Source of the DNA: Ensifer aridi
GTDB lineage: Bacteria > Pseudomonadota > Alphaproteobacteria > Rhizobiales > Rhizobiaceae
Direction: 5' to 3'
DNA length: 64,000 nt
Assembly: GCF_002078505.1 (NCBI RefSeq)
Contig: NZ_LUAV01000018.1
Location: 76,195-140,194, forward strand
Both the position numbers and the translations under genes were made by a program. The notes beneath the pieces are model-generated. The model worked only from the letters and a program-made list of their open reading frames with translations, ran no database searches and was not told the DNA's origin. Below, piece after piece: positions 1 to 64,000 of this stretch. How positions within the stretch are numbered: the stretch's first letter is position 1; each line of letters starts with the position of its first letter.

Positions 1-1
1 A

Positions 2-1414
2 TCATTCTTCCTTGTCAGGAAGTGTTTGGCTTTCCATCCTGCGCGGAGGCTCGAACGGCAGAACATCCGGCACCACGCGCACGCCGGTGGTAAACTTGAA
101 CGAATAGCCAAGGTCGTTCGGATAGGTCATCTCGAGGAAAAAGGCGATCCAGCCTTGGGCTGGCCTTGCCACCTTGCCTGTATAGACGCCGTCCCCTTCG
201 TCGTTCAGCACTGAGCTGCGAAAGGCTGGCCCAATCGTCTCGAGACGGAAGTCGCGCGCTGTCGGGTTCGCCGCCTGCCACAATCGCACGACCGTCGGCT
301 CCGTCTGCGTCCTGAGACGGATCGATCCGTCCTCTTCGAAGCTCCACTCAAAACGCGGCCGTTCCAAGCCGGCGATGATCGATTGGTAGAAGGCGAGGGC
401 GCTCTCGGCCGCGTCCGAACCGCGCAGCGAGTGGTCGGTGTTCGGCACATAGCGCAGATAGGTCTCGCCCTTCAGGCCATCGATGTAGAACTGCGAAGAG
501 TCCGGCAGAAAATACTGATCCCCCGTCGAATTGACGATCATCTTTGGCATCGTCAGCCGATCACGATAGGCGTAAGGATCCTCGATAGCGAGGAGCTCGC
601 GCGATTGCGCCGTGCCGAACCATTGCATGAGCCCGGCTTCCTGATAGGGGCCGAGCGCAGAGGCCCAGCGTCCATAGGCGCGATAGTGATGCTCGAAGGA
701 GGGCTCGATGTTCAGCATGTCGATGACCATCGGGACGATCGCCACCACTCGCTTATCGACCGCGGCCGTCGTCCAGGCGGTCCAGCCCCGCTTCGATCTA
801 CCTCCGACCACGAACCGATCGACGACCGTGGCGCCGCCCTGCGTGCTCGCGCAAAATGCGGTCACCGCGTCCATCGCCCGAACCGCGCTCTTCGTCATCG
901 GCAGGCGGAGCGGCCATGTCTCATCGCCGGTTCTGAGGTACTTCCCCCAGCTATAGGCGATGATCGCGTCCTCCGAGCGCGGCCTTTCCTCGCCTGCGAA
1001 CGTGAGCGGCTGGTTCGGCACCATGCGCACCTCGCTCACCACCGAGCGCGTCATGACCGCAAGCGACGTGAGGAGAGGATTGACGCGCGCCGGCGGACGG
1101 CTCGAGGTTGAGCCTCCGCTTATGACGAGAACGCCGATGCGGGTCTCGACACGCTCAGGCCTGACGATGGTCAGCCAATGCCTCCAGAGCGGCTTATCAA
1201 CCTCCCGCGCCGCGCGCCATTGTTGCGAGGTCATGTCGAGGACGTGCGCCGTGTAGCCGTCGCCCGGTATGGTCGTCACGAGCTCATACCGGTAGGCCGG
1301 GTCGGCCGCGGCGACATAGCGGTCAAGCGCTGTCTCGCCGTAAGCCACTGCGGATGGCGTCGGCACAAGGGCCAACAGGGACGCGAAGATAGCGGCAAGC
1401 GTTGCCTTCGGCAT
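2..1414 (-). CDS. PhoPQ-activated pathogenicity-related (PqaA-type) secreted hydrolase
   Basis: This 470-residue protein begins with a clear signal peptide (hydrophobic stretch about residues 4-24) and so is probably periplasmic or secreted. The body has an alpha/beta-hydrolase layout: a nucleophile elbow GGRSKRG with Ser207, a later Asp in STGDQYF and a His in NTDHSL near residue 330, in the order expected for a catalytic triad. The pattern and length match the PqaA/AprA (PhoPQ-activated pathogenicity-related) family, whose substrates are poorly known. The stop codon lies at the very left edge of the window, so the gene is complete. It is divergent from the ACP/acyl-ligase gene, with 314 bp between them. 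Family call is fairly firm; substrate is unknown. Confidence 0.85.
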   Translation of the reverse strand: MPKATLAAIFASLLALVPTPSAVAYGETALDRYVAAADPAYRYELVTTIPGDGYTAHVLDMTSQQWRAAREVDKPLWRHWLTIVRPERVETRIGVLVISGGSTSSRPPARVNPLLTSLAVMTRSVVSEVRMVPNQPLTFAGEERPRSEDAIIAYSWGKYLRTGDETWPLRLPMTKSAVRAMDAVTAFCASTQGGATVVDRFVVGGRSKRGWTAWTTAAVDKRVVAIVPMVIDMLNIEPSFEHHYRAYGRWASALGPYQEAGLMQWFGTAQSRELLAIEDPYAYRDRLTMPKMIVNSTGDQYFLPDSSQFYIDGLKGETYLRYVPNTDHSLRGSDAAESALAFYQSIIAGLERPRFEWSFEEDGSIRLRTQTEPTVVRLWQAANPTARDFRLETIGPAFRSSVLNDEGDGVYTGKVARPAQGWIAFFLEMTYPNDLGYSFKFTTGVRVVPDVLPFEPPRRMESQTLPDKEE

Positions 1415-1728
1415 GAGCAGGACTCCCGTACTGCAGAGCTGTATTCTACACCGCTTTTAGGCCTTGGAGGGCTGCAGGGTGGTGCAAAGCATCGCCATCT
1501 TCGAAGGGGCAACCGGGCAAGCCCCCCCGGGGCACGTCTAACAAGCCCGTGAGACAGAGAGGCGCGCGTCGGGTGCCTTGTTGCAAAATCGGCTGCCGAG
1601 GGCTCTTCTGCCTTGGCGTCAGATTGAATAGATGCCGAATTGGCCTGCTGGTTGGCGTGAGCATCTTGAAGAACCCGGCTTGCTCATATGCAAGACGATT
1701 GTCTCACAATGCGCTATTGTAATACTCC
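1415..1728. other. Intergenic region between divergent genes
   Basis: This 314-bp gap separates the divergent PqaA-type and ACP/acyl-ligase genes and must carry both promoters. I see no convincing coding sequence, repeat or terminator in it, and no strong ribosome binding site in front of the rightward start at 1729. Confidence 0.5.
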
Positions 1729-4590
1729 ATGTCGAAGGAAACTGGGCAGCCGATTTCACCTGCCGCAGTTGACGGGCAGGATCTAGGCGCTCGCGACCTG
1801 ATTGCGATCGTAACGGAATTCCTACGCGAGTTGCACCCGCAGCAGGCACGCTCGATCGACGTTGCTCCATCGAGCAGAATCGAGCGCGATCTCGGCATCG
1901 ACAGTCTCGGCCGAACCGAATTGGCTTTGCGGATCGAGCGCGCCTTCCATATGAAGCTACCCGCCCGCGAGATGGCCGAAGCCGAAACCGTGTCCGATCT
2001 CGTGCGGGCGCTGGACCGGGCCCGACCGGCGGGCGAACGAAGCACTCCCGGCGGACGCCTAACCGCCGTCCTTCCGACCGTCCCCGCTGCGACCGAGGCA
2101 CGTACACTGGTCGAGGCGTTGGAGCGGCACGAAGCGCGGCATCCAGAGCGGCTGCACCTTACAGTGCTGGAGGACGAGACCACCACCCTCGGTGCCCTTA
2201 CCCATGCTGATCTCGGCAGGCGAGCGCGTCGGCTTGCCGGCGCACTCGTCGCTCGCGGTATCGCGCCGGGCGATCGGGTCGCCTTGATGCTCCCGACCGG
2301 ACTCGATTTCTTTATCGCATTCTTCGCCATCCTCTACGCCGGTGCCATCCCCGTGCCCATCTATCCGCCGACGCGGCTTTCGCAACTCGAAGAGCATGTA
2401 CGCCGGCAGGCCGGAATCCTCGGCAATGCGGGCGCCTCTCTGCTCATCACCTTGCCCGAAGGACGTCGGCTTGCCGGCTTGCTCAAGGCACTGGTCGACT
2501 CGTTGAATTCAGTCGATTGCGTCGCGGAGATGGAGGATTCGGCGGCGGAGCCGGACATCGCCCTTCACCATGGCGACCCCGCCGCAACGGCGCTTATCCA
2601 ATACACGTCCGGCAGCACCGGAGACCCAAAGGGCGTCGTGCTCAGCCATGCCAACCTGCTGGCAAACATTCGCGCGATGGGCGATGCCATGCGCGCAGGC
2701 TCGGACGATGTGTTCGTGAGCTGGCTGCCGCTCTACCACGACATGGGCCTGATCGGCGCATGGCTCGGCTGCCTCTACTATGGAGCTCCGCTCTATGCGA
2801 TGTCGCCTTTGAGCTTCCTCGCGCGGCCGGAAAGCTGGTTGTGGGCGATGCACCATTACCGCGGGACGCTGTCGGCCTCTCCGAATTTCGGATTCGAGAT
2901 CTGCCTGAACAAGATCACGGATGCCACCATCGAGGGGCTCGACCTCGGTTCGGTGCGCATGATCGCCAATGGAGCCGAGCCGGTGCGCGCTGGTACGCTC
3001 CGCCGGTTCAGCGAGCGTTTCGGTCGTTTCGGCTTGGCCGTGGAGGCAGTGGCTCCGGTGTATGGACTTGCGGAGTGTTCCGTCGGCCTTGCTTTTCCGC
3101 CCCTCTCACGGTTACCACTCATCGATCGGGTGGATCGCGAGGCGCTGAGCACGCGCGGCATCGCCGAAATTGCGCGTGCGGATAGTCCGGCACTCGAAAT
3201 CGTCGCCTGCGGCCAACCACTGCCGGGGCACGAAATCCGCATCGTCGATGAAGCGGGCCGCGAACTTGGTGAGCGGCGGGAGGGTCGGCTGGAATTTCGC
3301 GGCCCCTCCGTGACGGCGGGCTATTTCAACAACGAAGAGAAGACACGCGCGCTCTTTCATGATAGCTGGCTCGACAGCGGCGACCGCGCCTATATGGCCG
3401 GCGGCGACGTCTTTATCACGGGCCGCGTCAAGGACATCATCATCCGCGCCGGTCGTCACCTTTATCCTCAGGAGATCGAGGAGGCGGTGGCTGCCATACC
3501 CGGAATCCGAAAGGGAGGCGTGGCCGTCTTCGGCACGGCCGACCGTGCCGCTGGCACGGAGCGGGTGGTCGTTGTCGCGGAAACGGCCGAGACGGACACG
3601 CATGCGCGCGCAGCGATCGAGGAGCGCGTGGTCGCGGCCTCCGCCGACATTGCCGGCAGTCCGGCCGACGAGGTGCTCCTGGTGCCGCCGCGATCGGTGC
3701 CGAAGACGTCGAGCGGCAAGCTCCGGCGTGGCACTGCGAAGGCTCTCTTCGAGAGCGATCGTATCGGAACCGCCCGGCGGGCATTTTCAGTGCAATTGTC
3801 CGGATTGCTGCTGCTCGGTGTCGGCACGCAGATCCGGCGCTTCGCGCGGCTTGCCCGGGATACGCTCTATGCCGCCTGGTGGTGGGCCGTTCTTGGCGTG
3901 GCGATATCATTCGGATCACTCGCGGTGCTCTTGATCCCGAGTCTCTCCTGGCGCTGGCGCGCCGTCAGGAGGATCGCGCGCGGCGCACTTGCCGCCATGG
4001 GCATCCCGGTTGAGACCGCCGGCATCAATCGCATCCCGAAAGAGGGCGTGATGCTCGCCTTCAATCATGCGAGCTATATGGACGTGCTCGTCCTCGCCGC
4101 GATTCTCTCGGGCGAGCCGGCAATCGTGGCCAAAAGGGAGCTTGCCCGCCAATTCCTCACGGGCCCGTTGCTGCGGCGTCTCGGCACCCCCTTCGTTGAG
4201 CGCTACGATGTATCCGGCAGCCTGCAGGACGCCAGGGCGTTGACGGACCTGGCGCGCAAAGGCCGGGTTCTCGTCGTTTTCCCAGAGGGCGCATTCACGC
4301 GCAGGGCGGGCCTCTCCGGCTTCTATCTCGGCGCCTTCAAGGTGGCCGCGGAGGCGGGTCTCAAGATCGTTCCGGGCGCCATCCGGGGAACGAGGTCCAT
4401 GCTTCGGGGCGAACAATGGTTTCCGAGACGCGTCCCGCTCAGCATCGAGATCGCCGAGGCGGTCGCGCCGACGGGAACGGATTTCGCAGCCATCCTGCAA
4501 CTGCGCGACGCCGTGCGCGAGGCGATCCTCAGGCGCTGCGGCGAACCCGATCTCGGCGGTCTGGCAAAGCCCGAGCCGCCTCCCGCCTGA
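1729..4590 (+). CDS. ACP - fatty acyl-AMP ligase - PlsC acyltransferase fusion
   Basis: A 953-residue three-part protein. Residues about 20-90 are an acyl carrier protein with the phosphopantetheine site GIDSLG (Ser59). Residues about 110-690 are an ANL-superfamily adenylating enzyme with the phosphate loop YTSGSTGDPKG near 292-302 and a C-terminal lysine motif SSGKLRR. A hydrophobic segment near 700-745 leads into a PlsC-type acyltransferase with NHASYMD (His780, Asp785) and FPEG (from Phe851). The likely reaction is activation of a free fatty acid as acyl-AMP, loading onto the attached ACP, and transfer to a lysophospholipid or similar acceptor at the inner membrane. It recalls Aas, which joins PlsC and ligase in the opposite order and lacks a built-in ACP. 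The acceptor is inference. Confidence 0.88.
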   Translation: MSKETGQPISPAAVDGQDLGARDLIAIVTEFLRELHPQQARSIDVAPSSRIERDLGIDSLGRTELALRIERAFHMKLPAREMAEAETVSDLVRALDRARPAGERSTPGGRLTAVLPTVPAATEARTLVEALERHEARHPERLHLTVLEDETTTLGALTHADLGRRARRLAGALVARGIAPGDRVALMLPTGLDFFIAFFAILYAGAIPVPIYPPTRLSQLEEHVRRQAGILGNAGASLLITLPEGRRLAGLLKALVDSLNSVDCVAEMEDSAAEPDIALHHGDPAATALIQYTSGSTGDPKGVVLSHANLLANIRAMGDAMRAGSDDVFVSWLPLYHDMGLIGAWLGCLYYGAPLYAMSPLSFLARPESWLWAMHHYRGTLSASPNFGFEICLNKITDATIEGLDLGSVRMIANGAEPVRAGTLRRFSERFGRFGLAVEAVAPVYGLAECSVGLAFPPLSRLPLIDRVDREALSTRGIAEIARADSPALEIVACGQPLPGHEIRIVDEAGRELGERREGRLEFRGPSVTAGYFNNEEKTRALFHDSWLDSGDRAYMAGGDVFITGRVKDIIIRAGRHLYPQEIEEAVAAIPGIRKGGVAVFGTADRAAGTERVVVVAETAETDTHARAAIEERVVAASADIAGSPADEVLLVPPRSVPKTSSGKLRRGTAKALFESDRIGTARRAFSVQLSGLLLLGVGTQIRRFARLARDTLYAAWWWAVLGVAISFGSLAVLLIPSLSWRWRAVRRIARGALAAMGIPVETAGINRIPKEGVMLAFNHASYMDVLVLAAILSGEPAIVAKRELARQFLTGPLLRRLGTPFVERYDVSGSLQDARALTDLARKGRVLVVFPEGAFTRRAGLSGFYLGAFKVAAEAGLKIVPGAIRGTRSMLRGEQWFPRRVPLSIEIAEAVAPTGTDFAAILQLRDAVREAILRRCGEPDLGGLAKPEPPPA

Positions 4591-4597
4591 GATCACG

Positions 4598-4703
4598 ATG
4601 ATTTTAGATCGGGTGGACCTAAAATCATAAACGTCATCGATTCTAACGGGTTCGCGCGGACTGCGGGCGGAAAAACGCGTATATTTTTCCTGATCCCGCG
4701 CTA
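4598..4703. repeat. Sinorhizobium-type intergenic palindromic repeat element
   Basis: Directly after the ligase stop is a perfect 10-bp inverted repeat, ATGATTTTAG (4598-4607) and CTAAAATCAT (4619-4628), around an 11-base loop. It is followed by AACGTCATCGATTCTAACGG and by a second imperfect GC-rich palindrome around 4653-4703 (GCGCGG ... CCGCGC). The combination resembles a mobile intergenic repeat that I recall from Sinorhizobium genomes. No T-run follows, so it is not a standard terminator, though the hairpin may protect the 3' end. A degenerate half copy appears at 34264-34293. Confidence 0.6.
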
Positions 4704-4943
4704 AACATCTGAAATCAGCGCCTGGATTGAAAGCTCGGCGCTGACGGGAGTTCGTAGCGGGAATATTCGCAGGCGGATTCCGGAGGTTGCGTGGTTGGTC
4801 GAACGAATGAATGGATGGGGCTTAATCGGTCATCTGACGGTTTCGGTCAGTTTATGGGCCTGACCCTAGGCTCAGCCCACCAAAATAGGGCGGCTCGACG
4901 TACCTCGCATGGTAAGAAATTCAGCTAGAGACACCTGGTCCTG

Positions 4944-6110
4944 ATGAGACGATGGTTTTGGATCGCTGCGCTCCTGGTGTTCGCCATGGTGGCTTTCAAG
5001 CCCTTGATCTTCCGCGCCGTCGAAGCCCTTCTGGTGATCGAGGACGTCGCCGCAGGCTCTGGGGCGAGCCGCCTGAAGGAGTGGAGGGCGGCCCCCATCC
5101 GCGAACAGATCACCTATCGCGTACCAGGGAAAACGAACACCGCGGATGTTTATCGTCCCGGCGGAGGCGAGCATGCACGGGCGACCGTCGTCGTCGTCCC
5201 CGGAGTCGTGCGGCTTGGCAAGGACGACCCCCGCATCGTAGCGTTCGCGGAGACCATGGCGAGATCGCGATTCATGGTGTTCGTGCCGGACCTGAAAAGC
5301 CTCCGTGAACTGTCGATCCGGTCTGAGGATGTTGATGAGCTCAGCGCGCTCACTTGGCACATCGCCTCGAAGGAGACCGCTGGCGCCGAGAAGAGCGTCG
5401 GGATCGTCGCCTTTTCCTATGCTGCAGGGCCGGCCATCCTGGCGGCGATGAACCCACAGACGCGGAGGCTCGTCCGTTTCGTTTATGCCATCGGCACCTA
5501 CTACGACATCATTTCCCTCGGCACCTATTTGACGACAGGCTATTTTCGCGAAGGCCCCGATCAGGGCTGGCAGAGACGAACGCCGAGCTCCTATGCCACC
5601 TGGGTCTTCGTCCACAGCAGCGCAGCGTGGCTGAAGGACCCCGCGGATCGGCGGATTCTCAAAGCGATGTCAGAGACAAAGCTTGCGGACCCCGACGCTG
5701 ATGTGAGAGGTATGGCCGCGCAGCTTGGGCCAGAGGGTCAAGCGGTACATCGGCTGCTTCTCAATAGGGATCCGGAGAAGACGCCGCTGCTCGTCTCCGA
5801 ACTGCCGGCGTCAGTACTCGCCGAGTTCCATCGCCTTGATCTGCGGTCACGGAATATGGCCGATCTCCAGGCCACTCTCATCCTCGTTCACGGCCGGGAT
5901 GATACGCTGATCCCCTATTCGGAGAGCATCAGGTTGGCGGCCGCGGCTGACACGGACAGGACGCATCTTTTCGTCATTCGAAGTCTCGCTCATGTCGAGC
6001 TTGGCTCCAGCGGCGTTGTTGATCTGTGGATGCTATCGAGGGTCTCCTATCTGCTGCTTACCGAGCGCGACGCAATGCCCCCACCGGTGGGTAATCGGCT
6101 AATCAAGTAG
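4944..6110 (+). CDS. Membrane-anchored alpha/beta hydrolase
   Basis: A 388-residue protein with one N-terminal hydrophobic segment (residues 4-22) that looks like a signal anchor, placing the enzyme on the periplasmic face. The strand-nucleophile turn is VAFSYAAG with Ser158, a departure from the usual Gly-x-Ser-x-Gly. An Asp in GRDDTLIPY and a His in LAHVELG complete an alpha/beta-hydrolase triad in the right order. Substrate cannot be read from sequence. It follows the ACP/acyl-ligase gene in the same direction, but a repeat and 350 bp separate them, so joint transcription is uncertain. Confidence 0.75.
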   Translation: MRRWFWIAALLVFAMVAFKPLIFRAVEALLVIEDVAAGSGASRLKEWRAAPIREQITYRVPGKTNTADVYRPGGGEHARATVVVVPGVVRLGKDDPRIVAFAETMARSRFMVFVPDLKSLRELSIRSEDVDELSALTWHIASKETAGAEKSVGIVAFSYAAGPAILAAMNPQTRRLVRFVYAIGTYYDIISLGTYLTTGYFREGPDQGWQRRTPSSYATWVFVHSSAAWLKDPADRRILKAMSETKLADPDADVRGMAAQLGPEGQAVHRLLLNRDPEKTPLLVSELPASVLAEFHRLDLRSRNMADLQATLILVHGRDDTLIPYSESIRLAAAADTDRTHLFVIRSLAHVELGSSGVVDLWMLSRVSYLLLTERDAMPPPVGNRLIK

Positions 6111-6650
6111 CCGAGTTGGTGGCAAGCGACCCACAATCCCCAGAACCGCCGTGAGAGGATAGTGCGTGCTTCCTTAAGAGGGGGCGGGTATAGCAGGCTG
6201 CCGATGTTCAACGTCACGTGATCCGCGCGACGGAACGCGGCTATGAGGCATGGTGCGCGCCGTTAGCGGGGTGGCTCGCTACTCGTGGACGTGACAAACT
6301 CCTAGCCCCAATCAGTCAAGAAAGCGCTTCGCGATTGAACCCGTGCTCCTGCGCCAGGGTAAGTTAGCGTTCGGCCTTTGCCACATTGCCGAGCTCCAGA
6401 TTAAGCGTTGGAAATCTATCTTAACATGGAAAAGATCTTTGCGGTTCGCTCCTCTCCCGAGTCTTCATGAGCGCTCGCTATAAAACCGGACAGCGAGTTC
6501 CGGTGGATTTGCGCCGGGACGAGCAACGGCACCGCCAGATGCTCAAGTCGGTCGAGCACAGATCTCGACTGCCTTCTCGCCGGCTGGTGCACCTCCCAGT
6601 ATTCAAGTCTTGAAACTCGCGCGGCCTCGGGTGACTGGACGGAGCTTATT
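6111..6650. other. Gene-free stretch upstream of sigma factor
   Basis: About 540 bp without a coding sequence I can support; reading frames here are short and lack ribosome binding sites. It should contain the promoter for the ECF sigma gene. I did not find a clear ECF-type promoter pair that would show autoregulation. Confidence 0.4.
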
Positions 6651-7217
6651 ATGAGACGGTTTGCGTCCAACGTTCCTCTCTCGTCCTGCATACGCGTCCG
6701 TTCGGATCTTGATACCGCCCTGCTGGCATGCGCAGCCGGTGATGAAGATGGATTAAAGACGATTTACGATCAGGAAGCGACGCGGCTGTTGGGAATGGCT
6801 TACCGCATCGTTGGCGAGCGTGATCTGGCTGAGGATGTCCTCCAGGACGCCTTCCTTCAGATTTGGCAGTACGCCTCGAGTTTCGACGCGAACCGCGGGT
6901 CAGCCCGCGGGTGGATTTACTGCGTCGTACGTAACTGCGCAATAACAGTGCGGTTGGCGAGGCTTCACGAAGTCGCAATAGAGGACCGAATTTTGCTGGC
7001 GATGTTCGACGGAAATGCTGTTCAAGTTTCGCGCCTCCCGGAGAATTGTGCCTTGCGACGCGGCCTTGAGCAGTTGGACCCCAGGCGGCGTGACAGCCTG
7101 ATCTTGGCCTATGTGCACGGTTGCACCCATGATGAGATAGCTGAGCGGCTCCGGGTCCCGGTTGGCACGGCGAAGGTTTGGATTCGTCGAAGCCTGATTA
7201 CCCTACGGGCGCTCTAA
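6651..7217 (+). CDS. ECF-type RNA polymerase sigma factor
   Basis: A 188-residue sigma-70 family protein of extracytoplasmic-function size. Region 2 is seen as AYRIVGERDLAEDVLQDAF followed by a WIYCVVRN stretch (about residues 42-90). Region 4 is LDPRRRDSLILAYVHGCTH plus an HTH ending in VPVGTAKVWIRRSL (about 140-185). The ATG at 6651 is preceded by GGAG with 6-base spacing, so this start is well supported. It ends just after the recognition helix, shorter than many relatives. Most such factors are followed by a coupled anti-sigma gene; none is visible here and the next 600 bp are decayed, so the partner may have been lost. Confidence 0.88.
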   Translation: MRRFASNVPLSSCIRVRSDLDTALLACAAGDEDGLKTIYDQEATRLLGMAYRIVGERDLAEDVLQDAFLQIWQYASSFDANRGSARGWIYCVVRNCAITVRLARLHEVAIEDRILLAMFDGNAVQVSRLPENCALRRGLEQLDPRRRDSLILAYVHGCTHDEIAERLRVPVGTAKVWIRRSLITLRAL

Positions 7218-7381
7218 ACTTGAGGGGAAGCCGGTGATGCAACGATCGCGCAAAAAAGTGAAAACGGCGCAGAGCGAGAGAATGATAGTGATTGTACTCA
7301 CTGGTGGGACTCAAACAAGATGGCAACGCAGCGGGAGAAAAAAATTATCCTTGCCGGAAAGTACGTCCTTGGCCCGCTTGA

Positions 7382-7534
7382 CTTCTCACGCTCGAGCGAG
7401 ATGATTTTAAGTTCTGGCCCACCACCTGCATTGATGGCCTCCGGGTTAGCTTATTTATCATTACCGGCGAGCACACCCTCCTCGACTACCTGCTTCGCTC
7501 GTTCTACGACAACTCTGTCCTTTATCACCATTAA
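7382..7534 (+). pseudogene. Possible HlyD/membrane-fusion C-terminal remnant
   Basis: A frame open from 7382 to a stop at 7534 encodes about 50 residues including GLRVSLFIITGEHTLLDYLL. This resembles the conserved C-terminal block of type I secretion membrane-fusion proteins (pattern GMPVEVFI.TGERT.L.YLLKPL). No intact upstream part exists and no start codon or ribosome binding site is convincing. If correct, it is a fragment of a lost secretion gene. The match is short and judged from memory, so the assignment is tentative. Confidence 0.25.
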
Positions 7535-7710
7535 GCCGGGCAGCTATGGACCTCTCTATCTCAAGGCCTGATGCCATTTGGCGACCGGCTCTCTCCCCTG
7601 ACCTCTGCGGCGCCGGAATCGCTGCTGCTGAAATTTGTCGCCCATCATCTCTGGGATCCGGTCAGACGCGCCGAAACCCCGACCACGGCATGCCGGCTAT
7701 GGGGGAAAGC

Positions 7711-7925
7711 GGCCTGCGGGTGAGCGAGGTCGCTCGCGAAGCATCGGAAATCGAACCGCGCCGCCACGGGACGCGACTTCCTGCGAACGGCATTCCCAAG
7801 GAAGTCGCTCCGCTGGTATTTGCCTTTCAACGGAACGCTTGAGCGGCTTGAGAACGAGTTTAAGGAACGCCAGCGCTTCCTGATCGATGCGGCGCATGAG
7901 CTCAGAACACCGATCGCCATCATGA
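7711..7925 (+). pseudogene. Sensor histidine kinase fragment (HAMP to H-box)
   Basis: Two adjacent frames together encode a kinase linker and phosphoacceptor segment. The first, to about 7842, reads VSEVAREASEIEP then GIPKEVAPLV. The second continues with FNGTLERLENEF and AAHELRTPI, the H-box of classical sensor kinases. Removing one T from the CCTTTC run near 7828 would join both frames into continuous kinase sequence, so a single-base insertion is the apparent frameshift. The N-terminal sensor and the whole catalytic ATPase domain are missing. At about 7925 the sequence passes in frame into a broken esterase copy. Confidence 0.7.
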
Positions 7926-8441
7926 AGGCCAAATATTATCTGCCGAAGAACCTGTCGAAGAAACCGGCGCTCGCCGTCGTCCTGCACGGATGCACGCAGA
8001 TTCCAGCCGATTATGATGTCTGCTCGGGCTGGTCGAAACTGGCCGACAAGCACGCTTCGCACTGCTCTACCCGCAACAGGTGCGGAGCCGACGGTCACCG
8101 AAACGGTGGATGGGCACACGCGGAAGATCTGGAAGGACAACAAAGGCCAGGAGCTCGTCACCCTCTACAGCATCGAAGGAATCGGGCATGGGTTGCCGCT
8201 CGACGTGGCAAGTGGCTATGAAAAAAGCGGTCCCTACATGCTCGACGTCGGCATATCGTCGACAGCGCGAATGGCCCATTCATGGGGACTGACGCGAAAA
8301 TTGGTGAGCCCCCGGCGCGAAGCCGTTGCAAATCCATCTTCCGAGCACTCCGCAGTCGCAGGCCATTCATCGTCGGCACAGGGTAAAATCCGGAAAGTCA
8401 ACGAGGATGCACTTCGATTGACCGGACTGATGCTGAAATAG
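7926..8441 (+). pseudogene. Broken PHB-depolymerase-type esterase copy
   Basis: This is a damaged paralogue of the intact esterase at 27403-28488. It matches that gene from its KARYYLP segment through SKLADKH, then loses one G (near 8055) and has a large internal deletion near 8083 that removes the whole middle, including the catalytic serine. A second frame resumes at the equivalent of APTVTE and runs to 8441 with the same ending (GHGLPLDVASGY, then HSWGLTRK). The start is replaced by a histidine-kinase fragment, in frame. No functional product is expected. Confidence 0.85.
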
Positions 8442-8873
8442 ATTTCCTGAAGCCCAAGCGATGCTTCCATGAGAGGCGCTAACGGTATCATGGAGGGTTC
8501 AGCCCGATTTTCTTGCGAGCAGGAGATGCAATCTCCGGAGCCGGGGCTGGCCTCTTATACGATGTTTTGTCGACAGATTTCCGGCCGTTTGTTCTTGTGA
8601 ACCGGCTTTAAGGCCTCGCCTGCGTTGCGGATTGAAGCTCGCAGGTTGCTCCAAGATCTCGATAGCTAGTATGTCGAGGGGAAGGGGTTGCCTCTGTCAG
8701 AAGCTTATACCGACGCCTGGCGCACGGGAACAAAGGCGTATTTGATGCGTTAGTCGCCACTTGAGCACGAGGTGCGCACCGGGGCTATCGCACTGCGCCG
8801 GAGTTCTCCTCCTCACTTTCCTGAAGGTGTTGGTTCAATCAACTGCTGCTGCTCATAAGGGGCGTGCTTTCAT
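8442..8873. other. Degenerate intergenic stretch
   Basis: About 430 bp with no supportable gene. A frame around 8625-8755 reads EARRLLQDLDS, a stop, then EAYTDAWRTGT, which looks like decayed coding sequence of unknown origin. The promoter of the PAS kinase should lie near the right end. Confidence 0.3.
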
Positions 8874-11393
8874 ATGGCGAATGTTGAGGAGTTTCCACTT
8901 CCGGGGCGCCCGCTCAGCGAATACGATGCCTTGGTCACCGCAGCGCCCGGCGTGCTTGAGGCGATCCCGGGAGCCGTATATCTGTGCGACCACGAGGGAT
9001 GGATCGTCCGTTACAATACGGCAGCCGTAGAGCTGTGGGGGAGACGTCCCTCGCTAACTGAGCCACGAGAGCAATTCTGCGGCTCTTACCGCCTGTTCCG
9101 AGTTGACGGCTCGTTTCTTCCGCTCGCCGAATGCCCGATGGCGGAGGCGGTCCGGTCTGGCGTTTCCACGCACAATGCCGAAGTTGTGATCGAAAGGCCC
9201 GACGGCTCGCGCGTTATGGCCCTCGTCAATATTCGGCCGCTTAGAGATCCTCGGGGGCACATCCAGGGAGCGATCAACTGTTTTCAGGACATTTCAAAGC
9301 AAAAGGAGGCTGAGGAGGTAGCCCGCCGCAAGAGCGAAGATCTTGAGGACTTTTTCGAAAACAGCGCAATCGGCCTGCACATCGTTGATGGCGCCGGAAT
9401 AATCCTGCGGGCCAATAAGGCGGAGCTGGACCTTCTCGGCTACACGGCGGAAGAATATGTCGGGCGACACATCGCGGAGTTTCACGTCGATGCGCCCGTC
9501 ATCGGCGATATCCTTCAGCGCCTGTCTTGCGGCGAAAAGCTCTATCGCTATCCAGCCCGCCTGCGCGCCAAGAATGGCTCCATCAAGCATGTGGTGATTA
9601 CTTCCAACAGCCGGTTTGAAGGCGGTAGATTCGTCAATACCCGTTGCTTCACCACCGATGTGACCGAGCTTGTCAAAGCCGAAAACGCACGGCGCGAGAG
9701 CGAGCAACGTCTGGCAGCGACCTATCAGGCCGCCACAATCGGGATAGCCGAGGCCGATGCGGAAGGCCGCCTGGTCCGCGTCAACGACGCGTTCTGCACC
9801 ATGCTCGGCCGCTCGCGCGATGAACTGCTGAAGATGACGTTTTTCGACTATACGCATGAAGAGGATCGTGAGAATGAGGCATACCAGTACGGGCGCCAAG
9901 TGCGAGGAGAGATCGAAAGTTACACGGCACGCAAGCGTGTCGTCAGGTCCGATGGGACAACGGTCTATCTCGACGTCTACAGTTCGTCAGTGCGAGATTG
10001 CAGCGGCGCGTTCCGTTACGGCGTTCGCGTCCTTCTGGACGTAACGGAAACCAAGAGAATGGATGATCGCCTTCGTGAAAGTGAGCGCCACATGCGCGAC
10101 TTGCTCGAGGCGCTCCCCGCAGCCGTCTATACCACCGACGCAGACGGCCGCATCACTTTCTTCAACAAGGCGGCCGTGGAGATGGCCGGCCGTACGCCTG
10201 CACTTGGCGACAAATGGTGCGTTACCTGGCGGCTCTACAGGCCGGATGGGACCTATTTGCCGCATGATCAATGTCCAATGGCTGTGACGTTGAAGGAAGA
10301 TCGGCCGGTGCGCGGGGAGGAGGCCATCGCCGAACGGCCCGACGGTACGCGCATCCCCTTCATTCCCTATCCGACACCGTTGCATGATGCGAACGGCAAC
10401 CTCATCGGCGCGATCAACATGCTGGTGGATATCTCCGACCGAAAAAACGCCGAGGCCTATTCCGAACGGCTCGCCGCCATCGTGAAATATTCGGATGACG
10501 CAATCATAAGCAAGGACACGCAGGGCATTATACAGACATGGAATGTAGGGGCCGAACGCCTGTTCGGGTACATGGCGGAGGAAGTGATAGGAAGGCCTAT
10601 AAACATTCTCATTCCGCCCGATCGCCAGAATGAGGAGCCGGGCATTCTTGACAGGATCCGGCGTGGCGAGCACATCGACCATTACGAAACCGTGCGGGTG
10701 CGAAAGGATGGAAGCCTCGTTGACATCTCCTTGACGGTTTCGCCGCTCAAGGACGGTCGCGGCCATGTGGTCGGCGCATCGAAGATCGCCCGCGACATTA
10801 CCGAGAGGCGCCTTAGCGAGGAACGGCGCCAACTGCTGGTCAATGAGTTGAACCACCGGGTGAAGAACACGCTAGCCACGGTTCAATCGCTTGCCGCGCA
10901 AACTTTCCGTGGCGAAGGGGAGGCGGCTGCGCTGAGGCGGTTCGAAAGCCGTATCATCGCCTTGGCAAGGGCTCACGATCTCCTAACGCGGGAGAGTTGG
11001 GAGGGCGCGGACTTGCACGCGCTTCTCCGCGACACCATCGCCCCGATGTGCGCTGAACCGCAGCAGCGCCTCGAACTCTCAGGGCCGCCGTTGCGCCTGC
11101 GCCCAAAGTTGGCGCTTGCCCTGTCGATGGCCTTTCATGAACTTTGCACCAATGCCGCAAAATACGGGGCGCTGACGACCAGCGACGGGAAGATCAACAT
11201 CAATTGGCATATAGGCGATCACCTGCGCATACGATGGCAGGAGACTGGCGGTCCGCGGGTCGAACCCCCAACAAGCAGAGGATTTGGCAGCCGCTTACTC
11301 GAGCGGGCCTTGACCCGGGAGGTTGGTGGAAAGGTGAATCTGTCGTTTGCGCCGACGGGTGTGATCTTCGAAGTCGAGGCGTCATTGACGTGA
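8874..11393 (+). CDS. Multi-PAS HWE-family sensor histidine kinase
   Basis: An 839-residue cytoplasmic sensor without membrane segments. Five PAS/PAC units can be seen at roughly residues 20-140, 155-270, 285-400, 405-520 and 525-640. The first and fourth share an unusual block (YRLFRVDGSFLPLAECPM and LYRPDGTYLPHDQCPM), which suggests internal duplication. The transmitter starts NELNHRVKNTLATVQSLA, with His661 as the phosphoacceptor, and is followed by an HWE-type ATPase with a conserved FHELCTNAAKYGAL helix. This family often handles light, redox or general stress signals in rhizobia. The single-domain receiver 63 bp downstream is the obvious partner. Ligand or cofactor is unknown. Confidence 0.9.
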   Translation: MANVEEFPLPGRPLSEYDALVTAAPGVLEAIPGAVYLCDHEGWIVRYNTAAVELWGRRPSLTEPREQFCGSYRLFRVDGSFLPLAECPMAEAVRSGVSTHNAEVVIERPDGSRVMALVNIRPLRDPRGHIQGAINCFQDISKQKEAEEVARRKSEDLEDFFENSAIGLHIVDGAGIILRANKAELDLLGYTAEEYVGRHIAEFHVDAPVIGDILQRLSCGEKLYRYPARLRAKNGSIKHVVITSNSRFEGGRFVNTRCFTTDVTELVKAENARRESEQRLAATYQAATIGIAEADAEGRLVRVNDAFCTMLGRSRDELLKMTFFDYTHEEDRENEAYQYGRQVRGEIESYTARKRVVRSDGTTVYLDVYSSSVRDCSGAFRYGVRVLLDVTETKRMDDRLRESERHMRDLLEALPAAVYTTDADGRITFFNKAAVEMAGRTPALGDKWCVTWRLYRPDGTYLPHDQCPMAVTLKEDRPVRGEEAIAERPDGTRIPFIPYPTPLHDANGNLIGAINMLVDISDRKNAEAYSERLAAIVKYSDDAIISKDTQGIIQTWNVGAERLFGYMAEEVIGRPINILIPPDRQNEEPGILDRIRRGEHIDHYETVRVRKDGSLVDISLTVSPLKDGRGHVVGASKIARDITERRLSEERRQLLVNELNHRVKNTLATVQSLAAQTFRGEGEAAALRRFESRIIALARAHDLLTRESWEGADLHALLRDTIAPMCAEPQQRLELSGPPLRLRPKLALALSMAFHELCTNAAKYGALTTSDGKININWHIGDHLRIRWQETGGPRVEPPTSRGFGSRLLERALTREVGGKVNLSFAPTGVIFEVEASLT

Positions 11394-11456
11394 AACAGGG
11401 CCGGAAAAAACGCCGTTTGGCCGCTTCGCAACTTCACCCGGAGCCGTCGGCTTGAC

Positions 11457-11813
11457 ATGCGCAAACTTCGTGTGTTCCTCGTCGAGGATGAGGCCTTGGT
11501 AGCGATGCTGATCGAAGACCTTCTGCATGATATGGGGCATGACGTCGGACCTGTTGCATCAAGGATAGAGGACGCGCTGGGTACCGCACGGAACGGGCAT
11601 TTCGATGTCGCCATTATCGACCTCAATCTAGACGGCCGATCCAGCTATCCGATTGCCGATATACTATTGGAGCGCGGAGTGCCTTTCATTTTCGCGACCG
11701 GTTACGGCGCGAGCGGTCTCGATCCAAGGTACTCGGGCACGCCCGTGCTGGTGAAGCCGTTCGCGGCCACGGAGTTGGAGAACATACTGTCGATGCTCCA
11801 AGAACGCATTTAG
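11457..11813 (+). CDS. Single-domain response regulator
   Basis: A 118-residue stand-alone receiver. The acidic pair (Glu10, Asp11), the phosphoacceptor Asp55 in AIIDLNLDG, and the conserved lysine in VLVKPF are all present. There is no output domain. It lies 63 bp after the HWE kinase in the same direction and probably receives phosphate from it. Such receivers act as phosphate sinks or relays, or by protein binding. The ATG at 11457 follows closely on a GC-rich leader without a strong ribosome binding site, so coupling to the kinase is likely. Confidence 0.9.
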   Translation: MRKLRVFLVEDEALVAMLIEDLLHDMGHDVGPVASRIEDALGTARNGHFDVAIIDLNLDGRSSYPIADILLERGVPFIFATGYGASGLDPRYSGTPVLVKPFAATELENILSMLQERI

Positions 11814-12112
11814 GCGCAGCCGGAGGGGCCCGACGAGCGAGCTGGTTGGCTCAAGGAGGCTGCCGATCTCGTGGTGCGTCATGGCTCCCGGGACGAGTGA
11901 CAGTTGAAACTGAACGGTCGAACTTCGCTCCGGGTTCAATCGAGCCGTTCACCGTGCTTGTCATCAGTGGCTGCGGCGATCCGAATTTCCCGCCGCTGAC
12001 CGCCCTTGTCGTGGGGCTGGTGTTGACGCAAATGCGGATCGAAAAATACATCGCAAGCAGAGGGACGGGCTCGTCGCTTAAGTTACTGGAAATCTATGCC
12101 CGGGCACGATGC
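11814..12112. other. Convergent intergenic gap
   Basis: About 300 bp between the rightward receiver and the leftward cyclase. A long frame crosses it on the plus strand, but that frame runs into the antisense of the cyclase and looks non-coding. I see no clear terminator hairpin with a T-run. Confidence 0.35.
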
Positions 12113-13999
12113 CTACCCGAGGAGTTCAAGCACCTTCGGGAAACGCGGATGACTCCGGATCGGATCGAGATCCGAGTCGTATCTCACCCACCTCTTTGTT
12201 TCGTGGGTGGCACCTGGGAGAAGCTCTACCAGCAGGTCGATTGCTCGCTCATGTTCGCCCTCGAGCGAGTAAAAGCAGGCTACGTTGTATTTCGCCAGAC
12301 GGTCGTCGGGATCGATGGCCAAGGCGCGTCCCGCCCACTCCTTAGCACGATCAAGCTCGCCAAGCGCCGCCAGCCCCACGGCCCCCAAGTAAGCGGGTCT
12401 CGGGTTTTCCGGGCGCAGCGTGAGCTCCCGCTCGGCGCGCGCAATACCTTCCCGAGCCGCCAACTTCATTTCCTGCTCGCGCCCGAGCGATCGGAGAACG
12501 TTAACGAGCACAAGCAAGGCTTGGTAATCATCAGGCTTGAGCTCTGCGGCGCGCTGGAAAAGCCTGGCCGCTTCGTCCAGCTTCCCTTGGGTGAAGCAGG
12601 CGCGGGCATAGAAGTAATAGGCTTCAAACAGATTGGGATCGAGGGCGATCGCCTGATCGAACTCTGCCAGCGCTTCCGAATGTCGTTCGCGAAGCGACAG
12701 AGCCAAGCCGCGTGAAGCATGGGCTTCTGCGAGGCCGCTTTCAAGCGCCAGCGCCTTGGCGCTGGTCGCCAGAATGCCGTCGATCGACACATCAGCGTTA
12801 TAGTGAAGGAAGAGGAAGGAATCGCAGTCTGCAACTCCGGCATAGGCCCGTGCATAAAGCGGGTCGAGTTCGACCGCCATGGCAAACATGCGCTTCGCCA
12901 GGAAATAATAGGATTTCGAGTGCCAGTGCAGGAAATGCCGTCCTCTAAGGTAATACGTATAGGCCTCGAAGTTCCCGGTCGGCGCCCGACCGATCACTCT
13001 TTTTTCCTCTGGCAGCAGCTTGACCTTCAAGTGGTCTACGATGGTATGGGTGATCTCGTCTTGTAGGGCGAAGATGTCGGTGAGATCACGGTCGTAGCGG
13101 TCGGCCCAGAGATGACCGCCGCCCTTGCCCTCGACGAGCTGCGCGGTGACTCGCACACGCGAACCGGCCTTGCGCACGCTTCCTTCCAGGATAAAGCCGA
13201 CCCTGAGATCCTGGCTGACCTGCTGCACCTTCACCGGCTTGCCCTTGTAGGTGTACGCTGTATTGCGCGCGACGACGAACAGGCCCGAGATCTTCGACAG
13301 ATCGGTGATGATGTCCTCGGTGATTCCATCGCTAAAGTATTCTTGATCGGGGTCACCGCTTATGTTGTTGAAGGGCAGGACGGCGATGGACGGCTTCTCG
13401 ATTTCCCAAGGCCCTTCTGGGATTGGATCCGAGTCGATCGCTCCGGATTCCGGAGGAACGTCCAGGGAAATGCTATAGGCGCGCACCGGCCTGTCGATGT
13501 TCTTGAGCCTCTGCTCGCCCATGTCCTCAAATCGAAGTTCGAGCCGATTTCCGACGTTATCGCGGACGGCCGCAGAGACCGCGATCCCTCCCGGCTTCGC
13601 TATGTTTTCAAGCCGCACCGCCACATTGACGCCGTCCCCGAAGATGTCGTCTCCCTCAACGATAACGTCCCCGAGGTTGATGCCCATACGAAGCTCGATC
13701 CGACTTGGCTGCGGCACATCCGCATTGCGCTCTCGCATACCACGCTGGACCATGGCAGCGCAGGTGACCGCATTCACGACGCTTGGAAACTCCGCTAGAA
13801 GTCCATCGCCGGTGAGCTTTACAATGCGCCCCTCATACTCCGCGATCTTGGGGTCGATCAGTTCCTTGCGGTGCGATTTCCACGTCGCGAGAGTACCTGC
13901 CTCGTCGCGGGCCATAAGGCGGCTGTACGTCACGACGTCTGCGGCGAGAATGGCCATCAAACGTCTGTGCACGATCGGATCGACCATGTGACCACCCAT
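12113..13999 (-). CDS. Class III adenylate/guanylate cyclase with TPR repeats
   Basis: This protein starts with a class III cyclase domain (AILAADVVTYSRLMARDE and LTGDGLLAEF carry the two metal-binding aspartates). A central domain begins at PSIAVLPFNNIS and continues through GFILEGSVRKAG, typical of rhizobial cyclases, and a C-terminal run of TPR repeats follows. It would make cAMP (or cGMP) in the cytoplasm, with the TPRs sensing or docking. The frame is open back to 14143, but the extra residues look unlike the family. I prefer the ATG at 13999 (628 aa); 13987 is an alternative. It converges with the receiver gene across a 300-bp gap. Confidence 0.88.
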   Translation of the reverse strand: MGGHMVDPIVHRRLMAILAADVVTYSRLMARDEAGTLATWKSHRKELIDPKIAEYEGRIVKLTGDGLLAEFPSVVNAVTCAAMVQRGMRERNADVPQPSRIELRMGINLGDVIVEGDDIFGDGVNVAVRLENIAKPGGIAVSAAVRDNVGNRLELRFEDMGEQRLKNIDRPVRAYSISLDVPPESGAIDSDPIPEGPWEIEKPSIAVLPFNNISGDPDQEYFSDGITEDIITDLSKISGLFVVARNTAYTYKGKPVKVQQVSQDLRVGFILEGSVRKAGSRVRVTAQLVEGKGGGHLWADRYDRDLTDIFALQDEITHTIVDHLKVKLLPEEKRVIGRAPTGNFEAYTYYLRGRHFLHWHSKSYYFLAKRMFAMAVELDPLYARAYAGVADCDSFLFLHYNADVSIDGILATSAKALALESGLAEAHASRGLALSLRERHSEALAEFDQAIALDPNLFEAYYFYARACFTQGKLDEAARLFQRAAELKPDDYQALLVLVNVLRSLGREQEMKLAAREGIARAERELTLRPENPRPAYLGAVGLAALGELDRAKEWAGRALAIDPDDRLAKYNVACFYSLEGEHERAIDLLVELLPGATHETKRWVRYDSDLDPIRSHPRFPKVLELLG

Positions 14000-14365
14000 T
14001 ATTCGCGTCTTGCCACGCTCGGGGTGCCCTAGTCCCAGCCCAATCCAATCATACTCCAAGCGGGTAGTGGATGTCTCATTTTGAAGCGGCCGGGACTGCG
14101 GAATTTCCGTTTCGAAATCGACAGCAGCAACTCCTCGACCCACCCTCCAGGCGCGCAGCGAAGCATTTTGGAAACTTCCGGCGGCGAGTGCTGCCGGCTA
14201 GCGTAGTCGGAACGTGTATAAGGCGACGCGGCGGTTAGCGCCGCTCGTCCATTTCGGCAAGGTTGCGAACATCGCGTCGGAAATCCTCAAAGGGGTGAAA
14301 TGCGGGCGTTCTGTTTTGGCGCACTCGAGCGTGATGGCATCCGGAGCTACCGGACGAACGCCCGA

Positions 14366-15250
14366 CTAGGGAACGGCATTTGCCGAAAACCCGATCAAGC
14401 GGAAGATCTCGCTCGGAGCATCGGTCGTGATCTGGCGCACTTTCGCTTCCAGGAGGGGATGCAGTATGGCGTCGCTGACCCCAACGCCAGGATTGACAGT
14501 CCAGGCGTCGGTCTCAATGCCGAGGTCCAACAGGTGCTTGACCAGCGGGAATCCTTGACTTTCCGCGGCGACGATGGTGTCGAACCGGAGATAGGCAAGG
14601 TTTAAGCCCGTTCTGCGCCGCTCGATGTGGCGCAGGAGCCGCTCGGGATTGCGTAGAGCTGGCCGTCGGGACACCGCCAGCATCGGATCGTAGCCGAGGC
14701 GGGCTCCGGGAATGGCGGCAACGAGACGGCGTGCATCGTCCAGGTGATGCGAACCGACAACAATGGCATCCCCGAGCCCAGCCACGGCCGCTGCCGCATC
14801 CGCCACCGCCGAATCCGGAAGCGCGTGCCCCTCGAGCAGCTTGAGGTCGAGCTGAAGGTTCGCCGATGGCGATCTCTGCAGGCTTCGGAGCGGGGCCACC
14901 AGATCGGCTAACGACAGCACCGGCGCATCCGGATCGCGGGTGCCGTCCGCGGCGCGGTGGAAGAGCCCTCTCATCGAAGCGATCGGCAGGCGCGATACGC
15001 GGCCGCGTCCGGTGGTCGAGGGACCGAGCGTCGGATCGTGGAGAACCGCAAAGCGGCGATCGGCGGTGGCGAGTATGTCGATCTCGAGACTCGCGCCGAG
15101 CTGCCAGCCAAGTGCGAGGTTCGAGCGCTTGAAGGGCGCTTCGGCGAGATGCGTGCGCAGTTTGTGCCACTTGAGCCGAACCGGCCCATAGGGACCCTCA
15201 ACCGCCGCCGGCGGGTTGGATGCCTGGCTGCTCGCCTCAAGCGCTGCCAT
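14366..15250 (-). CDS. Divergent glycerophosphodiester phosphodiesterase-family protein
   Basis: A 294-residue GDPD-fold protein. The E.D pair (LEIDI), the second catalytic histidine (VLHDPTLGPSTTGRGR) and the spacing of later blocks match the family. The usual first motif HRG plus PENT is replaced by HKLRTH and APFKRSN, so the first histidine and the glutamate are shifted or absent. It is either a GDPD with altered substrate or a non-canonical member. The ATG at 15250 has GGAGAGGAGG upstream and is preferred over an in-frame ATG at 15307. It is the last gene of the ABC importer unit, so its substrate probably enters through that transporter. Confidence 0.78.
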   Translation of the reverse strand: MAALEASSQASNPPAAVEGPYGPVRLKWHKLRTHLAEAPFKRSNLALGWQLGASLEIDILATADRRFAVLHDPTLGPSTTGRGRVSRLPIASMRGLFHRAADGTRDPDAPVLSLADLVAPLRSLQRSPSANLQLDLKLLEGHALPDSAVADAAAAVAGLGDAIVVGSHHLDDARRLVAAIPGARLGYDPMLAVSRRPALRNPERLLRHIERRRTGLNLAYLRFDTIVAAESQGFPLVKHLLDLGIETDAWTVNPGVGVSDAILHPLLEAKVRQITTDAPSEIFRLIGFSANAVP

Positions 15251-15303
15251 CGGCGCGTCCTCCTCTCCGCTTCGAGAAAATGGGCGGCTGCCGCTCGATC
15301 TTG

Positions 15304-16368
15304 TCAATCGGGTGCACGGACATGCGCGCCGGTGATGAGTTTCTGTCGCTGCGTGTCGAACACAAGTGAATTTTCGGGATGGAAATCGATGTTCACCTGT
15401 TCGCCCGTCGAGTGTGCGACCGAAGAACCCTGTTCAAGCACGCGGATTGCCCCCATGCCGGTTTCGACGACATAGAGGATCTCACGGCCCATCGGCTCGA
15501 TCTGCGCGATCCGGCCGGCGAAACCGGTCTCAGCGAATCTCAGGTGCTCCGGCCTCAGGCCGATGGTCAGCGACCCCGAGGCACCCTCGACGGGGAATAT
15601 TGCGCCGCCGACTGTGACCGTGCCGCCTGCGGCCTCGCCGGCCATGAGGTTGATGGGCGGCGAGCCAATGAAGCCGGCGACAAACAGGCTCGAAGGCCTG
15701 AGATAGAGATCGTCCGGTGTCCCGACCTGCTCGATCTGGCCGGCCCGCATGCAGATAATACGGTCGGCCATTGTCGTTGCCTCGATCTGGTCATGGGTGA
15801 CGAGGACGGTCGTGACGCCGAGCTGCTCCTGTAGCGACTTGATCTCGGTCCGCATGGAAAGGCGAAGCGACGCATCAAGGTTCGAAAGCGGCTCGTCGAG
15901 GAGCAATAATTGCGGCTCCTTCACGAGGGCGCGTGCAAGAGCGACGCGCTGCTGCTGGCCGCCGGAAAGCTCGCTGGGACGACGGTCCAAGAGCTCCTCG
16001 ACCCGGACAAGCTCCGCGGTGGCCTTGACCCGGGCGAGAGCTTGGTCGCGCGACGTTTTCTTGAAGCGTAGCGGAAACAGGATATTGTCGCGCGCGCTCA
16101 TGTGGGGGTAGAGCGCGTAGGATTGAAACACAATGCCGACATTACGGTCGCGGGCCTCGACCTCATTGACGACGTGGCCGTCAAAGAGGAGCTCGCCGCC
16201 GCTCGGAAGATAGATGCCGGCGAGCATGAACAGGCTCGTCGATTTTCCGCAGCCGGAGGGGCCGAGAAGCGCGACGAACTCGCCGTCCTCGATGACGAGG
16301 TTCATGTCGGGGATCACTTCGACGGTGCCGAAGCGTTTCACCACGTTACGGAATTCGATCTTCGCCAT
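15304..16368 (-). CDS. ABC importer ATPase, UgpC/MalK type
   Basis: A 354-residue ATPase of the CUT1 family. Walker A is GPSGCGKST, the signature is LSGGQQQR, Walker B is LLLLDEPLS, and the switch histidine is in VLVTHD. The C-terminal 120 residues form the TOBE-type regulatory domain typical of MalK and UgpC. It powers the two permeases encoded just upstream. The preceding permease ends 5 bp before this start, and the following GDPD-family gene starts about 50 bp beyond its stop, consistent with one operon. The substrate class (sugar, polyol or glycerophosphodiester) is inferred from family and neighbours. Confidence 0.93.
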   Translation of the reverse strand: MAKIEFRNVVKRFGTVEVIPDMNLVIEDGEFVALLGPSGCGKSTSLFMLAGIYLPSGGELLFDGHVVNEVEARDRNVGIVFQSYALYPHMSARDNILFPLRFKKTSRDQALARVKATAELVRVEELLDRRPSELSGGQQQRVALARALVKEPQLLLLDEPLSNLDASLRLSMRTEIKSLQEQLGVTTVLVTHDQIEATTMADRIICMRAGQIEQVGTPDDLYLRPSSLFVAGFIGSPPINLMAGEAAGGTVTVGGAIFPVEGASGSLTIGLRPEHLRFAETGFAGRIAQIEPMGREILYVVETGMGAIRVLEQGSSVAHSTGEQVNIDFHPENSLVFDTQRQKLITGAHVRAPD

Positions 16369-16373
16369 CGTAG

Positions 16374-17474
16374 TCAGCCCTTCACGCCGCCGATCGACAT
16401 CTGCATGAGATAGCGCTGCGCGGCCATGTAGAGGATGAGGCTCGGGACGAGGTAGAAGACGCCGACCGCAGAGACGACGCCATAGTCGACGCCCATGACA
16501 TCATCGCGCACCCAGTACATGTAGAGGCTCATTGTCCAATTGCTGTTCCGGATCAGGAACGTGAACACGAAAATGTACTCTTCCCAGCCGCGGATGAAGG
16601 TGAAGACCGCGATGGCGAGGATGCCGTTCCTCACCTGCGGCAGCACCACGCTCACGAATGCCTGCCGTCGTGAAGCGCCGTCGGTCAACGCGCTCATCTC
16701 GATGTCCCACGGCACAGCGTCGAAAAAACCCTTCATGATGAAAATCGCAAAGGGCAGCTCGAAGGCGACAAGCACCAGTATGACGCCGGAAAGTGTATCG
16801 AGCAGTCCGATCCAGTAGAGCATCAGGAACATCGGGACGATCAGCGTCAGCACAGGGAAGGCGTGGAGCACCAGGAGCGAGCGCAGCATCGAGGAGCGGC
16901 CGGGGAACTGGAAGCGCGACAGGTAGTAAGCCGCCAACGAGGCGACGGTGACAACGATGACTGTCTGCGTGCCGGCGATCAGGATCGAGTTGCCGAAGGC
17001 ATGCCAGACGTTGGGAAACTGGACCGCGCCTTTGACTTCGCCCACTCGCGACCGCACCACCGAGGCGAAGTCCGGTTCCCACAAGAAGATGAAATTGCCG
17101 AGGTGCAGGTCGGGGCCGACCAGGACGGCGAAAGCGAGGGCAGCGACGGCGGCGACTGCGGTAAGGCCGATCCAAAGTTGCCGTCGGCCTTGCGCGAGCG
17201 CGGCACTGAGCCAGAAGGCAATGACGGCCGGCACGACCACGGCCATCGAGCGCCACAGAACAGCTGTCTCGGCAACGCCGGTCTTGGCCGAGAAGGCGAT
17301 CGTGACGAGCCAGAAATAGGGCAGGATGATCGGCAGCGACACGGCGATCAGGAAGGCGTAGAGGACTGTCGCCTTAGTACGCCGGGCGAGACGCGCCCGC
17401 GTTGCCAATGCGTCCCAGTCGACCGTCGGCTCGGATGCCGCCGTGGACGCCATGGGGATCGCTTGCGCGGCCAT
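16374..17474 (-). CDS. ABC importer permease, MalG/UgpE type, with extra membrane segment
   Basis: A 366-residue inner-membrane permease with the EAA loop (SALTDGASRRQAFVSVVLPQ) that docks on the ATPase. Typical MalG/UgpE proteins have about 280 residues. Here the region between the first membrane helix and the core carries extra hydrophobic segments (about residues 75-120) and a soluble stretch to about 155 before the usual core of transmembrane helices. It lies 1 bp from the other permease gene, so translation is tightly linked. Function as part of the importer is secure; the role of the insert is unknown. Confidence 0.92.
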   Translation of the reverse strand: MAAQAIPMASTAASEPTVDWDALATRARLARRTKATVLYAFLIAVSLPIILPYFWLVTIAFSAKTGVAETAVLWRSMAVVVPAVIAFWLSAALAQGRRQLWIGLTAVAAVAALAFAVLVGPDLHLGNFIFLWEPDFASVVRSRVGEVKGAVQFPNVWHAFGNSILIAGTQTVIVVTVASLAAYYLSRFQFPGRSSMLRSLLVLHAFPVLTLIVPMFLMLYWIGLLDTLSGVILVLVAFELPFAIFIMKGFFDAVPWDIEMSALTDGASRRQAFVSVVLPQVRNGILAIAVFTFIRGWEEYIFVFTFLIRNSNWTMSLYMYWVRDDVMGVDYGVVSAVGVFYLVPSLILYMAAQRYLMQMSIGGVKG

Positions 17475-17475
17475 C

Positions 17476-18432
17476 TCAATGCACCTCTATTCGCGGACGT
17501 TGCAGCAGTCGCTCCATATCGAAGAAGCGCCAGCCGATAAGCGCGACGACAACGCCGATGACGATGAGAAAAAGCGCCAGGGCGGCTCCGTAGCCGTATT
17601 GGCCGCTCTCGAAGGCGCGGCGATACACGTAAAGCGCGTAGACGGTCGTGTCGTAGAACGGACCGCCCTTGGTGAGGAGGAGGATATATTCGAAACTCAC
17701 CAGCAGCGAGAGCGTCTGGTAGATCGTCACGAAACTGATCGGCCACCGCAGCGCCGGCAGGGTGATGAATCGGATCGTTGCGAGGGTCCCGGCGCCGTCC
17801 ACTGCCGCGGCGTGAAACAGGTGCTCGGGGATCCCGCGGATCGCGGCGGTGAAGATGATCATGCCCATCGAAGCGCCGATGAAGCCGTTCGAGATGATGA
17901 TCAGCGCGATCGGCGCCGAGGTCAAAAGGTCGAGCGGCGCGTCGAGTCCGAACGCCTGCATGAGCACCTGGTTCACGAGGCCGGCTTCGGTGGGGCTGAC
18001 GGCCCACAGCCAGAGCAGGATGTAAAGGACTGACGGGCTCATCCGCGGCAGCAGCCAGACACCGCGGAAGAAGCTGCCGGAAACATTCCTTATCGCCGTC
18101 GTGGTGATGGCGAGGATCAGGCCAAAGGTCACGTTGAAAATCGCCAACGTGCCGAAGACGTAAATGAAGGTGAGCCAGATGACCTGCGACAACCGGCGAT
18201 CAGTTCGAAAGACCTTCTCGTATTGCTCCGTGGTGAACTCGCTGATGCGGAGCGAACGGCTGAGGTCGGTGAACGACACTGCGACATCGATGATCACGGG
18301 GACGGCGAAGAAAAGGACCGTCAGGACGATTGCCGGGCCGAGGAAGATCACAAAGTTCATACGCCTGCGCGCCACCGAACCTGCGTGGCCGCGCCGCTCG
18401 ATCATGAGTTCGTCCGCTGTAGTCGTCATCAT
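17476..18432 (-). CDS. ABC importer permease, MalF/UgpA type
   Basis: A 318-residue polytopic inner-membrane protein with six predicted membrane segments and an EAA-type loop (AAAVDGAGTLATIRFITLPA). Size and pattern match UgpA-like permeases of CUT1 sugar or polyol importers. It is flanked by the substrate-binding protein gene (70 bp upstream) and the second permease (1 bp downstream), completing the membrane channel of the importer. Confidence 0.92.
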   Translation of the reverse strand: MMTTTADELMIERRGHAGSVARRRMNFVIFLGPAIVLTVLFFAVPVIIDVAVSFTDLSRSLRISEFTTEQYEKVFRTDRRLSQVIWLTFIYVFGTLAIFNVTFGLILAITTTAIRNVSGSFFRGVWLLPRMSPSVLYILLWLWAVSPTEAGLVNQVLMQAFGLDAPLDLLTSAPIALIIISNGFIGASMGMIIFTAAIRGIPEHLFHAAAVDGAGTLATIRFITLPALRWPISFVTIYQTLSLLVSFEYILLLTKGGPFYDTTVYALYVYRRAFESGQYGYGAALALFLIVIGVVVALIGWRFFDMERLLQRPRIEVH

Positions 18433-18501
18433 TCAGCTCGTACGGCAGACGTCCAGCAACCCTCGACCAGCGCCGGTCGAGGGCCGCGAGACCGATCGGA
18501 C

Positions 18502-19875
18502 CTATTTGACGATCACGTCCTCAAGGGAGGCCGATGCCTCCTCGATGACGAAATCGGCTGCTTGCTGCGCCGACAGCCGTCCCGATTCTATGCCTTGAAT
18601 TCCGGCATAGATGATGCCGTTGAGCTCGCCAAACTGCGAGTTGTTGGGCAGGAACTTGGTGATCTTGAGCAATTCCGTTGCCCTGGCGAGCGGCCAGGCC
18701 TTGGCATAGCGCGGGTCTTCGAGTTGCTCGGGCTTGATGCCGAGATGTGTCGTTGTGACCGCGTGATCGGTGTTGAGGTCGGCCGCCGAAGCGTGGCCAA
18801 GCAGGCGGACGGCGAGTTCCGGCTCCTTCGTGTCGGCAGCGATCACATAGACGATCGGATGGGTCAGACTGACCGGCGAGCCGCCCTTCTCTGGTGCCGG
18901 CCCCGCGATCCAGCCCCAATCCGCGAAGAAGGCCTTCTCGTCCTGCGGCAGACCATAGGTCGGGAACGCGACACTGCCGAGATCCCAGATGCCGTACATC
19001 CAGAATGCGGCATTGCCGCTGTAAAATTCCTTGCGAAGCGCATCGAATTCCATCGCGGTGTTGTTGGCCGGAATGACCCCGTTCTTTACTCCGCGTTCGA
19101 ACCAACCGAAGGCGGCAGCGAGCTTGTCCCGCTCGAGCAGCAGCTTGCCGGATTGGGGGTCGACGAACTCGTTGCCGTAGGCGTTGAAGACCATGATGTA
19201 GTCCGGTCCCTTGTTCGGCCGGTGAAGCACGCCGTATTGTGCTTTGGTCTTGTCGACGACCTTTTTGGCGATGTCGAGCACCTCGTCCATCGTCAGGTCA
19301 CCCGACAACGTACGCTCCGGCATGGAGTCGACGAAGGCAGCATCGTAGCCGGCCTCGCGCAGGAGCTTCTTGTTGTAGAAGAACATTCTCGCCTCGGCGT
19401 CCTGCGGAATGGCGTAGGTGCCGTCGGGACACTTCGCAGATGACCACAGCGACGGAAAGATTGTGCCGAAGTGCTGAGGATACTTGGCGATATAGTCGTC
19501 CAGCTTGAGGGCGAAGCCGTCCTCCTGGAAGGCGCAGATCCATTCGTGGGCGGCGATGAACATATCGGGGCCTTCGCCGACGCCGAATACCTTGAGAAGT
19601 TGCAGTGCGTCGTCGTCGAAGCCCTTGGCGGGGCTCTCGCGCACGACGACCTCGACGCGCTTGGGGGAACCCTCGGCTTCGAGTTCCTTGTTCAGCCTCT
19701 CGGCAGCCTTGACCACATTGCCGGGACGCAGCGGCCCCGACGGATCCTGACGTGACCAGAGCTCGAGCTTCACAGTTTCTTGAGCGAACAACGGCGTTGC
19801 CGCAAGGAAGACCACACTGCCGCCTGCCAATGCCGCGCTCAGAAGCGCAGCAGTTCCGAATTTCCAATGAATCAT
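18502..19875 (-). CDS. Extracellular solute-binding protein, family 1
   Basis: A 457-residue periplasmic binding protein with a signal peptide (about residues 5-30, ending LFAQE). The mature part begins VKLELWSRQDPSG, typical of family 1 binding proteins of CUT1 importers. The ATG at 19875 is preceded by GGGAGGAAATC, a strong ribosome binding site, so I prefer it to an in-frame codon at 19944. It is first in the leftward operon and its promoter region is shared with the divergent LacI-family regulator. The ligand is not evident; the downstream GDPD-like gene and opposite sulfatase suggest an esterified polyol. Confidence 0.93.
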   Translation of the reverse strand: MIHWKFGTAALLSAALAGGSVVFLAATPLFAQETVKLELWSRQDPSGPLRPGNVVKAAERLNKELEAEGSPKRVEVVVRESPAKGFDDDALQLLKVFGVGEGPDMFIAAHEWICAFQEDGFALKLDDYIAKYPQHFGTIFPSLWSSAKCPDGTYAIPQDAEARMFFYNKKLLREAGYDAAFVDSMPERTLSGDLTMDEVLDIAKKVVDKTKAQYGVLHRPNKGPDYIMVFNAYGNEFVDPQSGKLLLERDKLAAAFGWFERGVKNGVIPANNTAMEFDALRKEFYSGNAAFWMYGIWDLGSVAFPTYGLPQDEKAFFADWGWIAGPAPEKGGSPVSLTHPIVYVIAADTKEPELAVRLLGHASAADLNTDHAVTTTHLGIKPEQLEDPRYAKAWPLARATELLKITKFLPNNSQFGELNGIIYAGIQGIESGRLSAQQAADFVIEEASASLEDVIVK

Positions 19876-19924
19876 CCTGATTTCCTCCCAGCAGCGACAC
19901 GTTTTCATCGTGCCGTCATTAATT

Positions 19925-19942
19925 GTTGCAATGCTGTGCAAC
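19925..19942. promoter_or_regulatory. Candidate LacI-family operator
   Basis: The inverted repeat GTTGCA (19925-19930) and TGCAAC (19937-19942) with a six-base centre ATGCTG lies in the short gap between the leftward binding-protein gene and the rightward LacI-type regulator. Size, symmetry and position suit a LacI-family operator controlling both units. It also argues that translation of the regulator begins downstream of it. Binding is inferred. Confidence 0.6.
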
Positions 19943-19966
19943 ACGATTATGAATGCGCTTCGGGGA

Positions 19967-21010
19967 ATGTCCAGCGGAGTCGTTCTGGTGTCGGATACGA
20001 GAGACAGCAGTCAGGGCCGATTCGTGAGCGCCCAGGCGGTCGCCGAGCGTGCGGGCGTCTCCCGCTCGGCGGTTTCGCGGGCCTTCACCCCGGGTGCAAG
20101 CATCGCACCGGCAACGCTTGCGCGGGTGCAGGAGGCCGCCGCTGCACTGGGATATCAGGTCAACGATCTCGCCCGCGGGCTTCTCGCCAATCGAAGCCGG
20201 CTGGTCGGACTGGTGACCTCCGACGCCGATTCTCCATTCCGGGCCCAGATGATCGCAGCCCTCTCGCAGGCTTTGCTCGAGCGCGCCAATGTGCCGGTGA
20301 TCATCAGCATCGGGCCCACCGCGGAGGACGTGGCAAATGCCAGCCGGCAGTTGCTGCGCTACCGGGCGGAGGCGACGGTCTTCCTCTCGGGCTCGCCGCC
20401 CGCCAGTCTTGTCGAGCTCACGCGGCGCAACGGCCAGCCGCTGATCCTGGTGAACCGGGGCGAGACCGGCCTAGACAGCGTCCATTGCGACGACAGAGAT
20501 GGCGCGCAGCAGGCGTTCGAGGCTCTGCGCATGGCAGGAGCCTCCCGTTTCGCCGTGGTCAACCGGGCGAACCCGAGCCCGTGCCTCGCCGTCCGCGAGC
20601 GTTCCTTTGCCGAGATTGCCGCGGCTTCTGGGTTCGAAGCGAAGATTGTCCGGGCGGGCCTTGCCGACTATGATGGCGGGCAAGAGGCGGCGCGTCAGCT
20701 GCTGGGGAGCGGCCCCGCGCCCGACGCGGTCTTCTGCGTGAACGACCTCATGGCGTTCGGCGCGCTTGATCACTTTCGTGGCGTTGGCTTGCGCGTGCCT
20801 GCCGACGTTTCCGTCATTGGTTTCGATGATGTGCCCGTTGCCGCTTGGTCCTCCTACCGTCTGACCACGCTACGGCAGGATCCAGGGCGGATTGCCCGGG
20901 ACGTGGTATCGATTCTCGACCGACGTCTCGGCGATCCCGACTCGCCGCCGATTTCCGTCGACGTCCCGGTCCGACTCGTTGTTCGCGAAACGGTCAGAGC
21001 GCGTCGGTAG
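19967..21010 (+). CDS. LacI-family transcriptional regulator
   Basis: A repressor of about 340 residues. The N-terminal helix-turn-helix reads SAQAVAERAGVSRSAVSRAF, followed by a hinge (LGYQVNDLARGLL) and a periplasmic-binding-protein-like sensor domain containing FCVNDLMAFGALD and VIGFDDVPVAAW. The start is uncertain: ATG at 19967 is given. A GTG at 19988 has GGAG eight bases upstream and would place the HTH at the usual distance from the N-terminus. It is divergent from the importer operon and upstream of a GDPD gene and a sulfatase gene, so it probably controls both in response to a transported compound. Confidence 0.9.
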   Translation: MSSGVVLVSDTRDSSQGRFVSAQAVAERAGVSRSAVSRAFTPGASIAPATLARVQEAAAALGYQVNDLARGLLANRSRLVGLVTSDADSPFRAQMIAALSQALLERANVPVIISIGPTAEDVANASRQLLRYRAEATVFLSGSPPASLVELTRRNGQPLILVNRGETGLDSVHCDDRDGAQQAFEALRMAGASRFAVVNRANPSPCLAVRERSFAEIAAASGFEAKIVRAGLADYDGGQEAARQLLGSGPAPDAVFCVNDLMAFGALDHFRGVGLRVPADVSVIGFDDVPVAAWSSYRLTTLRQDPGRIARDVVSILDRRLGDPDSPPISVDVPVRLVVRETVRARR

Positions 21011-21043
21011 AGCGGGACGCTCTTACGGTGGAGGATCATTCGA

Positions 21044-21853
21044 ATGGCCTTCAGCTTCCTTGCCCGCGAAACGGGACGCGTTCATATCTGTGGCCACCGC
21101 GGCTATAGCCTCCGTTACCCTGAGAATACGTTGCCGGCATTCGAAGCGGCAAAAGCTGCAGGGGCCACCACTGTCGAGATCGACGCCGTGCTGACCGCCG
21201 ACGGTGAGCCGATCATTTTGCACGACCTGACTGTCGACAGGACGACAAATGGACACGGCTTTGCGGCAGACCTCAGCCTCGAGCAGATCCGTGGGTTGGA
21301 CGCGGGGGTCCGGTTTCATCCCGCCTTCGCTGGAACGGTCGTACCGACCGTCGCGGAGGCGCTCGATTGGGCGAGGGCGGAGGACATGGGTATCGTGCTC
21401 GAGATCAAGGAGGCCGAGCGACCGGACATGGCCGTTGATCAGGTGGCGGCCCTGCTGCGATCCACGGGCACTCTCGATCGGGCCATTGTCATCAGCTTCG
21501 ACCACGTCTTGTTGAAGCGTGCGGTCGAGCGCCATCCGCGCCTCAGGACCGAAGCCATCACCCACGCTCGCCACGCCGATCTTGTTGGCGTGTTGAAGGC
21601 GTGCAGTGCGAGCTCGGTCTCGATCGAGCTCGACATGTTCCATCCCGACGATGCGAAGACGCTGCATGAAGCAGGCTTCAGCAACCGCTTACACGTGCCT
21701 CGCCCGGACGTGCTCGCCGAGTGTTGGCGTGGCGGACGCGATCGTTTGCCGGAGCTTGTCCAATGGATCGCCGACGGACTCATCGATACGATCTCTGGTG
21801 ACGACGTGCCATTCATCGCCATGCTGGTCAAGCACGCCGGCCGCGGCGGCTGA
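21044..21853 (+). CDS. Glycerophosphodiester phosphodiesterase (canonical)
   Basis: A 269-residue GDPD-family enzyme with all main motifs: HRGYSLRYPENT near residue 18, VEIDAVLTADG, and ILHDLTVDRTTNGHG. These residues bind the metal and catalyse hydrolysis of glycerophosphodiesters to glycerol-3-phosphate and an alcohol. There is no signal peptide, so it should act in the cytoplasm on imported substrate. The start at 21044 has GGAGG upstream. It lies 33 bp after the LacI-type regulator and 190 bp before the sulfatase. It differs strongly from the other GDPD-family protein of the locus, so the two are not a recent duplication. Confidence 0.9.
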   Translation: MAFSFLARETGRVHICGHRGYSLRYPENTLPAFEAAKAAGATTVEIDAVLTADGEPIILHDLTVDRTTNGHGFAADLSLEQIRGLDAGVRFHPAFAGTVVPTVAEALDWARAEDMGIVLEIKEAERPDMAVDQVAALLRSTGTLDRAIVISFDHVLLKRAVERHPRLRTEAITHARHADLVGVLKACSASSVSIELDMFHPDDAKTLHEAGFSNRLHVPRPDVLAECWRGGRDRLPELVQWIADGLIDTISGDDVPFIAMLVKHAGRGG

Positions 21854-22044
21854 GGCGCGCCCCTCTTAGCCATTCGACTTGCCCATGGTTATGTATACAA
21901 TCCAGTTGCGGTCGAGTTCTTTTCGGCGAGAATAGTGGCGGCGTTTCCACGGTGGGTGCGCGGCTCTCGCTGCGGCGCCGGGATTGGTCGACGCGCTGAA
22001 ATATGCTGCAATGGGCAGCTCGAATGAGGGACCGCCGAAGCTCG

Positions 22045-23562
22045 ATGAAGGCCGTCTTCGTTCTCTTTGATTCGCTCAACCGTCACGTGCTCGCTCCATA
22101 CGGGGGCGAGCGGGTGCCGACGCCCAATTTCTCGCGGCTGGCCGAGCACACCGCAACGTTCGAACGCCACTATGTCGGGAGCCTCCCCTGCATGCCGGCG
22201 CGCCGCGACCTGCAGACCGGGCGGCTCAGCTTTCTCCACAGAAGCTGGGGGCCGCTCGAGCCGTTCGACAATTCCTTTCCCGAGCTGTTGCACCGGGGCG
22301 GCTCGTACAGCCATCTCGTCACCGACCACTTCCACTATTTCGAGGACGGCGGCGCGACCTATCACACCCGCTATGACAGTTACGACTTCATCCGCGGGCA
22401 GGAGGGCGACCCATGGAAAGCCATGGTGCAGCCACCATGGGAGCGCCTGCGCCAGATGTATCATGAGCGGCAATTCAGCCAGTCGGCACGCGACAAGTTT
22501 CGCCGCAATATCATCAACCGCGAGTTCATCAAGGACGAGGGCGACTTCCCGTCGGTGCGCTGCTTCGCCGCCGGACTGGCATTCCTCGAGCGGAACCGCA
22601 CCGCGGAAAACTGGTTCCTCCAGATCGAGACCTTCGACCCGCATGAACCCTTCACCGCGCCCGAGCGGTTTCGTGAGGAATTCAGAACGGGCTGGAACGG
22701 TCCGGTTCGCGACTGGCCACGCTACGGCCGCGTCGATGAGCTGCCGGAAGAGTGCGAGGAACTGCGCGCCAACTACTACGCTGTCGTCGCGCTTTGCGAT
22801 TTCCTCATAGGGCAGCTTCTCGATTACTTCGATGAGCACGACCTTTGGCGCGACACCGCGCTCGTCGTCACCACCGATCACGGCTTTCTTCTCGGCGAGC
22901 ACGATTTCTGGGCGAAGAACCGGATGAACATGTATGAGGAGGTCGTGCACATCCCGCTCTTCCTGCATGATCCGCGCCGGCCGGCAAGTGCGGGCGTCCG
23001 CCGGTCGGCTCTGACCCAGACCATCGATCTCGCGCCGACATTCCTCGATCTATTCAACGTGCGGACCGCTGCCGAGATGCAGGGGCATTCGCTCCTGCCG
23101 CTGCTTGACGCCGATCGCTCGCCGCGGGAGGGCGCACTGTTCGGCTATTTCGGCGGTGCGATCAACGTCACGGACGGACGCTATACGTATCATCGTTTCC
23201 CGCCCGACCCTCGCTCCCAGGAGCTTTATCAATACACATTGATGCCGACGCATATCTGGGAGCCGTTCACGCCGGAGGAACTCGCCGGAGCCTCGCTTGC
23301 ACAGCCGATGCCCTTCACGAAGGGAACGCCGGTCCTGAAGATACCAGTGATCGACCGGTCGCCGATGTTCGACAACTATGGTCCCGGTGCGCTCCTTGAG
23401 AGTGAGACCCGGCTCTATAATCTCGCCGATGATCCGGGGCAGAATACGCCTCTCGCTTCCCCGGAGATCGAGGAGGCAATGACCCGCCTCATGCAGAAAC
23501 TCATGCGCGCGAATGACGCTCCGCCCGAAGCTTACACACGTATCGGGATCGAGGCCGAATAA
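22045..23562 (+). CDS. Sulfatase / alkaline-phosphatase-superfamily hydrolase
   Basis: A 505-residue type I sulfatase-like enzyme. The activation motif CMPAR starts at Cys49 and fits CxPxR, the site converted to formylglycine by a maturase not present here. Metal ligands are seen in VLFDSLNR near the N-terminus and TTDHGFLLGEH near residue 280. No signal peptide is visible, so it is likely cytoplasmic. I prefer ATG 22045, which starts directly with the conserved beta strand, over an in-frame ATG at 22003. Some relatives hydrolyse phosphonate or phosphate diesters rather than sulfate esters, relevant given the neighbouring GDPD gene. Substrate is unknown. Confidence 0.9.
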   Translation: MKAVFVLFDSLNRHVLAPYGGERVPTPNFSRLAEHTATFERHYVGSLPCMPARRDLQTGRLSFLHRSWGPLEPFDNSFPELLHRGGSYSHLVTDHFHYFEDGGATYHTRYDSYDFIRGQEGDPWKAMVQPPWERLRQMYHERQFSQSARDKFRRNIINREFIKDEGDFPSVRCFAAGLAFLERNRTAENWFLQIETFDPHEPFTAPERFREEFRTGWNGPVRDWPRYGRVDELPEECEELRANYYAVVALCDFLIGQLLDYFDEHDLWRDTALVVTTDHGFLLGEHDFWAKNRMNMYEEVVHIPLFLHDPRRPASAGVRRSALTQTIDLAPTFLDLFNVRTAAEMQGHSLLPLLDADRSPREGALFGYFGGAINVTDGRYTYHRFPPDPRSQELYQYTLMPTHIWEPFTPEELAGASLAQPMPFTKGTPVLKIPVIDRSPMFDNYGPGALLESETRLYNLADDPGQNTPLASPEIEEAMTRLMQKLMRANDAPPEAYTRIGIEAE

Positions 23563-23843
23563 TGCAGCAGACCGGAGCAACTATTGTCCGAGTGGCGTTC
23601 TCGTTATGTGCTTCGAAAGTCGCATAGTGTATCGACTGGAACACTCAGCCGAGCGGGGCAGGGCTCTGGCCGCCCTTCCGGAGCAGTTTTCAGATATGTC
23701 CTCTCGTTACCGGATTCCACACCGTCGCCGGAAGAATTTACCTGGCGCTCACGATAGCGCCCCGCCTTAGCTTCATTTACGATACCAAGGGCGTTCACCC
23801 CAACGATATCGAGAGCGCACCGCGCCTATACGGAGTTCGAAAA

Positions 23844-24326
23844 TTGAGCGTCGCCTTCACCAAGGAAGAAAGTGCCGAAACGGCTTCGGAAACCCTGTTG
23901 CCTGACCGCCCCGTCTCGCCGCATCCGAACCTTGTAACGGAAGCGGGATTGAAGGCCCTGGAATTGCAGCTCCACCATGCGCGCCAGGCCTACGACGCTA
24001 CCAGCACAATCGAGGACGTGAATGAACGACGGCGGCAAGCAGCAAGCCCACTGCGCGATCTGCGCTATTTTGCGGAACGCATTCGCACGGCCCAGGTTGT
24101 CCCCGACCCGCCTTCAATTGACACCGTTGCCTTCGGGAGCACGGTGACCTTCAGCCGTGACGATGGACGGGTGCAGAAATACCGCATTGTGGGAGAGGAT
24201 GAAGCGGATCCCAAGGGCGGAACTATTTCCTACGTGTCCCCGGTCGCAGGGAAGCTGATAGGCAAAGCCGTTGGGGACGTTGTGAGCGTAGGCGATCAAG
24301 AGCTCGAAATTATCGCCATCGAGTAG
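23844..24326 (+). CDS. GreA/GreB-family transcription elongation factor
   Basis: A 160-residue protein. The N-terminal half is helical and charged (LVTEAGLKALELQLHHAR onward), as in the coiled coil of Gre factors. The C-terminal half (GSTVTF to LEIIAIE) is the FKBP-like domain with SPVAGKLIGKAVGD. It would bind the secondary channel of RNA polymerase, either rescuing backtracked complexes or acting as an Rnk-like relative. The TTG start has GGAG eight bases upstream; the frame is open further upstream without good start signals. This is probably an accessory paralogue rather than the housekeeping greA. Confidence 0.85.
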   Translation: MSVAFTKEESAETASETLLPDRPVSPHPNLVTEAGLKALELQLHHARQAYDATSTIEDVNERRRQAASPLRDLRYFAERIRTAQVVPDPPSIDTVAFGSTVTFSRDDGRVQKYRIVGEDEADPKGGTISYVSPVAGKLIGKAVGDVVSVGDQELEIIAIE

Positions 24327-24441
24327 AGTGGGGATCTGCAAGAGGCGGCACGTCGCCTCATGCCGCGGCCGGCGCTTCCGCATTCCGCCAGTCAACAGCA
24401 GACGTGCGTCTTGAACAAAACCGGCTCGCCCATGAGCGACG

Positions 24442-24468
24442 AAAAAAGCCCCGCAAGAATGGCGGGGC
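24442..24468 (-). terminator. Rho-independent terminator, leftward
   Basis: Read leftward, a 7-bp perfect stem GCCCCGC/GCGGGGC (24462-24468 with 24448-24454) with a 7-base loop is followed by six T residues (24447-24442). The tail lies only on the minus-strand side, so the terminator works leftward. It ends either the candidate small RNA or read-through from the SorT/SorU-like genes. Confidence 0.85.
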
Positions 24469-24600
24469 AAGTCCCGCCTCCGGTTGCCTTCGTTGGAAGC
24501 GGGGACGTAGCCTAGAGATGCAGCTACGCAGAGACGCTGTCTGCGGTTTGATCAGAGAGGAAGGTCTGGTTCCGCGTTTCCGGTACGCCTCTTTAAAAAA
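24442..24600 (-). ncRNA. Candidate small RNA with Rho-independent terminator
   Basis: On the minus strand a hairpin CGTAGC/GCTACG (24523-24528 with 24506-24511, 11-base loop) is followed by a GC-rich linker and a strong intrinsic terminator at 24468-24442. The nearest upstream minus-strand gene ends at 24821, about 350 bp away, and no leftward reading frame here is credible. That leaves a structured transcript of roughly 100-180 nt as the simplest explanation. The 5' end given is a guess, and I did not find a clear promoter. It could instead be the trailer of the cytochrome operon. Confidence 0.4.
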
Positions 24601-24820
24601 TATCGGCAAGGGTACACGCTTTTCAGTTCTCGCCATCACGTACAATCTTCAACGTCCTGATCACATCAGCGGCATCGACGAGGGGCATCTCTTCCGCGGA
24701 AAGGTCGCGAGCGCGCTCAGAGGCTACGCGGGGGTCGATCAGAACGTCCTTGGCGCTGTGGCTACCAGCAACACCAGTCTGCCTCCAAAATGAAGAAGAC
24801 CTCGGCCTGAGCTCCTTGTG

Positions 24821-25147
24821 CTACTTCGTCTTGCCGGCAACCGCCGAAACATAGAGCGCCACGGCGTCGACCTGTTCTTCCCTCAAGGTCTCGTTGGCAG
24901 GCATGGGCCCGATCCCGTTGACGATGGCTGTCTTGACCCGCGCGGCGTCGGGCTTCATGTCGTCGAGGCTCGGGCCGATTTTGCCGGTCGTTCCGGCGTC
25001 CGCAAGCGTGTGACAAAGTCCGCATCGCGGCTCGGAGATCTCGAGAAAGACTTTTCTCCCCAGGTCGAGCCTGGCCTCGTCGCCGGAGGCGGGCGTTATG
25101 GCCAGACCGACGATGAAGGCGGCCAAACGGGCGGCCAATGAGATCAT
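24821..25147 (-). CDS. Small c-type cytochrome, SorU-like
   Basis: A 108-residue exported cytochrome: signal peptide at residues 1-20, one heme site CGLCH, and a likely axial methionine in GPMPAN. The ATG at 25147 has GGA at a suitable distance and gives a normal signal peptide. It directly follows the molybdoenzyme gene (about 70 bp) and its size matches SorU, the electron acceptor of SorT in Sinorhizobium meliloti. It should pass electrons from sulfite oxidation to the respiratory chain. The pairing rests on context and size. Confidence 0.85.
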   Translation of the reverse strand: MISLAARLAAFIVGLAITPASGDEARLDLGRKVFLEISEPRCGLCHTLADAGTTGKIGPSLDDMKPDAARVKTAIVNGIGPMPANETLREEQVDAVALYVSAVAGKTK

Positions 25148-25216
25148 GAGTTTTTTCCGAATCGAAACTAGGGACCGACCGTCGCCAGTAATCACCGGCG
25201 ATGGTCGGTACGTCTG

Positions 25217-26425
25217 TCAGACAATGTTGATTTCGACCGCCGGCGCACGCCAACCGTTGTGGCTGTAGCCGCCGCCATTCAATTCCGGCTCTTCGGGTTG
25301 GACGTTGCCTTCGGAATCCGTTGCGCGGCTAACCAGGCTGTACGTCCCAGGAGCAAGTTCGACCGGGAGCACGAAGACCTTCCAGGCGAACCGACCGAGA
25401 TCAGGACCGATAAACTCGCCTTTCTGCCAGGTCTGGCCGCCGTCCGTCGAGACGTCGACGCCTGCGACTGCATTCATGCCCCCGAAGGCGACGCCAGCGA
25501 TTTGAATCCGTCCGGACTTTGCGCCCTCGAGCGGCGCTGTAATCCAGGATTTGACTGGTTGCTCCCAGATTGAAGGCTGATCGGGAGCGCCCTTTTCACC
25601 AACGGCATGCATGCGATAACTGGAGCGCTGGATCTTGGCGTCGGTCTCGACTTCAGTCAGCGCGACCGTCTTGACGTATTTGACATTATTGATGCCCGAG
25701 TAGCCGGGAACGATCATTCGCAGCGGCCCGCCATGGGCGAGGGAAATAGGCTTGCCATTCATCTCCCAGGCGAGAATGACATTGTCCAGATTGCTAATCG
25801 GCACGGAGCGTTCGACGACCAGGTCCTTCGGGTCAAGGCCAGCAGGAATTTCCTCGCCCCCAGTCCCAGTAACGAACTTCGCGCCATCGCCCGCGCCGCC
25901 CAACGTATCCACCACGGCTCTCAACGGAACGCCGCTCCAGAGAACGCAGCCGGCAGCTCCGACGGTCCACGGCGTGCCGCTGATCTTCTGATCGCCGGTG
26001 AGCCTGTCCTGAAAGTACTTGCGGCCGTTGCCCGAGCATTGCAGCACGGTTGCGACCGTCGCGAGCCCCATGGTCTTGAGCTCGGCAACGGTAAGGGTTT
26101 TCGGTTCTCTTACGCCCTTGAACTCGACTTGCCAGTCCTCGGGATTGGCGACGATCGCGGCCGGCGGCGCGTTCACGTTGTTCCGGATATAGAGCTTTTC
26201 CTCAGGGGTGATAATGCTTGTGCCAATCTCGCCACGCTTGGTCTCGATCGTTTTGTCGCTGTGGACGATCAGCGCGTCGGCGTCTTTCCACTTCGCATAG
26301 TCGGGCAGCGATGTGGCATCCTGCGCACGGGCCTCTGACCGAAATTCCAAGAGGCCGCCGGCGACGACGGCTCCTGCGCCGCCTGCCAAAAACGTGCGGC
26401 GGCCTATGGTCGATGTCGCTATCAT
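25217..26425 (-). CDS. sorT: Tat-exported sulfite dehydrogenase, SorT/SorA-like molybdoenzyme
   Basis: A 402-residue member of the sulfite oxidase family. It starts with a twin-arginine signal (GRRTFLAGGAGAVVAGG), so it is folded around its molybdenum cofactor before export. The cofactor-binding cysteine is Cys130 in VLQCSGNGR. A C-terminal Mo-cofactor dimerisation domain follows (about residues 285-400, with VDVSTDGGQTW). It should oxidise sulfite to sulfate in the periplasm and pass electrons to the adjacent SorU-like cytochrome. The S. meliloti SorT operon also has a pseudoazurin gene, which is missing here. Orthology to sorT is likely but not proven. Confidence 0.85.
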   Translation of the reverse strand: MIATSTIGRRTFLAGGAGAVVAGGLLEFRSEARAQDATSLPDYAKWKDADALIVHSDKTIETKRGEIGTSIITPEEKLYIRNNVNAPPAAIVANPEDWQVEFKGVREPKTLTVAELKTMGLATVATVLQCSGNGRKYFQDRLTGDQKISGTPWTVGAAGCVLWSGVPLRAVVDTLGGAGDGAKFVTGTGGEEIPAGLDPKDLVVERSVPISNLDNVILAWEMNGKPISLAHGGPLRMIVPGYSGINNVKYVKTVALTEVETDAKIQRSSYRMHAVGEKGAPDQPSIWEQPVKSWITAPLEGAKSGRIQIAGVAFGGMNAVAGVDVSTDGGQTWQKGEFIGPDLGRFAWKVFVLPVELAPGTYSLVSRATDSEGNVQPEEPELNGGGYSHNGWRAPAVEINIV

Positions 26426-26824
26426 AACTTTCCTCCCCCACGGTGTTGCAGGCGTCCGTAGGTGATTTTTGTTCCTTCCTGCTGTGAGGCTAGATAGTGC
26501 GACCGCCTAAAAAGGCGACCGTTTATCAGTCCCTGGCGAAAATGAGGCGGCCACCAGAAGCGGCTTTCAGACCAATAATGAGACCCGCGCTCTAGCGCGT
26601 TCTTCTCGGCTCGCCATGAAGCTGCCCAACAGTGTCGATCGGCAAGGCGTTGCCATAGCAACCTTTGGATATATCGTTGGCCGGCTCAGCCCGTGCTACG
26701 GCCAGGTTCGTCTGGCAAGTCGCGACTGCGTTCATCGCAATTTTGCTGATCCCGGTAGTGGGTTGTGTTAATTTAGCAATCAATCAAATAGCGGTCCCGC
26801 TGGGGGAAGCCATGGATCGTAAGC

Positions 26825-27197
26825 TTGGCCGAAGTTGGAGCCGCAGCAGGCGATATCGACAAAGCCGTATCATGGGCAGACTTCGGCATCAGGAATGATC
26901 CAGCCAATTCAATGCTCGCGTTCATGAAGGGTTTCGTGCTGACAGCCAGTGGCAGGTATCAGGAATCGGACGAGAGTATGATGGCGCTGGGAGACTGGTT
27001 TGCGGGCATCCCTCTTGTCAGGTCGATCAACGCCGTTAACCTGGGAAAGATCGAGGAAGCAAAGAGCCAAACGAAGAAGGCTCTTGAGCTTGATCCGAGC
27101 TGGACTGCGGAAAAATGGAGGCAGCTCACCTTTCGACGCCGACGTTCTGGACCGACAGGTGAGCGACTTGATCAAGGCAGGGCTGCCAGAGAAGTAG
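26825..27197 (+). pseudogene. C-terminal remnant of a TPR (cyclase-like) protein
   Basis: A frame without its own start encodes TPR-type helices (DKAVSWADFGIRNDPAN, then ALELDPSWTAEKWRQ). At about 27130 the frame is lost; a neighbouring frame continues the protein with FDADVLDRQVSDLIKAGLPE and a stop at 27197. A deletion of one base would explain this. The ending is typical of rhizobial class III cyclases with C-terminal TPRs. It does not match the end of the intact cyclase at 12113, so it comes from a different family member. Confidence 0.65.
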
Positions 27198-27402
27198 CGG
27201 CCAAAGTCGCCGACCATTGTAGCGCAACATCAGCGAGTGCAGCCCGCAAGATGATGAAATTCCTTGCGGTCTTTTGATCTACCCACGCAGCTGAAGTGAC
27301 CATCACGGATATTTCATTGTGCAGCGCAGCAACAACTCTGGCCCAGCCACGTTGTTACTCGGCCGCGCCATCCGTCCGCTGACGCAAAGGAGATATCCAT
27401 CC

Positions 27403-28488
27403 ATGAAAACCCTATCCATTACACTTGCAAGAATCGCGCGACTGAGGACAGGCAAAGCCGAGCAGCTGCACTCCCGCAATAGGCTTGCCACACTGACGAA
27501 TTTCGGGTCGAACCCAGGTAAATTGAAAGCCAGATATTATTTGCCTAACAACCTGGCGAAGAAACCGGCGCTTGTCGTCGTCCTGCACGGATGCACGCAG
27601 ATTCCAGCCGACTATGATGTCTGCTCCGGCTGGTCGAAACTGGCCGATAAACACGGCTTCGCACTGCTCTACCCGCAACAAGTACGCGGCAATAATGGCA
27701 ATCTCTGCTTCAACTGGTTCTTGCCGGGCGATATCAGGCGCGGAGCGGGCGAGGCTCTGTCCATTCGTCAGATGATCCAGACAATGTGCTCAAGGCACAA
27801 GGTCTCCAAAGAAAGAATATACGTCACGGGACTGTCCGCCGGCGGTGCAATGGCGAATGTCTTGCTTTCGACCTATCCCGAGGTTTTTGCCGGCGGCGCG
27901 ATCATCGCCGGCCTCCCATATGCAACCGCGCTAACCGTTTCGGAAGCATTCGAGCGAATGCGCGGCCACGGCATCCCGAATCCGCGAGAACTGCGCGCCA
28001 AAGTTCTGGCAGCGTCCAGTCATTCAGGACCATGGCCGACGATCTCCGTCTGGCATGGAACGAGGGACAGCACGGTTGCCGAAGTGAACGCGCGCGCAAT
28101 CGTCGAACAGTGGCGCGGCGTGCATGACTTGGGCACGGCGCCGACGGTCACTGAAACGATAGACGGGCAGAAGCGGAAGGTCTGGAAGGACAATGACGGA
28201 CGGGAGCTCGTCAGCTTCTACAGCATCGAAGGCATGGGGCACGGGCTGCCGCTCGACGTGGCGAGCGGCTATGGAAAAAGCGGCCCCTACATGCTCGACG
28301 TTGGCATATCGTCGACCGCCCATATTGCCCATTCATGGGGACTGACGCGAAAACTGACGAGAGATCGCCGGGACAAAGCAAAGCCGCCTTCCGCGTCCTC
28401 TTTAAATGCGGATCGTTCACCCTCGGCTCAGAACAAAATCGGGAAAATCATCGGCGACGCTCTTCGAGCAGCCGGGCTGACGCGCTGA
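27403..28488 (+). CDS. PHB-depolymerase-family esterase (LpqC-like)
   Basis: A 361-residue alpha/beta hydrolase. The oxyanion region VVLHGCTQ and the nucleophile GLSAGG (Ser145) are typical of the PHB depolymerase/LpqC esterase family. The Asp in HGTRDSTV and His in GMGHGLPLD complete the triad. The family acts on short polyhydroxyalkanoates, feruloyl or similar esters; the true substrate here is unknown. There is no clear signal peptide. The ATG at 27403 has AAAGGAGAT upstream, a strong ribosome binding site. A broken copy of this gene lies at 7926-8441. Confidence 0.88.
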   Translation: MKTLSITLARIARLRTGKAEQLHSRNRLATLTNFGSNPGKLKARYYLPNNLAKKPALVVVLHGCTQIPADYDVCSGWSKLADKHGFALLYPQQVRGNNGNLCFNWFLPGDIRRGAGEALSIRQMIQTMCSRHKVSKERIYVTGLSAGGAMANVLLSTYPEVFAGGAIIAGLPYATALTVSEAFERMRGHGIPNPRELRAKVLAASSHSGPWPTISVWHGTRDSTVAEVNARAIVEQWRGVHDLGTAPTVTETIDGQKRKVWKDNDGRELVSFYSIEGMGHGLPLDVASGYGKSGPYMLDVGISSTAHIAHSWGLTRKLTRDRRDKAKPPSASSLNADRSPSAQNKIGKIIGDALRAAGLTR

Positions 28489-28730
28489 GGGCGTTCGCTG
28501 AAAACGCGCACCCCGGATGACACCCTCCGCCGCCCTCTGGGCCCGGCTAGTAAGTGTACCCGTGGGTAAATCTTGACGGCAAACGTCCGCCGAATCCGCC
28601 GCAAAGGCGACGCTGTTTGGCGGTTTGGCTGAGGCCTCCGCTATCAATCACACATCGGCGGCCTCGAGAGATTTCGTCCAGGGACTTGGGGGTGAAAAGG
28701 CTGAAGAACCCCGAGCCCTTCAAGGGTTTG

Positions 28731-28814
28731 CTAGTACCAGCGTCCTCGACCGTACCAGCCGCCACCTAACAGAAGAATGATAAGTACAATAATTAAAAGC
28801 GTGGTGATATCCAT
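28731..28814 (-). CDS. 27-residue membrane microprotein
   Basis: A short leftward frame starts at 28814 with GGGAGG nine bases upstream and stops at 28731. The product has one hydrophobic helix (residues 4-16, nearly all Leu and Ile), then GGGWYGRGRWY at the C-terminus. Small rhizobial proteins with a Leu/Ile helix and a Gly-Trp-Tyr tail of this kind are common, which supports it as a real inner-membrane microprotein. Function is unknown. Confidence 0.6.
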   Translation of the reverse strand: MDITTLLIIVLIILLLGGGWYGRGRWY

Positions 28815-29045
28815 CTGGGGCCTCCCGGAGCACACATCCATCGCCTTGCACGATGGTCCTTGGTTGTACTCTGATTAGTGGCAACGTCCCGCGGGGAGGG
28901 TTGGTTCCAACGAGTTTCGGGCGACGCATTGGTGATGGCGCCCATCGGCGGCTTCACCAATCATTCGGCGCGGCTAGGGCATCATACTGCGGTACCGCTC
29001 GTGTTCGTGTTGGACCTGGTCCAGGTGTGCGCGCCCGCATCCTCG

Positions 29046-29162
29046 TCAAACCGCGACCGCCTCTTCGGCGTAGAGGCCCCGGCAGGCGGCAGCATCGTCG
29101 CGGGCCCGTTGCTGCAATGCTTCGGGTTTGAACGCCCGACTGTCGTCCACCCTTGCCGTCAC
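29046..29162 (-). CDS. Possible 38-residue hypothetical protein
   Basis: A GTG at 29162 with GGGGAG upstream opens a frame to a stop at 29046. The product is hydrophilic and helical-looking (ALQQRARDDAAACRGLYAEE). I do not recognise it. Longer overlapping frames on both strands have no better support. The remaining sequence of 28815-29305 shows nothing else clear. Confidence 0.28.
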   Translation of the reverse strand: MTARVDDSRAFKPEALQQRARDDAAACRGLYAEEAVAV

Positions 29163-29305
29163 CAACGTGACTCCCCGGGAATGCCCTCAGAGTAAACAAG
29201 GGGCTGGTCCCGCGATACAAATGCTTTGGTAGGTCGGGCGGCAATTCTTGCCAGCGCTGACAGCGACTCGCGCGGGGTGGTCGGCACTGGCGACAGGCAG
29301 TAGAT

Positions 29306-29641
29306 TCAAGGTTTGCGGGGATCGTTGCCGGCCGCTCGATGTTCCTCAATCCGCTCAGGTTCTTCCTCGTCGATCCTCATCAGATCGTTCCGAGCCGCAC
29401 CTTCAACACGCAGCAACTCGTCCAGCTTAGCATGAAGAGCCTGTGTGTCACGGTATTGGGCTCTCTGGATGAAGAGGGTCATAGCCCAGACTATCAGAGT
29501 GACGAGGCCATGCGGGTCTAAGGTTTCCGGCCAAAACAAGAGCCAGAGACCGCCGTAGAGAATAACGATCAGGAAAGCCCAAGGTCGAGCGGTTAGAGTT
29601 CCAAGGTCAGTGAGGTGTCGGCCAATCGTGTTCTCGGACAT
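29306..29641 (-). CDS. Low-affinity iron permease-family small membrane protein
   Basis: A 111-residue protein with two hydrophobic segments (about residues 20-40 and 48-62, the second with VTLIVWAMTLFIQRAQ), then a charged helix (QALHAKLDELLRVEGAARNDLMRID) and an acidic tail. This is the pattern of bacterial proteins annotated as low-affinity iron permease family. The family name comes from fungal Fet4; transport by the short bacterial forms is not established. The ATG at 29641 is chosen; an in-frame ATG at 29662 is possible. Confidence 0.8.
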   Translation of the reverse strand: MSENTIGRHLTDLGTLTARPWAFLIVILYGGLWLLFWPETLDPHGLVTLIVWAMTLFIQRAQYRDTQALHAKLDELLRVEGAARNDLMRIDEEEPERIEEHRAAGNDPRKP

Positions 29642-29799
29642 GCCATGGAAACGCGCGCCCATGCGACGTGTTCCGATGACCGCCGCATGCCAACTACCCT
29701 TCGAAATTATTGCGTTTCAAGAAAGTCTGCTTCTGGGTTTATGGGATTGTTGCACGATGTTGGGCACACGTTCGTCGAGATAGTGACCTGATTCGGAGA

Positions 29800-29904
29800 T
29801 CATAAATCACGGGCATTTCGGTCGAGGCGACGCTGGCGCTCGCCGGCGTCGCTCGATGCCGCCCGCTGGGCCCGCAGTTCCCGAATGAAATCGTAGGTCG
29901 TCAT
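29800..29904 (-). CDS. Possible 34-residue basic small protein
   Basis: A leftward frame from ATG 29904 to a stop at 29800 with AGAGGCAGCG upstream as ribosome binding site. The product begins MTTYDFIRELRAQRAASS and is rich in Arg and Asp, with the look of a single soluble helix. The binding site lies in a perfect hairpin (29913-29931), which could control translation. I do not recognise the family. Confidence 0.38.
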   Translation of the reverse strand: MTTYDFIRELRAQRAASSDAGERQRRLDRNARDL

Positions 29905-29912
29905 CGTTCGCT

Positions 29913-29931
29913 GCCTCTGAAAAACAGAGGC
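29913..29931 (-). promoter_or_regulatory. Hairpin enclosing a ribosome binding site
   Basis: GCCTCTG (29913-29919) and CAGAGGC (29925-29931) pair perfectly around five A residues. On the minus strand the AGAGG of one arm is the candidate ribosome binding site of the 34-residue frame starting at 29904, so folding would hide it. Regulatory use is inferred. Confidence 0.35.
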
Positions 29932-30196
29932 TCAGCCCCGAGATGATGGGCTTGGGTCAATGACCGCCTGGCCCACCGGAACCGCACGTGATCTGCGACG
30001 CGAACTTCGGGCGGAGCGTTGCACAAGTAAATACGAATAACAGAAACCCCTAAAATGTTACTGGAACGCCTAATACTTTCGTATAAGGTCGACCTCGCAA
30101 CGGCACATCTTCTAGCATTGCCATTGCTTGTATAGGGCTTTGCAGCGGACCGTATTGCCGTGTCCTTGCTTTATATTGCAGAAATCCAATTGATGC

Positions 30197-30226
30197 AAAA
30201 AAGCCCTGACCGGAAACGGTCAGGGC
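30197..30226 (-). terminator. Rho-independent terminator, leftward
   Basis: A perfect 10-bp stem GCCCTGACCG/CGGTCAGGGC (30203-30212 with 30217-30226) with a four-base loop is followed on the minus strand by six T residues (30202-30197). It lies 140 bp beyond the stop of the spermidine-synthase-like gene and should end the pcm operon. Confidence 0.9.
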
Positions 30227-30367
30227 CACACCTCACCGCTTTCTTCCTTTCCCCGACAGATCTTTGGAGGGGAGCCCTGATCCCAGAGCAGAGATTTGCC
30301 AATAACCCACGCCCCCGCTGGCGACCGCAAGCCGCCGCACGGCGCGCCCGCTAGCCGCGCAGCGCTT

Positions 30368-32857
30368 TCAGCCCGTTGGTCCAACTCGCGAACGGCTGCG
30401 ATCCGGAACAGAGCCTTGCTGATCGTATAGATCCGACAAACCGGCGAGTAAGGCCGGGGCGAGAAGATAAAGGATGATGGCGATCGTTACGACGCCTGTG
30501 AACCCGACATGCATCGCAAGCAGTGCGGCGAGGATCGCGCTCAGCACCGACGCAGAGCCATTGATCCCCCAGGCCCAGGGAATAAACTCGTCCGAGTGTG
30601 CACCGACGAAGCCGAGGCCGAGCGGGAACGGCATACCCATAAAGACGGCGAGCGGCGCTATGAGGAGGAGTGTGATCGCAATCTTCGCGGCATCCGGCAG
30701 TGCCAGCAGCCGTTCGAAGATCAAGGGCAATGTGAGCAGGTAGGTGGCAGCCAGGAATGCGATCACCACGACGGCTAGGGCAATGCCGCGCACCGGTGAT
30801 CCGCGCCCGACCGCGGCCATCCACCGTGCGGCTACGGCGCTACCGAGACCGGCGAAAGCAAGGAAACCCGCAAGCACGACAGCGACAGCGTAGAGCGGAT
30901 GGCCGAGGAACAGCACGAAGCGCTGGATGAAGGCGATCTCGATGAAGAGGAAGGCCAAGCCCAAGGCAAGGAAATAGAGCCCGAAGCGCAGCCGGTGTCC
31001 GGCTCTCCCGAGTGCGCGCCGGCGAAGCCAGAGCGGCAGGAGGATCAAGACGGCGCTGAGGATCGCGGCCTGGCCGAGCGTCGTCACCAGGATCAGGTAG
31101 CCCCAGTCGAGCATCGCTGCCCCACCTTGGGTGCGCAGCGTCACGAGTTCGGGCAGAGCGCGCCAGCGGAAGAAGTCGAAGAAATAGGGCCGATTGTCAG
31201 TCGCCGGTGCAATATCGAACTTGTAGCGCTCGATGAAGTCGGCGCGCCCAGGACCGAGGAGAGCGAGGGCTCCCGCGTAGAGATATTCCTGGTCGAGCTG
31301 GTTGTAGCGGTTCACGTCGCTCGCGGAGATGCCTGGCGCCCAGGAGATATCAAAGAAATTCTCGGCGGCGAAGCGGCGGATGGCGGCGATGTCTTCGCCG
31401 GTGAAGGGCGATTTGGCGACGAGCAGGGTTGCCGTATTCCAACTCCGGATCAGCACCAGGTGCCGGCCTGGCTGGGACACCCCATCCGCTTCAAGCGCAA
31501 CGGTAGCAGTGGCAAACAGCTTGAGGATGTCGCGCGGCGGCATCCGCAGCCATCGCGTGATCGCGACGATCCCGTCTGCTCTCAACACCGCTAGGTAATC
31601 CCGCATTGCCTCCACGGTGTAGGTATAGTTCTCATGCATGCTCTGCACTCCGGCCGCGGCCGCGCCGAAGGAGTCGAGGAGCGGCATCTGGATCAGTTCA
31701 TAACGCTCGCCAGTGGTCGCAGCGAAGGCGCGCGCCTCGGCTAGATGCAGATGCACGTTCGGTCGGCTGAAGATGCCGCCGACGAAATCCGCGAAGCGAC
31801 TTCGGGCGAGGTCGATCATCTGCGGGTTGACCTCTACCGCATCGACGATTTCGGCTCCGGCGCGTAGCGCCAGCAGCACCTGCTCGCCGCCGCCGGCGCC
31901 GAGGATTAGCACTCGCGGCCGCTCAAGGATGCGGTACGGGAGCGCCGCCGTTGTCCGGTCGATATAGGCGACCGTCGCCGGATCGCCGCCATAGGTGGTG
32001 ATCGCCGTAATACTGTCGCCATCGGTAAAGACGGCGAGTTGCGCGGGCGGCTCTTGGCTGTTGGCGAGGCTGAGGCCCGGCGCGTACCGGAAAGGGATGG
32101 TCGGGCTCTCGACGACCGTCAACAGTCCGAGAGGGCTTGATCGCTCCTCGACCACCCGCGCATTCGGCACTTCGAGAGCCATGCGGAGGCCCTTGTACTC
32201 AGACATGTGCGGGCCGGGGGCCGTCCAGGACTGTGGTAGCCACACCGTGATGACCGCGGCTGCAAGCCCGAGGATGCCCGTGGCGAACCATCGATGGCGA
32301 GGCATGCCCGTCGCGGCGAGGGCAGCCGCCGCGAATCCCAGCGCTGCGACGAAGCGCAACGCTTCGGAGGGAAAGACCAGGAACAAGAGTCCGACGATGC
32401 CGAGCGCACCGATCCCTGCGCCGACGAGGTCAAAGGCATAGACGCGTCCGGTCTGGCCAGGATGGCGGCTGAAGGCAAGGCCGATACAGGTTGCACCGAA
32501 AAAGAAGGGCAAGATCAGGAGAGCATAGATGGCCGCGAGCCAACCGAGCTGCCGCGGATTCCAGACGATCTCGAGCGCGTTGAACGGCAGGCGCTCGGCA
32601 CAGGCGAAGCTGGCAACCGCAGTAATTCCGAACAGAGCCGCCGACGCTGCGAAGGCGGCCGGGTACCGTTCCACCAGGGGGCGGCGGGCCAACGCAATGA
32701 ATGTACCGCTCGCGCCAAAGCCCAGGAGCGCGATGCTTATCATCATATAGGCAAAATGATGCCACTGAATGATCGAAAACAGCCTTATCAGCAGCACTTC
32801 GTAGGCAAGGGTTGCCGCCGATATGAGACCGATCGGCAGCAGGCGCCCCGCTCTCAT
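30368..32857 (-). CDS. Large spermidine-synthase-like membrane protein
   Basis: An 829-residue protein in three parts. Residues 1 to about 225 contain six or seven membrane segments. Residues about 285-540 form a Rossmann methyltransferase-type domain with LILGAGGGEQVLLAL and DAVEVNPQMIDLAR, as in spermidine synthases. Residues about 585-810 contain a further six or seven membrane segments. Such proteins are often annotated as spermidine synthase, but true aminopropyl transfer is not established for them. The start codon overlaps the pcm stop in ATGA, so the two are translationally coupled and probably work together at the membrane. Confidence 0.85.
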   Translation of the reverse strand: MRAGRLLPIGLISAATLAYEVLLIRLFSIIQWHHFAYMMISIALLGFGASGTFIALARRPLVERYPAAFAASAALFGITAVASFACAERLPFNALEIVWNPRQLGWLAAIYALLILPFFFGATCIGLAFSRHPGQTGRVYAFDLVGAGIGALGIVGLLFLVFPSEALRFVAALGFAAAALAATGMPRHRWFATGILGLAAAVITVWLPQSWTAPGPHMSEYKGLRMALEVPNARVVEERSSPLGLLTVVESPTIPFRYAPGLSLANSQEPPAQLAVFTDGDSITAITTYGGDPATVAYIDRTTAALPYRILERPRVLILGAGGGEQVLLALRAGAEIVDAVEVNPQMIDLARSRFADFVGGIFSRPNVHLHLAEARAFAATTGERYELIQMPLLDSFGAAAAGVQSMHENYTYTVEAMRDYLAVLRADGIVAITRWLRMPPRDILKLFATATVALEADGVSQPGRHLVLIRSWNTATLLVAKSPFTGEDIAAIRRFAAENFFDISWAPGISASDVNRYNQLDQEYLYAGALALLGPGRADFIERYKFDIAPATDNRPYFFDFFRWRALPELVTLRTQGGAAMLDWGYLILVTTLGQAAILSAVLILLPLWLRRRALGRAGHRLRFGLYFLALGLAFLFIEIAFIQRFVLFLGHPLYAVAVVLAGFLAFAGLGSAVAARWMAAVGRGSPVRGIALAVVVIAFLAATYLLTLPLIFERLLALPDAAKIAITLLLIAPLAVFMGMPFPLGLGFVGAHSDEFIPWAWGINGSASVLSAILAALLAMHVGFTGVVTIAIILYLLAPALLAGLSDLYDQQGSVPDRSRSRVGPTG

Positions 32858-33606
32858 CGGGCGCCACCTCCACGCAGCGGCACAAAGCTTACTGGCAGCA
32901 GCTGCCGGGTCGTGATGCTTCCGTCCCGTCGCTTCTCGACCAGCATGAGAAACTGGGTCGCGAAGGGACCTCCCACGGGGACGACCATCCGGCCCCCTTT
33001 GGCGAGCTGCTCAACCAGCGGCGGCGGGATGTGACTGGCGGCGGCGGTCACCACGATGCCGTCGAAAGGCGCGCGCGCAGGCCAACCATAGTAACCGTCG
33101 CCTACCTTCACCTCGACATTGTTGTAGCGGAGCTCCGCGAGGCGGGCGGCCGCCCTTTCGCCCAGTTGCGGTATGATCTCAATCGAATAAACCTTCCCTG
33201 CGAGCGGCGACAAGACGGCTGCCTGATAGCCCGAGCCAGTACCGATCTCGAGGACAGAGTCGCCAGGCCGGACGTTGATCAGATCGGTCATCAGCGCGAC
33301 GATGAAGGGCTGCGAGATGGTCTGGCCGTATCCGATCGGCAGTGGCCTATCTCCATAGGCTGCGCTGCGCTGCTCCTCAGGCACGAAAAGGTGGCGCGGC
33401 ACCTTTCCCATCGTCGTCAGCACCGCCGGATCGATGCCCTGTCCCTCGACCGCGGACGGCGCTGAGCGCGCGTGCCCTTTGATGGTTTCGATCATCGCTG
33501 CACGCTCGGCCAAGCGATTCTGAGCGGGTGCGGATGTCGATACCATGGCGGCAGCGCTCGCGAGAACCACGACCAGCAACGCTCGGCACTGGGCTAGTCG
33601 ACGCAT
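32854..33606 (-). CDS. pcm: Exported protein-L-isoaspartate O-methyltransferase
   Basis: A 250-residue protein of the Pcm family. It contains the substrate region GYGQTISQPFIVALM, motif I VLEIGTGSGYQAAVL, and VTAAASHIPPPL. It methylates isoaspartyl residues to start repair of aged proteins. Unlike the cytoplasmic enzyme, it has an N-terminal signal peptide (residues 1-29 from ATG 33606, ending SAPAQ). That ATG has GGGAGAGGG upstream, which is why I reject the longer frame to 33792. Since SAM is cytoplasmic, an exported Pcm is puzzling; an anchor instead of cleavage, or donor passage via the coupled membrane protein, are possibilities. Confidence 0.85.
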   Translation of the reverse strand: MRRLAQCRALLVVVLASAAAMVSTSAPAQNRLAERAAMIETIKGHARSAPSAVEGQGIDPAVLTTMGKVPRHLFVPEEQRSAAYGDRPLPIGYGQTISQPFIVALMTDLINVRPGDSVLEIGTGSGYQAAVLSPLAGKVYSIEIIPQLGERAAARLAELRYNNVEVKVGDGYYGWPARAPFDGIVVTAAASHIPPPLVEQLAKGGRMVVPVGGPFATQFLMLVEKRRDGSITTRQLLPVSFVPLRGGGAR

Positions 33607-33840
33607 GAACCCTCTCCCGGCTGGAACGACGAGTATAGTGGCGGCAGCGGCAATTTTGAACAAAACTCGCTCGTCTCTGCGGCGTTCCAGCTTATTGCTT
33701 CGGAAAAGAGCGAATGGCCCCGAGCCGGAGGAGGCATTGGCGGCCTTTAAACTTGATCGGGGGGGAGCTGGGTTGAACGAGCCCTCGAGCACTGTAAGGA
33801 CGAGGGCGCTTCGTTATAGATAGAGACCACGAAAAGGCGT

Positions 33841-34143
33841 CTACGCCTCCTCAGCGTCTCCACCTTCCGAGAGAACTTGTACCAGGCGGGCGCAATCGGC
33901 GTTATTGCCGGGCAGCAGGCTCACCGGATCGACGACACCCACACCGACGCCTATGGCATTTGCGGCCGCCCATGCCCAATCTTCCTGCGCGCGCTGAAGA
34001 AGCCTCGGAGCCTCCGTGGCAATGCACGCGCGTCCTGCCTGAACGATCTCGGCTGATGGCACGCCCTGCAGGCGCTCTGACACCTCAGCCTGCAGCGGGC
34101 CCACGACAAGGATGGCGAACAGATAGCTGAGGAATTCCGACAC
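33841..34143 (-). CDS. Conserved hypothetical small exported protein
   Basis: A 100-residue protein beginning with a hydrophobic segment (LSYLFAILVVGPLQAEV) that looks like a signal peptide or anchor. The rest contains EIVQAGRACIATEAPRLL, an alanine-rich part and a DPVSLLPGNN stretch with a cysteine at each side. I recall similar rhizobial proteins without a known role. It lies upstream of and in line with pcm, with a gap of about 230 bp. Confidence 0.65.
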   Translation of the reverse strand: MSEFLSYLFAILVVGPLQAEVSERLQGVPSAEIVQAGRACIATEAPRLLQRAQEDWAWAAANAIGVGVGVVDPVSLLPGNNADCARLVQVLSEGGDAEEA

Positions 34144-34672
34144 TACGTGCTCCTGGTTAGTTGCTGCGTCAGATATAAGGATCGGCGCAGGCGAGTGCCA
34201 GAGTACCTGCGCCGACTGCGACGACGAACCTGCAGGGATCGGAGTTCGGTGACCGTTCTCAGTCTAAAAAATCATAAAACGTCAATGGTTTAATTCCACA
34301 AGTGGGCGTTATGTGATCCGATTGCAGTCGAGCCTTTGTGTTAGGGGCGTCAGCTCCATTATGACGATGCAGCGCCAACAACCCGCACGCGCAGCACCAG
34401 AATTGAGACGCACAGATAAATCACCACACGACCGACTTGATCGATCACCGGACGGTCTGGTGGGTTGGTTTGTGGACCTATGGACGTGTTGAGTGCCGCG
34501 CTCCTCAAGCGGAAGTCGCCCTGCCCGCAGCGAGGGGATCCGCCCTCAGGACGTGAGGGTGTCTAGCTAGGCGAATCAGCCCGGGAAAGTTGCATTGCGT
34601 TTTTAGCGGTCTTTACGGATTCGATAGCCCGCCCTGGGTCCGGACCTCCGCGGCCAGCCTTTCACCCGCGGA
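34144..34672. other. Gene-free stretch with degenerate repeat copy
   Basis: About 530 bp with no supportable gene. It is between the leftward small exported protein gene and the end of the molybdopterin subunit gene. The only notable item is a degenerate copy of an intergenic repeat at 34264-34293. Confidence 0.45.
34264..34293. repeat. Degenerate half copy of the 4598 repeat element
   Basis: CTAAAAAATCATAAAACGTC and the following AATGGTTTAA match, with small insertions and substitutions, the right half of the element at 4619-4650 (CTAAAATCATAAACGTCATC then GATTCTAA). The left arm of the hairpin is absent. It is probably an eroded insertion of the same family. Confidence 0.45.
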
Positions 34673-36841
34673 TCAGGCGCCCAAGCTATTGTTCTTCAAG
34701 GGGAGCTTGCGGATTCGCTTGCCCGTAGCCGCGAAAACAGCATTCAGGACCGCAGGTCCAGCAACGGCGATCGTCGGCTCACCAACACCCCCCCAGAAAT
34801 CGCCCGACGGCATCAAGATCGTTTCGACGGCCGGCATTTGGTCCATACGCATGACCTCATAGGTATCGAAATTCTCCTGTTCGACCCGGCCGCCAGTGAT
34901 CGTGCACTCGCCGAACAGGCACGCCGAAAGGCCGTAGACGAACGAGCCTTCGACCTGCCGCTCCGCTTGGGCGGGGTTGACGACGTGGCCCGGGTTGGTT
35001 GCGGCAACGATCCGATGGATCTTCACTTGGCTGTCAGTCACGGAGACTTCTGCAGCGGCTGCCACATAACTGCCGAACCCCATGATCTGGGCGAGACCGC
35101 GATGGATCCCAGTGTCGGCCGGTCTTTCCCAGCCGACTCGTTCGGCAACGGCCTCGAGCACGGCAAGATGTTTCGGATGGTTGACGAGTAGCTTCCGGCG
35201 GAAATCGAGCGGGTCGATCCTCGCTTCGTGTGCAAGCTCATCGATGAAGCATTCCAGATAAAGGGCGTTTTGATTGAGGTTGACGCCGCGCCAGAACCCA
35301 GGTGGCACAGGGGGGTTGCGCATGGCGTGGTCGATCAGCAGGTTTGGAATGGTGTAGCCGAAAGCGCCCTCGGCACCACCATCGTTCAAACCCTGGAAAA
35401 CCGCCGGATCGCGGCCGGTCTCACGTACCTCGGCACGCAGAGGCCAGAGGATTGATTGTCCGCTGATGCGCATGTGGAGCGCCGTCACATTGCCGGTTGA
35501 ATCAAGCGCCGCTTTTAACCGACACTGGGTCACTGGGTGATAGGCGCCGTGAAGCATATCCTCTTCACGCGACCAGATGAGCTTGACCGGCAGCCCCGGA
35601 AATTCCTTCGCAAGCCTAACCGCCTGTCGCACATATTCCTGATAGTTGCCGCGTCTGCCGAAGCCGCCGCCAAGATGCAGCTTATGAACCTCACAATCTT
35701 CGATCGGCAGACCGGCGGCTTGCGCAGCAGCGGCAAGGCTGGCCTCGCCATTTTGCGTTGGCACCCATACTTCGCACTTGTCCGGAGTGTACAGTGCCGT
35801 CGCATTCATCGGCTCCATGGTGGCATGGGCCTGATACGGGAACGAGTACGTGGCAGAGACAATCTTGGCGTTGCCGGAAAGCACGGACCCCGCATCGCCT
35901 ATGGAAGTGCCGAGCACCGCTTCTTCAGCGTCCAGACCTTCCTCCAGCATCGCGGCAATTGAATCGCTATTAACGCCGGTATTTGGACCCTCATCCCAGA
36001 CGATCGGCAATGCGCTGAGCGCCGAGTGCGCTTGCCACCACGTGTCGGCGACGACGGCAACTGACGTTTGGTCAACCTGAACGACCTTACGAACGCCGGG
36101 CATGGTGGAAATGGCAGCCGCGTCAAAACTTCTAATCTTGCCGCCAAAAACCGGACACGCCTTGATCGAGGCGTTCAGCATGCCCGGCAAGCTCAGATCG
36201 ACGCCATACACCTGCTTGCCAGTGAGCTTGTCGCGTGTGTCGAGCCGCGGGAGCGGCTTGCCCGCGATCTTCCAGTCTTTCGGATCCTTCAATGTCAATT
36301 GGGTCGGCACAGGCATCTGCGCCGCCAACGAAGCGACTGCGCCGTACGTGACGGTGCGTCCCGAAGGATTGTGGGTAATGATGCCGTTGGCCGTAGAGCA
36401 CTCGGCCGCGGGCACTTTCCAGAAGGTCGCCGCCGCGGCAACAAGCATTTGCCGCGCGGCGGCTCCCCCTTGGCGAACATACTCGTGCGACTCCCGTATC
36501 CCGCGGCTTCCACCGGTCGAGAAGCTGCCCCAAACACGGTTTCGCCTCAGGCTTTCCCCGGGTGTTGGATATTCCGTTGTCACCTTCAACCAATCGCATT
36601 CGAGCTCTTCTGCGACAAGCTGGGACAGACCGGTCAGCGTTCCCTGGCCCATTTCCGACCGCGCGATCCGGATGACTACAGTGTCGTCCGGATGGATAAC
36701 GACCCAGGCATTCACTTCGGGCAGCACGGTGGGCTTCTCTTGAGCCTCCACCGGGAAGGGTACGTAAAAGCCGAGCGACAGCCCTCCCGCCGCAGCGGTG
36801 CCAATGAGGAAGTTACGGCGTGACAAGGTTGCGACAGTCAT
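34673..36841 (-). CDS. Molybdopterin-binding subunit, IorB-like aldehyde oxidase family
   Basis: A 722-residue large subunit of the xanthine oxidase/aldehyde oxidase family, of the shorter IorB type. A twin-arginine signal (LSRRNFLIGTAAAGGL) exports it folded. Cofactor-region motifs include QAHATMEPMNATA, GGGFGRRGNYQEY and, near the end, WGGVGEPTIAVAGPAVLNA with the catalytic glutamate region. Together with the adjacent 2Fe-2S subunit it should hydroxylate an aldehyde or N-heterocycle in the periplasm. It lies 10 bp after the 2Fe-2S gene. Substrate is unknown; isoquinoline is only the namesake. Confidence 0.9.
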   Translation of the reverse strand: MTVATLSRRNFLIGTAAAGGLSLGFYVPFPVEAQEKPTVLPEVNAWVVIHPDDTVVIRIARSEMGQGTLTGLSQLVAEELECDWLKVTTEYPTPGESLRRNRVWGSFSTGGSRGIRESHEYVRQGGAAARQMLVAAAATFWKVPAAECSTANGIITHNPSGRTVTYGAVASLAAQMPVPTQLTLKDPKDWKIAGKPLPRLDTRDKLTGKQVYGVDLSLPGMLNASIKACPVFGGKIRSFDAAAISTMPGVRKVVQVDQTSVAVVADTWWQAHSALSALPIVWDEGPNTGVNSDSIAAMLEEGLDAEEAVLGTSIGDAGSVLSGNAKIVSATYSFPYQAHATMEPMNATALYTPDKCEVWVPTQNGEASLAAAAQAAGLPIEDCEVHKLHLGGGFGRRGNYQEYVRQAVRLAKEFPGLPVKLIWSREEDMLHGAYHPVTQCRLKAALDSTGNVTALHMRISGQSILWPLRAEVRETGRDPAVFQGLNDGGAEGAFGYTIPNLLIDHAMRNPPVPPGFWRGVNLNQNALYLECFIDELAHEARIDPLDFRRKLLVNHPKHLAVLEAVAERVGWERPADTGIHRGLAQIMGFGSYVAAAAEVSVTDSQVKIHRIVAATNPGHVVNPAQAERQVEGSFVYGLSACLFGECTITGGRVEQENFDTYEVMRMDQMPAVETILMPSGDFWGGVGEPTIAVAGPAVLNAVFAATGKRIRKLPLKNNSLGA

Positions 36842-36851
36842 GGGGCAGTCC

Positions 36852-37322
36852 TCATCCTTTCTGAGCTTCGCTCACGTTTTCGGCAGCAAGCTTGATGGCT
36901 GCGCGGACGCGGTTATAGGTGCCGCAGCGACAGATGTTGGTGATCTCCGCGTTGATGTCCTCGTCCGTTGGTTTCGGCGTGGTACTGAGCAGGGATGCAG
37001 CTGCCATGATCATGCCGGCTTGGCAGTATCCGCATTGTGGAACATCGAGCTCCAACCATGCCTGCTGGACGGGATGGGAACCGTCTTCGGATAGTCCTTC
37101 GATCGTGACGATCTGTTGAGTTGGTCCAACCGCGCTAATCGGCAAGGCGCAGGACCGCGTGGCAACACCGTCGAGGTGAACAGTGCAGGCGCCGCATTGC
37201 GCTATCCCACAGCCGAACTTTGTTCCCGTGAGGCCCGCCTGTTCGCGGAGCACCCAGAGAAGCGGTGTTTCCGGATCCACGTCTATATCTCGGATCTCAC
37301 CATTGATATTCAATCGAGCCAT
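36852..37322 (-). CDS. 2Fe-2S subunit, IorA-like
   Basis: A 156-residue iron-sulfur subunit. The plant-ferredoxin-type cluster is ligated by cysteines in [18 protein letters not shown], the second cluster by [11 protein letters not shown] and ICRCGTY. It has no signal of its own, so it is probably carried across the membrane with the Tat-signalled large subunit. It transfers electrons from the molybdenum centre to the cytochrome encoded 85 bp upstream. Confidence 0.92.
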
Positions 37323-37406
37323 GACGCGCTCTCCTGTTGGTTAGTGAGGGAACGATTGCACCCGCAGCGCTCACGTCCGGCGGCCTCGTCGGCGCATTGC
37401 CGCGAG

Positions 37407-37790
37407 CTACCCGCCGGAGCGATCGCGCAGATACTCGATGATGGCCGTGCGTTGCGCCGCATCGCGGATACTGACACTCATCGTTGTGCCAGGCACGACC
37501 TGGCGAGGGTTGTTTAGATACGCCTGCAGCCGGTCCTCGTCCCACGCAAACCCGGAAGCAGTGAGCGCCTTCGAATAGCGTGCTCCCGCGACGCTTCCTG
37601 CTTTGCGGCCCAGGATACCAGCGAGATGTGGGCCCACCCGGTTTTCGCCCATGTTGACGCTGTGGCACGAGCCACAACGGCTCCGGAAGAGTCTCTCTCC
37701 TCCAGCAGTTGATGGCTCCTGTGCCTGACTCTGGGCGGAACAGAGAGCGGCACCAACAATGATGGTTGATACGAGTAACTTGTTTGTCAT
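37407..37790 (-). CDS. Periplasmic cytochrome c (class I)
   Basis: A 127-residue exported cytochrome. The signal peptide spans about residues 4-24, the heme site is CGSCH, and the likely axial methionine is in PGTTMSV. The middle (RVGPHLAGILGRKAGS) is typical of cytochrome c2-like proteins. It is the first gene of the IorAB-like unit, so it probably takes electrons from that enzyme. The ATG at 37790 gives a normal signal peptide; a longer frame reaches 37841. Confidence 0.88.
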   Translation of the reverse strand: MTNKLLVSTIIVGAALCSAQSQAQEPSTAGGERLFRSRCGSCHSVNMGENRVGPHLAGILGRKAGSVAGARYSKALTASGFAWDEDRLQAYLNNPRQVVPGTTMSVSIRDAAQRTAIIEYLRDRSGG

Positions 37791-37949
37791 CGGTAATCCG
37801 AGGTCCTGGGTCGTCAACACGGAGGTGGATGGCAACCCCATGCGATGCTTTCGAGAACAGGACCGTAATGGAGGTTTGTCGCAGAGCTTTGCCGGTTGTA
37901 CGGGAAAGTTGTAACCAAATGTCTCAGGAGCGGCGGAAGGCCGTGATCG

Positions 37950-39044
37950 TTATGTACGTGCACGCAGAGTCGCCTGCGCGCGGCGTATCGTGCCGTTGTA
38001 TGCCTTGTCCGGATACCAGGGCATCGCTGCGATATCCTTGAAGCCAGGGATGGTGTCCATGTGACGCACCATGCGCTCGCGCATCTTCGCGTCTGGGAGC
38101 GGACCTGTCAGAGCGGCGATATTTTCGCGCGCATGCTGTGGATTGGACGTGGAAGGCAGCGCGCACGTGACAGCCGGATTGGCGATGACCCACTTGAGAA
38201 AAAATTGGGACCAGCTCTCCACGCCGATCTCTTGGGCGAAGTCCGGCAGTGGTCGGTCGCCGATAACCTTGTGCAGCCGTGCCTTTTCCAACGGCATGTT
38301 CACGAGTACGCCAATTCCGCGCTCGGCCGCCGCCGGCAGCACACGTGTTTCGGCATGCCGGTTGAATATCGAATAGTTGACTTGAACGAAGTCAACAACA
38401 TCGCGCTCGATCCAGGAGGCCAGTGCGTCATGATAGAGATTTTCGTGGTGCGTGACGCCGATAAAGCGGACGTGCCCTTCTTTCTTCCAGGCCCGTAGAA
38501 TATTCACGACGTTGTCCACATTGGTGAGGCTGTGGCAATGCATTATGTCGATTTGGTCTCGCCAGAGCCTGCTCTTGGACTGCTCTAGGCTTCTTAGAGC
38601 GTGACTCTCGTCACCCGCAAACTCTCCTGTGGACCATATCTTATTGGAAAGCACGATCTCGTCACTAATTCCGAGAGCAGCTGCGAAGGCACCGACCGTG
38701 TGCTCGGCTGTGCCGTAGAGGGGCGAAGTGTCGATCAACCGGGCGCCACCATCCCAATATGTTTGGATGACGTCGCTGAGGTCGTTACGCCGGGCACCAG
38801 GCAACCGGTCGAATGTCATGAAGGTACCCAGGCCGATTGCGGGCACCACTGTATCCGAGCGGGGGAGGGTCCTTGTCGTCAGCGATCTCGTCTGCGCACT
38901 GGCACCGGTATCGGTCTGGGCTGCGGCAGATGCGGAATTCATAAGCGACCCGGCTGCCACAGTACTCATCGCCACGCCAAGGCTCATCGCCTTCATAACG
39001 TCGCGTCGGCTCGGCCCGAGCGCAGCCTTTTCCTCAATGATCAT
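37950..39044 (-). CDS. Tat-signal aldo/keto reductase
   Basis: A 364-residue aldo/keto reductase with the early motif GLGTFMTFD, the active-site region IDTSPLYGTAE (Asp and Tyr), a later lysine in VLSNKIW and a His in DIMHCHSL. A twin-arginine signal (PSRRDVMKAMSLGVAMS) precedes the barrel, suggesting export of the folded enzyme. NADPH is not available in the periplasm, so a bound cofactor or a different role must be considered. The gene is leftward like the IorAB-like unit and lies 160 bp upstream of it; both may handle aldehydes. Confidence 0.85.
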   Translation of the reverse strand: MIIEEKAALGPSRRDVMKAMSLGVAMSTVAAGSLMNSASAAAQTDTGASAQTRSLTTRTLPRSDTVVPAIGLGTFMTFDRLPGARRNDLSDVIQTYWDGGARLIDTSPLYGTAEHTVGAFAAALGISDEIVLSNKIWSTGEFAGDESHALRSLEQSKSRLWRDQIDIMHCHSLTNVDNVVNILRAWKKEGHVRFIGVTHHENLYHDALASWIERDVVDFVQVNYSIFNRHAETRVLPAAAERGIGVLVNMPLEKARLHKVIGDRPLPDFAQEIGVESWSQFFLKWVIANPAVTCALPSTSNPQHARENIAALTGPLPDAKMRERMVRHMDTIPGFKDIAAMPWYPDKAYNGTIRRAQATLRART

Positions 39045-39376
39045 AGTCTGGTCTCCGTATTGAGCCTAGCGCCCCAGTGATTAACTTGGATAAACTTGAG
39101 AATAAGCGTCACTTGTATTTGAGCTATGCCGGATTTTGTACATAAATGGGCAAAACTTTATTTAATTGTGTCAAACAGGTTGCTGAGGACAATTGGATAC
39201 AATTCCGGGCGCGGTTGGGATAAATTTGCGACAGGCCTACCTTAGATTACGGCAGTGGCGGACGGAGAACGTGCGCCGACGCGTCCTCAAGAACCGTTCG
39301 GATCGGCGACCTGCGACGGGCGGCTGCAAGAACGGTTCGCCGAGGCCAAAACCGCATCTACGAGAGGTCCAGAGAC
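39045..39376. other. Promoter region upstream of the aldo/keto reductase
   Basis: This 330-bp stretch is unusually AT-rich at 39080-39215 compared with its surroundings. It must carry the leftward promoter of the reductase and a rightward one for the small gene at 39377. No clear operator or repeat is seen. Confidence 0.35.
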
Positions 39377-39676
39377 ATGAAGTTTAGCTACACCGATGCA
39401 GAGGAGGCCTATCTGCGGGATCGCCGGGATGCTGCCGCAAGACCTGGCACCAATCTGCTCGTAGGGATGCTATTGAGCGCCGCCGCTGCCACAGCAGTTG
39501 CACTGCTCCCCAGAGAACTTAGTTTCGGCGAAAGGGCCTATGCGACGAAAGCCTTTGAACCCGGCCTCCATGACGATTGCCGAATCGTCCTCGTGCCCAC
39601 CGATGGGTTTGCGAACAGCAGCCTGCATGCCGGAAGCGCCGGTCCCAGGCGGCGATGCACAGAGGCCGCTGGGTAA
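39377..39676 (+). CDS. Small hypothetical membrane protein, possibly frameshifted
   Basis: A 99-residue frame with a GAGAGG/GAG-rich leader before ATG 39377. The first 45 residues look real: a charged helix (DAEEAYLRDRRDAAAR) followed by a hydrophobic segment (LLVGMLLSAAAATAVALL). The remainder is rich in Arg, Gly and Ser and less protein-like, so a frameshift may have changed the tail. I do not recognise the family. Confidence 0.4.
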   Translation: MKFSYTDAEEAYLRDRRDAAARPGTNLLVGMLLSAAAATAVALLPRELSFGERAYATKAFEPGLHDDCRIVLVPTDGFANSSLHAGSAGPRRRCTEAAG

Positions 39677-40041
39677 CTGCAAAGACACGCATCCCTCGGG
39701 GCTCTACAAAGCTCGTTCATGTGACCAGAAACCGCCGCACCGCCGAGCAGCAGGATCTTCGGTAAAACTCCACGATTCCGGCCTCCCCGATCTTGCAGGC
39801 ATCGGGCCTGCCTGAATCTTGAAGCATGGCGGCGTCGCTTGTGCCAGGCGCTGCGAGCGCCAACCGGCTGCGAGACGCACGGACGGAGGCAAGAGTGGTC
39901 CACGATAGCACGCGTGAGACTACGAAGGGTTTGAAGCGCATGAAGCGGGTTCGGCGATTGTTGCGGCCTTCTGGACCGTCGCCTTAGCGAGTTAGGCTGG
40001 GGAGAACCGGCTCCGCTTCCGTCTTGCGCCGAGCGCGCGCT
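39677..40041. other. Gene-free stretch
   Basis: About 365 bp before the leftward histidine-kinase gene. Several overlapping frames exist on both strands but none has a ribosome binding site or recognisable sequence. It may contain remnants. No terminator is clear after the kinase stop. Confidence 0.35.
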
Positions 40042-41487
40042 TTAAGCTGCCTCTGCGGAGCGCACCGACTTAGGCAGCGTGATTGTGGCACGCAGCCCCT
40101 TTTCCGGCCGAGCTAGGGTAATATCGCCACCGTGGTGACGGACGGTCGCCCGTGCGATCGAAAGGCCAAGCCCTACTCCGCCGGTTTCCCGGTTGCGCGA
40201 GGTTTCCAAGCGGAAGAAGGGCGCAAAGACACGCTCAAAATCCTCCTCCGGGATACCTGGTCCATCATCCTCTATGATGATCTGCACGCCTGAGGGTCTC
40301 TCGCTGAGCCACACGCGCGCCCCGCCGCCGTAGCGCACGGCATTTTCGATCAAGTTGCGGGTGGCGCGACGAAGCCCTTCGGGGCGACAGCGATAGGTGA
40401 TTTGGGGGCTATCAAGGAAGACTACATTTTGGCCAAGGTCGGATAGGTCGTCGCAGAGACTTTCAATCAGGGCTGTGAGATTGACCGTTCGCGTGGGTTC
40501 GGTGACCGCTTCCTCGCGCGCGAATGCCAGCGCGGCTTCGGTCATCGTTTGAATTTCCTCGATCGTCGCCAGCATTCGTTGTTGGACGTCAGGGTCCGAC
40601 ACGAATTCCGCCCTAAGGCGCAAGGAGGTGAGCGGCGTTCGAAGATCATGGCTGATCGCCGCAAGCATGCGCGTGCGATCCTCGACGAAACGGGTCAGCC
40701 GCGCCTGCATCCGGTTGAAGGCTTCGGTCGTCCTGCGGATGTCATCTGGGCCGGTTTCCGGCAGCGGCTCGACCGATTGGCCTCTGCCAAGCGCCTCTGC
40801 TGCGCCGGCCAGTCGGCGCATCGGTCTTGCGATACGATTCGCCACCATAATGCCGATCAAAGCGAGCGTTGCCGCAGTGATCGCGAGCGAGATCAATGAC
40901 TGACTGTTCCAAAGAGCGCTCGCGATGGTCTTTCGGTAAACCGAGTTCAGCCACTGGCCGTTGCTAAGCTGCACAGCAATTCCCATCCCATGGGACTCGC
41001 CCAGCGGCAGAAACTTGGCAAATCGCGGCAGGGTCCACATCTCCGAGGAAAGCTGCGTCCAGCCTTCGGAGGCGACGGCCTTGTCGAAGAAGTGAATAGC
41101 CGGGATAGAGGGCGCCGTAGACGGCGCCGCGGAGATCAGCTCGGGTTTGCTATAGGCGGGCAGGAGGTTCGGCAACGGTTCTGCCAGCCGAGTAATTGCC
41201 TGTTTTCGCCAGACGGCTGCGTCGATCGGATCGTCCGTCGTTAGCCAGAACCGCGTATAAGTCGTTCCGCTGGCGCGCAAGACATCGGTATGGAAGCTCG
41301 GCGGAATGGACTCGAGCAACTTCGCCAACGATGCTGTGCGGCTGATAAACTCGCCCTTCGATGCAGCACGCAGCGCCTTGTCGCGTTCGTCCCAGGAGAC
41401 CAGGAAACTGATTGCTTGGGAGACGACTAGCGCCATCAACAAGAAACAGATGAACTGAGCCGCAAGGCTTTTCCTCCACCATCGCAT
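40042..41487 (-). CDS. Membrane sensor histidine kinase, EnvZ/OmpR-system type
   Basis: A 481-residue kinase with membrane segments at about residues 10-30 and 200-220 enclosing a periplasmic sensor of 170 residues. A HAMP domain follows (RIARPMRRLAGAAEALGRG). The H-box AAISHDLRTPLTSL has phosphoacceptor His280. The ATPase shows RNLIENAVRYGG, EDDGPGIPE and GGVGLGLSIA. The start overlaps the regulator stop by one base. With the OmpR-type regulator it forms a two-component system divergent from a small exported protein and an RND adaptor gene, which are the likely targets. Confidence 0.93.
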   Translation of the reverse strand: MRWWRKSLAAQFICFLLMALVVSQAISFLVSWDERDKALRAASKGEFISRTASLAKLLESIPPSFHTDVLRASGTTYTRFWLTTDDPIDAAVWRKQAITRLAEPLPNLLPAYSKPELISAAPSTAPSIPAIHFFDKAVASEGWTQLSSEMWTLPRFAKFLPLGESHGMGIAVQLSNGQWLNSVYRKTIASALWNSQSLISLAITAATLALIGIMVANRIARPMRRLAGAAEALGRGQSVEPLPETGPDDIRRTTEAFNRMQARLTRFVEDRTRMLAAISHDLRTPLTSLRLRAEFVSDPDVQQRMLATIEEIQTMTEAALAFAREEAVTEPTRTVNLTALIESLCDDLSDLGQNVVFLDSPQITYRCRPEGLRRATRNLIENAVRYGGGARVWLSERPSGVQIIIEDDGPGIPEEDFERVFAPFFRLETSRNRETGGVGLGLSIARATVRHHGGDITLARPEKGLRATITLPKSVRSAEAA

Positions 41488-42206
41488 CAGTAGGCTTCTA
41501 CCTCCGCCATGAAGCTGTATCCTCCGCCCCAGTGGGTCTTGATCAGAGACGGGTTTTTCGGGTCACTTTCGATCTTCTTACGCAACCTGCTGACCTGATT
41601 GTCGATACTGCGATCAAAGCTATCTGCCGCCCTCCCAGCAGTCAGGTCCAGCAGCTGATCGCGGCTAAGCACCATGCCTGGATGCTCCAGGAACGCCTTG
41701 AGCAACCGGAACTCCGCCGTGCTCAAGGCTACGCTCACACCATCCCGTCCGAGCAACTCCCGTCGGCCAGTGTCGAGTTCCCAGACGCCGAAGCGGACTG
41801 TCTTCGCTTTTATGCTGCTTCGCTGGGGAGGAAGGCTGTTTACGCGCCGAAGCACTGCCCTGATCCTTGCCAGGAGCTCGCGCGGGTTGAACGGCTTTGT
41901 CAGGTAGTCGTCAGCGCCCAACTCCAGCCCAACAATACGGTCGGTACCATCCGCCATGGCAGTCAGAAAGATAACCGGCAGGTCGGTCGTCGTGCGCAGC
42001 TGGCGGCACACGGTCAGGCCATCCTCACCTGGCATCATGATATCAAGCACCACGAGGTCCGGTGCGCCCTTTTCCAAGAGCCGACGAAGAGCCTCGCCGC
42101 TTTCCGCGACAGAAACGCGGTAACCCTGTTGCGCCAGATATTTCCCGACGAGGTCGCGGATGTCGCGATGATCATCCACAACAGCAATGTGAGGTGTAGA
42201 CTGCAT
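41487..42206 (-). CDS. OmpR-family response regulator
   Basis: A 239-residue DNA-binding regulator. The receiver has Asp55 in LVVLDIMMPGEDG and the lysine in DYLTKPFNP. The C-terminal winged helix includes LSTAEFRLLKAFLEHPG and DNQVSRLRKKIE. It is the first gene of the pair with the sensor kinase and has a divergent promoter region of about 375 bp shared with the rightward genes. Confidence 0.94.
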   Translation of the reverse strand: MQSTPHIAVVDDHRDIRDLVGKYLAQQGYRVSVAESGEALRRLLEKGAPDLVVLDIMMPGEDGLTVCRQLRTTTDLPVIFLTAMADGTDRIVGLELGADDYLTKPFNPRELLARIRAVLRRVNSLPPQRSSIKAKTVRFGVWELDTGRRELLGRDGVSVALSTAEFRLLKAFLEHPGMVLSRDQLLDLTAGRAADSFDRSIDNQVSRLRKKIESDPKNPSLIKTHWGGGYSFMAEVEAY

Positions 42207-42580
42207 CTTTTACATCTGCCGAGTTAACTCGGAAATACATATCTTTCCCGCTGGGGATGCGCACTCAAAAAAGTGTATCAAAGAGTGTCAACTGCGAAAC
42301 TCTGGCACCGCATCTAGCACTCGTCCGCGAACGCCCTTTTGCGGTGCAGCATGATTGACATGGACTTTGGCCGCCTGGCCATGTCCGTAGATGCATCTCT
42401 CCATTGTTACAATTTGCCAAGAAACGTCCCACGACATCGCATAACCCTGCGACATCTCATCCGTAAGGTCTCCCTCGTCCGAAGCCATGCGATTAGCCGC
42501 ATCAATTTTGGACGTCTCGCCATCGCGCCTCGAATGCCTCCCGGTTGGGGCGCGGTGGCAATCGGACAAAGGAGAATCTC
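42207..42580. promoter_or_regulatory. Divergent regulatory region of the two-component system
   Basis: The 374 bp between the response regulator and the small exported protein gene. At 42268-42292 two near-identical units AGTGTATCAA and GAGTGTCAA follow each other at about one helical turn, the form expected for an OmpR-type binding site. No other structure stands out. Confidence 0.35.
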
Positions 42581-42850
42581 ATGAACACCAAGTATCGCAT
42601 CGTAACTGCTCTTGCGTCGCTCATTACATTCGCGAGCGTGGGACCGGCCTTCGCGACCGGTGACTACTATGCCGGCGTCGACGTGAACGCTCAGCGCGAA
42701 GGGCCTGCTGCAGCGAAGGTCACAGACCGCCGCGCAACCGGCTCTATCGGGACGAAAGCTTCCACTTATGGGTTCCCGAATGCACGCGAGACGCGTCCAG
42801 CGTTCAAAGGGGGCGAGGGCGAATATTATCATGGGATCAACCCGCGCTGA
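42581..42850 (+). CDS. Small exported hypothetical protein
   Basis: An 89-residue protein with a signal peptide (residues 1-25, ending GPAFA). Short related blocks, GDYYAGVD at the mature start and GEYYHGIN at the end, bracket a polar middle. The ATG at 42581 has AAAGGAG eight bases upstream. It is divergent from the two-component system and about 100 bp before the efflux adaptor gene. The function is unknown; a periplasmic stress protein under control of the regulator is a reasonable guess. Confidence 0.7.
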   Translation: MNTKYRIVTALASLITFASVGPAFATGDYYAGVDVNAQREGPAAAKVTDRRATGSIGTKASTYGFPNARETRPAFKGGEGEYYHGINPR

Positions 42851-42954
42851 TCCCACCCTTGCGGGCGCTTCGGCGCCCGCAAGGCTCTGCGCATGAATTG
42901 AACGCAGAACCTATTGAGCCGGACGAACGAGCGAAGTTCCTGAAAGGGGCCTTA

Positions 42955-44169
42955 ATGACAAGGGGACCGATTGAGAAAACCGCCGTGGGCCTGCCGCGAA
43001 AGAGGTCGCGTGTGCGGCTCATGCTTTCGATCGGCGGGTTCATCGTGGTCACCGCTGGTGCCGGCGCGGCCTACAATGCTTCGAGCCAAACGCAGACGGT
43101 TGCGGCTGCTCCACCTCCGACACCGGTGAAGGTCGCCCGCGCGGCAGTCCTTGATGTTCCGCACGTGATCGAAGTCGTTGGAACCGTGGATTCTCTTAGC
43201 GACATGTTGATCCGCAGTCAGGTTGAGGGTGTGCTCACCGCTGTCAATTTCGAGGAGGGGGATCTTGTCCGGGCCGGCGCCTTGTTGGCGACAATAGACG
43301 ACCGGCCATATCGCGCCGCGCTGGCAGCAGCAAAAGCCCAGCTTGCGCGCGACCGCGCCTTGCTTGCGGCCGCCGAACGCGAGCTCGCGCGAGCCCAGGC
43401 ACTTCAGCGCCAGAACGTGAGCTCTGTCCAAACCGTCGATCAGAGATCCGCAGAGGTTGAACAGTTGCGGGCGACCGTCGCACTCAACGAAGCCAATGTT
43501 GAGAGTGCGGAGGTGAACCTATCCTTCACGAAGATTTATTCACCGACCACGGGGCGTGCGGGCTTGCGCGAAGTCGATCCCGGAAACCTTGTCCGACCCG
43601 CAGACGCCCACGGAATTGCATCGATCGTTCAGATGGACCCGATCTCGGTCGTGTTCACCATTCCACAGCAGATCCTGGCACAACTCAAGGAACACGCGCG
43701 GCTCACAGGGGGCGGGGACGTCGCCATCATTGACCGCGAAAGCGGTACCCGCATTAAGGGAAAACTTGCCGCGTTTGACAACCGCATTGGCGATGGGACC
43801 GGCACCGCTCGGGTCAGGGCGGTTTTCGACAACAAGGACGAACGACTGTCGCCCGGCGCCTTTGTTTCCCTCGAGATCCAGACGAGTATGTCAAAGCAAG
43901 TCGTGGTTGTCCCCAAGGTGGCGGTGCGGCTCGGCATTGACGGCAATTTCGTGTTCCGCGTTCGCGATGGTGTGGCCGAACAAGTTCGTGTGGCGACAGC
44001 CTACAGCAACGATGAGATCGCCGTTGTTCGGGACGGCATTCAAGCGGGCGACGCTGTCGTGACCGACGGCTACTCGCGGCTCGGGCCTTCAGCAAAGGCG
44101 GAAATAGTTGAAGTATCGCCCGTGGCAGCCCCCGCGCTCGCGCGTGTCGCGGAGGTGACCGGGCGATGA
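42955..44169 (+). CDS. RND efflux periplasmic adaptor, MdtA-type
   Basis: A 404-residue membrane-fusion protein with an N-terminal signal anchor ([17 protein letters not shown]). It contains a biotinyl-lipoyl half ([19 protein letters not shown]), a helical hairpin (about 100-180), [20 protein letters not shown] and a beta-barrel region ([12 protein letters not shown]). It would link an RND pump to an outer-membrane channel. The stop overlaps the next start (ATGA), but that pump gene is truncated, so the adaptor has lost its cognate pump here. The start at 42955 has AAAGGGG upstream. Confidence 0.9.
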
Positions 44170-44621
44170 CTTCCAGATCCCAGTCCGACGGCGCAGCCGC
44201 CCCTAGTGCTCCGCCCCAAGGCCTGTCGGCCTGGTTCATTCGCAGACCCGTCGCTAGCGTCTTGATGGCGATTGCGGTGACATTGCTGGGAGCCCTTGCT
44301 TTTCCCGCTCTACCGGTCGCGCCTCTGCCGCAGGCCGACTTCCCGACCATCCAGGTTAGCACCACTTTCCCTGGCGCGAGCCCCGAGACGATGGCGTCAG
44401 CCGTGGCCACACCCCTCGAGATCGCGTTCACGGGCATCCCCGGCGTCACAGAGATGACCTCGACGAGCGCCCTTGGCCAGACCAACATCATCATCCAATT
44501 CGAGCTCGAACGGGACATCGATGTCGCCGCGCAAGAGGTGCAGGCGGCATTCGGATCGCTGCGCTTTGTCGCCTGCTGGAGGCGCCGGCGTTTCTACCGC
44601 ATCGGAGGTCGAGCGGGCTGA
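44166..44621 (+). pseudogene. Truncated RND efflux pump (MdtB/AcrB-type) N-terminal fragment
   Basis: The first 128 residues are typical of an RND pump: [20 protein letters not shown] as first membrane helix, then [20 protein letters not shown] and [20 protein letters not shown]. After [10 protein letters not shown] (about 44549) the similarity ends abruptly and 20 unrelated residues lead to a stop. A normal pump has over 1000 residues, so nearly 90% is missing. The breakpoint joins unrelated sequence next to the NDUFS4-like gene on the other strand. No IS end is visible at the junction. Confidence 0.88.
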
Positions 44622-44641
44622 ACGATGGTGTCGCATCGTGC

Positions 44642-45031
44642 CTAGCGGGCACGCTTGTCCTTGCGACCCGCAGCCTGAATCACGTGGCGAAGACCCTGAC
44701 GTTCGGCATATTGGATCGCAGAGTCCAGCGTGGGAAAGCGCAGTTCAACCTGCTGAAGCGTATCTTTGCCGCCGGTATATCCCAGGAGCGGGTCGATAAA
44801 AGGCGGGCTGCGCATCTCAAAGACGAGTTTCCAGTCCTTGTGCGCCGGGTGGGAAGTCGCGACCGAGCGGGACGGCCGAAATATGCGGGCAACCGCATCC
44901 TCGGGAAACAGTGAACCGCTCATTGTAAGCGGCTGAGCGCGGTCGTAAGTTGTTCTTTGCCCCTCCGCTGTTTTTTCAGGCGGCGAGCCTCGCATCGTCG
45001 CACGCGTTGCATACACGGCGGTGTGCTCCAT
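44642..45031 (-). CDS. ETC complex I subunit (NDUFS4-like) domain protein
   Basis: A 129-residue protein whose C-terminal 85 residues match the ETC_C1/NDUFS4 family: ARIFRPSRSVATSH, PPFIDPLLGYTGGKDTLQQV, then FPTLDSAIQYAERQG. In mitochondria and alphaproteobacteria this domain is an accessory subunit of respiratory complex I. The N-terminal extension is polar. The start at 45031 lies 6 bp past the stop of the ABC-2 permease; the frame is open much further, but that part is antisense to the permease. Its place at the end of a stress-type operon is unusual and suggests a role outside complex I. Confidence 0.75.
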   Translation of the reverse strand: MEHTAVYATRATMRGSPPEKTAEGQRTTYDRAQPLTMSGSLFPEDAVARIFRPSRSVATSHPAHKDWKLVFEMRSPPFIDPLLGYTGGKDTLQQVELRFPTLDSAIQYAERQGLRHVIQAAGRKDKRAR

Positions 45032-45036
45032 GAATA

Positions 45037-45990
45037 CTACGCCCGGACCTCCTGACGTTGAAAAGCAACGTAGGCGAGTGTGAACAGCAGGATCATCGCT
45101 GCCACCATACCGGAGAGCTGCGGCCAGACGACCAGGAGGCTCTGCAAGGTAGGCAGCGGTGCGCCTACGATCGCGCCTTGAAGCTGATCGAAGAACAAGG
45201 GGCTGATCGATCGGGCAGCCGGATCGAGCAGTATCGCCGCAACCTCGCCGTAGAGCCTTTGTGGAGACAGTCGAGCGATTGCCTGCTGCGTCTCGTACTG
45301 CGTCACCATCGTCATCGGGTCGAGCGGATCGATCGGCGCGACGGCACCCGCGACGAGGGGCGCGATCATCCCCCAGAACACCGTTAGAACCAGCCAGACC
45401 GACAGCGCCGCGAGCGCCGAAGTCGCGGGAGAGCGGATCATGGTAGAAAAGGCAATCGCGAGCGCCAGCCAAACGCCGGCATAGGCAAGCGTGGCAGCCA
45501 TATAGGCGAGGCCGCGCACGACATCGGCAGCCGATGGCGGCAGCCCGAGGAAGAGAATCCCGAGCCCCGTCATCAATAGCCACAATGTCAGCAACGCGAC
45601 GGCAAGGACGATCATCGCGCCCAGGAACTTTCCGAACAGCACGGCGTCGCGATAGATCGGTTGAGCTAGGAGGCGGCTCATCGTACGGCGCGCATATTCG
45701 CCGTTAACAGCGTCGAAGCCCAATGCGATCGCCACGAGCGGCAGTAGGAATCCCAGCAAGGCGGCGAAAGATGGAAGCGGTTCTCGGGCGATCGTCAGGA
45801 GCTTCAGGAACAGGAACGGATCCTCCGCCGTCGTTTCGGTGATCCGCCCGATGGCGCCGTAGACCGCGCCCGTGGCCGAGAGCATGACAAGCAGCATGAT
45901 CAGGTGCATGCGCGCACTGGTCATGTGATCGGCGGCTTCCTTCATTGCGATGGTCATCGCTCCCTTGAACGGCGAGCCCTTACGCGTCAT
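45037..45990 (-). CDS. ABC-2 type transporter permease
   Basis: A 317-residue polytopic protein with six or seven hydrophobic segments and the ABC-2 arrangement: an N-terminal helix, a cytoplasmic loop with GEYARRTMSRLLAQPIYRD, then clustered helices. It forms an exporter with the ATPase encoded just upstream; the genes overlap by 11 bp with this start. A longer start at 46005 is possible. Substrate is unknown. The NEW3-domain protein encoded before the ATPase is probably part of the complex. Confidence 0.88.
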   Translation of the reverse strand: MTRKGSPFKGAMTIAMKEAADHMTSARMHLIMLLVMLSATGAVYGAIGRITETTAEDPFLFLKLLTIAREPLPSFAALLGFLLPLVAIALGFDAVNGEYARRTMSRLLAQPIYRDAVLFGKFLGAMIVLAVALLTLWLLMTGLGILFLGLPPSAADVVRGLAYMAATLAYAGVWLALAIAFSTMIRSPATSALAALSVWLVLTVFWGMIAPLVAGAVAPIDPLDPMTMVTQYETQQAIARLSPQRLYGEVAAILLDPAARSISPLFFDQLQGAIVGAPLPTLQSLLVVWPQLSGMVAAMILLFTLAYVAFQRQEVRA

Positions 45991-46918
45991 GGCCAACCTC
46001 CGCAAAATACCGGTTATAGGCCTGGTGGAGCTGGGCGCGACGCAAATCCAGGTTCCTCAGGGAGCCACCGCCCTCGACGACGAGCCGCGCAAGCTCCGGC
46101 CGCACATCCCGGTTCGCCTCGACCAGCCAATGACCACGTCGTCCGGGCACAACGGATTTCACCCCGTCGGTCCTCGCGCTCAAAGTGGACAAGTCGACGC
46201 CCTCGGCTTCGACATCGATAACGAATGCCCCGCCGCCAATTCTGTCCGCAAGTTCCTCGATCGTGCCGATGAAGCCGATCCTGCCCTTGTTGAACAAGGC
46301 GACGCGGTGGCAAATGGATTGCACGACATTAAGCATGTGCGACGCCAACAGAATGGTCATGCCGTGCTGGCTCAGAGACTGGATCAGAGCCAGCAGCTCC
46401 TGGGTCGACTGGGGATCGAGACCCGACGTCGGTTCGTCGAGAATGGCAACCCTGCAATTGCGCATCAGCAACTCGGCAAGTCCGAGGCGCTGGCGCATGC
46501 CGCGGGAGTAAGTGGCAACCCGCCGGTCCGCGACCCCCGACAATCGCACCTTGTCGAGCGCTGCCCCGATGCGTTCCCGCGCCAAATCCTGCGGTATGCC
46601 GGCGAGCCGGGCCGTATAGGCAAGGTTTTCGCGACCGGTCATCGTTTCGTAGAAGCCGACCGCATCGGGCAGGTATCCCACCTCCTGCTTCACCTCGAGC
46701 GGTTGGCGCAGGGGATCCTTGCCGAGGATGCGTACGCTGCCCTCGCTCGGTTCGGTAAGGCCCAGCAGCATCAGGATGGTCGTCGTCTTGCCTGCACCGT
46801 TCGGTCCGAGCAGGCCGACGACTTCGCCGGCGTTGACGGCAAGATCGACACCTGCGACGGCAATCGTCGAGCCATACCGCTTGACCAGCCCCTTTGCGTC
46901 AATGGCTCTATTGCTCAT
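45980..46918 (-). CDS. ABC-2 type transporter ATPase
   Basis: A 312-residue ATPase: Walker A GPNGAGKTTTI, signature YSRGMRQRLGLAE, Walker B VAILDEPTSGLDP, and a switch histidine in LLASHM. The C-terminal 80 residues form the extra domain common in NatA/CcmA-like exporters. The start overlaps the NEW3 gene stop (ATGA) and the stop overlaps the permease start, so all three proteins are translated together. Confidence 0.93.
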   Translation of the reverse strand: MSNRAIDAKGLVKRYGSTIAVAGVDLAVNAGEVVGLLGPNGAGKTTTILMLLGLTEPSEGSVRILGKDPLRQPLEVKQEVGYLPDAVGFYETMTGRENLAYTARLAGIPQDLARERIGAALDKVRLSGVADRRVATYSRGMRQRLGLAELLMRNCRVAILDEPTSGLDPQSTQELLALIQSLSQHGMTILLASHMLNVVQSICHRVALFNKGRIGFIGTIEELADRIGGGAFVIDVEAEGVDLSTLSARTDGVKSVVPGRRGHWLVEANRDVRPELARLVVEGGGSLRNLDLRRAQLHQAYNRYFAEVGHDA

Positions 46919-48096
46919 CGCCGGCCATACCTCATCACCGCCATGCCGAGGACAAGGGCTGCCGCCGCAATGACGCCAATTCCGGCCATGCCCCAGGCGG
47001 TCGAGGCCTCAACGGTGACCCGGAACTCGGCTGACTCCGAAACGGGACCGCTGCTGGCGCGCACGTTGACCATGTAATCGCCAGCGATGGCGCGTTCCGA
47101 AGGCGTAATCTTCACATTCACGCGGCTGGTGGAATCGGGCGCGATCGCATCGATGCGCTCAGGCTCGAACTCGACCTTCCAGCCTGATGGCGGGCTCGCC
47201 GAGAGCTCGATGTCGGTCGCCGGCGCACTGCCTGTGTTCGCAAGCGTGAAGGGGAAGCTCGACTCCTTGCCCGCGACGGCTTGACCGGAGAGGCGCTCCT
47301 GGGGACCTGTCAGTGAAACCTCCGGCTGACCCGTCACCTCGATGCTGAGCTCCGTCGCAGCACTCGCGCCACCTCCCGAGACCTCCATCACCACCGGATA
47401 GCGGCCGGCTGCGGCGGATCGAGGCGGCGTGACTTCCAGCGTCACGGTCTCACTCGCACCAGCTTCGATCGGGAGCCCGGTGATTTCCTCAGAACCGTAG
47501 CCGCGTTTGAAGCGGGTCTGGAAGCCCTCCGGGACGTTTGCCGCGAGGTTGAAGAGGCTCTCCTCTCCATCGTTCTTCACGTCCACCTTGAAACTGAACG
47601 TCGAACTTGCCGTGCCCCTCAGCGCTGGCAGTTCGGATTTCAGTTCCAGCCCAGCCTCCGGTTTATCGGACAATGAGACGAGAAGCGGCAGTTCGGCCAC
47701 CTCATTCCCATAGCGTGCCCTGATTTTGATCGGAATGCGGTCGCCCCTGGCGCCTTCAGGCGGCGTGAGCTCGAGATTGAGATTCTCAGAAGCATCGGGC
47801 CCAACGATCACGGCTCCGACATCGCGGCCGCCGCCCTTAAGCGACCATCGCCATTTGTCGGGCACGCCCGTGATCTCCAGGGACGCGCGTTGCGGCGGCA
47901 GGTTGGAGTTGCGTAAAGTGAGCGCAATCGACTGAGTTTCGCCGGGGCGGATGGCCAGTTCGGGATGCGGCGTCGTCAACCAGAAGCCGGTGAGTTCAGC
48001 TGTTCGTGGCTCTTGAGCCGAAACGGCGGCGGGGTAGGCAAATATCGCTCCCAGGACCAGTACGATTGCAGTGAGCCAGGGCGCAGTTCTCTTCAT
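46915..48096 (-). CDS. NEW3-domain exported membrane protein
   Basis: A 393-residue protein with a signal peptide (residues 4-27), three repeats of an Ig-like NEW3/CARDB-type beta-sandwich and a C-terminal membrane helix (about 370-388) followed by RYGRR. The repeats each carry an LxNxG-type turn (LRNSNLPPQ, VKNDGEESLF, LANTGSAPATD) and end in an LxVTPP- or VKITP-like strand. The form matches COG1470 proteins linked to ABC-2 exporters. It would sit on the periplasmic face and help the exporter or bind its cargo. ATG 48096 with GGAG upstream is chosen; 48108 is possible. Confidence 0.85.
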   Translation of the reverse strand: MKRTAPWLTAIVLVLGAIFAYPAAVSAQEPRTAELTGFWLTTPHPELAIRPGETQSIALTLRNSNLPPQRASLEITGVPDKWRWSLKGGGRDVGAVIVGPDASENLNLELTPPEGARGDRIPIKIRARYGNEVAELPLLVSLSDKPEAGLELKSELPALRGTASSTFSFKVDVKNDGEESLFNLAANVPEGFQTRFKRGYGSEEITGLPIEAGASETVTLEVTPPRSAAAGRYPVVMEVSGGGASAATELSIEVTGQPEVSLTGPQERLSGQAVAGKESSFPFTLANTGSAPATDIELSASPPSGWKVEFEPERIDAIAPDSTSRVNVKITPSERAIAGDYMVNVRASSGPVSESAEFRVTVEASTAWGMAGIGVIAAAALVLGMAVMRYGRR

Positions 48097-48136
48097 CTCC
48101 TTCTCCATTGAAGTTCAACATAATCACGCCGCACCT

Positions 48137-49582
48137 CTATCGAACCACGAGGAACAGCCTCATGCCGTCTCTATAGAGGTCCAGCGCAATCGTTCCGCTA
48201 ACCTCTTTCAAGGCGGATGCGAGCTCGGCAGCAGAGTTCACCGGCCGTCGGTTTACGGCCACAATGACGTCTCCAGCCTGCAACCCGGCTCGCGCCGCCG
48301 CACTGCCTTCATCGACGCTCGCGACCACGACGTTGTCCGCGGCATCCTGAAAATGTGCGCCTTCGAGGGCGCGCGGCATGGCTTCCGTCCCTTCGTTCGC
48401 GCCTTCCGGCTCGACACGCAGCCTTGCCGCCTTACGGCTCCCGTCGCGCAGAAACTCGATCTCGACGTCGGAGCCGACCGGGGCAAGGCCGATGCGATTG
48501 CGCAGATCGGCCGAGCCGGAGATCGGATGCTTGTCAACGGCGACGATGACATCGCCGGCCTGGAGGTTCGCCCGAGCCGCTGGCGAATCGCTTTCGACGC
48601 TTCCGACCACCGCCCCATAGGTCTCGCTAATGCCGAGCGCTTCGGCGAGGTCTGGCGTCAGGTCCTGGATCGCGACTCCGATCCGTCCGCGCCGCACTTC
48701 GCCGTGCTCGATGAGTTGCTTCATCACCGCCGACGCCATGGAAATCGGAACGGCAAAGCCGATGCCGACATTGCCGCCGGCTGGCGCGATGATCGCGGTA
48801 TTGATGCCCACCAGCCGGCCATCCGTCGTGACCAGCGCGCCGCCGGAATTGCCGGGATTGATCGAGGCGTCGGTCTGAATGAAGTCTTCATAGCCTTCGA
48901 CATTGATGCCGCTGCGCCCGAGCGCGCTGACGATGCCGGAGGTCACGGTCTGTCCGAGGCCGAACGGGTTACCGATCGCCACGACGGAGTCGCCAACCCG
49001 CAGGCGATCGGAATCGCCAAGGGAGAGCGCCGTCAGATTTTCCGCCTCGATCTTGAGCAGCGCGATATCTGTCGCTTCGTCGCTTCCGACCAGTTGAGCG
49101 GTGAAGCGGCGGCGGTCCTTGAGCGTCACAGCGATCTCGCCGGCGTTGTCGACGACGTGATGATTGGTAAGGATATAACCGTTGCCCGCATCGACGATCA
49201 CGCCGGATCCGGCGCTCAGCCGCTGGCGCTGTTCCGGCAGGTTGAAATAGCGGCGGAAGAACGGGTCGTTATAGAGCGGGTTGTTTTCGGCGGACGCCTG
49301 GGACCTCACTGCGATGTTGACGACTGCAGGCGTGATCTTCTCCAGCACATCCGCGAGAGATTGTTGCACAGGGGATGAGGCAACCGGTTCGACCGGCAAC
49401 GCCGGCTGGGCTGTAAGAAGAACCAAAGCAAGAAAGCCAAGAACGGGCACCGCGTGCCGAGCACGCCTCGCGTTTCCCGCCTGCTCCAAAGCCCAAGGGG
49501 GACGATGGCTCGAACGACTGCCGTTCGCCTCGGCAGGCGTCTTTCGCTTAGATGCAGTGATCACGCGGGAGTAAAACGACAT
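48137..49582 (-). CDS. degP: Periplasmic serine protease, DegP/HtrA type
   Basis: A 481-residue Do-family protease. It has a signal region (about residues 44-62, FLALVLLTAQPALP), a trypsin-like domain with His142 in NHHVVDN, Asp in DEATDIALL and Ser246 in GNSGGALV, then two PDZ domains (about 285-375 and 390-480; LQAGDVIVAV occurs in both). It degrades or holds misfolded periplasmic proteins. The ATG at 49582 has GAGGAG upstream. It is first in a leftward unit with the NEW3 protein and ABC exporter (28-bp or 40-bp gap). A good RpoH-type promoter lies about 95 bp upstream, so heat-shock control is likely. Confidence 0.92.
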   Translation of the reverse strand: MSFYSRVITASKRKTPAEANGSRSSHRPPWALEQAGNARRARHAVPVLGFLALVLLTAQPALPVEPVASSPVQQSLADVLEKITPAVVNIAVRSQASAENNPLYNDPFFRRYFNLPEQRQRLSAGSGVIVDAGNGYILTNHHVVDNAGEIAVTLKDRRRFTAQLVGSDEATDIALLKIEAENLTALSLGDSDRLRVGDSVVAIGNPFGLGQTVTSGIVSALGRSGINVEGYEDFIQTDASINPGNSGGALVTTDGRLVGINTAIIAPAGGNVGIGFAVPISMASAVMKQLIEHGEVRRGRIGVAIQDLTPDLAEALGISETYGAVVGSVESDSPAARANLQAGDVIVAVDKHPISGSADLRNRIGLAPVGSDVEIEFLRDGSRKAARLRVEPEGANEGTEAMPRALEGAHFQDAADNVVVASVDEGSAAARAGLQAGDVIVAVNRRPVNSAAELASALKEVSGTIALDLYRDGMRLFLVVR

Positions 49583-49683
49583 GTCGTTCTCCTCGTCGGC
49601 AAACACGATCTCTATGGGTCTTCGCGCCTCTCCCGAAGCGGTTCGGGGCGCCGGTACGGCCCTCTCGGACCCTCCGCCAATCG

Positions 49684-49712
49684 ATCTGGTTGTTCGTTTT
49701 TTTCATTTCAAG
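49684..49712 (-). promoter_or_regulatory. RpoH (sigma-32) type promoter of degP
   Basis: Read leftward, CTTGAA (49712-49707) is followed after exactly 17 bases by CCAGAT (49689-49684). This fits the rhizobial RpoH pattern of CTTGAA and CCANAT-like -10 as I recall it. Transcription would begin near 49677, giving a leader of about 95 nt before the degP start. Confidence 0.6.
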
Positions 49713-49716
49713 ACGC

Positions 49717-49734
49717 GCGGCAATTTTTTGCCGC
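49717..49734. promoter_or_regulatory. Inverted repeat upstream of the degP promoter
   Basis: GCGGCAA (49717-49723) and TTGCCGC (49728-49734) form a perfect 7-bp inverted repeat around TTTT. It lies 4 bp upstream of the degP -35 element in the region shared with the divergent cbpA gene. It could bind a regulator; there is no proof. Confidence 0.4.
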
Positions 49735-50103
49735 ATTCTGCAGGAGGGCGCGCATGCAAGGTCCTTCGTCCCATATTTTGTCGGGGTCGCGCAGCTCGAA
49801 GGGCAGTATGCGTCCCCAGCGCGATGGCGCCCGCACAACGGCTTTCCTGTTTCTTGCCGCGATGCCCGGACGACCGATCCCGCCGCGTTGCCGCCTTCCC
49901 CTTTTTCTGAATTCCGCTGAGGCGGCGGCGAGGCTGCTGGCAAACGGGGCCACAACGGCCATATTGAACAGAGCTCCTATGTAGAGGGCATGCTGAACAT
50001 GCCAGCTTGGGCGTGAGGGAGCTGGACTGAAGGCGTAATTCGACGCAGCCATGTGCCAATGCGAGAGTCGTCGAAGCACAGGCTAACTGGGCGGAGTGAT
50101 GAG
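49735..50103. other. Upstream region of cbpA
   Basis: About 370 bp between the degP promoter and the cbpA start. A CCATAT at 49959-49964 could be part of a heat-shock -10 element, but the expected CTTGAA is only poorly matched. No gene is evident. Confidence 0.3.
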
Positions 50104-51021
50104 GTGAGTGAAGATCCGTATCAGATTCTCGGCGTTCCGCGTACTGCCACGCAGAGCGATATCCGAAAGGCCTACCGCAAGCGTGCAAAGGAACTGCATC
50201 CCGACCTGCACCCAGGCGACAAACAGGTGGAGGCCAAATTCAAGGCCCTTTCCGCAGCCTATCATCTGCTGAACGATCCGGACCAGCGAGCCCGTTTTGA
50301 CCGCGGCGAGATCGATGCTTCCGGGGCGGAGCGACCCCAGCAGCGTTTCTACAGAAACTACGCCGATACGGACCAGGCGGGCCGGTATACATCGGCGGGC
50401 GGAGCGGGCGAATTCGAGGATCTGTCCGACATCTTCTCCGACCTCTTCGGCCAGCGCGGGGGAGGGGGTCGTTTCCGAACGGTGGGGCAGGACCTCCACT
50501 ATCAGTTGGAGGTCGAGTTTCTCGATGCGGCCAACGGCGCGCGACGACGCATCACCCTTCCCGACGGAAACACGATCGACCTGGCCATCCCGCCTGGCAC
50601 GCGCGACGGCAGCACGCTGCGGCTCAAGGGAAAGGGAGCGCCGGGTTTTGGCGGCGGTGCGCGTGGAGATGCCCTGATCGAGATCAGAGTCCGTCCTCAT
50701 CCGGTTTTCCAGCGTAAGGGCGACGATATCGAGGTCGATCTGCCGATCACGCTGTACGAAGCAGTGCTTGGCGCAAAGATCGAAGTACCGACGATTTCCG
50801 GGCGGGTGTCTATGACCGTGCCGAAGGGGTCGAACACCGGGGATGTCCTGCGTCTCAGGGGTAAGGGCCTGAAGTCTGGACAGGGCGCCGCCGGCGATCA
50901 GCGCGTGAAGCTGCAAGTGGTCTTGCCGGAACGGGTCGATCCTGACTTGCAAGCTCTCATCGAAACCTGGCGCCGGGCACATCCCTATGATCCGCGGGAA
51001 GCGCTAAGGAGGGTCTCATGA
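50104..51021 (+). CDS. cbpA: DnaJ-type co-chaperone CbpA
   Basis: A 305-residue type II J-protein. The J domain starts at the N-terminus (DPYQILGVPRTATQSDIRKA) and has the HPD motif in ELHPDLHPG. A Gly/Phe-rich linker is followed by two beta-sandwich substrate domains (about residues 115-290, with IPPGTRDGSTLRLKGKGAPG). There is no zinc-finger region, which separates CbpA from DnaJ. The GTG at 50104 has GGAG upstream and starts at the J domain; the frame continues back to 50053 without better signals. The stop overlaps cbpM in ATGA. It works with DnaK in stressed cells. Confidence 0.9.
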   Translation: MSEDPYQILGVPRTATQSDIRKAYRKRAKELHPDLHPGDKQVEAKFKALSAAYHLLNDPDQRARFDRGEIDASGAERPQQRFYRNYADTDQAGRYTSAGGAGEFEDLSDIFSDLFGQRGGGGRFRTVGQDLHYQLEVEFLDAANGARRRITLPDGNTIDLAIPPGTRDGSTLRLKGKGAPGFGGGARGDALIEIRVRPHPVFQRKGDDIEVDLPITLYEAVLGAKIEVPTISGRVSMTVPKGSNTGDVLRLRGKGLKSGQGAAGDQRVKLQVVLPERVDPDLQALIETWRRAHPYDPREALRRVS

Positions 51022-51356
51022 GACTGAATGAGGGCCAGGTTCTCGAACTCTTCCGCACGGTCACGGCGAGACAGTTGCGCCAGTGGGTGCGTCGCGGCTG
51101 GATCGTGCCGTCGCGAGTAGAGAGCAGGCTATTGTTCGACGATGTCGACATCGCGCGAATGCGTCTGGTTTGTGAGCTGCGGGACGACATGAACGTCAAT
51201 GACGACGCCGTGCCGATCATCCTGGCGCTGCTGGATCAGCTCTACGCGTTGAGACGTGAGCTTAGAACGGTCGCCGATGCGCTCCGGGACCAGCCAGACG
51301 AGGTTCGTCAGCATGTCAGGCAGGCCCTTTCGGTGATAGTGAGGCGACAAGGATAG
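51018..51356 (+). CDS. cbpM: Chaperone modulator CbpM
   Basis: A 112-residue MerR-like HTH protein (TARQLRQWVRRGWIVPS) followed by helices (ICELRDD-like VCELRDDMNVNDDAVPIIL and LDQLYALRRELR). Size and position match CbpM, which binds the J domain of CbpA and limits its activity. It overlaps cbpA by 4 bp, so both are produced together. Confidence 0.9.
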   Translation: MRLNEGQVLELFRTVTARQLRQWVRRGWIVPSRVESRLLFDDVDIARMRLVCELRDDMNVNDDAVPIILALLDQLYALRRELRTVADALRDQPDEVRQHVRQALSVIVRRQG

Positions 51357-51367
51357 TGCAGGTGGCA

Positions 51368-51592
51368 CTATCCTTCACCGGATCCGCCTCCACCAACCGG
51401 CAAGGTGACGGGTGCCCCGGCCGTGGTGCCGAGCCACGAAGGCGGATCACTTGCCGGGAACGACTCGAGCCCGGCCAGGAGAACTGGGTCGATAGTCTCG
51501 TCGAATTCGATCGGAACGGAGATCATTTCGTTGCCCACGCTCTCGCGGGGCTCGCCTGCGACCGCCAACGAATGTTGTGCCCATTGCGTCAT
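51368..51592 (-). CDS. Small acidic protein with FPASDPPSW motif
   Basis: A 74-residue protein. The middle is acidic (VPIEFDETIDP) and the motif FPASDPPSW is a hallmark of a small rhizobial and proteobacterial protein family with no known function. The tail is Gly-rich. The ATG at 51592 has GGAG six bases upstream and is preferred to an earlier ATG at 51607. It converges with cbpM at a gap of 11 bp and is downstream of the SPW-repeat gene. Confidence 0.7.
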   Translation of the reverse strand: MTQWAQHSLAVAGEPRESVGNEMISVPIEFDETIDPVLLAGLESFPASDPPSWLGTTAGAPVTLPVGGGGSGEG

Positions 51593-51683
51593 GTTCGACT
51601 CCACCATTCCTTCTTTGAGTAGGACACCCTGGTCGGCCAGGAGAGGCCCGCCGCCAAGGCGGCGGGCATGAGGGCCGGGCCTA

Positions 51684-52043
51684 CTAGGCACGGGCATGGG
51701 GGTTCTGCCGTTCGTCCCACAGCGCCCAAGCCGATATCGCCGCGACGAGCAGGCCGAGGACCACGTGTGTCCACATGGCGTTCACGTTCGCGGCGAAGTT
51801 GAGCAGCCAGGGAGAAACGAGCAGCCAGATGCCGATTAGCATATTCGCCCATTCCTCCCATTCCGAGAACGCGGTCAAAGTGGCGAGCGCCAAAGCACCT
51901 ATGACCACGCCAACGATCCACGCGTTCCAGGCGGCCATGAACTCACCAGCGAAGCCCATGACCCACGGCGAGACGAAAAGGGCGACGGCAAGGACGAGGT
52001 TCATCCAGTCCTGCGGTTTTTTCCTTTCCATCAGCATTGCCAT
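51684..52043 (-). CDS. SPW-repeat membrane protein
   Basis: A 119-residue inner-membrane protein with four hydrophobic helices arranged as two repeats. Each repeat contains the name-giving motif: FVSPWVMGF in the first half and LVSPWLLNF in the second. The ATG at 52043 has GGAGG five bases upstream; an earlier in-frame GTG at 52055 has none. SPW proteins are found with stress genes in many bacteria, but no function is known. Confidence 0.88.
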   Translation of the reverse strand: MAMLMERKKPQDWMNLVLAVALFVSPWVMGFAGEFMAAWNAWIVGVVIGALALATLTAFSEWEEWANMLIGIWLLVSPWLLNFAANVNAMWTHVVLGLLVAAISAWALWDERQNPHARA

Positions 52044-52338
52044 CACAACCTCCACGGACGAAAGTTGAACGAATTTACGCCCACTTCAGCAGGCGTAGAA
52101 ATTAGATAAGTTGCGCTAACTTGCATTCAATATGGCTCGGTTGGTCCGCTGAGAAGCAAGCTCGCGTCGGAGCCCGCTTGTCGGGTTGAGCCTGTCGAGG
52201 CGATTCAGTCTTCGACGGCACGACTGGAATTGGAGGCGCACACACGCCGCTGAATGGCAAGCAGCAAGGGTCGACCCGGCTGCATTCGAGCAAAGAAAAC
52301 TTAGGCAGATTGGTCGGGATCGAGTGTGTCACGCCTAG

Positions 52339-52548
52339 TCAGTAGCACTGTTCGCAATGCTTACGCCGAACTCGCATACCGATCGGCCGGGCGACGAAAT
52401 CGAGGAACTTCGCCAAATCGACCGAAGGATGGCGGGAGGCGTAGATGACGTCGCGGTTCTTGATCGGGAAGGTCTGGCCGACGATCAGGCTGTCCGGATT
52501 GGTCATGTTGAAGGATTTGACGTCGCTTTCACCGCTTTCCCTCACTCG
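52339..52548 (-). pseudogene. C-terminal remnant of a polysaccharide export (Wza-type) protein
   Basis: The leftward frame encodes VKSFNMTNPDSLIVGQTFP then IKNRDVIYASRHPSVDLAKF, which has the form of the C-terminal end of Wza/KpsD-like outer-membrane polysaccharide exporters (a YDL-type strand, then RDRD.IYVSN). Upstream residues in this frame are unlike the family, so about 90% of the gene is lost. It overlaps the end of the 54-residue gene at 52529-52693 in another frame. Confidence 0.6.
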
Positions 52549-52693
52549 CCTCCGGATGAGTACCGTCCGAAACCGAGCCAGGATGAGGGTCGGCCACGAC
52601 CTGGTCCTTCGGCACGGGCTCTCTCTGCGTCTTCTTTCCCGGCGACGGGCGGCTCCGCTCGTCTTCGCTCTGTTTGCGTATCTTGTCTGCCAC
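52529..52693 (-). CDS. 54-residue hydrophilic protein, GTG start
   Basis: A GTG at 52693 has GGAGG six bases upstream, the best ribosome binding site of this region. The product is fully polar (VADKIRKQSEDERSRPS and VPKDQVVADPHPG) with many Lys, Asp, Pro and Ser, so it is probably disordered. I recall similar small rhizobial proteins with a KDQVVADP-like stretch, but have no function to offer. Confidence 0.55.
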   Translation of the reverse strand: MADKIRKQSEDERSRPSPGKKTQREPVPKDQVVADPHPGSVSDGTHPEASEGKR

Positions 52694-52852
52694 GGTGGCC
52701 TCCTGTTTTGCATCCGCTATCCGCCTCCCCAAAGAATGCTTCCGCAAAGAAAAGCGTTCCACGTGCAGGCGGCGAAGCGGCAGGCCGCCACGGGCGGGTA
52801 ACTCCCAGGGTGGCTTGAGGCAGCGAAAGCACTCCAACGGCGGGACGATCGA

Positions 52853-53149
52853 TTAATCGTCTTCGCCGAAGAGACTCAGTCGATAGCGCCGACTTACAAG
52901 CCGCAGCGAGCGATCCGGTTCGATCACGTAAGTCTCATAAACCCGGCGGCCGAACCGATCGTTGAACTGGTGTGGCACAATGCTGCCGACCGGAGCCTTT
53001 GTGAGCCTCGTCCGCGGTTGGCCGCCATAGGTGATGCTGCCCGGGATCGGCTCGAGATAGGCGGAATAGGCAGCCGAGTAGCCCACGGCCGTGGCCTCGC
53101 AGCCGCTCAAGAGAAGCGCGGTGCACAGGATGGTAGTCAGGTTTTTCAT
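52853..53149 (-). CDS. Small putative lipoprotein
   Basis: A 98-residue protein with a lipoprotein signal (LCTALLLSGC, lipidated Cys near residue 17). The mature part includes YLEPIPGSITYGGQPRT, and later FNDRFGRRVYETYVIEPD. The frame is open to 53248, but ATG 53149 gives the correct signal length. It would be anchored in the outer or inner membrane. Family and role are not recognised. Confidence 0.68.
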   Translation of the reverse strand: MKNLTTILCTALLLSGCEATAVGYSAAYSAYLEPIPGSITYGGQPRTRLTKAPVGSIVPHQFNDRFGRRVYETYVIEPDRSLRLVSRRYRLSLFGEDD

Positions 53150-53382
53150 GGCGGTTGTCCAAGAGCTTCGTTTCTGTCTATTTATTGCTATCCGCGAACT
53201 TTTGTTCCGATCGGTCGCTTTGGCCGGACAGTAAAGAGCGCAATGCACTCAGCGGCAGGTTTCCCCGCATCCCTTCGGAACCAATCTCATCGGGCAATGG
53301 TTCAGCACCTCGCAAGCAGCGGAACGAGGCAGGGAAATGGCCCAGCAAATACCGCTCGATCCGCACGGTCGCGCCAACCAGG

Positions 53383-54180
53383 GCAACGCAGCACGAGACG
53401 AGGGCACTCTGCTGGTGTGTCCAAATGTCGCCTGCGACTTGGCATCGTCAATGTCGTCTTCTTCGGGAGAGCGGGTGCCGGCGACCGCGAGTGGGTTCTG
53501 ATCGATGCTGGCGTGATGGGCACGACCGGCCTGATTACCGGGGCCGCCGAGGAACGCTTCGGACCAAAATCCGACCAGCCGCAATCGTAATGACGCACGG
53601 ACGTTTCGATCACGTCGGCGCTCTCGAAGAGCTTTGCGAACGATGGCTGTCTCCTGTCTATGCGCACAGGCTCGAATGACGCCATCTCGACGGCAGCGCC
53701 GCCTATCCTCCGCCGGACCCCTCCGTCGGCGGCGGCCTGTCACCGCTCTATCCACGTGGCCCCGTGGATGTGAGCCGTTGGCTTCACACGCTGCCGGATG
53801 ATGGCAGCGTCCCGGAGATGCCTGGCTGGCGTTGGCTTCACACGCCCGGCCATATACCGGGTCACATAGCGCTTTGGAGAGAGGGGGACCGGACGATCAT
53901 CGCGGGCGACTTCATAACGACACGGCAGGAGTCCGCCTATGCCGTGACGGAGCAGGAGCCGGAGATGCATGGGCTGCCAATGGACTACACGACGAACTTG
54001 GAGAATGCCCGCAGCTCGGTCGAACTGCTCGCCTCGCTTCAGCCCGAGAGGGTGATCACCGGCCACGACCGGCGATGCAGGGCGCACAGATGCGCGATGC
54101 ACTGCATCAGCTCGCCAGCAACTTCGATCATATCGCGGTGCCTGAGGGGGGGGAAATACGTGGAGAAACCCGCCGCCGAA
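53383..54180 (+). pseudogene. Decayed metallo-beta-lactamase-fold hydrolase
   Basis: Pieces of an MBL-fold enzyme are spread over several frames: LRLGIVNVVFFG and VLIDAGVMGTTGLI in one, AAIVMTHGRFDHVGALEELC in the next, a stop after YAHRLE, then PGWRWLHTPGHIPGHIALW and TIIAGDFITT, and finally MRDALHQLASNFDHIAVP in a third. At least three frame changes and one stop are needed to connect them. The metal site, normally THxHxDH, reads THGRFDH with one His lost. No active enzyme is expected. Confidence 0.85.
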
Positions 54181-54210
54181 CGAAAGGGCGGTGAGTATCG
54201 TCAGCCCTGA

Positions 54211-54816
54211 GTTTCAGAAACAGGAAGCCGGCTTGGGCCGCTCTAGATCATTCACTCGTCTCTTAGCGATCGACCCGACCGGTGCGACCGCCCGCCTCCC
54301 TGCCGGAGCGCCTTGGTGGTCCCGGCAGGAGATGAGTTCAGGCTGCGCGGCGCAGCGCCTTCAAGGTGCGGGAATACACGCCGCAGCGGCAGGTTCGTTT
54401 CTGTTGCCTGGTGGATATCGCCGCCTTCGGTGCCGTGGTTGGGAGACGAGGTGCCAGTTGCCATGAGACAATCAAGCCAGTCGGGGGGCAGACCTCAAGG
54501 CACGTTAAATGCCCGTCGCGTCCGATATTCGCGTCTTGCGGATATAATACTCGCTTCATGTACAGCCGAAACTATCTTTATGAAGGATTTGGAATCCTAT
54601 TTGTTGTCATGCTTGATCGGTATCGGCGGAATTATCAATCAAAGGTAACCCGTCGCCTTTGCTGATCATTGCCATGCTGAACCAAGATTCGAAAAGCCAG
54701 GCTGCGTATCTTGCGAGGCGTCCGTCCCTGCTACACGGTGAAAAGAGCAATTTTCTGATGGCCCCTGCAGGTTCCCGAAACGCCCCTTCGGGAATCTACA
54801 CGAGACGAACCACCGG
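54211..54816. other. Gene-free stretch upstream of AraC-type regulator
   Basis: About 600 bp with several overlapping short frames but no recognisable protein. The part 54530-54660 is more AT-rich than its surroundings and may hold a promoter for the AraC-type gene. No repeat or terminator is evident. Confidence 0.35.
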
Positions 54817-55857
54817 ATGGCTCCAAGAACGCCGCGATCGCCTTCAATGCGCTGTTGGTTGTCCCCGGCTAAAGTCGCATTGTTTCGGCCGATCATCGCA
54901 CTAACCATTGCAATACAGCTTTGGAATGGATCGCCAATCCGCCGAGTTTCCGCCTTAACCCTTAGAGATCCACACGTGCAGCAAAGCGAATCGGTCGCAA
55001 GCGGGAACCCTGAAATCCTTGATGTCATTCCGGCGTCCGCTGGGCCGCGACTGGCAACCGCCAGAGGCGGCGCGATTCACGCCGTCCGCGCGCCTGGATC
55101 GCAGACGCTGACGGCGGAGCATCACTTTGCCGCCGTGATGCTCGCGCCGGCGCAAGGGATCCGAGCTGCTCTCGGCAGCGACAGGATGCAGGAATACGAC
55201 GCCCCCGTGGGTGGAATCGTCATTCAGCCCGCGCATGTCTCGGGCAGGGCGGAATGGACGAGCACGCGAGAAGACCTGGTCGTTGTCATCAGGTCGGAAA
55301 GCCTTCTCGATCTCGCCGTGCGTGAGCTGGGTTTCGGCGCGGTAGCACTTCAGCCGCCAGCGTTCGGAACCGTCGACCTGAAAGCCCTGCGGTTCGCCGA
55401 ACTGTTGAAAATGGAGCTGACCCAACAGGAGGCCCCAAGCGAGATCTATGTAGACTCCCTCGTCACCCTCTTCGGTATCCATCTGCTGAGAAGCTACTCG
55501 ACGGCGCGCAAGCAACCTGCGGACCTGAAAGGCGGTCTTTCTTCTGTGAGTGCTCGCAGGATCCAGGAATTCCTGCATGAGAACTTTACTCGTAAAATAA
55601 CAGTGGCGGAGCTTGCCGCGATAGCCGGCCTGTCGCCGTACTATTTCATTCGAGCCTTCGCCAAGAAGTTCGGGCAGCCGCCGCACCAATATGTCTTGAC
55701 CCTACGGCTGTCGTTTGCGGAAAAACTGCTGGGCGATAATAATCTGACCATCGCCGAAGTCGCCTATCTCAGCGGCTTCTCGAGCCAAAGCCACCTTACA
55801 GCCGTAATGCGGAAACACCGGCATATAACGCCGACGGAGATAGGGACGAGACGCTAA
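54817..55857 (+). CDS. AraC-family transcriptional regulator
   Basis: A 346-residue frame. The C-terminal 100 residues are an AraC DNA-binding domain with both HTH motifs: TVAELAAIAGLSPYYFIRAF and LTIAEVAYLSGFSSQSHLTA. The N-terminal part (about 60-240) resembles the sensor of AraC regulators close to those of aromatic or stress genes, with no recognised ligand site. The first 45 residues look atypical, so the real start may be further downstream, but no start codon there has a strong ribosome binding site. Targets are unknown. Confidence 0.85.
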   Translation: MAPRTPRSPSMRCWLSPAKVALFRPIIALTIAIQLWNGSPIRRVSALTLRDPHVQQSESVASGNPEILDVIPASAGPRLATARGGAIHAVRAPGSQTLTAEHHFAAVMLAPAQGIRAALGSDRMQEYDAPVGGIVIQPAHVSGRAEWTSTREDLVVVIRSESLLDLAVRELGFGAVALQPPAFGTVDLKALRFAELLKMELTQQEAPSEIYVDSLVTLFGIHLLRSYSTARKQPADLKGGLSSVSARRIQEFLHENFTRKITVAELAAIAGLSPYYFIRAFAKKFGQPPHQYVLTLRLSFAEKLLGDNNLTIAEVAYLSGFSSQSHLTAVMRKHRHITPTEIGTRR

Positions 55858-56310
55858 CTCCTCCGGCGGTCCAGACCCGACAGACAAAGCATTGCTGATA
55901 AAGCAACTTCTAAAGAAATTCCCCTATAAAATCAGTGTGATAAATAGGCTACAGCTTTGGAGGGAATACCCCTTTTCAGCAGTCTTCTGATAGGCAGAGC
56001 ATTTTTCTGAAATACGGCTGCCTGCAGGCGTGTGACTAGGATGAAGCATGGAACCATCCGGTGTTTGCGCGTCCTCTGCTTGCGATGTTGCGTGGCACTA
56101 CCGATTGGCTGAACCCGGCTGGAAAGGACAGGCGGCACTGCGTGCGGGATACTACTTGGCGGCAAAGGTTCTTTCGCGAGGGGGGCGCCCAGTTGGGCTG
56201 GGTTGAAGTTGGAGAGTGCCGGGATATGGGGCAATGAGCAGTCCGCGGGGCGGGACACGGTTCTTCAGGCACAGCGCGGCATTCGACGCCCTGGCAAGGA
56301 AGCTGCGGGG
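55858..56310. other. Upstream region of the adhesin unit
   Basis: About 450 bp after the AraC-type gene and before the rightward 155-residue gene. It is AT-rich near 55905-56030 and probably carries the promoter for the adhesin unit. No gene or clear operator is visible. Confidence 0.35.
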
Positions 56311-56778
56311 ATGAGCAGCGTGGCGGCCGCGAACATGCGGCAAACCCTCTCCGAAGCAGTTGGCCAGTCGGTGCGGCGCGCATTGGCGACTCTCCAAGAG
56401 CGTTACGGCAGCGCGCTCTCGGAAGGCAAGCGGGACCTGCTGCTCGGCCACTATGTCTACGGTCTTGCGTCGGTGCTGCTTGCGGGCGAACCCCCCGCCC
56501 GGCAACTCGAGGCGATCGAAACCCACCTGAAAGAAGTGCTTCCCGCCGAGCGAGCCGCGAGGGCACTGCAGGCGGTGCCGGATGAGGGTGACACCTGGTT
56601 GGTGAGCACGCTGGATAGCATCGAAGCAATCGGTGGCAAGCACGGTCATGCGCTTCTGGCGCACGGTGCCGCCGCCAGCCATCTCAAACCATTATCGAAC
56701 AAAGACGCATCGGTGGCAGGGCCGGCGGAACCTGCCGCGATCGAGAGCAAAGCGGTAGAGGAGATACTCACCCGATGA
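56311..56778 (+). CDS. Hypothetical protein coupled to the YadA-like adhesin
   Basis: A 155-residue largely helical soluble protein with no signal peptide. It contains [20 protein letters not shown], then [17 protein letters not shown] and an alanine-rich C-terminus. ATG 56311 has AAGGA upstream; a longer frame goes to 56203. The stop overlaps the adhesin start in ATGA, so both are translated in a coupled fashion. I do not recognise the family. Position suggests an accessory cytoplasmic factor or regulator of the autotransporter. Confidence 0.6.
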
Positions 56779-59700
56779 TACCCATGCAAGGAACTGCTGT
56801 CCGGCGCGGGCTGACCTGCTTTGCAAGAAATTGGATTCTTGGTGCGGACAGGAGCGGCCGTTCCATTCGCCGTCGCCTCATGGCGGTCCTGCGCATGGCG
56901 CATCTGGCGCTTGGCGTGAAGCGTAATCGGATGGGTCTTGGTGCGCTCGGGTTTGGAAACGCATCTTGTGCCGCAAGATCGTCAGGAACTCCGGCGGGCA
57001 AGAAGGGCCTATGCGCGGGCGTGGCGCTGCTGGCACTATCGGCGCTTCACGCCGTTCCTGCCCATGCGCAATATGCCGCCGGCGGCGGCACGGCGTCAGG
57101 CGCCAACTCCGTCGCCATCGGTAACGGTGTCCAAGCGAATAGCGCGAACAGCGTGGCCTTGGGCACCTCTAACAGTGCAACGGGCGACGCTTCGATCGCC
57201 ATCGGCTATGCGATGGGTGTCAATGGCCTCAACGCCATAGGCATAGGTGTCTTCGCGAACGCGACAGGCGTTAACGCTCTTGCCATAGGCGGGAACGCCC
57301 GCGCACTCGCGGATGGAGCGTCAGCCTTTGGTGTCAACACGACTGCAAACGCGGCAAACGCGACCGCCATCGGCTCTACGGCCACTGCTGCAGCTGCCGC
57401 TACGGCCGTTGGCGTATCGAGCCAGGCAACCTCCCTCAATTCCGTCGCTATCGGCAGCCTCAGCCAAGCGACAAATAGTGCTGCTACCGCCGTCGGAAAC
57501 GGTGCCCGGGCCACGGGAAACAGTGCGCTCGCGCTCGGCGCGGAGGCTGCCGCGATCGGCAGCAGCACGGTTGCTGTCGGACAGGGTGCCGGCGCTGGAT
57601 CGACCACTGCTAATGCCGGTTCCGTAGCGATGGGTATCGCTGCCGGTACGCTCGTCAGCGGCGCGCAGAATACCGCTGTCGGCGGTGGCATTGCCAGCGT
57701 CATGAGAGGTGCCGGCTCCGGCGTCACGGGAGCGCGCAACGTCTCCATGGGAACCGGCGACGGTTCCGTCACTTATGACGGTACGCTGGCAGCTTCCGCG
57801 GGCAACCTGGTGACGGGCGACGACAATATCGCGATCGGAACCAACGCCGGTATTGGCGTCACCAGCAACGCGACAACGTCAATCGGCCGCAACGCCATGG
57901 CGACAGGGACCAATGCGGCGGCGATTGGAGCCGGGGCCAGTGCGAGCGGGCTGAACTCGGTCTATCTTGGCGCACGCACCGTTGTCGGAACAGGTGCTAT
58001 TGGAGAGAGCGCCATCGCCATCGGCACCGATGTGACAGCGTCTCAGACCAACGCCATTGCGATAGGACGCCAAAGCGTGGCGACCGCACTGAATAGCGCG
58101 GCAATTGGTCCTGCCGCCAATGCGACGGCACAACACTCGGCAGCTTTTGGCCCGAACGCCAATGCTTCCGGTAACTTCGCACTCGCCTTGGGTAATTTGG
58201 CCGTGTCGAGTGGTGTCGGTTCTGTTGCGGCAGGCTCGGGAGCGCAGAGCGCGGGTGTCTCCTCGGTGGCGGTCGGCAATAATGCTGCCGCATCTGCCGC
58301 GAATACGGTAGCGGTCGGCCTAGGTGCGGCTGCAGACTCAGCCGATGCGGTCGCCATCGGCACGAATGCAAGGGCAACGGGCGGCAAGGCGGTGTCGATC
58401 GGTTTCGGCAACATCGCCAACGGCAACGGTGCGGTGGCGATCGGCGACCCCAACACCGCCAGCGGCGACGGCGCCGTGGCGCAGGGCATGGACAACACGG
58501 CCACCGGCAACGGCTCGGTCGCCATGGGCAATACCAATATGGTTGGCGGCGGCGGACAGGCGGTGAGCACGCCCGGCACCGCGGCGCAGGGTGCCGTCGG
58601 CATCGGCTATCAGAACACCGTGACCGGCCAGGGCGCGGTGGCCATCGGCGACCGCAACATCGCCAATGGCGTAAGCGCCATCGCCATGGGCAGCCAGGCC
58701 AACGCCGCTGCCGCCAACGCGATGGCCCTCGGCGCCGGCGCAACCGCGACGCATGCCGGATCCGTGGCTCTCGGTTCGGGCTCGGTCACGGCCGTCGCGG
58801 TACCCACGGCGAACACCACTATCAACGGAACAACCTACAACTTCGCCGGCACGGCCCCGACCTCGACTGTAAGCGTCGGCGCTGTCGGCGCCGAGCGCAC
58901 CATCACCAATGTGGCGGCAGGCCGGATCTCCTCGACCTCGACCGATGCGGTCAACGGTTCGCAGCTTTTTGCGACGAACCAGGCGATCACGGCAGTCGGC
59001 ACCGATCTCGACACGTTTGGCACGAGCGTGTCGACGGCGCTCGGCGGCACCTCTGCCTACAATCCGATCACCAACCAGGTGACGGCGGGACTTGCAATTG
59101 GCGGCACGACCTACAACAGCGTGCAGTCCGCCCTGTCAGCGGTAAACAGCACGGCCTCGGCCGGCTGGAACCTGCAGTCGAACGGGGATGCCGCGACGAA
59201 TGTCGCTCCGGGCGGGACGGTGCAGTTCCTCAACGGGCAGAACATCTCCGTCACGCGCAGCGGCACGGACATCACGATCGCCACGACGCCGGCCCTCGCC
59301 GCCGACAGCCTGACGCTGTCGAGCGGGCAAGTGTTCGATGCCACGGGCCTCTTCATGAACGGCACCGGCATCAGCGGCCTTTTGGACGGGACGGTCTCCG
59401 CGACCTCGACCGAAGCGATCAATGGCTCGCAGCTCTACGGCGCGTCCCTGAGCATCGCCACCATCCTCGGCGGCGGCGCCATCGTGAACCCGGACGGCAC
59501 CGTCAGCAGCCCGACCTATACGATCGCGGGCAGCACCTACACGACGGTGGGCGGCGCCTTGACGGCCATCGACAACAGCCTGACGGGCTTCGATAACGCC
59601 CTCAACGGCGGCGGGATAAAATACTTCCATGCCAATTCGACGCTTGCGGATTCGAGCGCCGCGGGAACCGACTCGGTCGCCATCGGCCCGCAGAGCGTCG

Positions 59701-61115
59701 CAACCGGCAACAACAGCTTCGCCGCAGGCTTGAACGCCCAGGCAAGCGCCGGCGCCTCGCTCGCCATCGGCCAGAACACCCAGTCGACCGTGCTCGGCGC
59801 GGTGGCGCTCGGCTCGGGCTCCGTAGCCGACCGGCCGATTGCGCCGACGTCCGGCAGCATTCTCTCCGGCACCGGCATCATCCCGTACAACACGACGGAC
59901 AAGACCCTGCTCGGCGCGGTCTCGGTGGGCAACTCGACGTCTTACCGGCAGATCACCAACGTCGCCGACGGCACGGAGGACCAGGACGCAGTCACTCTTC
60001 GCCAGCTCAAGGGGGCACTGTCATCGTTCGCGGTGTCGGGCACCAAGTACTTCCACGCCAATTCGGCGGCCTCGGATTCGGCTGCTGTCGGCGCCGAATC
60101 CGTCGCGATTGGCCCGCGCACGACCGTCAACGGCGATAACGGCATCGGCATGGGCAACGGCGCCGTCGTCCAGATGACGGCGCCCGGCGGCACCGCCATC
60201 GGCCACAATTCGACCGTCAACCTGGCCGACGGCATCGCGCTCGGCACAAATTCGACTGCGAACGGCATCCAGGCGACGGCGCTCGGCGCCGGCGCCACCG
60301 CCAATGAACCGGGCAGCGTCGCACTCGGCGCAGGCTCGACAACAGCGGCCGCAGTGGCGACCACCGGCACTACCATCAACGGCGTCGCCTACACCTTCGC
60401 GGGCACCAACCCGACGAGCACCGTGAGCGTGGGCAGCGCCGGCAATGAGCGCACAATCACCAATGTGGCCGCAGGGCGCATCAGCGCCACATCCACCGAC
60501 GCCATCAACGGCAGCCAGCTCCATGCGACCAATCAGGCCGTCGAATCCCTGCAGGCGGGAGTTGGCGATCTTGAGGAGACCGCCGTCAGATATGACGAAA
60601 ACCCCGACGGCACGAGGGCGAACTCGATGACGCTCGTGGGCGGCGATCCGAGCGCGCCCGTGATCATCCGCAATGTCGGTGCCGGCGTGGCCGACACGGA
60701 TGCGGTGAACGTAGGGCAGATGAAAGCCACACTGGCCGGCTATTCGGACGACCGGGCGACCTGGGCGGTCGGCCAGGCAAAAAACTACACCGACGAGGTG
60801 GCCGCCACGACTCTGAGCTCGGCCAACGCCTACACCGACTCCAGGCTCAGCCAGCTCAATACGGACATAGGCGACATCCGGAGCGAGGCTCGGCAGGCGG
60901 CGGCAATCGGCCTGGCGGCGGCGTCGCTGCGCTATGACGACCGGCCCGGCAAGCTGAGCGTCGCGGCAGGCGGCGGCTATTGGCGCAACGAGGGAGCGTT
61001 TGCGTTCGGCGCCGGCTACACCAGCGAGGACGGCCGCGTCCGCGCCAATCTTTCCGGTACGACCGCGGGCGGTGCGTGGGGCGTCGGGGCAGGCCTCAGC
61101 GTAACCTTGAATTGA
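56775..61115 (+). CDS. YadA-like trimeric autotransporter adhesin
   Basis: A 1446-residue surface adhesin. An extended signal region of about 97 residues ends in VPAHAQ. The head (about 100-700) is made of many 14-residue Hep_Hag repeats (units like [14 protein letters not shown]). Neck and stalk parts follow, with the conserved [16 protein letters not shown] block twice in full form (about 725 and 1245) and a variant near 890. The last 90 residues form the YadA membrane anchor ([21 protein letters not shown], ending in VTLN), which builds a 12-strand barrel as a trimer. It should mediate attachment to roots, surfaces or other cells. Confidence 0.93.
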
Positions 61116-61194
61116 GGATCACGACGACATGGCACGCGGCGGGCTCTCGCACATTCGGAAAGCCCGGCGCTCGCCCGTTGATTTCCCGTGCTAT

Positions 61195-61224
61195 GAGATC
61201 GCGGCGAGTGTTCGTCGCGATCTC
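61195..61224. terminator. Strong hairpin downstream of the adhesin gene
   Basis: GAGATCGCGGCGA and TCGTCGCGATCTC pair at 12 of 13 positions around a four-base loop. It lies 80 bp beyond the adhesin stop. There is no T-run, so it is either a Rho-type end, an mRNA-stabilising structure or an attenuator ahead of the IalB-family gene. Confidence 0.5.
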
Positions 61225-61263
61225 AAACCCCTGCTGGCCCCACCGTGAAGTTCTTTTCTGTCA

Positions 61264-61872
61264 ATGTTCCGCTCTTTAGCTGAATCCATGCGCATGCGAC
61301 GTCGAGCCGGTGAGGCGCGGTTCATTCTGGTTGCAGTGGCTTGCCTACTCCTCGCCGGCGGCTCGCCCGCCGCTGGCCAGGAAACGGGATCCTACCGGAT
61401 TAAACCGTCGGAGGTGGTGCCGCCGCAAGGCGTTCCATTGGGCAGCTATCGCCGGGTCATCCACCCTTTCGAGAACTGGAATCTCATCTGCGACGAGAAT
61501 CTCAAGGCCAAACACAAGGTGTGCAACATCAGCCAATCCTTCATCGATCAAAATCAGGCACTCGTCTTCAGCTGGTCTCTGGCTGCCGATGAGAAAGGCA
61601 AGCCTTTCATGATCCTGCGTGCGCCCGCTAAGCTCGGGACGGGGAGCAAGATTTCGCTCGGGATCGCTGGACGGGAAAGGCCCGTCGACGTCGAACTGAC
61701 CGCATGCGACAGCACGGTCTGCGTCGGCTATCTACCCGTCGGCCCGATTCTTCGACAGCAAATCGGCAAAGAAGCCACCATCAACGTTTCCTATTCCCCG
61801 CCTTCGGGCGCGGCGGTCAGCCTCGAAGCCCCTTTCAAGGGACTCAAGTCTGCGCTGTCGGCCATCAACTAG
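61264..61872 (+). CDS. Invasion-associated locus B (IalB) family protein
   Basis: A 202-residue exported protein with a signal peptide (about residues 18-39, VAVACLLLAGGSPAAG). The mature part has the IalB pattern: NWNLICDENLKAKHKVCNIS near the start and a second cysteine pair in VELTACDSTVCVGYLPV. IalB helps Bartonella enter red cells; in free-living and plant-associated relatives it is a periplasmic protein of unclear role. Start codons at 61264, 61288 and 61294 are all possible. It follows the adhesin gene in the same direction. Confidence 0.87.
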   Translation: MFRSLAESMRMRRRAGEARFILVAVACLLLAGGSPAAGQETGSYRIKPSEVVPPQGVPLGSYRRVIHPFENWNLICDENLKAKHKVCNISQSFIDQNQALVFSWSLAADEKGKPFMILRAPAKLGTGSKISLGIAGRERPVDVELTACDSTVCVGYLPVGPILRQQIGKEATINVSYSPPSGAAVSLEAPFKGLKSALSAIN

Positions 61873-61883
61873 CGAGAGACCAC

Positions 61884-62624
61884 ATGACCCGCCAATCCAT
61901 CCAGGACAGAATATTGACGAGCTCGCAGAGCCTTGCACCGGTAGAGCCGCTGGCAAGTCCGTCATCGGCACGCTGGTCAGTTTGGCGAGTGGTGCGAAAC
62001 GTCGCGCTGGCCGGCATGTTCGCCGTTGTGGTCGCCGCGGCGGTCATTCTCTCGTTCCATTTCTATCCACCGCTCGGGCGATTGGTCGCGGAAACGGCCT
62101 CGGCTCAGTCGCAAGCGCCCGCTGAGAGCAAGCCCGTCGAGAGCAAGCCCGCCGAGAACAAGATGGCGCCCGCAGGTACAGCGGCGGGCGAGACGCCGTT
62201 TGAAAAGCATGCGAACCAAGCAGGCGTCCGCACCTGCGCCAAGGTCTTCGCGGCGCTCGGGCAGGCCCTGACCTTAGGCTCGACCTATACCGAGCAAACA
62301 CAGTGGAACACGTCGTCGCCCGATACCCATCCGGTGCAGGCCATTGCCGGAATGACTTATGACCTGCCCGACTACAAGGCGCAGGCAGCGGGTGTCGTGT
62401 TCGCATCGCCCATCGGCCAGGGCTGCGAAGGAGGCTTCGTGCGGGTGGCGCCGTTCCAGAAGACATGCCAGGAAATCGTGCAGACCCTCCCGAAGGGCAG
62501 CGTCCTGGCGGACAACCTTTCGAACTCGATGCTTTTCAATCTGGCCAACGATGGCGGCCAGGCTCTGCTGGTCCCCACCGGAAATGCCTGCGTGGTCATT
62601 TCCGTCGCGAGAATGGCCGGATGA
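61884..62624 (+). CDS. Membrane-anchored hypothetical protein
   Basis: A 246-residue protein with one membrane helix (about residues 39-61, VALAGMFAVVVAAAVILSFHF), a Pro/Lys/Glu linker with short PAESKPVESKPAEN repeats, and a periplasmic domain of about 150 residues. The latter has four cysteines that could form two disulfides (RTCAKVF, GQGCEGG, KTCQEIV, NACVVIS). It starts 11 bp after the IalB-family stop. I do not recognise the domain. Position suggests a partner of the IalB or adhesin proteins. Confidence 0.75.
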   Translation: MTRQSIQDRILTSSQSLAPVEPLASPSSARWSVWRVVRNVALAGMFAVVVAAAVILSFHFYPPLGRLVAETASAQSQAPAESKPVESKPAENKMAPAGTAAGETPFEKHANQAGVRTCAKVFAALGQALTLGSTYTEQTQWNTSSPDTHPVQAIAGMTYDLPDYKAQAAGVVFASPIGQGCEGGFVRVAPFQKTCQEIVQTLPKGSVLADNLSNSMLFNLANDGGQALLVPTGNACVVISVARMAG

Positions 62625-62676
62625 CCATCCGCGCCTGTGATGCATCCCTGATCAACTTCAGCTTGGGAGCACGAAC

Positions 62677-63147
62677 ATGCCGCTCAGCCGTCGCTTTTGG
62701 CCCATACTGATTGCCGCCCTCGTCGGCATTTCATCCGGCAATGCCGCCGATTTGGCGACGCAGCAGCCGGAACCGACGCACGAAGAGAAAGGCATCTGGG
62801 GCGCGATCGCATTTTCGCCGGTCGATGGCCGGCATGGCTTCTTCTGGGGCGCCGACAAGAGGACGGAAGCGGAAGATGCCGCGCTCAAGCATTGCCAGGA
62901 TGCGGAAGGCGCGGCTTGCAAGGTGGTCGAAATATTCCGCAACCATCGCCATTGGGATGAGGACGACGGCACGGGTTTCCCCTATGAGCATTGTGCAGCT
63001 CTGTCGCTGGGAGAGACCTCCCGCGCAGGACCCCCGTCCTGGGGCACCGCCTCGGCGACGACCCGTCGCGAAGCGGAACGAAAGGCTTTGAGCCTCTGTG
63101 GCGGCCAGGAGAACCAGTGCGAGATCCGAGAATGGGTTTGCACCTAG
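62677..63147 (+). CDS. Exported DUF4189-domain protein
   Basis: A 156-residue protein with a signal peptide (residues 1-24, ending GNAAD). The DUF4189 domain is seen as GIWGAIAFSPVDGRHGFFWG, then AALKHCQDAEGAACKV and a second half ending in ALSLCGGQENQCEIR. The repeated W-G-A-I-A plus Cys pattern is typical. Function is not known; it is the last gene of the rightward exported-protein group, 52 bp after the preceding gene. Confidence 0.85.
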   Translation: MPLSRRFWPILIAALVGISSGNAADLATQQPEPTHEEKGIWGAIAFSPVDGRHGFFWGADKRTEAEDAALKHCQDAEGAACKVVEIFRNHRHWDEDDGTGFPYEHCAALSLGETSRAGPPSWGTASATTRREAERKALSLCGGQENQCEIREWVCT

Positions 63148-63228
63148 CTCAGCACGTCAGCGCAGCGAAGGATCGAGCACGGAATGATGCCCTCTGCTCC
63201 TGGCAGTTGACAGCGGGACAAGCACGAA

Positions 63229-63324
63229 CGCGTTTACTTATCCGTGATAGGCAGCGCCTATGAGGGCATGTACCACGCCATGACCTTTGGCCTCATCGGC
63301 AACTACATCTTTGCGCTGGAGTGA
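63229..63324 (+). pseudogene. Short remnant of a membrane protein
   Basis: A frame without a start encodes about 31 residues, VYLSVIGSAYEGMYHAMTFG then LIGNYIFALE and a stop. It looks like the C-terminal end of a membrane protein. No neighbouring frame adds recognisable sequence and I cannot name the family. Confidence 0.25.
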
Positions 63325-63741
63325 AAGCAACCGAGAGCGGTTATAGGCGACTGCGAGCGCTCCTCAGCGCCACAATAACGGCATCTGCGCTCCGCACGAG
63401 GTCTTAACCTACGAAGTCCATCGGGTCCGATTTAATACTGCAACCCGCAAGCGAGCTAAAGCTCGTGTGCCATTAAAACGATGTTTCGGGCGGCTCCGTC
63501 CACGAAATCGCGGATCAGCAAAACGCATGTGGATGGCTGCCGCGAACAGTCTCTTGCCCGCAGCCTACCTCTCTATCTCCCCACAAATGGAGATTGAAAC
63601 TGCTCGCCGGCCCTTCTATGGGGGTTATATTGTCTATCGGCGATCCGTAATTTAGGCTAGCCGAATGGATGGGGAGGGGACGGCTTTGTATCTGAGACAG
63701 GCATAAACGCCGGATCAGAACAAGCTCAAGTTGGGAATTCA
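63325..63741. other. Gene-free stretch
   Basis: About 415 bp without a supportable gene. Overlapping frames on both strands lack ribosome binding sites and protein-like composition. The promoter for the small gene at 63742 should be near the right end. Confidence 0.35.
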
Positions 63742-63954
63742 ATGACAGAGTTCGAGTTTGTAGGTCCTCCTGCGGAGGAGGGCGCCGCAGATCTATTAAC
63801 TGCATGCGGGCGTCAACTGGAACCTGTTATCCACGCGATCGTCCAATCTGCGGTGGCAGCCGGTTGGCGTGAGGAAGACGTATTGCTTTGCTTGATGGAC
63901 CTTGCCTGGGAAATGTATGAGCAACGCCGCGGCGAGGCTGAACTGGATCCATAA
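63742..63954 (+). CDS. Small hypothetical acidic protein
   Basis: A 70-residue acidic and helical protein (LLTACGRQLEPVIHAIVQSA, then DVLLCLMDLAWEMYEQRRGE). Composition and even codon use suggest a real gene. The leader has only a weak GGGA before ATG 63742. I do not recognise the family, though small helical proteins of this kind are common in rhizobia. Confidence 0.6.
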   Translation: MTEFEFVGPPAEEGAADLLTACGRQLEPVIHAIVQSAVAAGWREEDVLLCLMDLAWEMYEQRRGEAELDP

Positions 63955-64000
63955 CCGACGCGTGCGAATCGACATCCGCACTTCAACCGGGCTGAAGCCA

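Follow-up and report, generated by a model that had tools for sequence, protein, structure and literature searches.

Repair of isoaspartyl residues is known as a task of the cytoplasm, and it is regarded as such because it requires SAM, which is made there. The cytoplasmic Pcm/PCMT enzymes (PF01135, NF001453; PDB 4l7v, 3lbf) have the same catalytic domain and SAM motifs as the Pcm described here, which differs from them in having a signal peptide, predictive of export, and a membrane-protein partner (MP). A Pcm is listed as cytoplasmic in PMC4287336, and PMC7451513 reports a pcm in the vicinity of msrPQ and hspA in MAGs from sediment. Among the titles and abstract openings listed in searches of the open-licence literature, none describes a Pcm-MP pair or a periplasmic Pcm, and the term "periplasmic methyltransferase" had no match in that literature.

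The window analysed is a stretch of 64,000 nucleotides from Ensifer aridi. Its minus strand carries the gene for a protein-L-isoaspartate O-methyltransferase predicted to be exported (Pcm; 32854..33606; 250 aa including the signal peptide), assigned by profile matches and kept motifs, followed by that for MP (30368..32857), an 829-aa membrane protein in which hydropathy, an AlphaFold2 model and structure matches indicate an MFS-like membrane part with an inserted spermidine-synthase-like domain. As the earlier note had described, the stop of Pcm overlaps the start of MP, the two sharing the 4 nt ATGA (32857-32854, minus strand), and the same spacing of -4 was found in 33 of 89 pairs. A 4-nt gene overlap is by itself frequent in bacteria; what goes beyond chance is the conservation of the Pcm-MP pair, rather than the overlap alone.

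Pcm matched the Pfam PCMT profile (PF01135) with 209.1 bits (cut-off 20.3) and passed the repair-type NCBIfam equivalog NF001453 (230.8 bits, cut-off 188). The SAM-site and QTIS substrate-loop motifs are kept in its relatives, with S98, E120, G122, G124, S125, D170, and G171 invariant over 46 aligned rows, residues which we take to serve in the SAM motif and the QTIS loop. The protein keeps the isoaspartyl methyltransferase motifs, and its activity is predicted from sequence. It is possible, if quite unlikely, that Pcm does not repair proteins and instead modifies one specific periplasmic or imported substrate, such as a peptide that forms an aspartimide or a compound of the cell wall, which MP would transport. 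MFS proteins transport many solutes, some PCMT relatives act in the maturation of peptides, and Pcm matches profiles of this kind (NCBIfam TIGR04364 and TIGR04188), though at scores under their cut-offs; however, Pcm lies above the repair-type cut-off, and no third gene that might accompany such a substrate is conserved, since no other family reached a count above 14 in the 89 neighbourhoods, in a count by a simple gene caller that clustered Pcm itself in only 69 of the 89, overlapping reading frames competing.

The N-terminus of Pcm, MRRLAQCRALLVVVLASAAAMVSTSAPAQ, was judged by eye to be a usual Sec signal ending in A-x-A, predicted to span residues 1 to about 29 (MRRLAQ...SAPAQ; 33520..33606, minus strand). 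We scored export-type N-termini with a hydropathy window of our own making, in which the highest-scoring candidate start counted, for Pcms paired and unpaired with MP alike. The first run (limit 110 residues, threshold 1.6) found such N-termini in 98/107 paired rows and in none of the 24 unpaired ones. With the limit at 200 residues, the counts were 154/158 and 0/24 at 1.6, and 156/158 and 1/24 at 1.5, a threshold added at the second run. The row sets behind these counts overlap (for example, L190 = L110, L195 = L111, L220 = L089, L229 = L119, and L240 = L116), and L090-L098 include species already among L009-L034. The 24 controls leave out three export-type Pcms with no linked MP (L152, L153, and L166), which were separated from them only once they had been seen; when they are counted, 4 of 27 unpaired Pcms score 1.5 or more. 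Two of them (L152 and L153) come from genomes with an MP relative elsewhere, and the third is a lipoprotein-type Pcm from a genome (G287) in which no MP was found in the phylum draw. The paired signals are by eye of the Sec, Tat or (Tat-)lipoprotein type. Together, these results support, well beyond the window, the computational prediction that Pcm is exported, in agreement with the signal peptide that the earlier note had read in this one protein.

The Pcm-MP pairing is kept across many proteobacteria, and co-occurrence, proposed earlier as the check on this pair, extends far beyond this strain. Pcm adjoins MP in 79 of the 80 loci fetched (the best 80 of 134 relatives) and, in a phylum draw, in 22 of the 27 genomes that have an MP. 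Two class draws, whose 75 match rows yielded 58 loci, show it within 1.5 kb of MP in 49 of these. Gene order is inverted in two loci (L115 and L116), with MP first and the two genes still adjacent. Among 33 genomes of the genus, both genes are full in 10 (that of the window included), both are fragmentary in one (G014), and 22 have neither. Distances between MPs correlate with those between Pcms (Pearson 0.94, 58 loci; 0 of 999 permutations), as shared ancestry alone can bring about, and within the 42 main-clade loci the correlation was less strong when ranks were compared (Spearman 0.60, against a Pearson value of 0.90).

In the one locus of the 80 that lacks an adjoining Pcm (L072), the 0.7 kb upstream of MP held no Pcm and matched the spacer of a relative (L057) whose Pcm lies 1.1 kb upstream, which places the expected Pcm beyond the contig end. 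Six misses of the class draws lie away from contig ends (L227, L236, L238, L242, L245, and L246). In the first of these, an export-type Pcm is encoded on the same strand, about 5.2 kb upstream of MP, and Pcm was absent from the searched regions upstream of MP in the next two (about 5.5 kb in L236 and 6.3 kb in L238). An MP branch of five loci (L117, L118, L242, L245, and L246) had no Pcm within 1.5 kb; the last three resemble the unpaired branch of the first two. In a tree with weak support, the Pcms of distant pairs fall outside the main clade of paired Pcms, so that more than one origin of the pairing is conceivable. Two apparent Pcm-MP fusions (L077 and L084) were rejected because a stop codon precedes MP in the same frame and the alignment had run through it; long open frames in L121, L124, and L222 were not fusions either, lying in different frames or positions or not being flagged as fused. 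Downstream methyltransferase genes in a Microvirga and a Phyllobacterium plasmid showed no signal peptide by eye, and, apart from weak matches in own-genome loci, that of Phyllobacterium was met again in no more than two further Phyllobacterium loci. A phage origin of MP was discarded, as among 50,697 phage records a single one matched, covering 15% of the protein.

MP is predicted to consist of a membrane part, a spermidine-synthase-like domain and a second membrane part. Hydropathy, profiled over 60 MPs, shows 15 peaks, seven before and seven after a soluble stretch at residues 209-588 and a weak one within it (389-407) that was discounted. The 14 helices claimed in the earlier note thus agree with the hydropathy, whereas the AlphaFold2 model leaves the number at 13 or 14, because it joins the last two peaks in one unbroken helix (758-814). 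Compared to known structures, the whole model resembles SV2A (Z 23.7, rmsd 3.6, 352 aligned). All 50 VIA matches listed for the C-terminal membrane half alone are MFS proteins, the top one among them being NorA (Z 18.5, rmsd 3.9, 212 aligned); most of the matched ranges cover both halves of the target and do not fall cleanly half to half. Foldseek gave this half a weak best E-value of 0.024, and its 50 listed matches include, among MFS proteins, the nucleoside transporter PfNT1. Since no Pfam MFS family matched any of 60 MP rows at E 0.01, we call MP MFS-like and do not file it as an MFS member. No significant profile match revealed an internal repeat between the two membrane halves (hhalign probabilities 0.3 and 0.2 of 100). 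Three charged residues are conserved in the membrane part, namely R25 (59 of 60 rows, with one Lys), E640 (60/60), and D143 (53/60, with Asn in the other seven). The model and its matches point to a predicted MFS-like fold of this part.

The soluble domain (residues about 209-588; 31094..32233, minus strand) has the spermidine-synthase fold, matching 3anx (Z 21.2, rmsd 3.2, 262 aligned) and 1uir (Foldseek E 3.3e-8), which bears out the internal SAM-type fold noticed earlier. With these aminopropyltransferases it shares the fold, the ribose-type acid and the second Asp; unlike them, it is inserted in a polytopic membrane protein and predicted to be periplasmic. Its nucleoside-binding motif VLILGAGGG...VDAVEVN (residues 316-344; 31826..31912, minus strand) contains an invariant E342 (60/60 rows) with G322 in 58 and G324 in 59 of 60 rows. 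The column aligned with the catalytic Asp of 1uir (392) holds Ala in 25, Ser in 19, Pro in 15, and Asp in one of 60 rows, and the column aligned with its Glu (323) holds Gly in 39, Ala in 16, Thr in four, and Ser in one, positions that we take to be the first catalytic Asp and the dcSAM-binding acid of the G-G-G-D/E-G loop. Because both are lost, MP is probably not an aminopropyltransferase and, judging by these residues, probably no longer transfers aminopropyl groups; the term spermidine-synthase-like holds for its fold and probably not for the type of enzyme. We also consider it very unlikely that MP is related to polyamines or decarboxylated SAM, as an aminopropyltransferase or a polyamine transporter linked to Pcm by operonic co-regulation only. 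Aminopropyltransferases are indeed its fold and best profile matches, a PRK03612-type profile matching 52 of 60 MP rows at E 0.01, and yet the residue losses disfavour this function, the scores stay below the cut-offs (Pfam spermidine synthase, 22.4 bits against 22.9; NCBIfam spermidine synthase equivalog, 24.3 against 260, far below; PRK03612-type NCBIfam equivalog, 17.8 for MP (P0002) against 472), and the Pcm-MP pair recurs amid unrelated surroundings. The conserved pair, the motifs, the residue losses and the invariances are established directly.

Charges and a scarcity of Cys place the SAM-type domain, as a prediction, on the periplasmic side. The charge test gave Lys/Arg values of 15.4 versus 3.0 per protein, all 60 rows agreeing on the side of the domain. 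Cys makes up 0.13% of the soluble domain versus 1.24% of the membrane part, with none in residues 209-587 of the MP in the window, an argument made without a matched cytoplasmic control for MP and beside 9 of 21 unpaired Pcm cores that are also Cys-free. MP could also be a periplasm-facing enzyme, its MFS-like part a mere anchor and its domain a second methyltransferase or SAM enzyme beside Pcm that takes SAM from elsewhere, which we consider unlikely. MP is named "SAM-dependent methyltransferase" in plasmid records (H1, H3-H6, and H8 of 14 matches), and the kept G-loop, E342, D395, E409, Y413, and T414 seem more than pure docking needs; a mere anchor, however, needs no MFS-like fold with conserved charged membrane residues (R25, E640, and D143), and how SAM would reach two SAM folds in the periplasm would be left unexplained.

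The reading that we prefer, to which we give a probability of roughly one half, is that Pcm and MP work as a two-gene module that repairs (or modifies) periplasmic proteins in a methyl-dependent way, with MP supplying SAM. Pcm would be exported and would then methylate isoaspartyl residues of envelope proteins, while MP would be its dedicated, MFS-like inner-membrane partner, whose spermidine-synthase-like domain would hang in the periplasm and hold SAM or SAH. In the most likely division of labour, MP would carry SAM out and present it to Pcm, and would perhaps take SAH back in. We infer that the ligand of MP is SAM, that SAM is transported, that Pcm and MP make contact, and that the isoaspartate substrate lies in envelope proteins. 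Envelope-protein repair is a plausible candidate role of the pair, and an MFS-like MP predicted to show a SAM-type domain to the periplasm is a candidate route for SAM export, and with it a candidate answer to the earlier note's question of how an exported enzyme would obtain SAM. The fuller version, in which MP transports SAM (or SAM/SAH), has a periplasmic dock for SAM built into it and serves to feed an exported methyltransferase for envelope isoaspartate repair, is put forward tentatively, at somewhat short of even odds. If true, proteobacteria would extend the repair of aged proteins beyond the cytoplasm and would have a dedicated inner-membrane route for SAM, perhaps also for SAH; usable periplasmic SAM would become a question testable directly with two genes, and records that call MP simply a SAM-dependent methyltransferase would need correction.

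Among known membrane proteins, SV2A has a luminal domain between TM7 and TM8, to be compared with the insertion in MP. The membrane fold of MP is like that of SV2A and MFS transporters (9okf, NorA, GlpT, and FLVCR2). Unlike MFS transporters, MP has more than the usual 12 membrane segments and no Pfam MFS match, and unlike SV2A and its MFS relatives it has a SAM-type fold as its inserted domain. In its proposed working, the pair resembles MsrPQ, in which MsrQ is the inner-membrane partner that delivers what the repair enzyme needs. This periplasmic methionine sulfoxide repair system (PMC9302797, PMC7451513) likewise joins a repair enzyme to an inner-membrane partner, and differs from Pcm-MP in using electrons instead of SAM and in its protein families. 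A second analogy in working is offered by the plant Golgi SAM transporters GoSAMT (PMC9946043), which bring SAM across a membrane so that methylation can take place outside the cytosol; these are eukaryotic and are likened to MP by its proposed function alone.

The Pcm gene (33606-32854) and the gene of its membrane protein partner, MP (32857-30368), both lie on the minus strand of the window and have an ATGA in common, the Pcm stop overlapping the MP start as an earlier note had rightly described. The genome encodes further PCMT proteins, and the four that were examined (L002-L005) have no export-type N-terminus by hydropathy score, which makes the exported Pcm an additional PCMT of this organism. 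Elsewhere in the window, a 1446-aa repeat-rich protein (56775-61115, plus strand) resembles by eye a trimeric autotransporter adhesin, and an esterase- or depolymerase-like gene (27319-28488, plus strand) has a fragmentary second copy at 7820-8441 (plus strand; by eye).

The pairing is ancient and widespread, not limited to this strain and far more general than the earlier note knew. A scan of named genomes, from which the best 80 of 134 MP relatives were kept, gave loci in alpha-, beta-, and gammaproteobacteria and in MAGs labelled otherwise, the closest being from Sinorhizobium, and Pcm adjoined MP in 79 of these 80. At the sole miss, L072, the upstream DNA matches the spacer of L057, a locus whose Pcm lies 1.1 kb upstream, and the contig stops short of the place where L057 carries Pcm. 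Among 89 pairs, with spacings that rest on computed start codons, the genes overlap in 38, lie 0-50 nt apart in 38 and 51-120 nt apart in 11, and are separated by more than 120 nt in 2. MPs with a paired Pcm reach down to about 30% identity, and at L115 and L116 the gene order is reversed with the two genes still adjacent. A draw of 398 Pseudomonadota genomes held an MP match (E 1e-15) in 27, with Pcm within 1.5 kb in 22 and none within that distance in G258, G275, G140, G346, and G344. Two draws at class level, of 369 and 385 genomes, yielded MP at E 1e-40 in 46 and 24 genomes, respectively. Pcm accompanied MP at 49 of the 58 loci examined; the misses L198, L243, and L247 fall at the edge of a contig, at L227 Pcm lies 5.2 kb upstream of MP, and no Pcm was found at the remaining five. 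At L251 (G910), an export-type Pcm (659-1372) and MP (6607-9009) are on the same strand with about 5.2 kb between them.

Besides Pcm and MP, no family occurred in more than 14 of the 89 neighbourhoods; the conserved unit is therefore Pcm plus MP alone, and it sits in many contexts, plasmids included. Within the genus, both genes were full in 10 of 33 genomes, fragmentary in one, and absent from 22, as expected for an accessory unit whose two genes move together. In one broken copy (L181, G014:C3), the Pcm start lies at 4624-5175, transposase-like genes come next, and the end of MP is found roughly 6.5 kb farther along. MP and Pcm distances were correlated (Pearson 0.94, Spearman 0.87, 58 loci; 0/999 permutations; 0.90 and 0.60, respectively, for the 42 main-clade loci), a correlation that shared ancestry yields too. 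The Pcm tree places the distant pairs apart from the rest, and L112 and L113 near unpaired Pcms, with weak support.

One hydropathy-based export score was applied to paired Pcms and unpaired control PCMTs alike. At 1.5 or above, an export-type hydrophobic N-terminus was present in 89/89 near, 19/20 distant, and 48/49 class-draw paired Pcms compared to 1/24 unpaired proteins; at 1.6, in 154/158 compared to 0/24. We consider both the pairing and the exported location, which the earlier note had proposed, to be well supported, the latter by prediction. By eye, most paired Pcms carry a Sec signal, those of L119, L120, L229-L232, and L235 a twin-arginine-like signal, and those of L115 and L116 a twin-arginine signal with a lipobox-like Cys. 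Since the kind of signal varies while the outcome is constant, these data suggest that selection acts on Pcm location. Two lineages of paired Pcms (L036, L049, L071, L073, L081; and L048, L077, L079, L084) each have their own recurrent Cys pair, and these could be disulphides. The window's Pcm has no Cys downstream of its signal peptide, and Cys makes up 0.28% of paired cores versus 0.74% of unpaired ones; however, 9/21 unpaired cores are likewise Cys-free, so this argument for export is weak.

The SAM-type domain of MP is also placed in the periplasm, a good prediction. Outside the soluble domain and C-terminal tail, MP has on average 15.4 Lys/Arg in the N-terminal-side loops versus 3.0 on the soluble-domain side, a bias seen in 60/60 aligned MPs which, by the positive-inside rule, predicts a cytoplasmic N-terminus and a periplasmic domain. 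The domain has 29 Cys in 22,610 residues versus 331 in 26,677 for the membrane part, and is Cys-free in 32/60 rows, in keeping with an oxidising compartment, the comparison being with the membrane part of MP and not with a matched cytoplasmic control. Pcm and MP are thus each predicted to have their SAM-type fold outside the cytoplasm.

The AlphaFold2 model of MP (pLDDT 91.4, pTM 0.91) bears out the internal SAM-type fold noticed earlier, residues 222-562 matching aminopropyltransferases (1uir, Foldseek E 3.3e-8; 3anx, Z 21.2, rmsd 3.2, 262 aligned). For the whole model, the highest Z was to the MFS protein SV2A (23.7, rmsd 3.6, 352 aligned, model 1-815). Folded alone (pLDDT 93.0, pTM 0.87), the C-terminal membrane part matched MFS proteins in 50 of the 50 VIA rows listed (top NorA, Z 18.5, rmsd 3.9, 212 aligned), most matched ranges covering both halves of the target; the Foldseek top was FLVCR2, at E 0.024 only. 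Pfam gave no MFS match in the 60 rows, and sequence profiles no significant repeat between the two membrane halves, and we therefore call MP "MFS-like", a good prediction from the models. Hydropathy suggested 7 + 7 membrane segments, in agreement with the 14 helices of the earlier note, but the last two form one unbroken helix in both models.

The first catalytic Asp and the dcSAM acid of 1uir align to MP columns of A25, S19, P15, D1 and G39, A16, T4, S1, respectively, whereas E342 is kept in 60/60 MPs and D395 in 57/60. From its sequence, the domain looks like a nucleoside-binding domain departed from aminopropyl transfer. Conserved residues of the membrane part (R25, Y140, D143, Y628, E640, W763, N766) fit a transporter for a charged solute, which is suggestive only.

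A periplasmic nucleoside pocket is kept and the SAM-dependent Pcm is exported, arguing that SAM is needed in the periplasm, and its supply is ascribed to MP because MP is the sole conserved neighbour of Pcm. Against this, G258 and G275 encode exported Pcms (L178:6455-7219 and L179:6524-7276) without a linked MP, nested in the paired clade, with an L117-type MP elsewhere in both genomes; no Pcm neighbour of the L117-like branch was found in the phylum and class draws. G287, not among the MP-bearing genomes of the phylum draw, has a lipoprotein-type Pcm without MP (L180:5978-6757). Either Pcm can therefore function without this MP, or another supplier exists. By eye, the G287 gene adjoins a sensor-kinase-like gene and an efflux set. 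A more distant MP-like protein of 813-814 aa (L142:6216-8657, G344; L143:4240-6684, G258) is encoded in a cell-wall cluster between ftsW-like and murG-like genes (by eye), an unexplained placement for a SAM-type membrane protein inside a division cluster.

SAM supply is the most likely role of MP but is unproven. MP would move SAM outward, its periplasmic domain would keep SAM at the membrane surface, and Pcm would spend it on isoaspartyl sites, SAH possibly being returned afterwards. Such a pair would be analogous in function to MsrPQ, in which a repair enzyme of the periplasm is likewise teamed with a membrane protein, although the two systems are not related.
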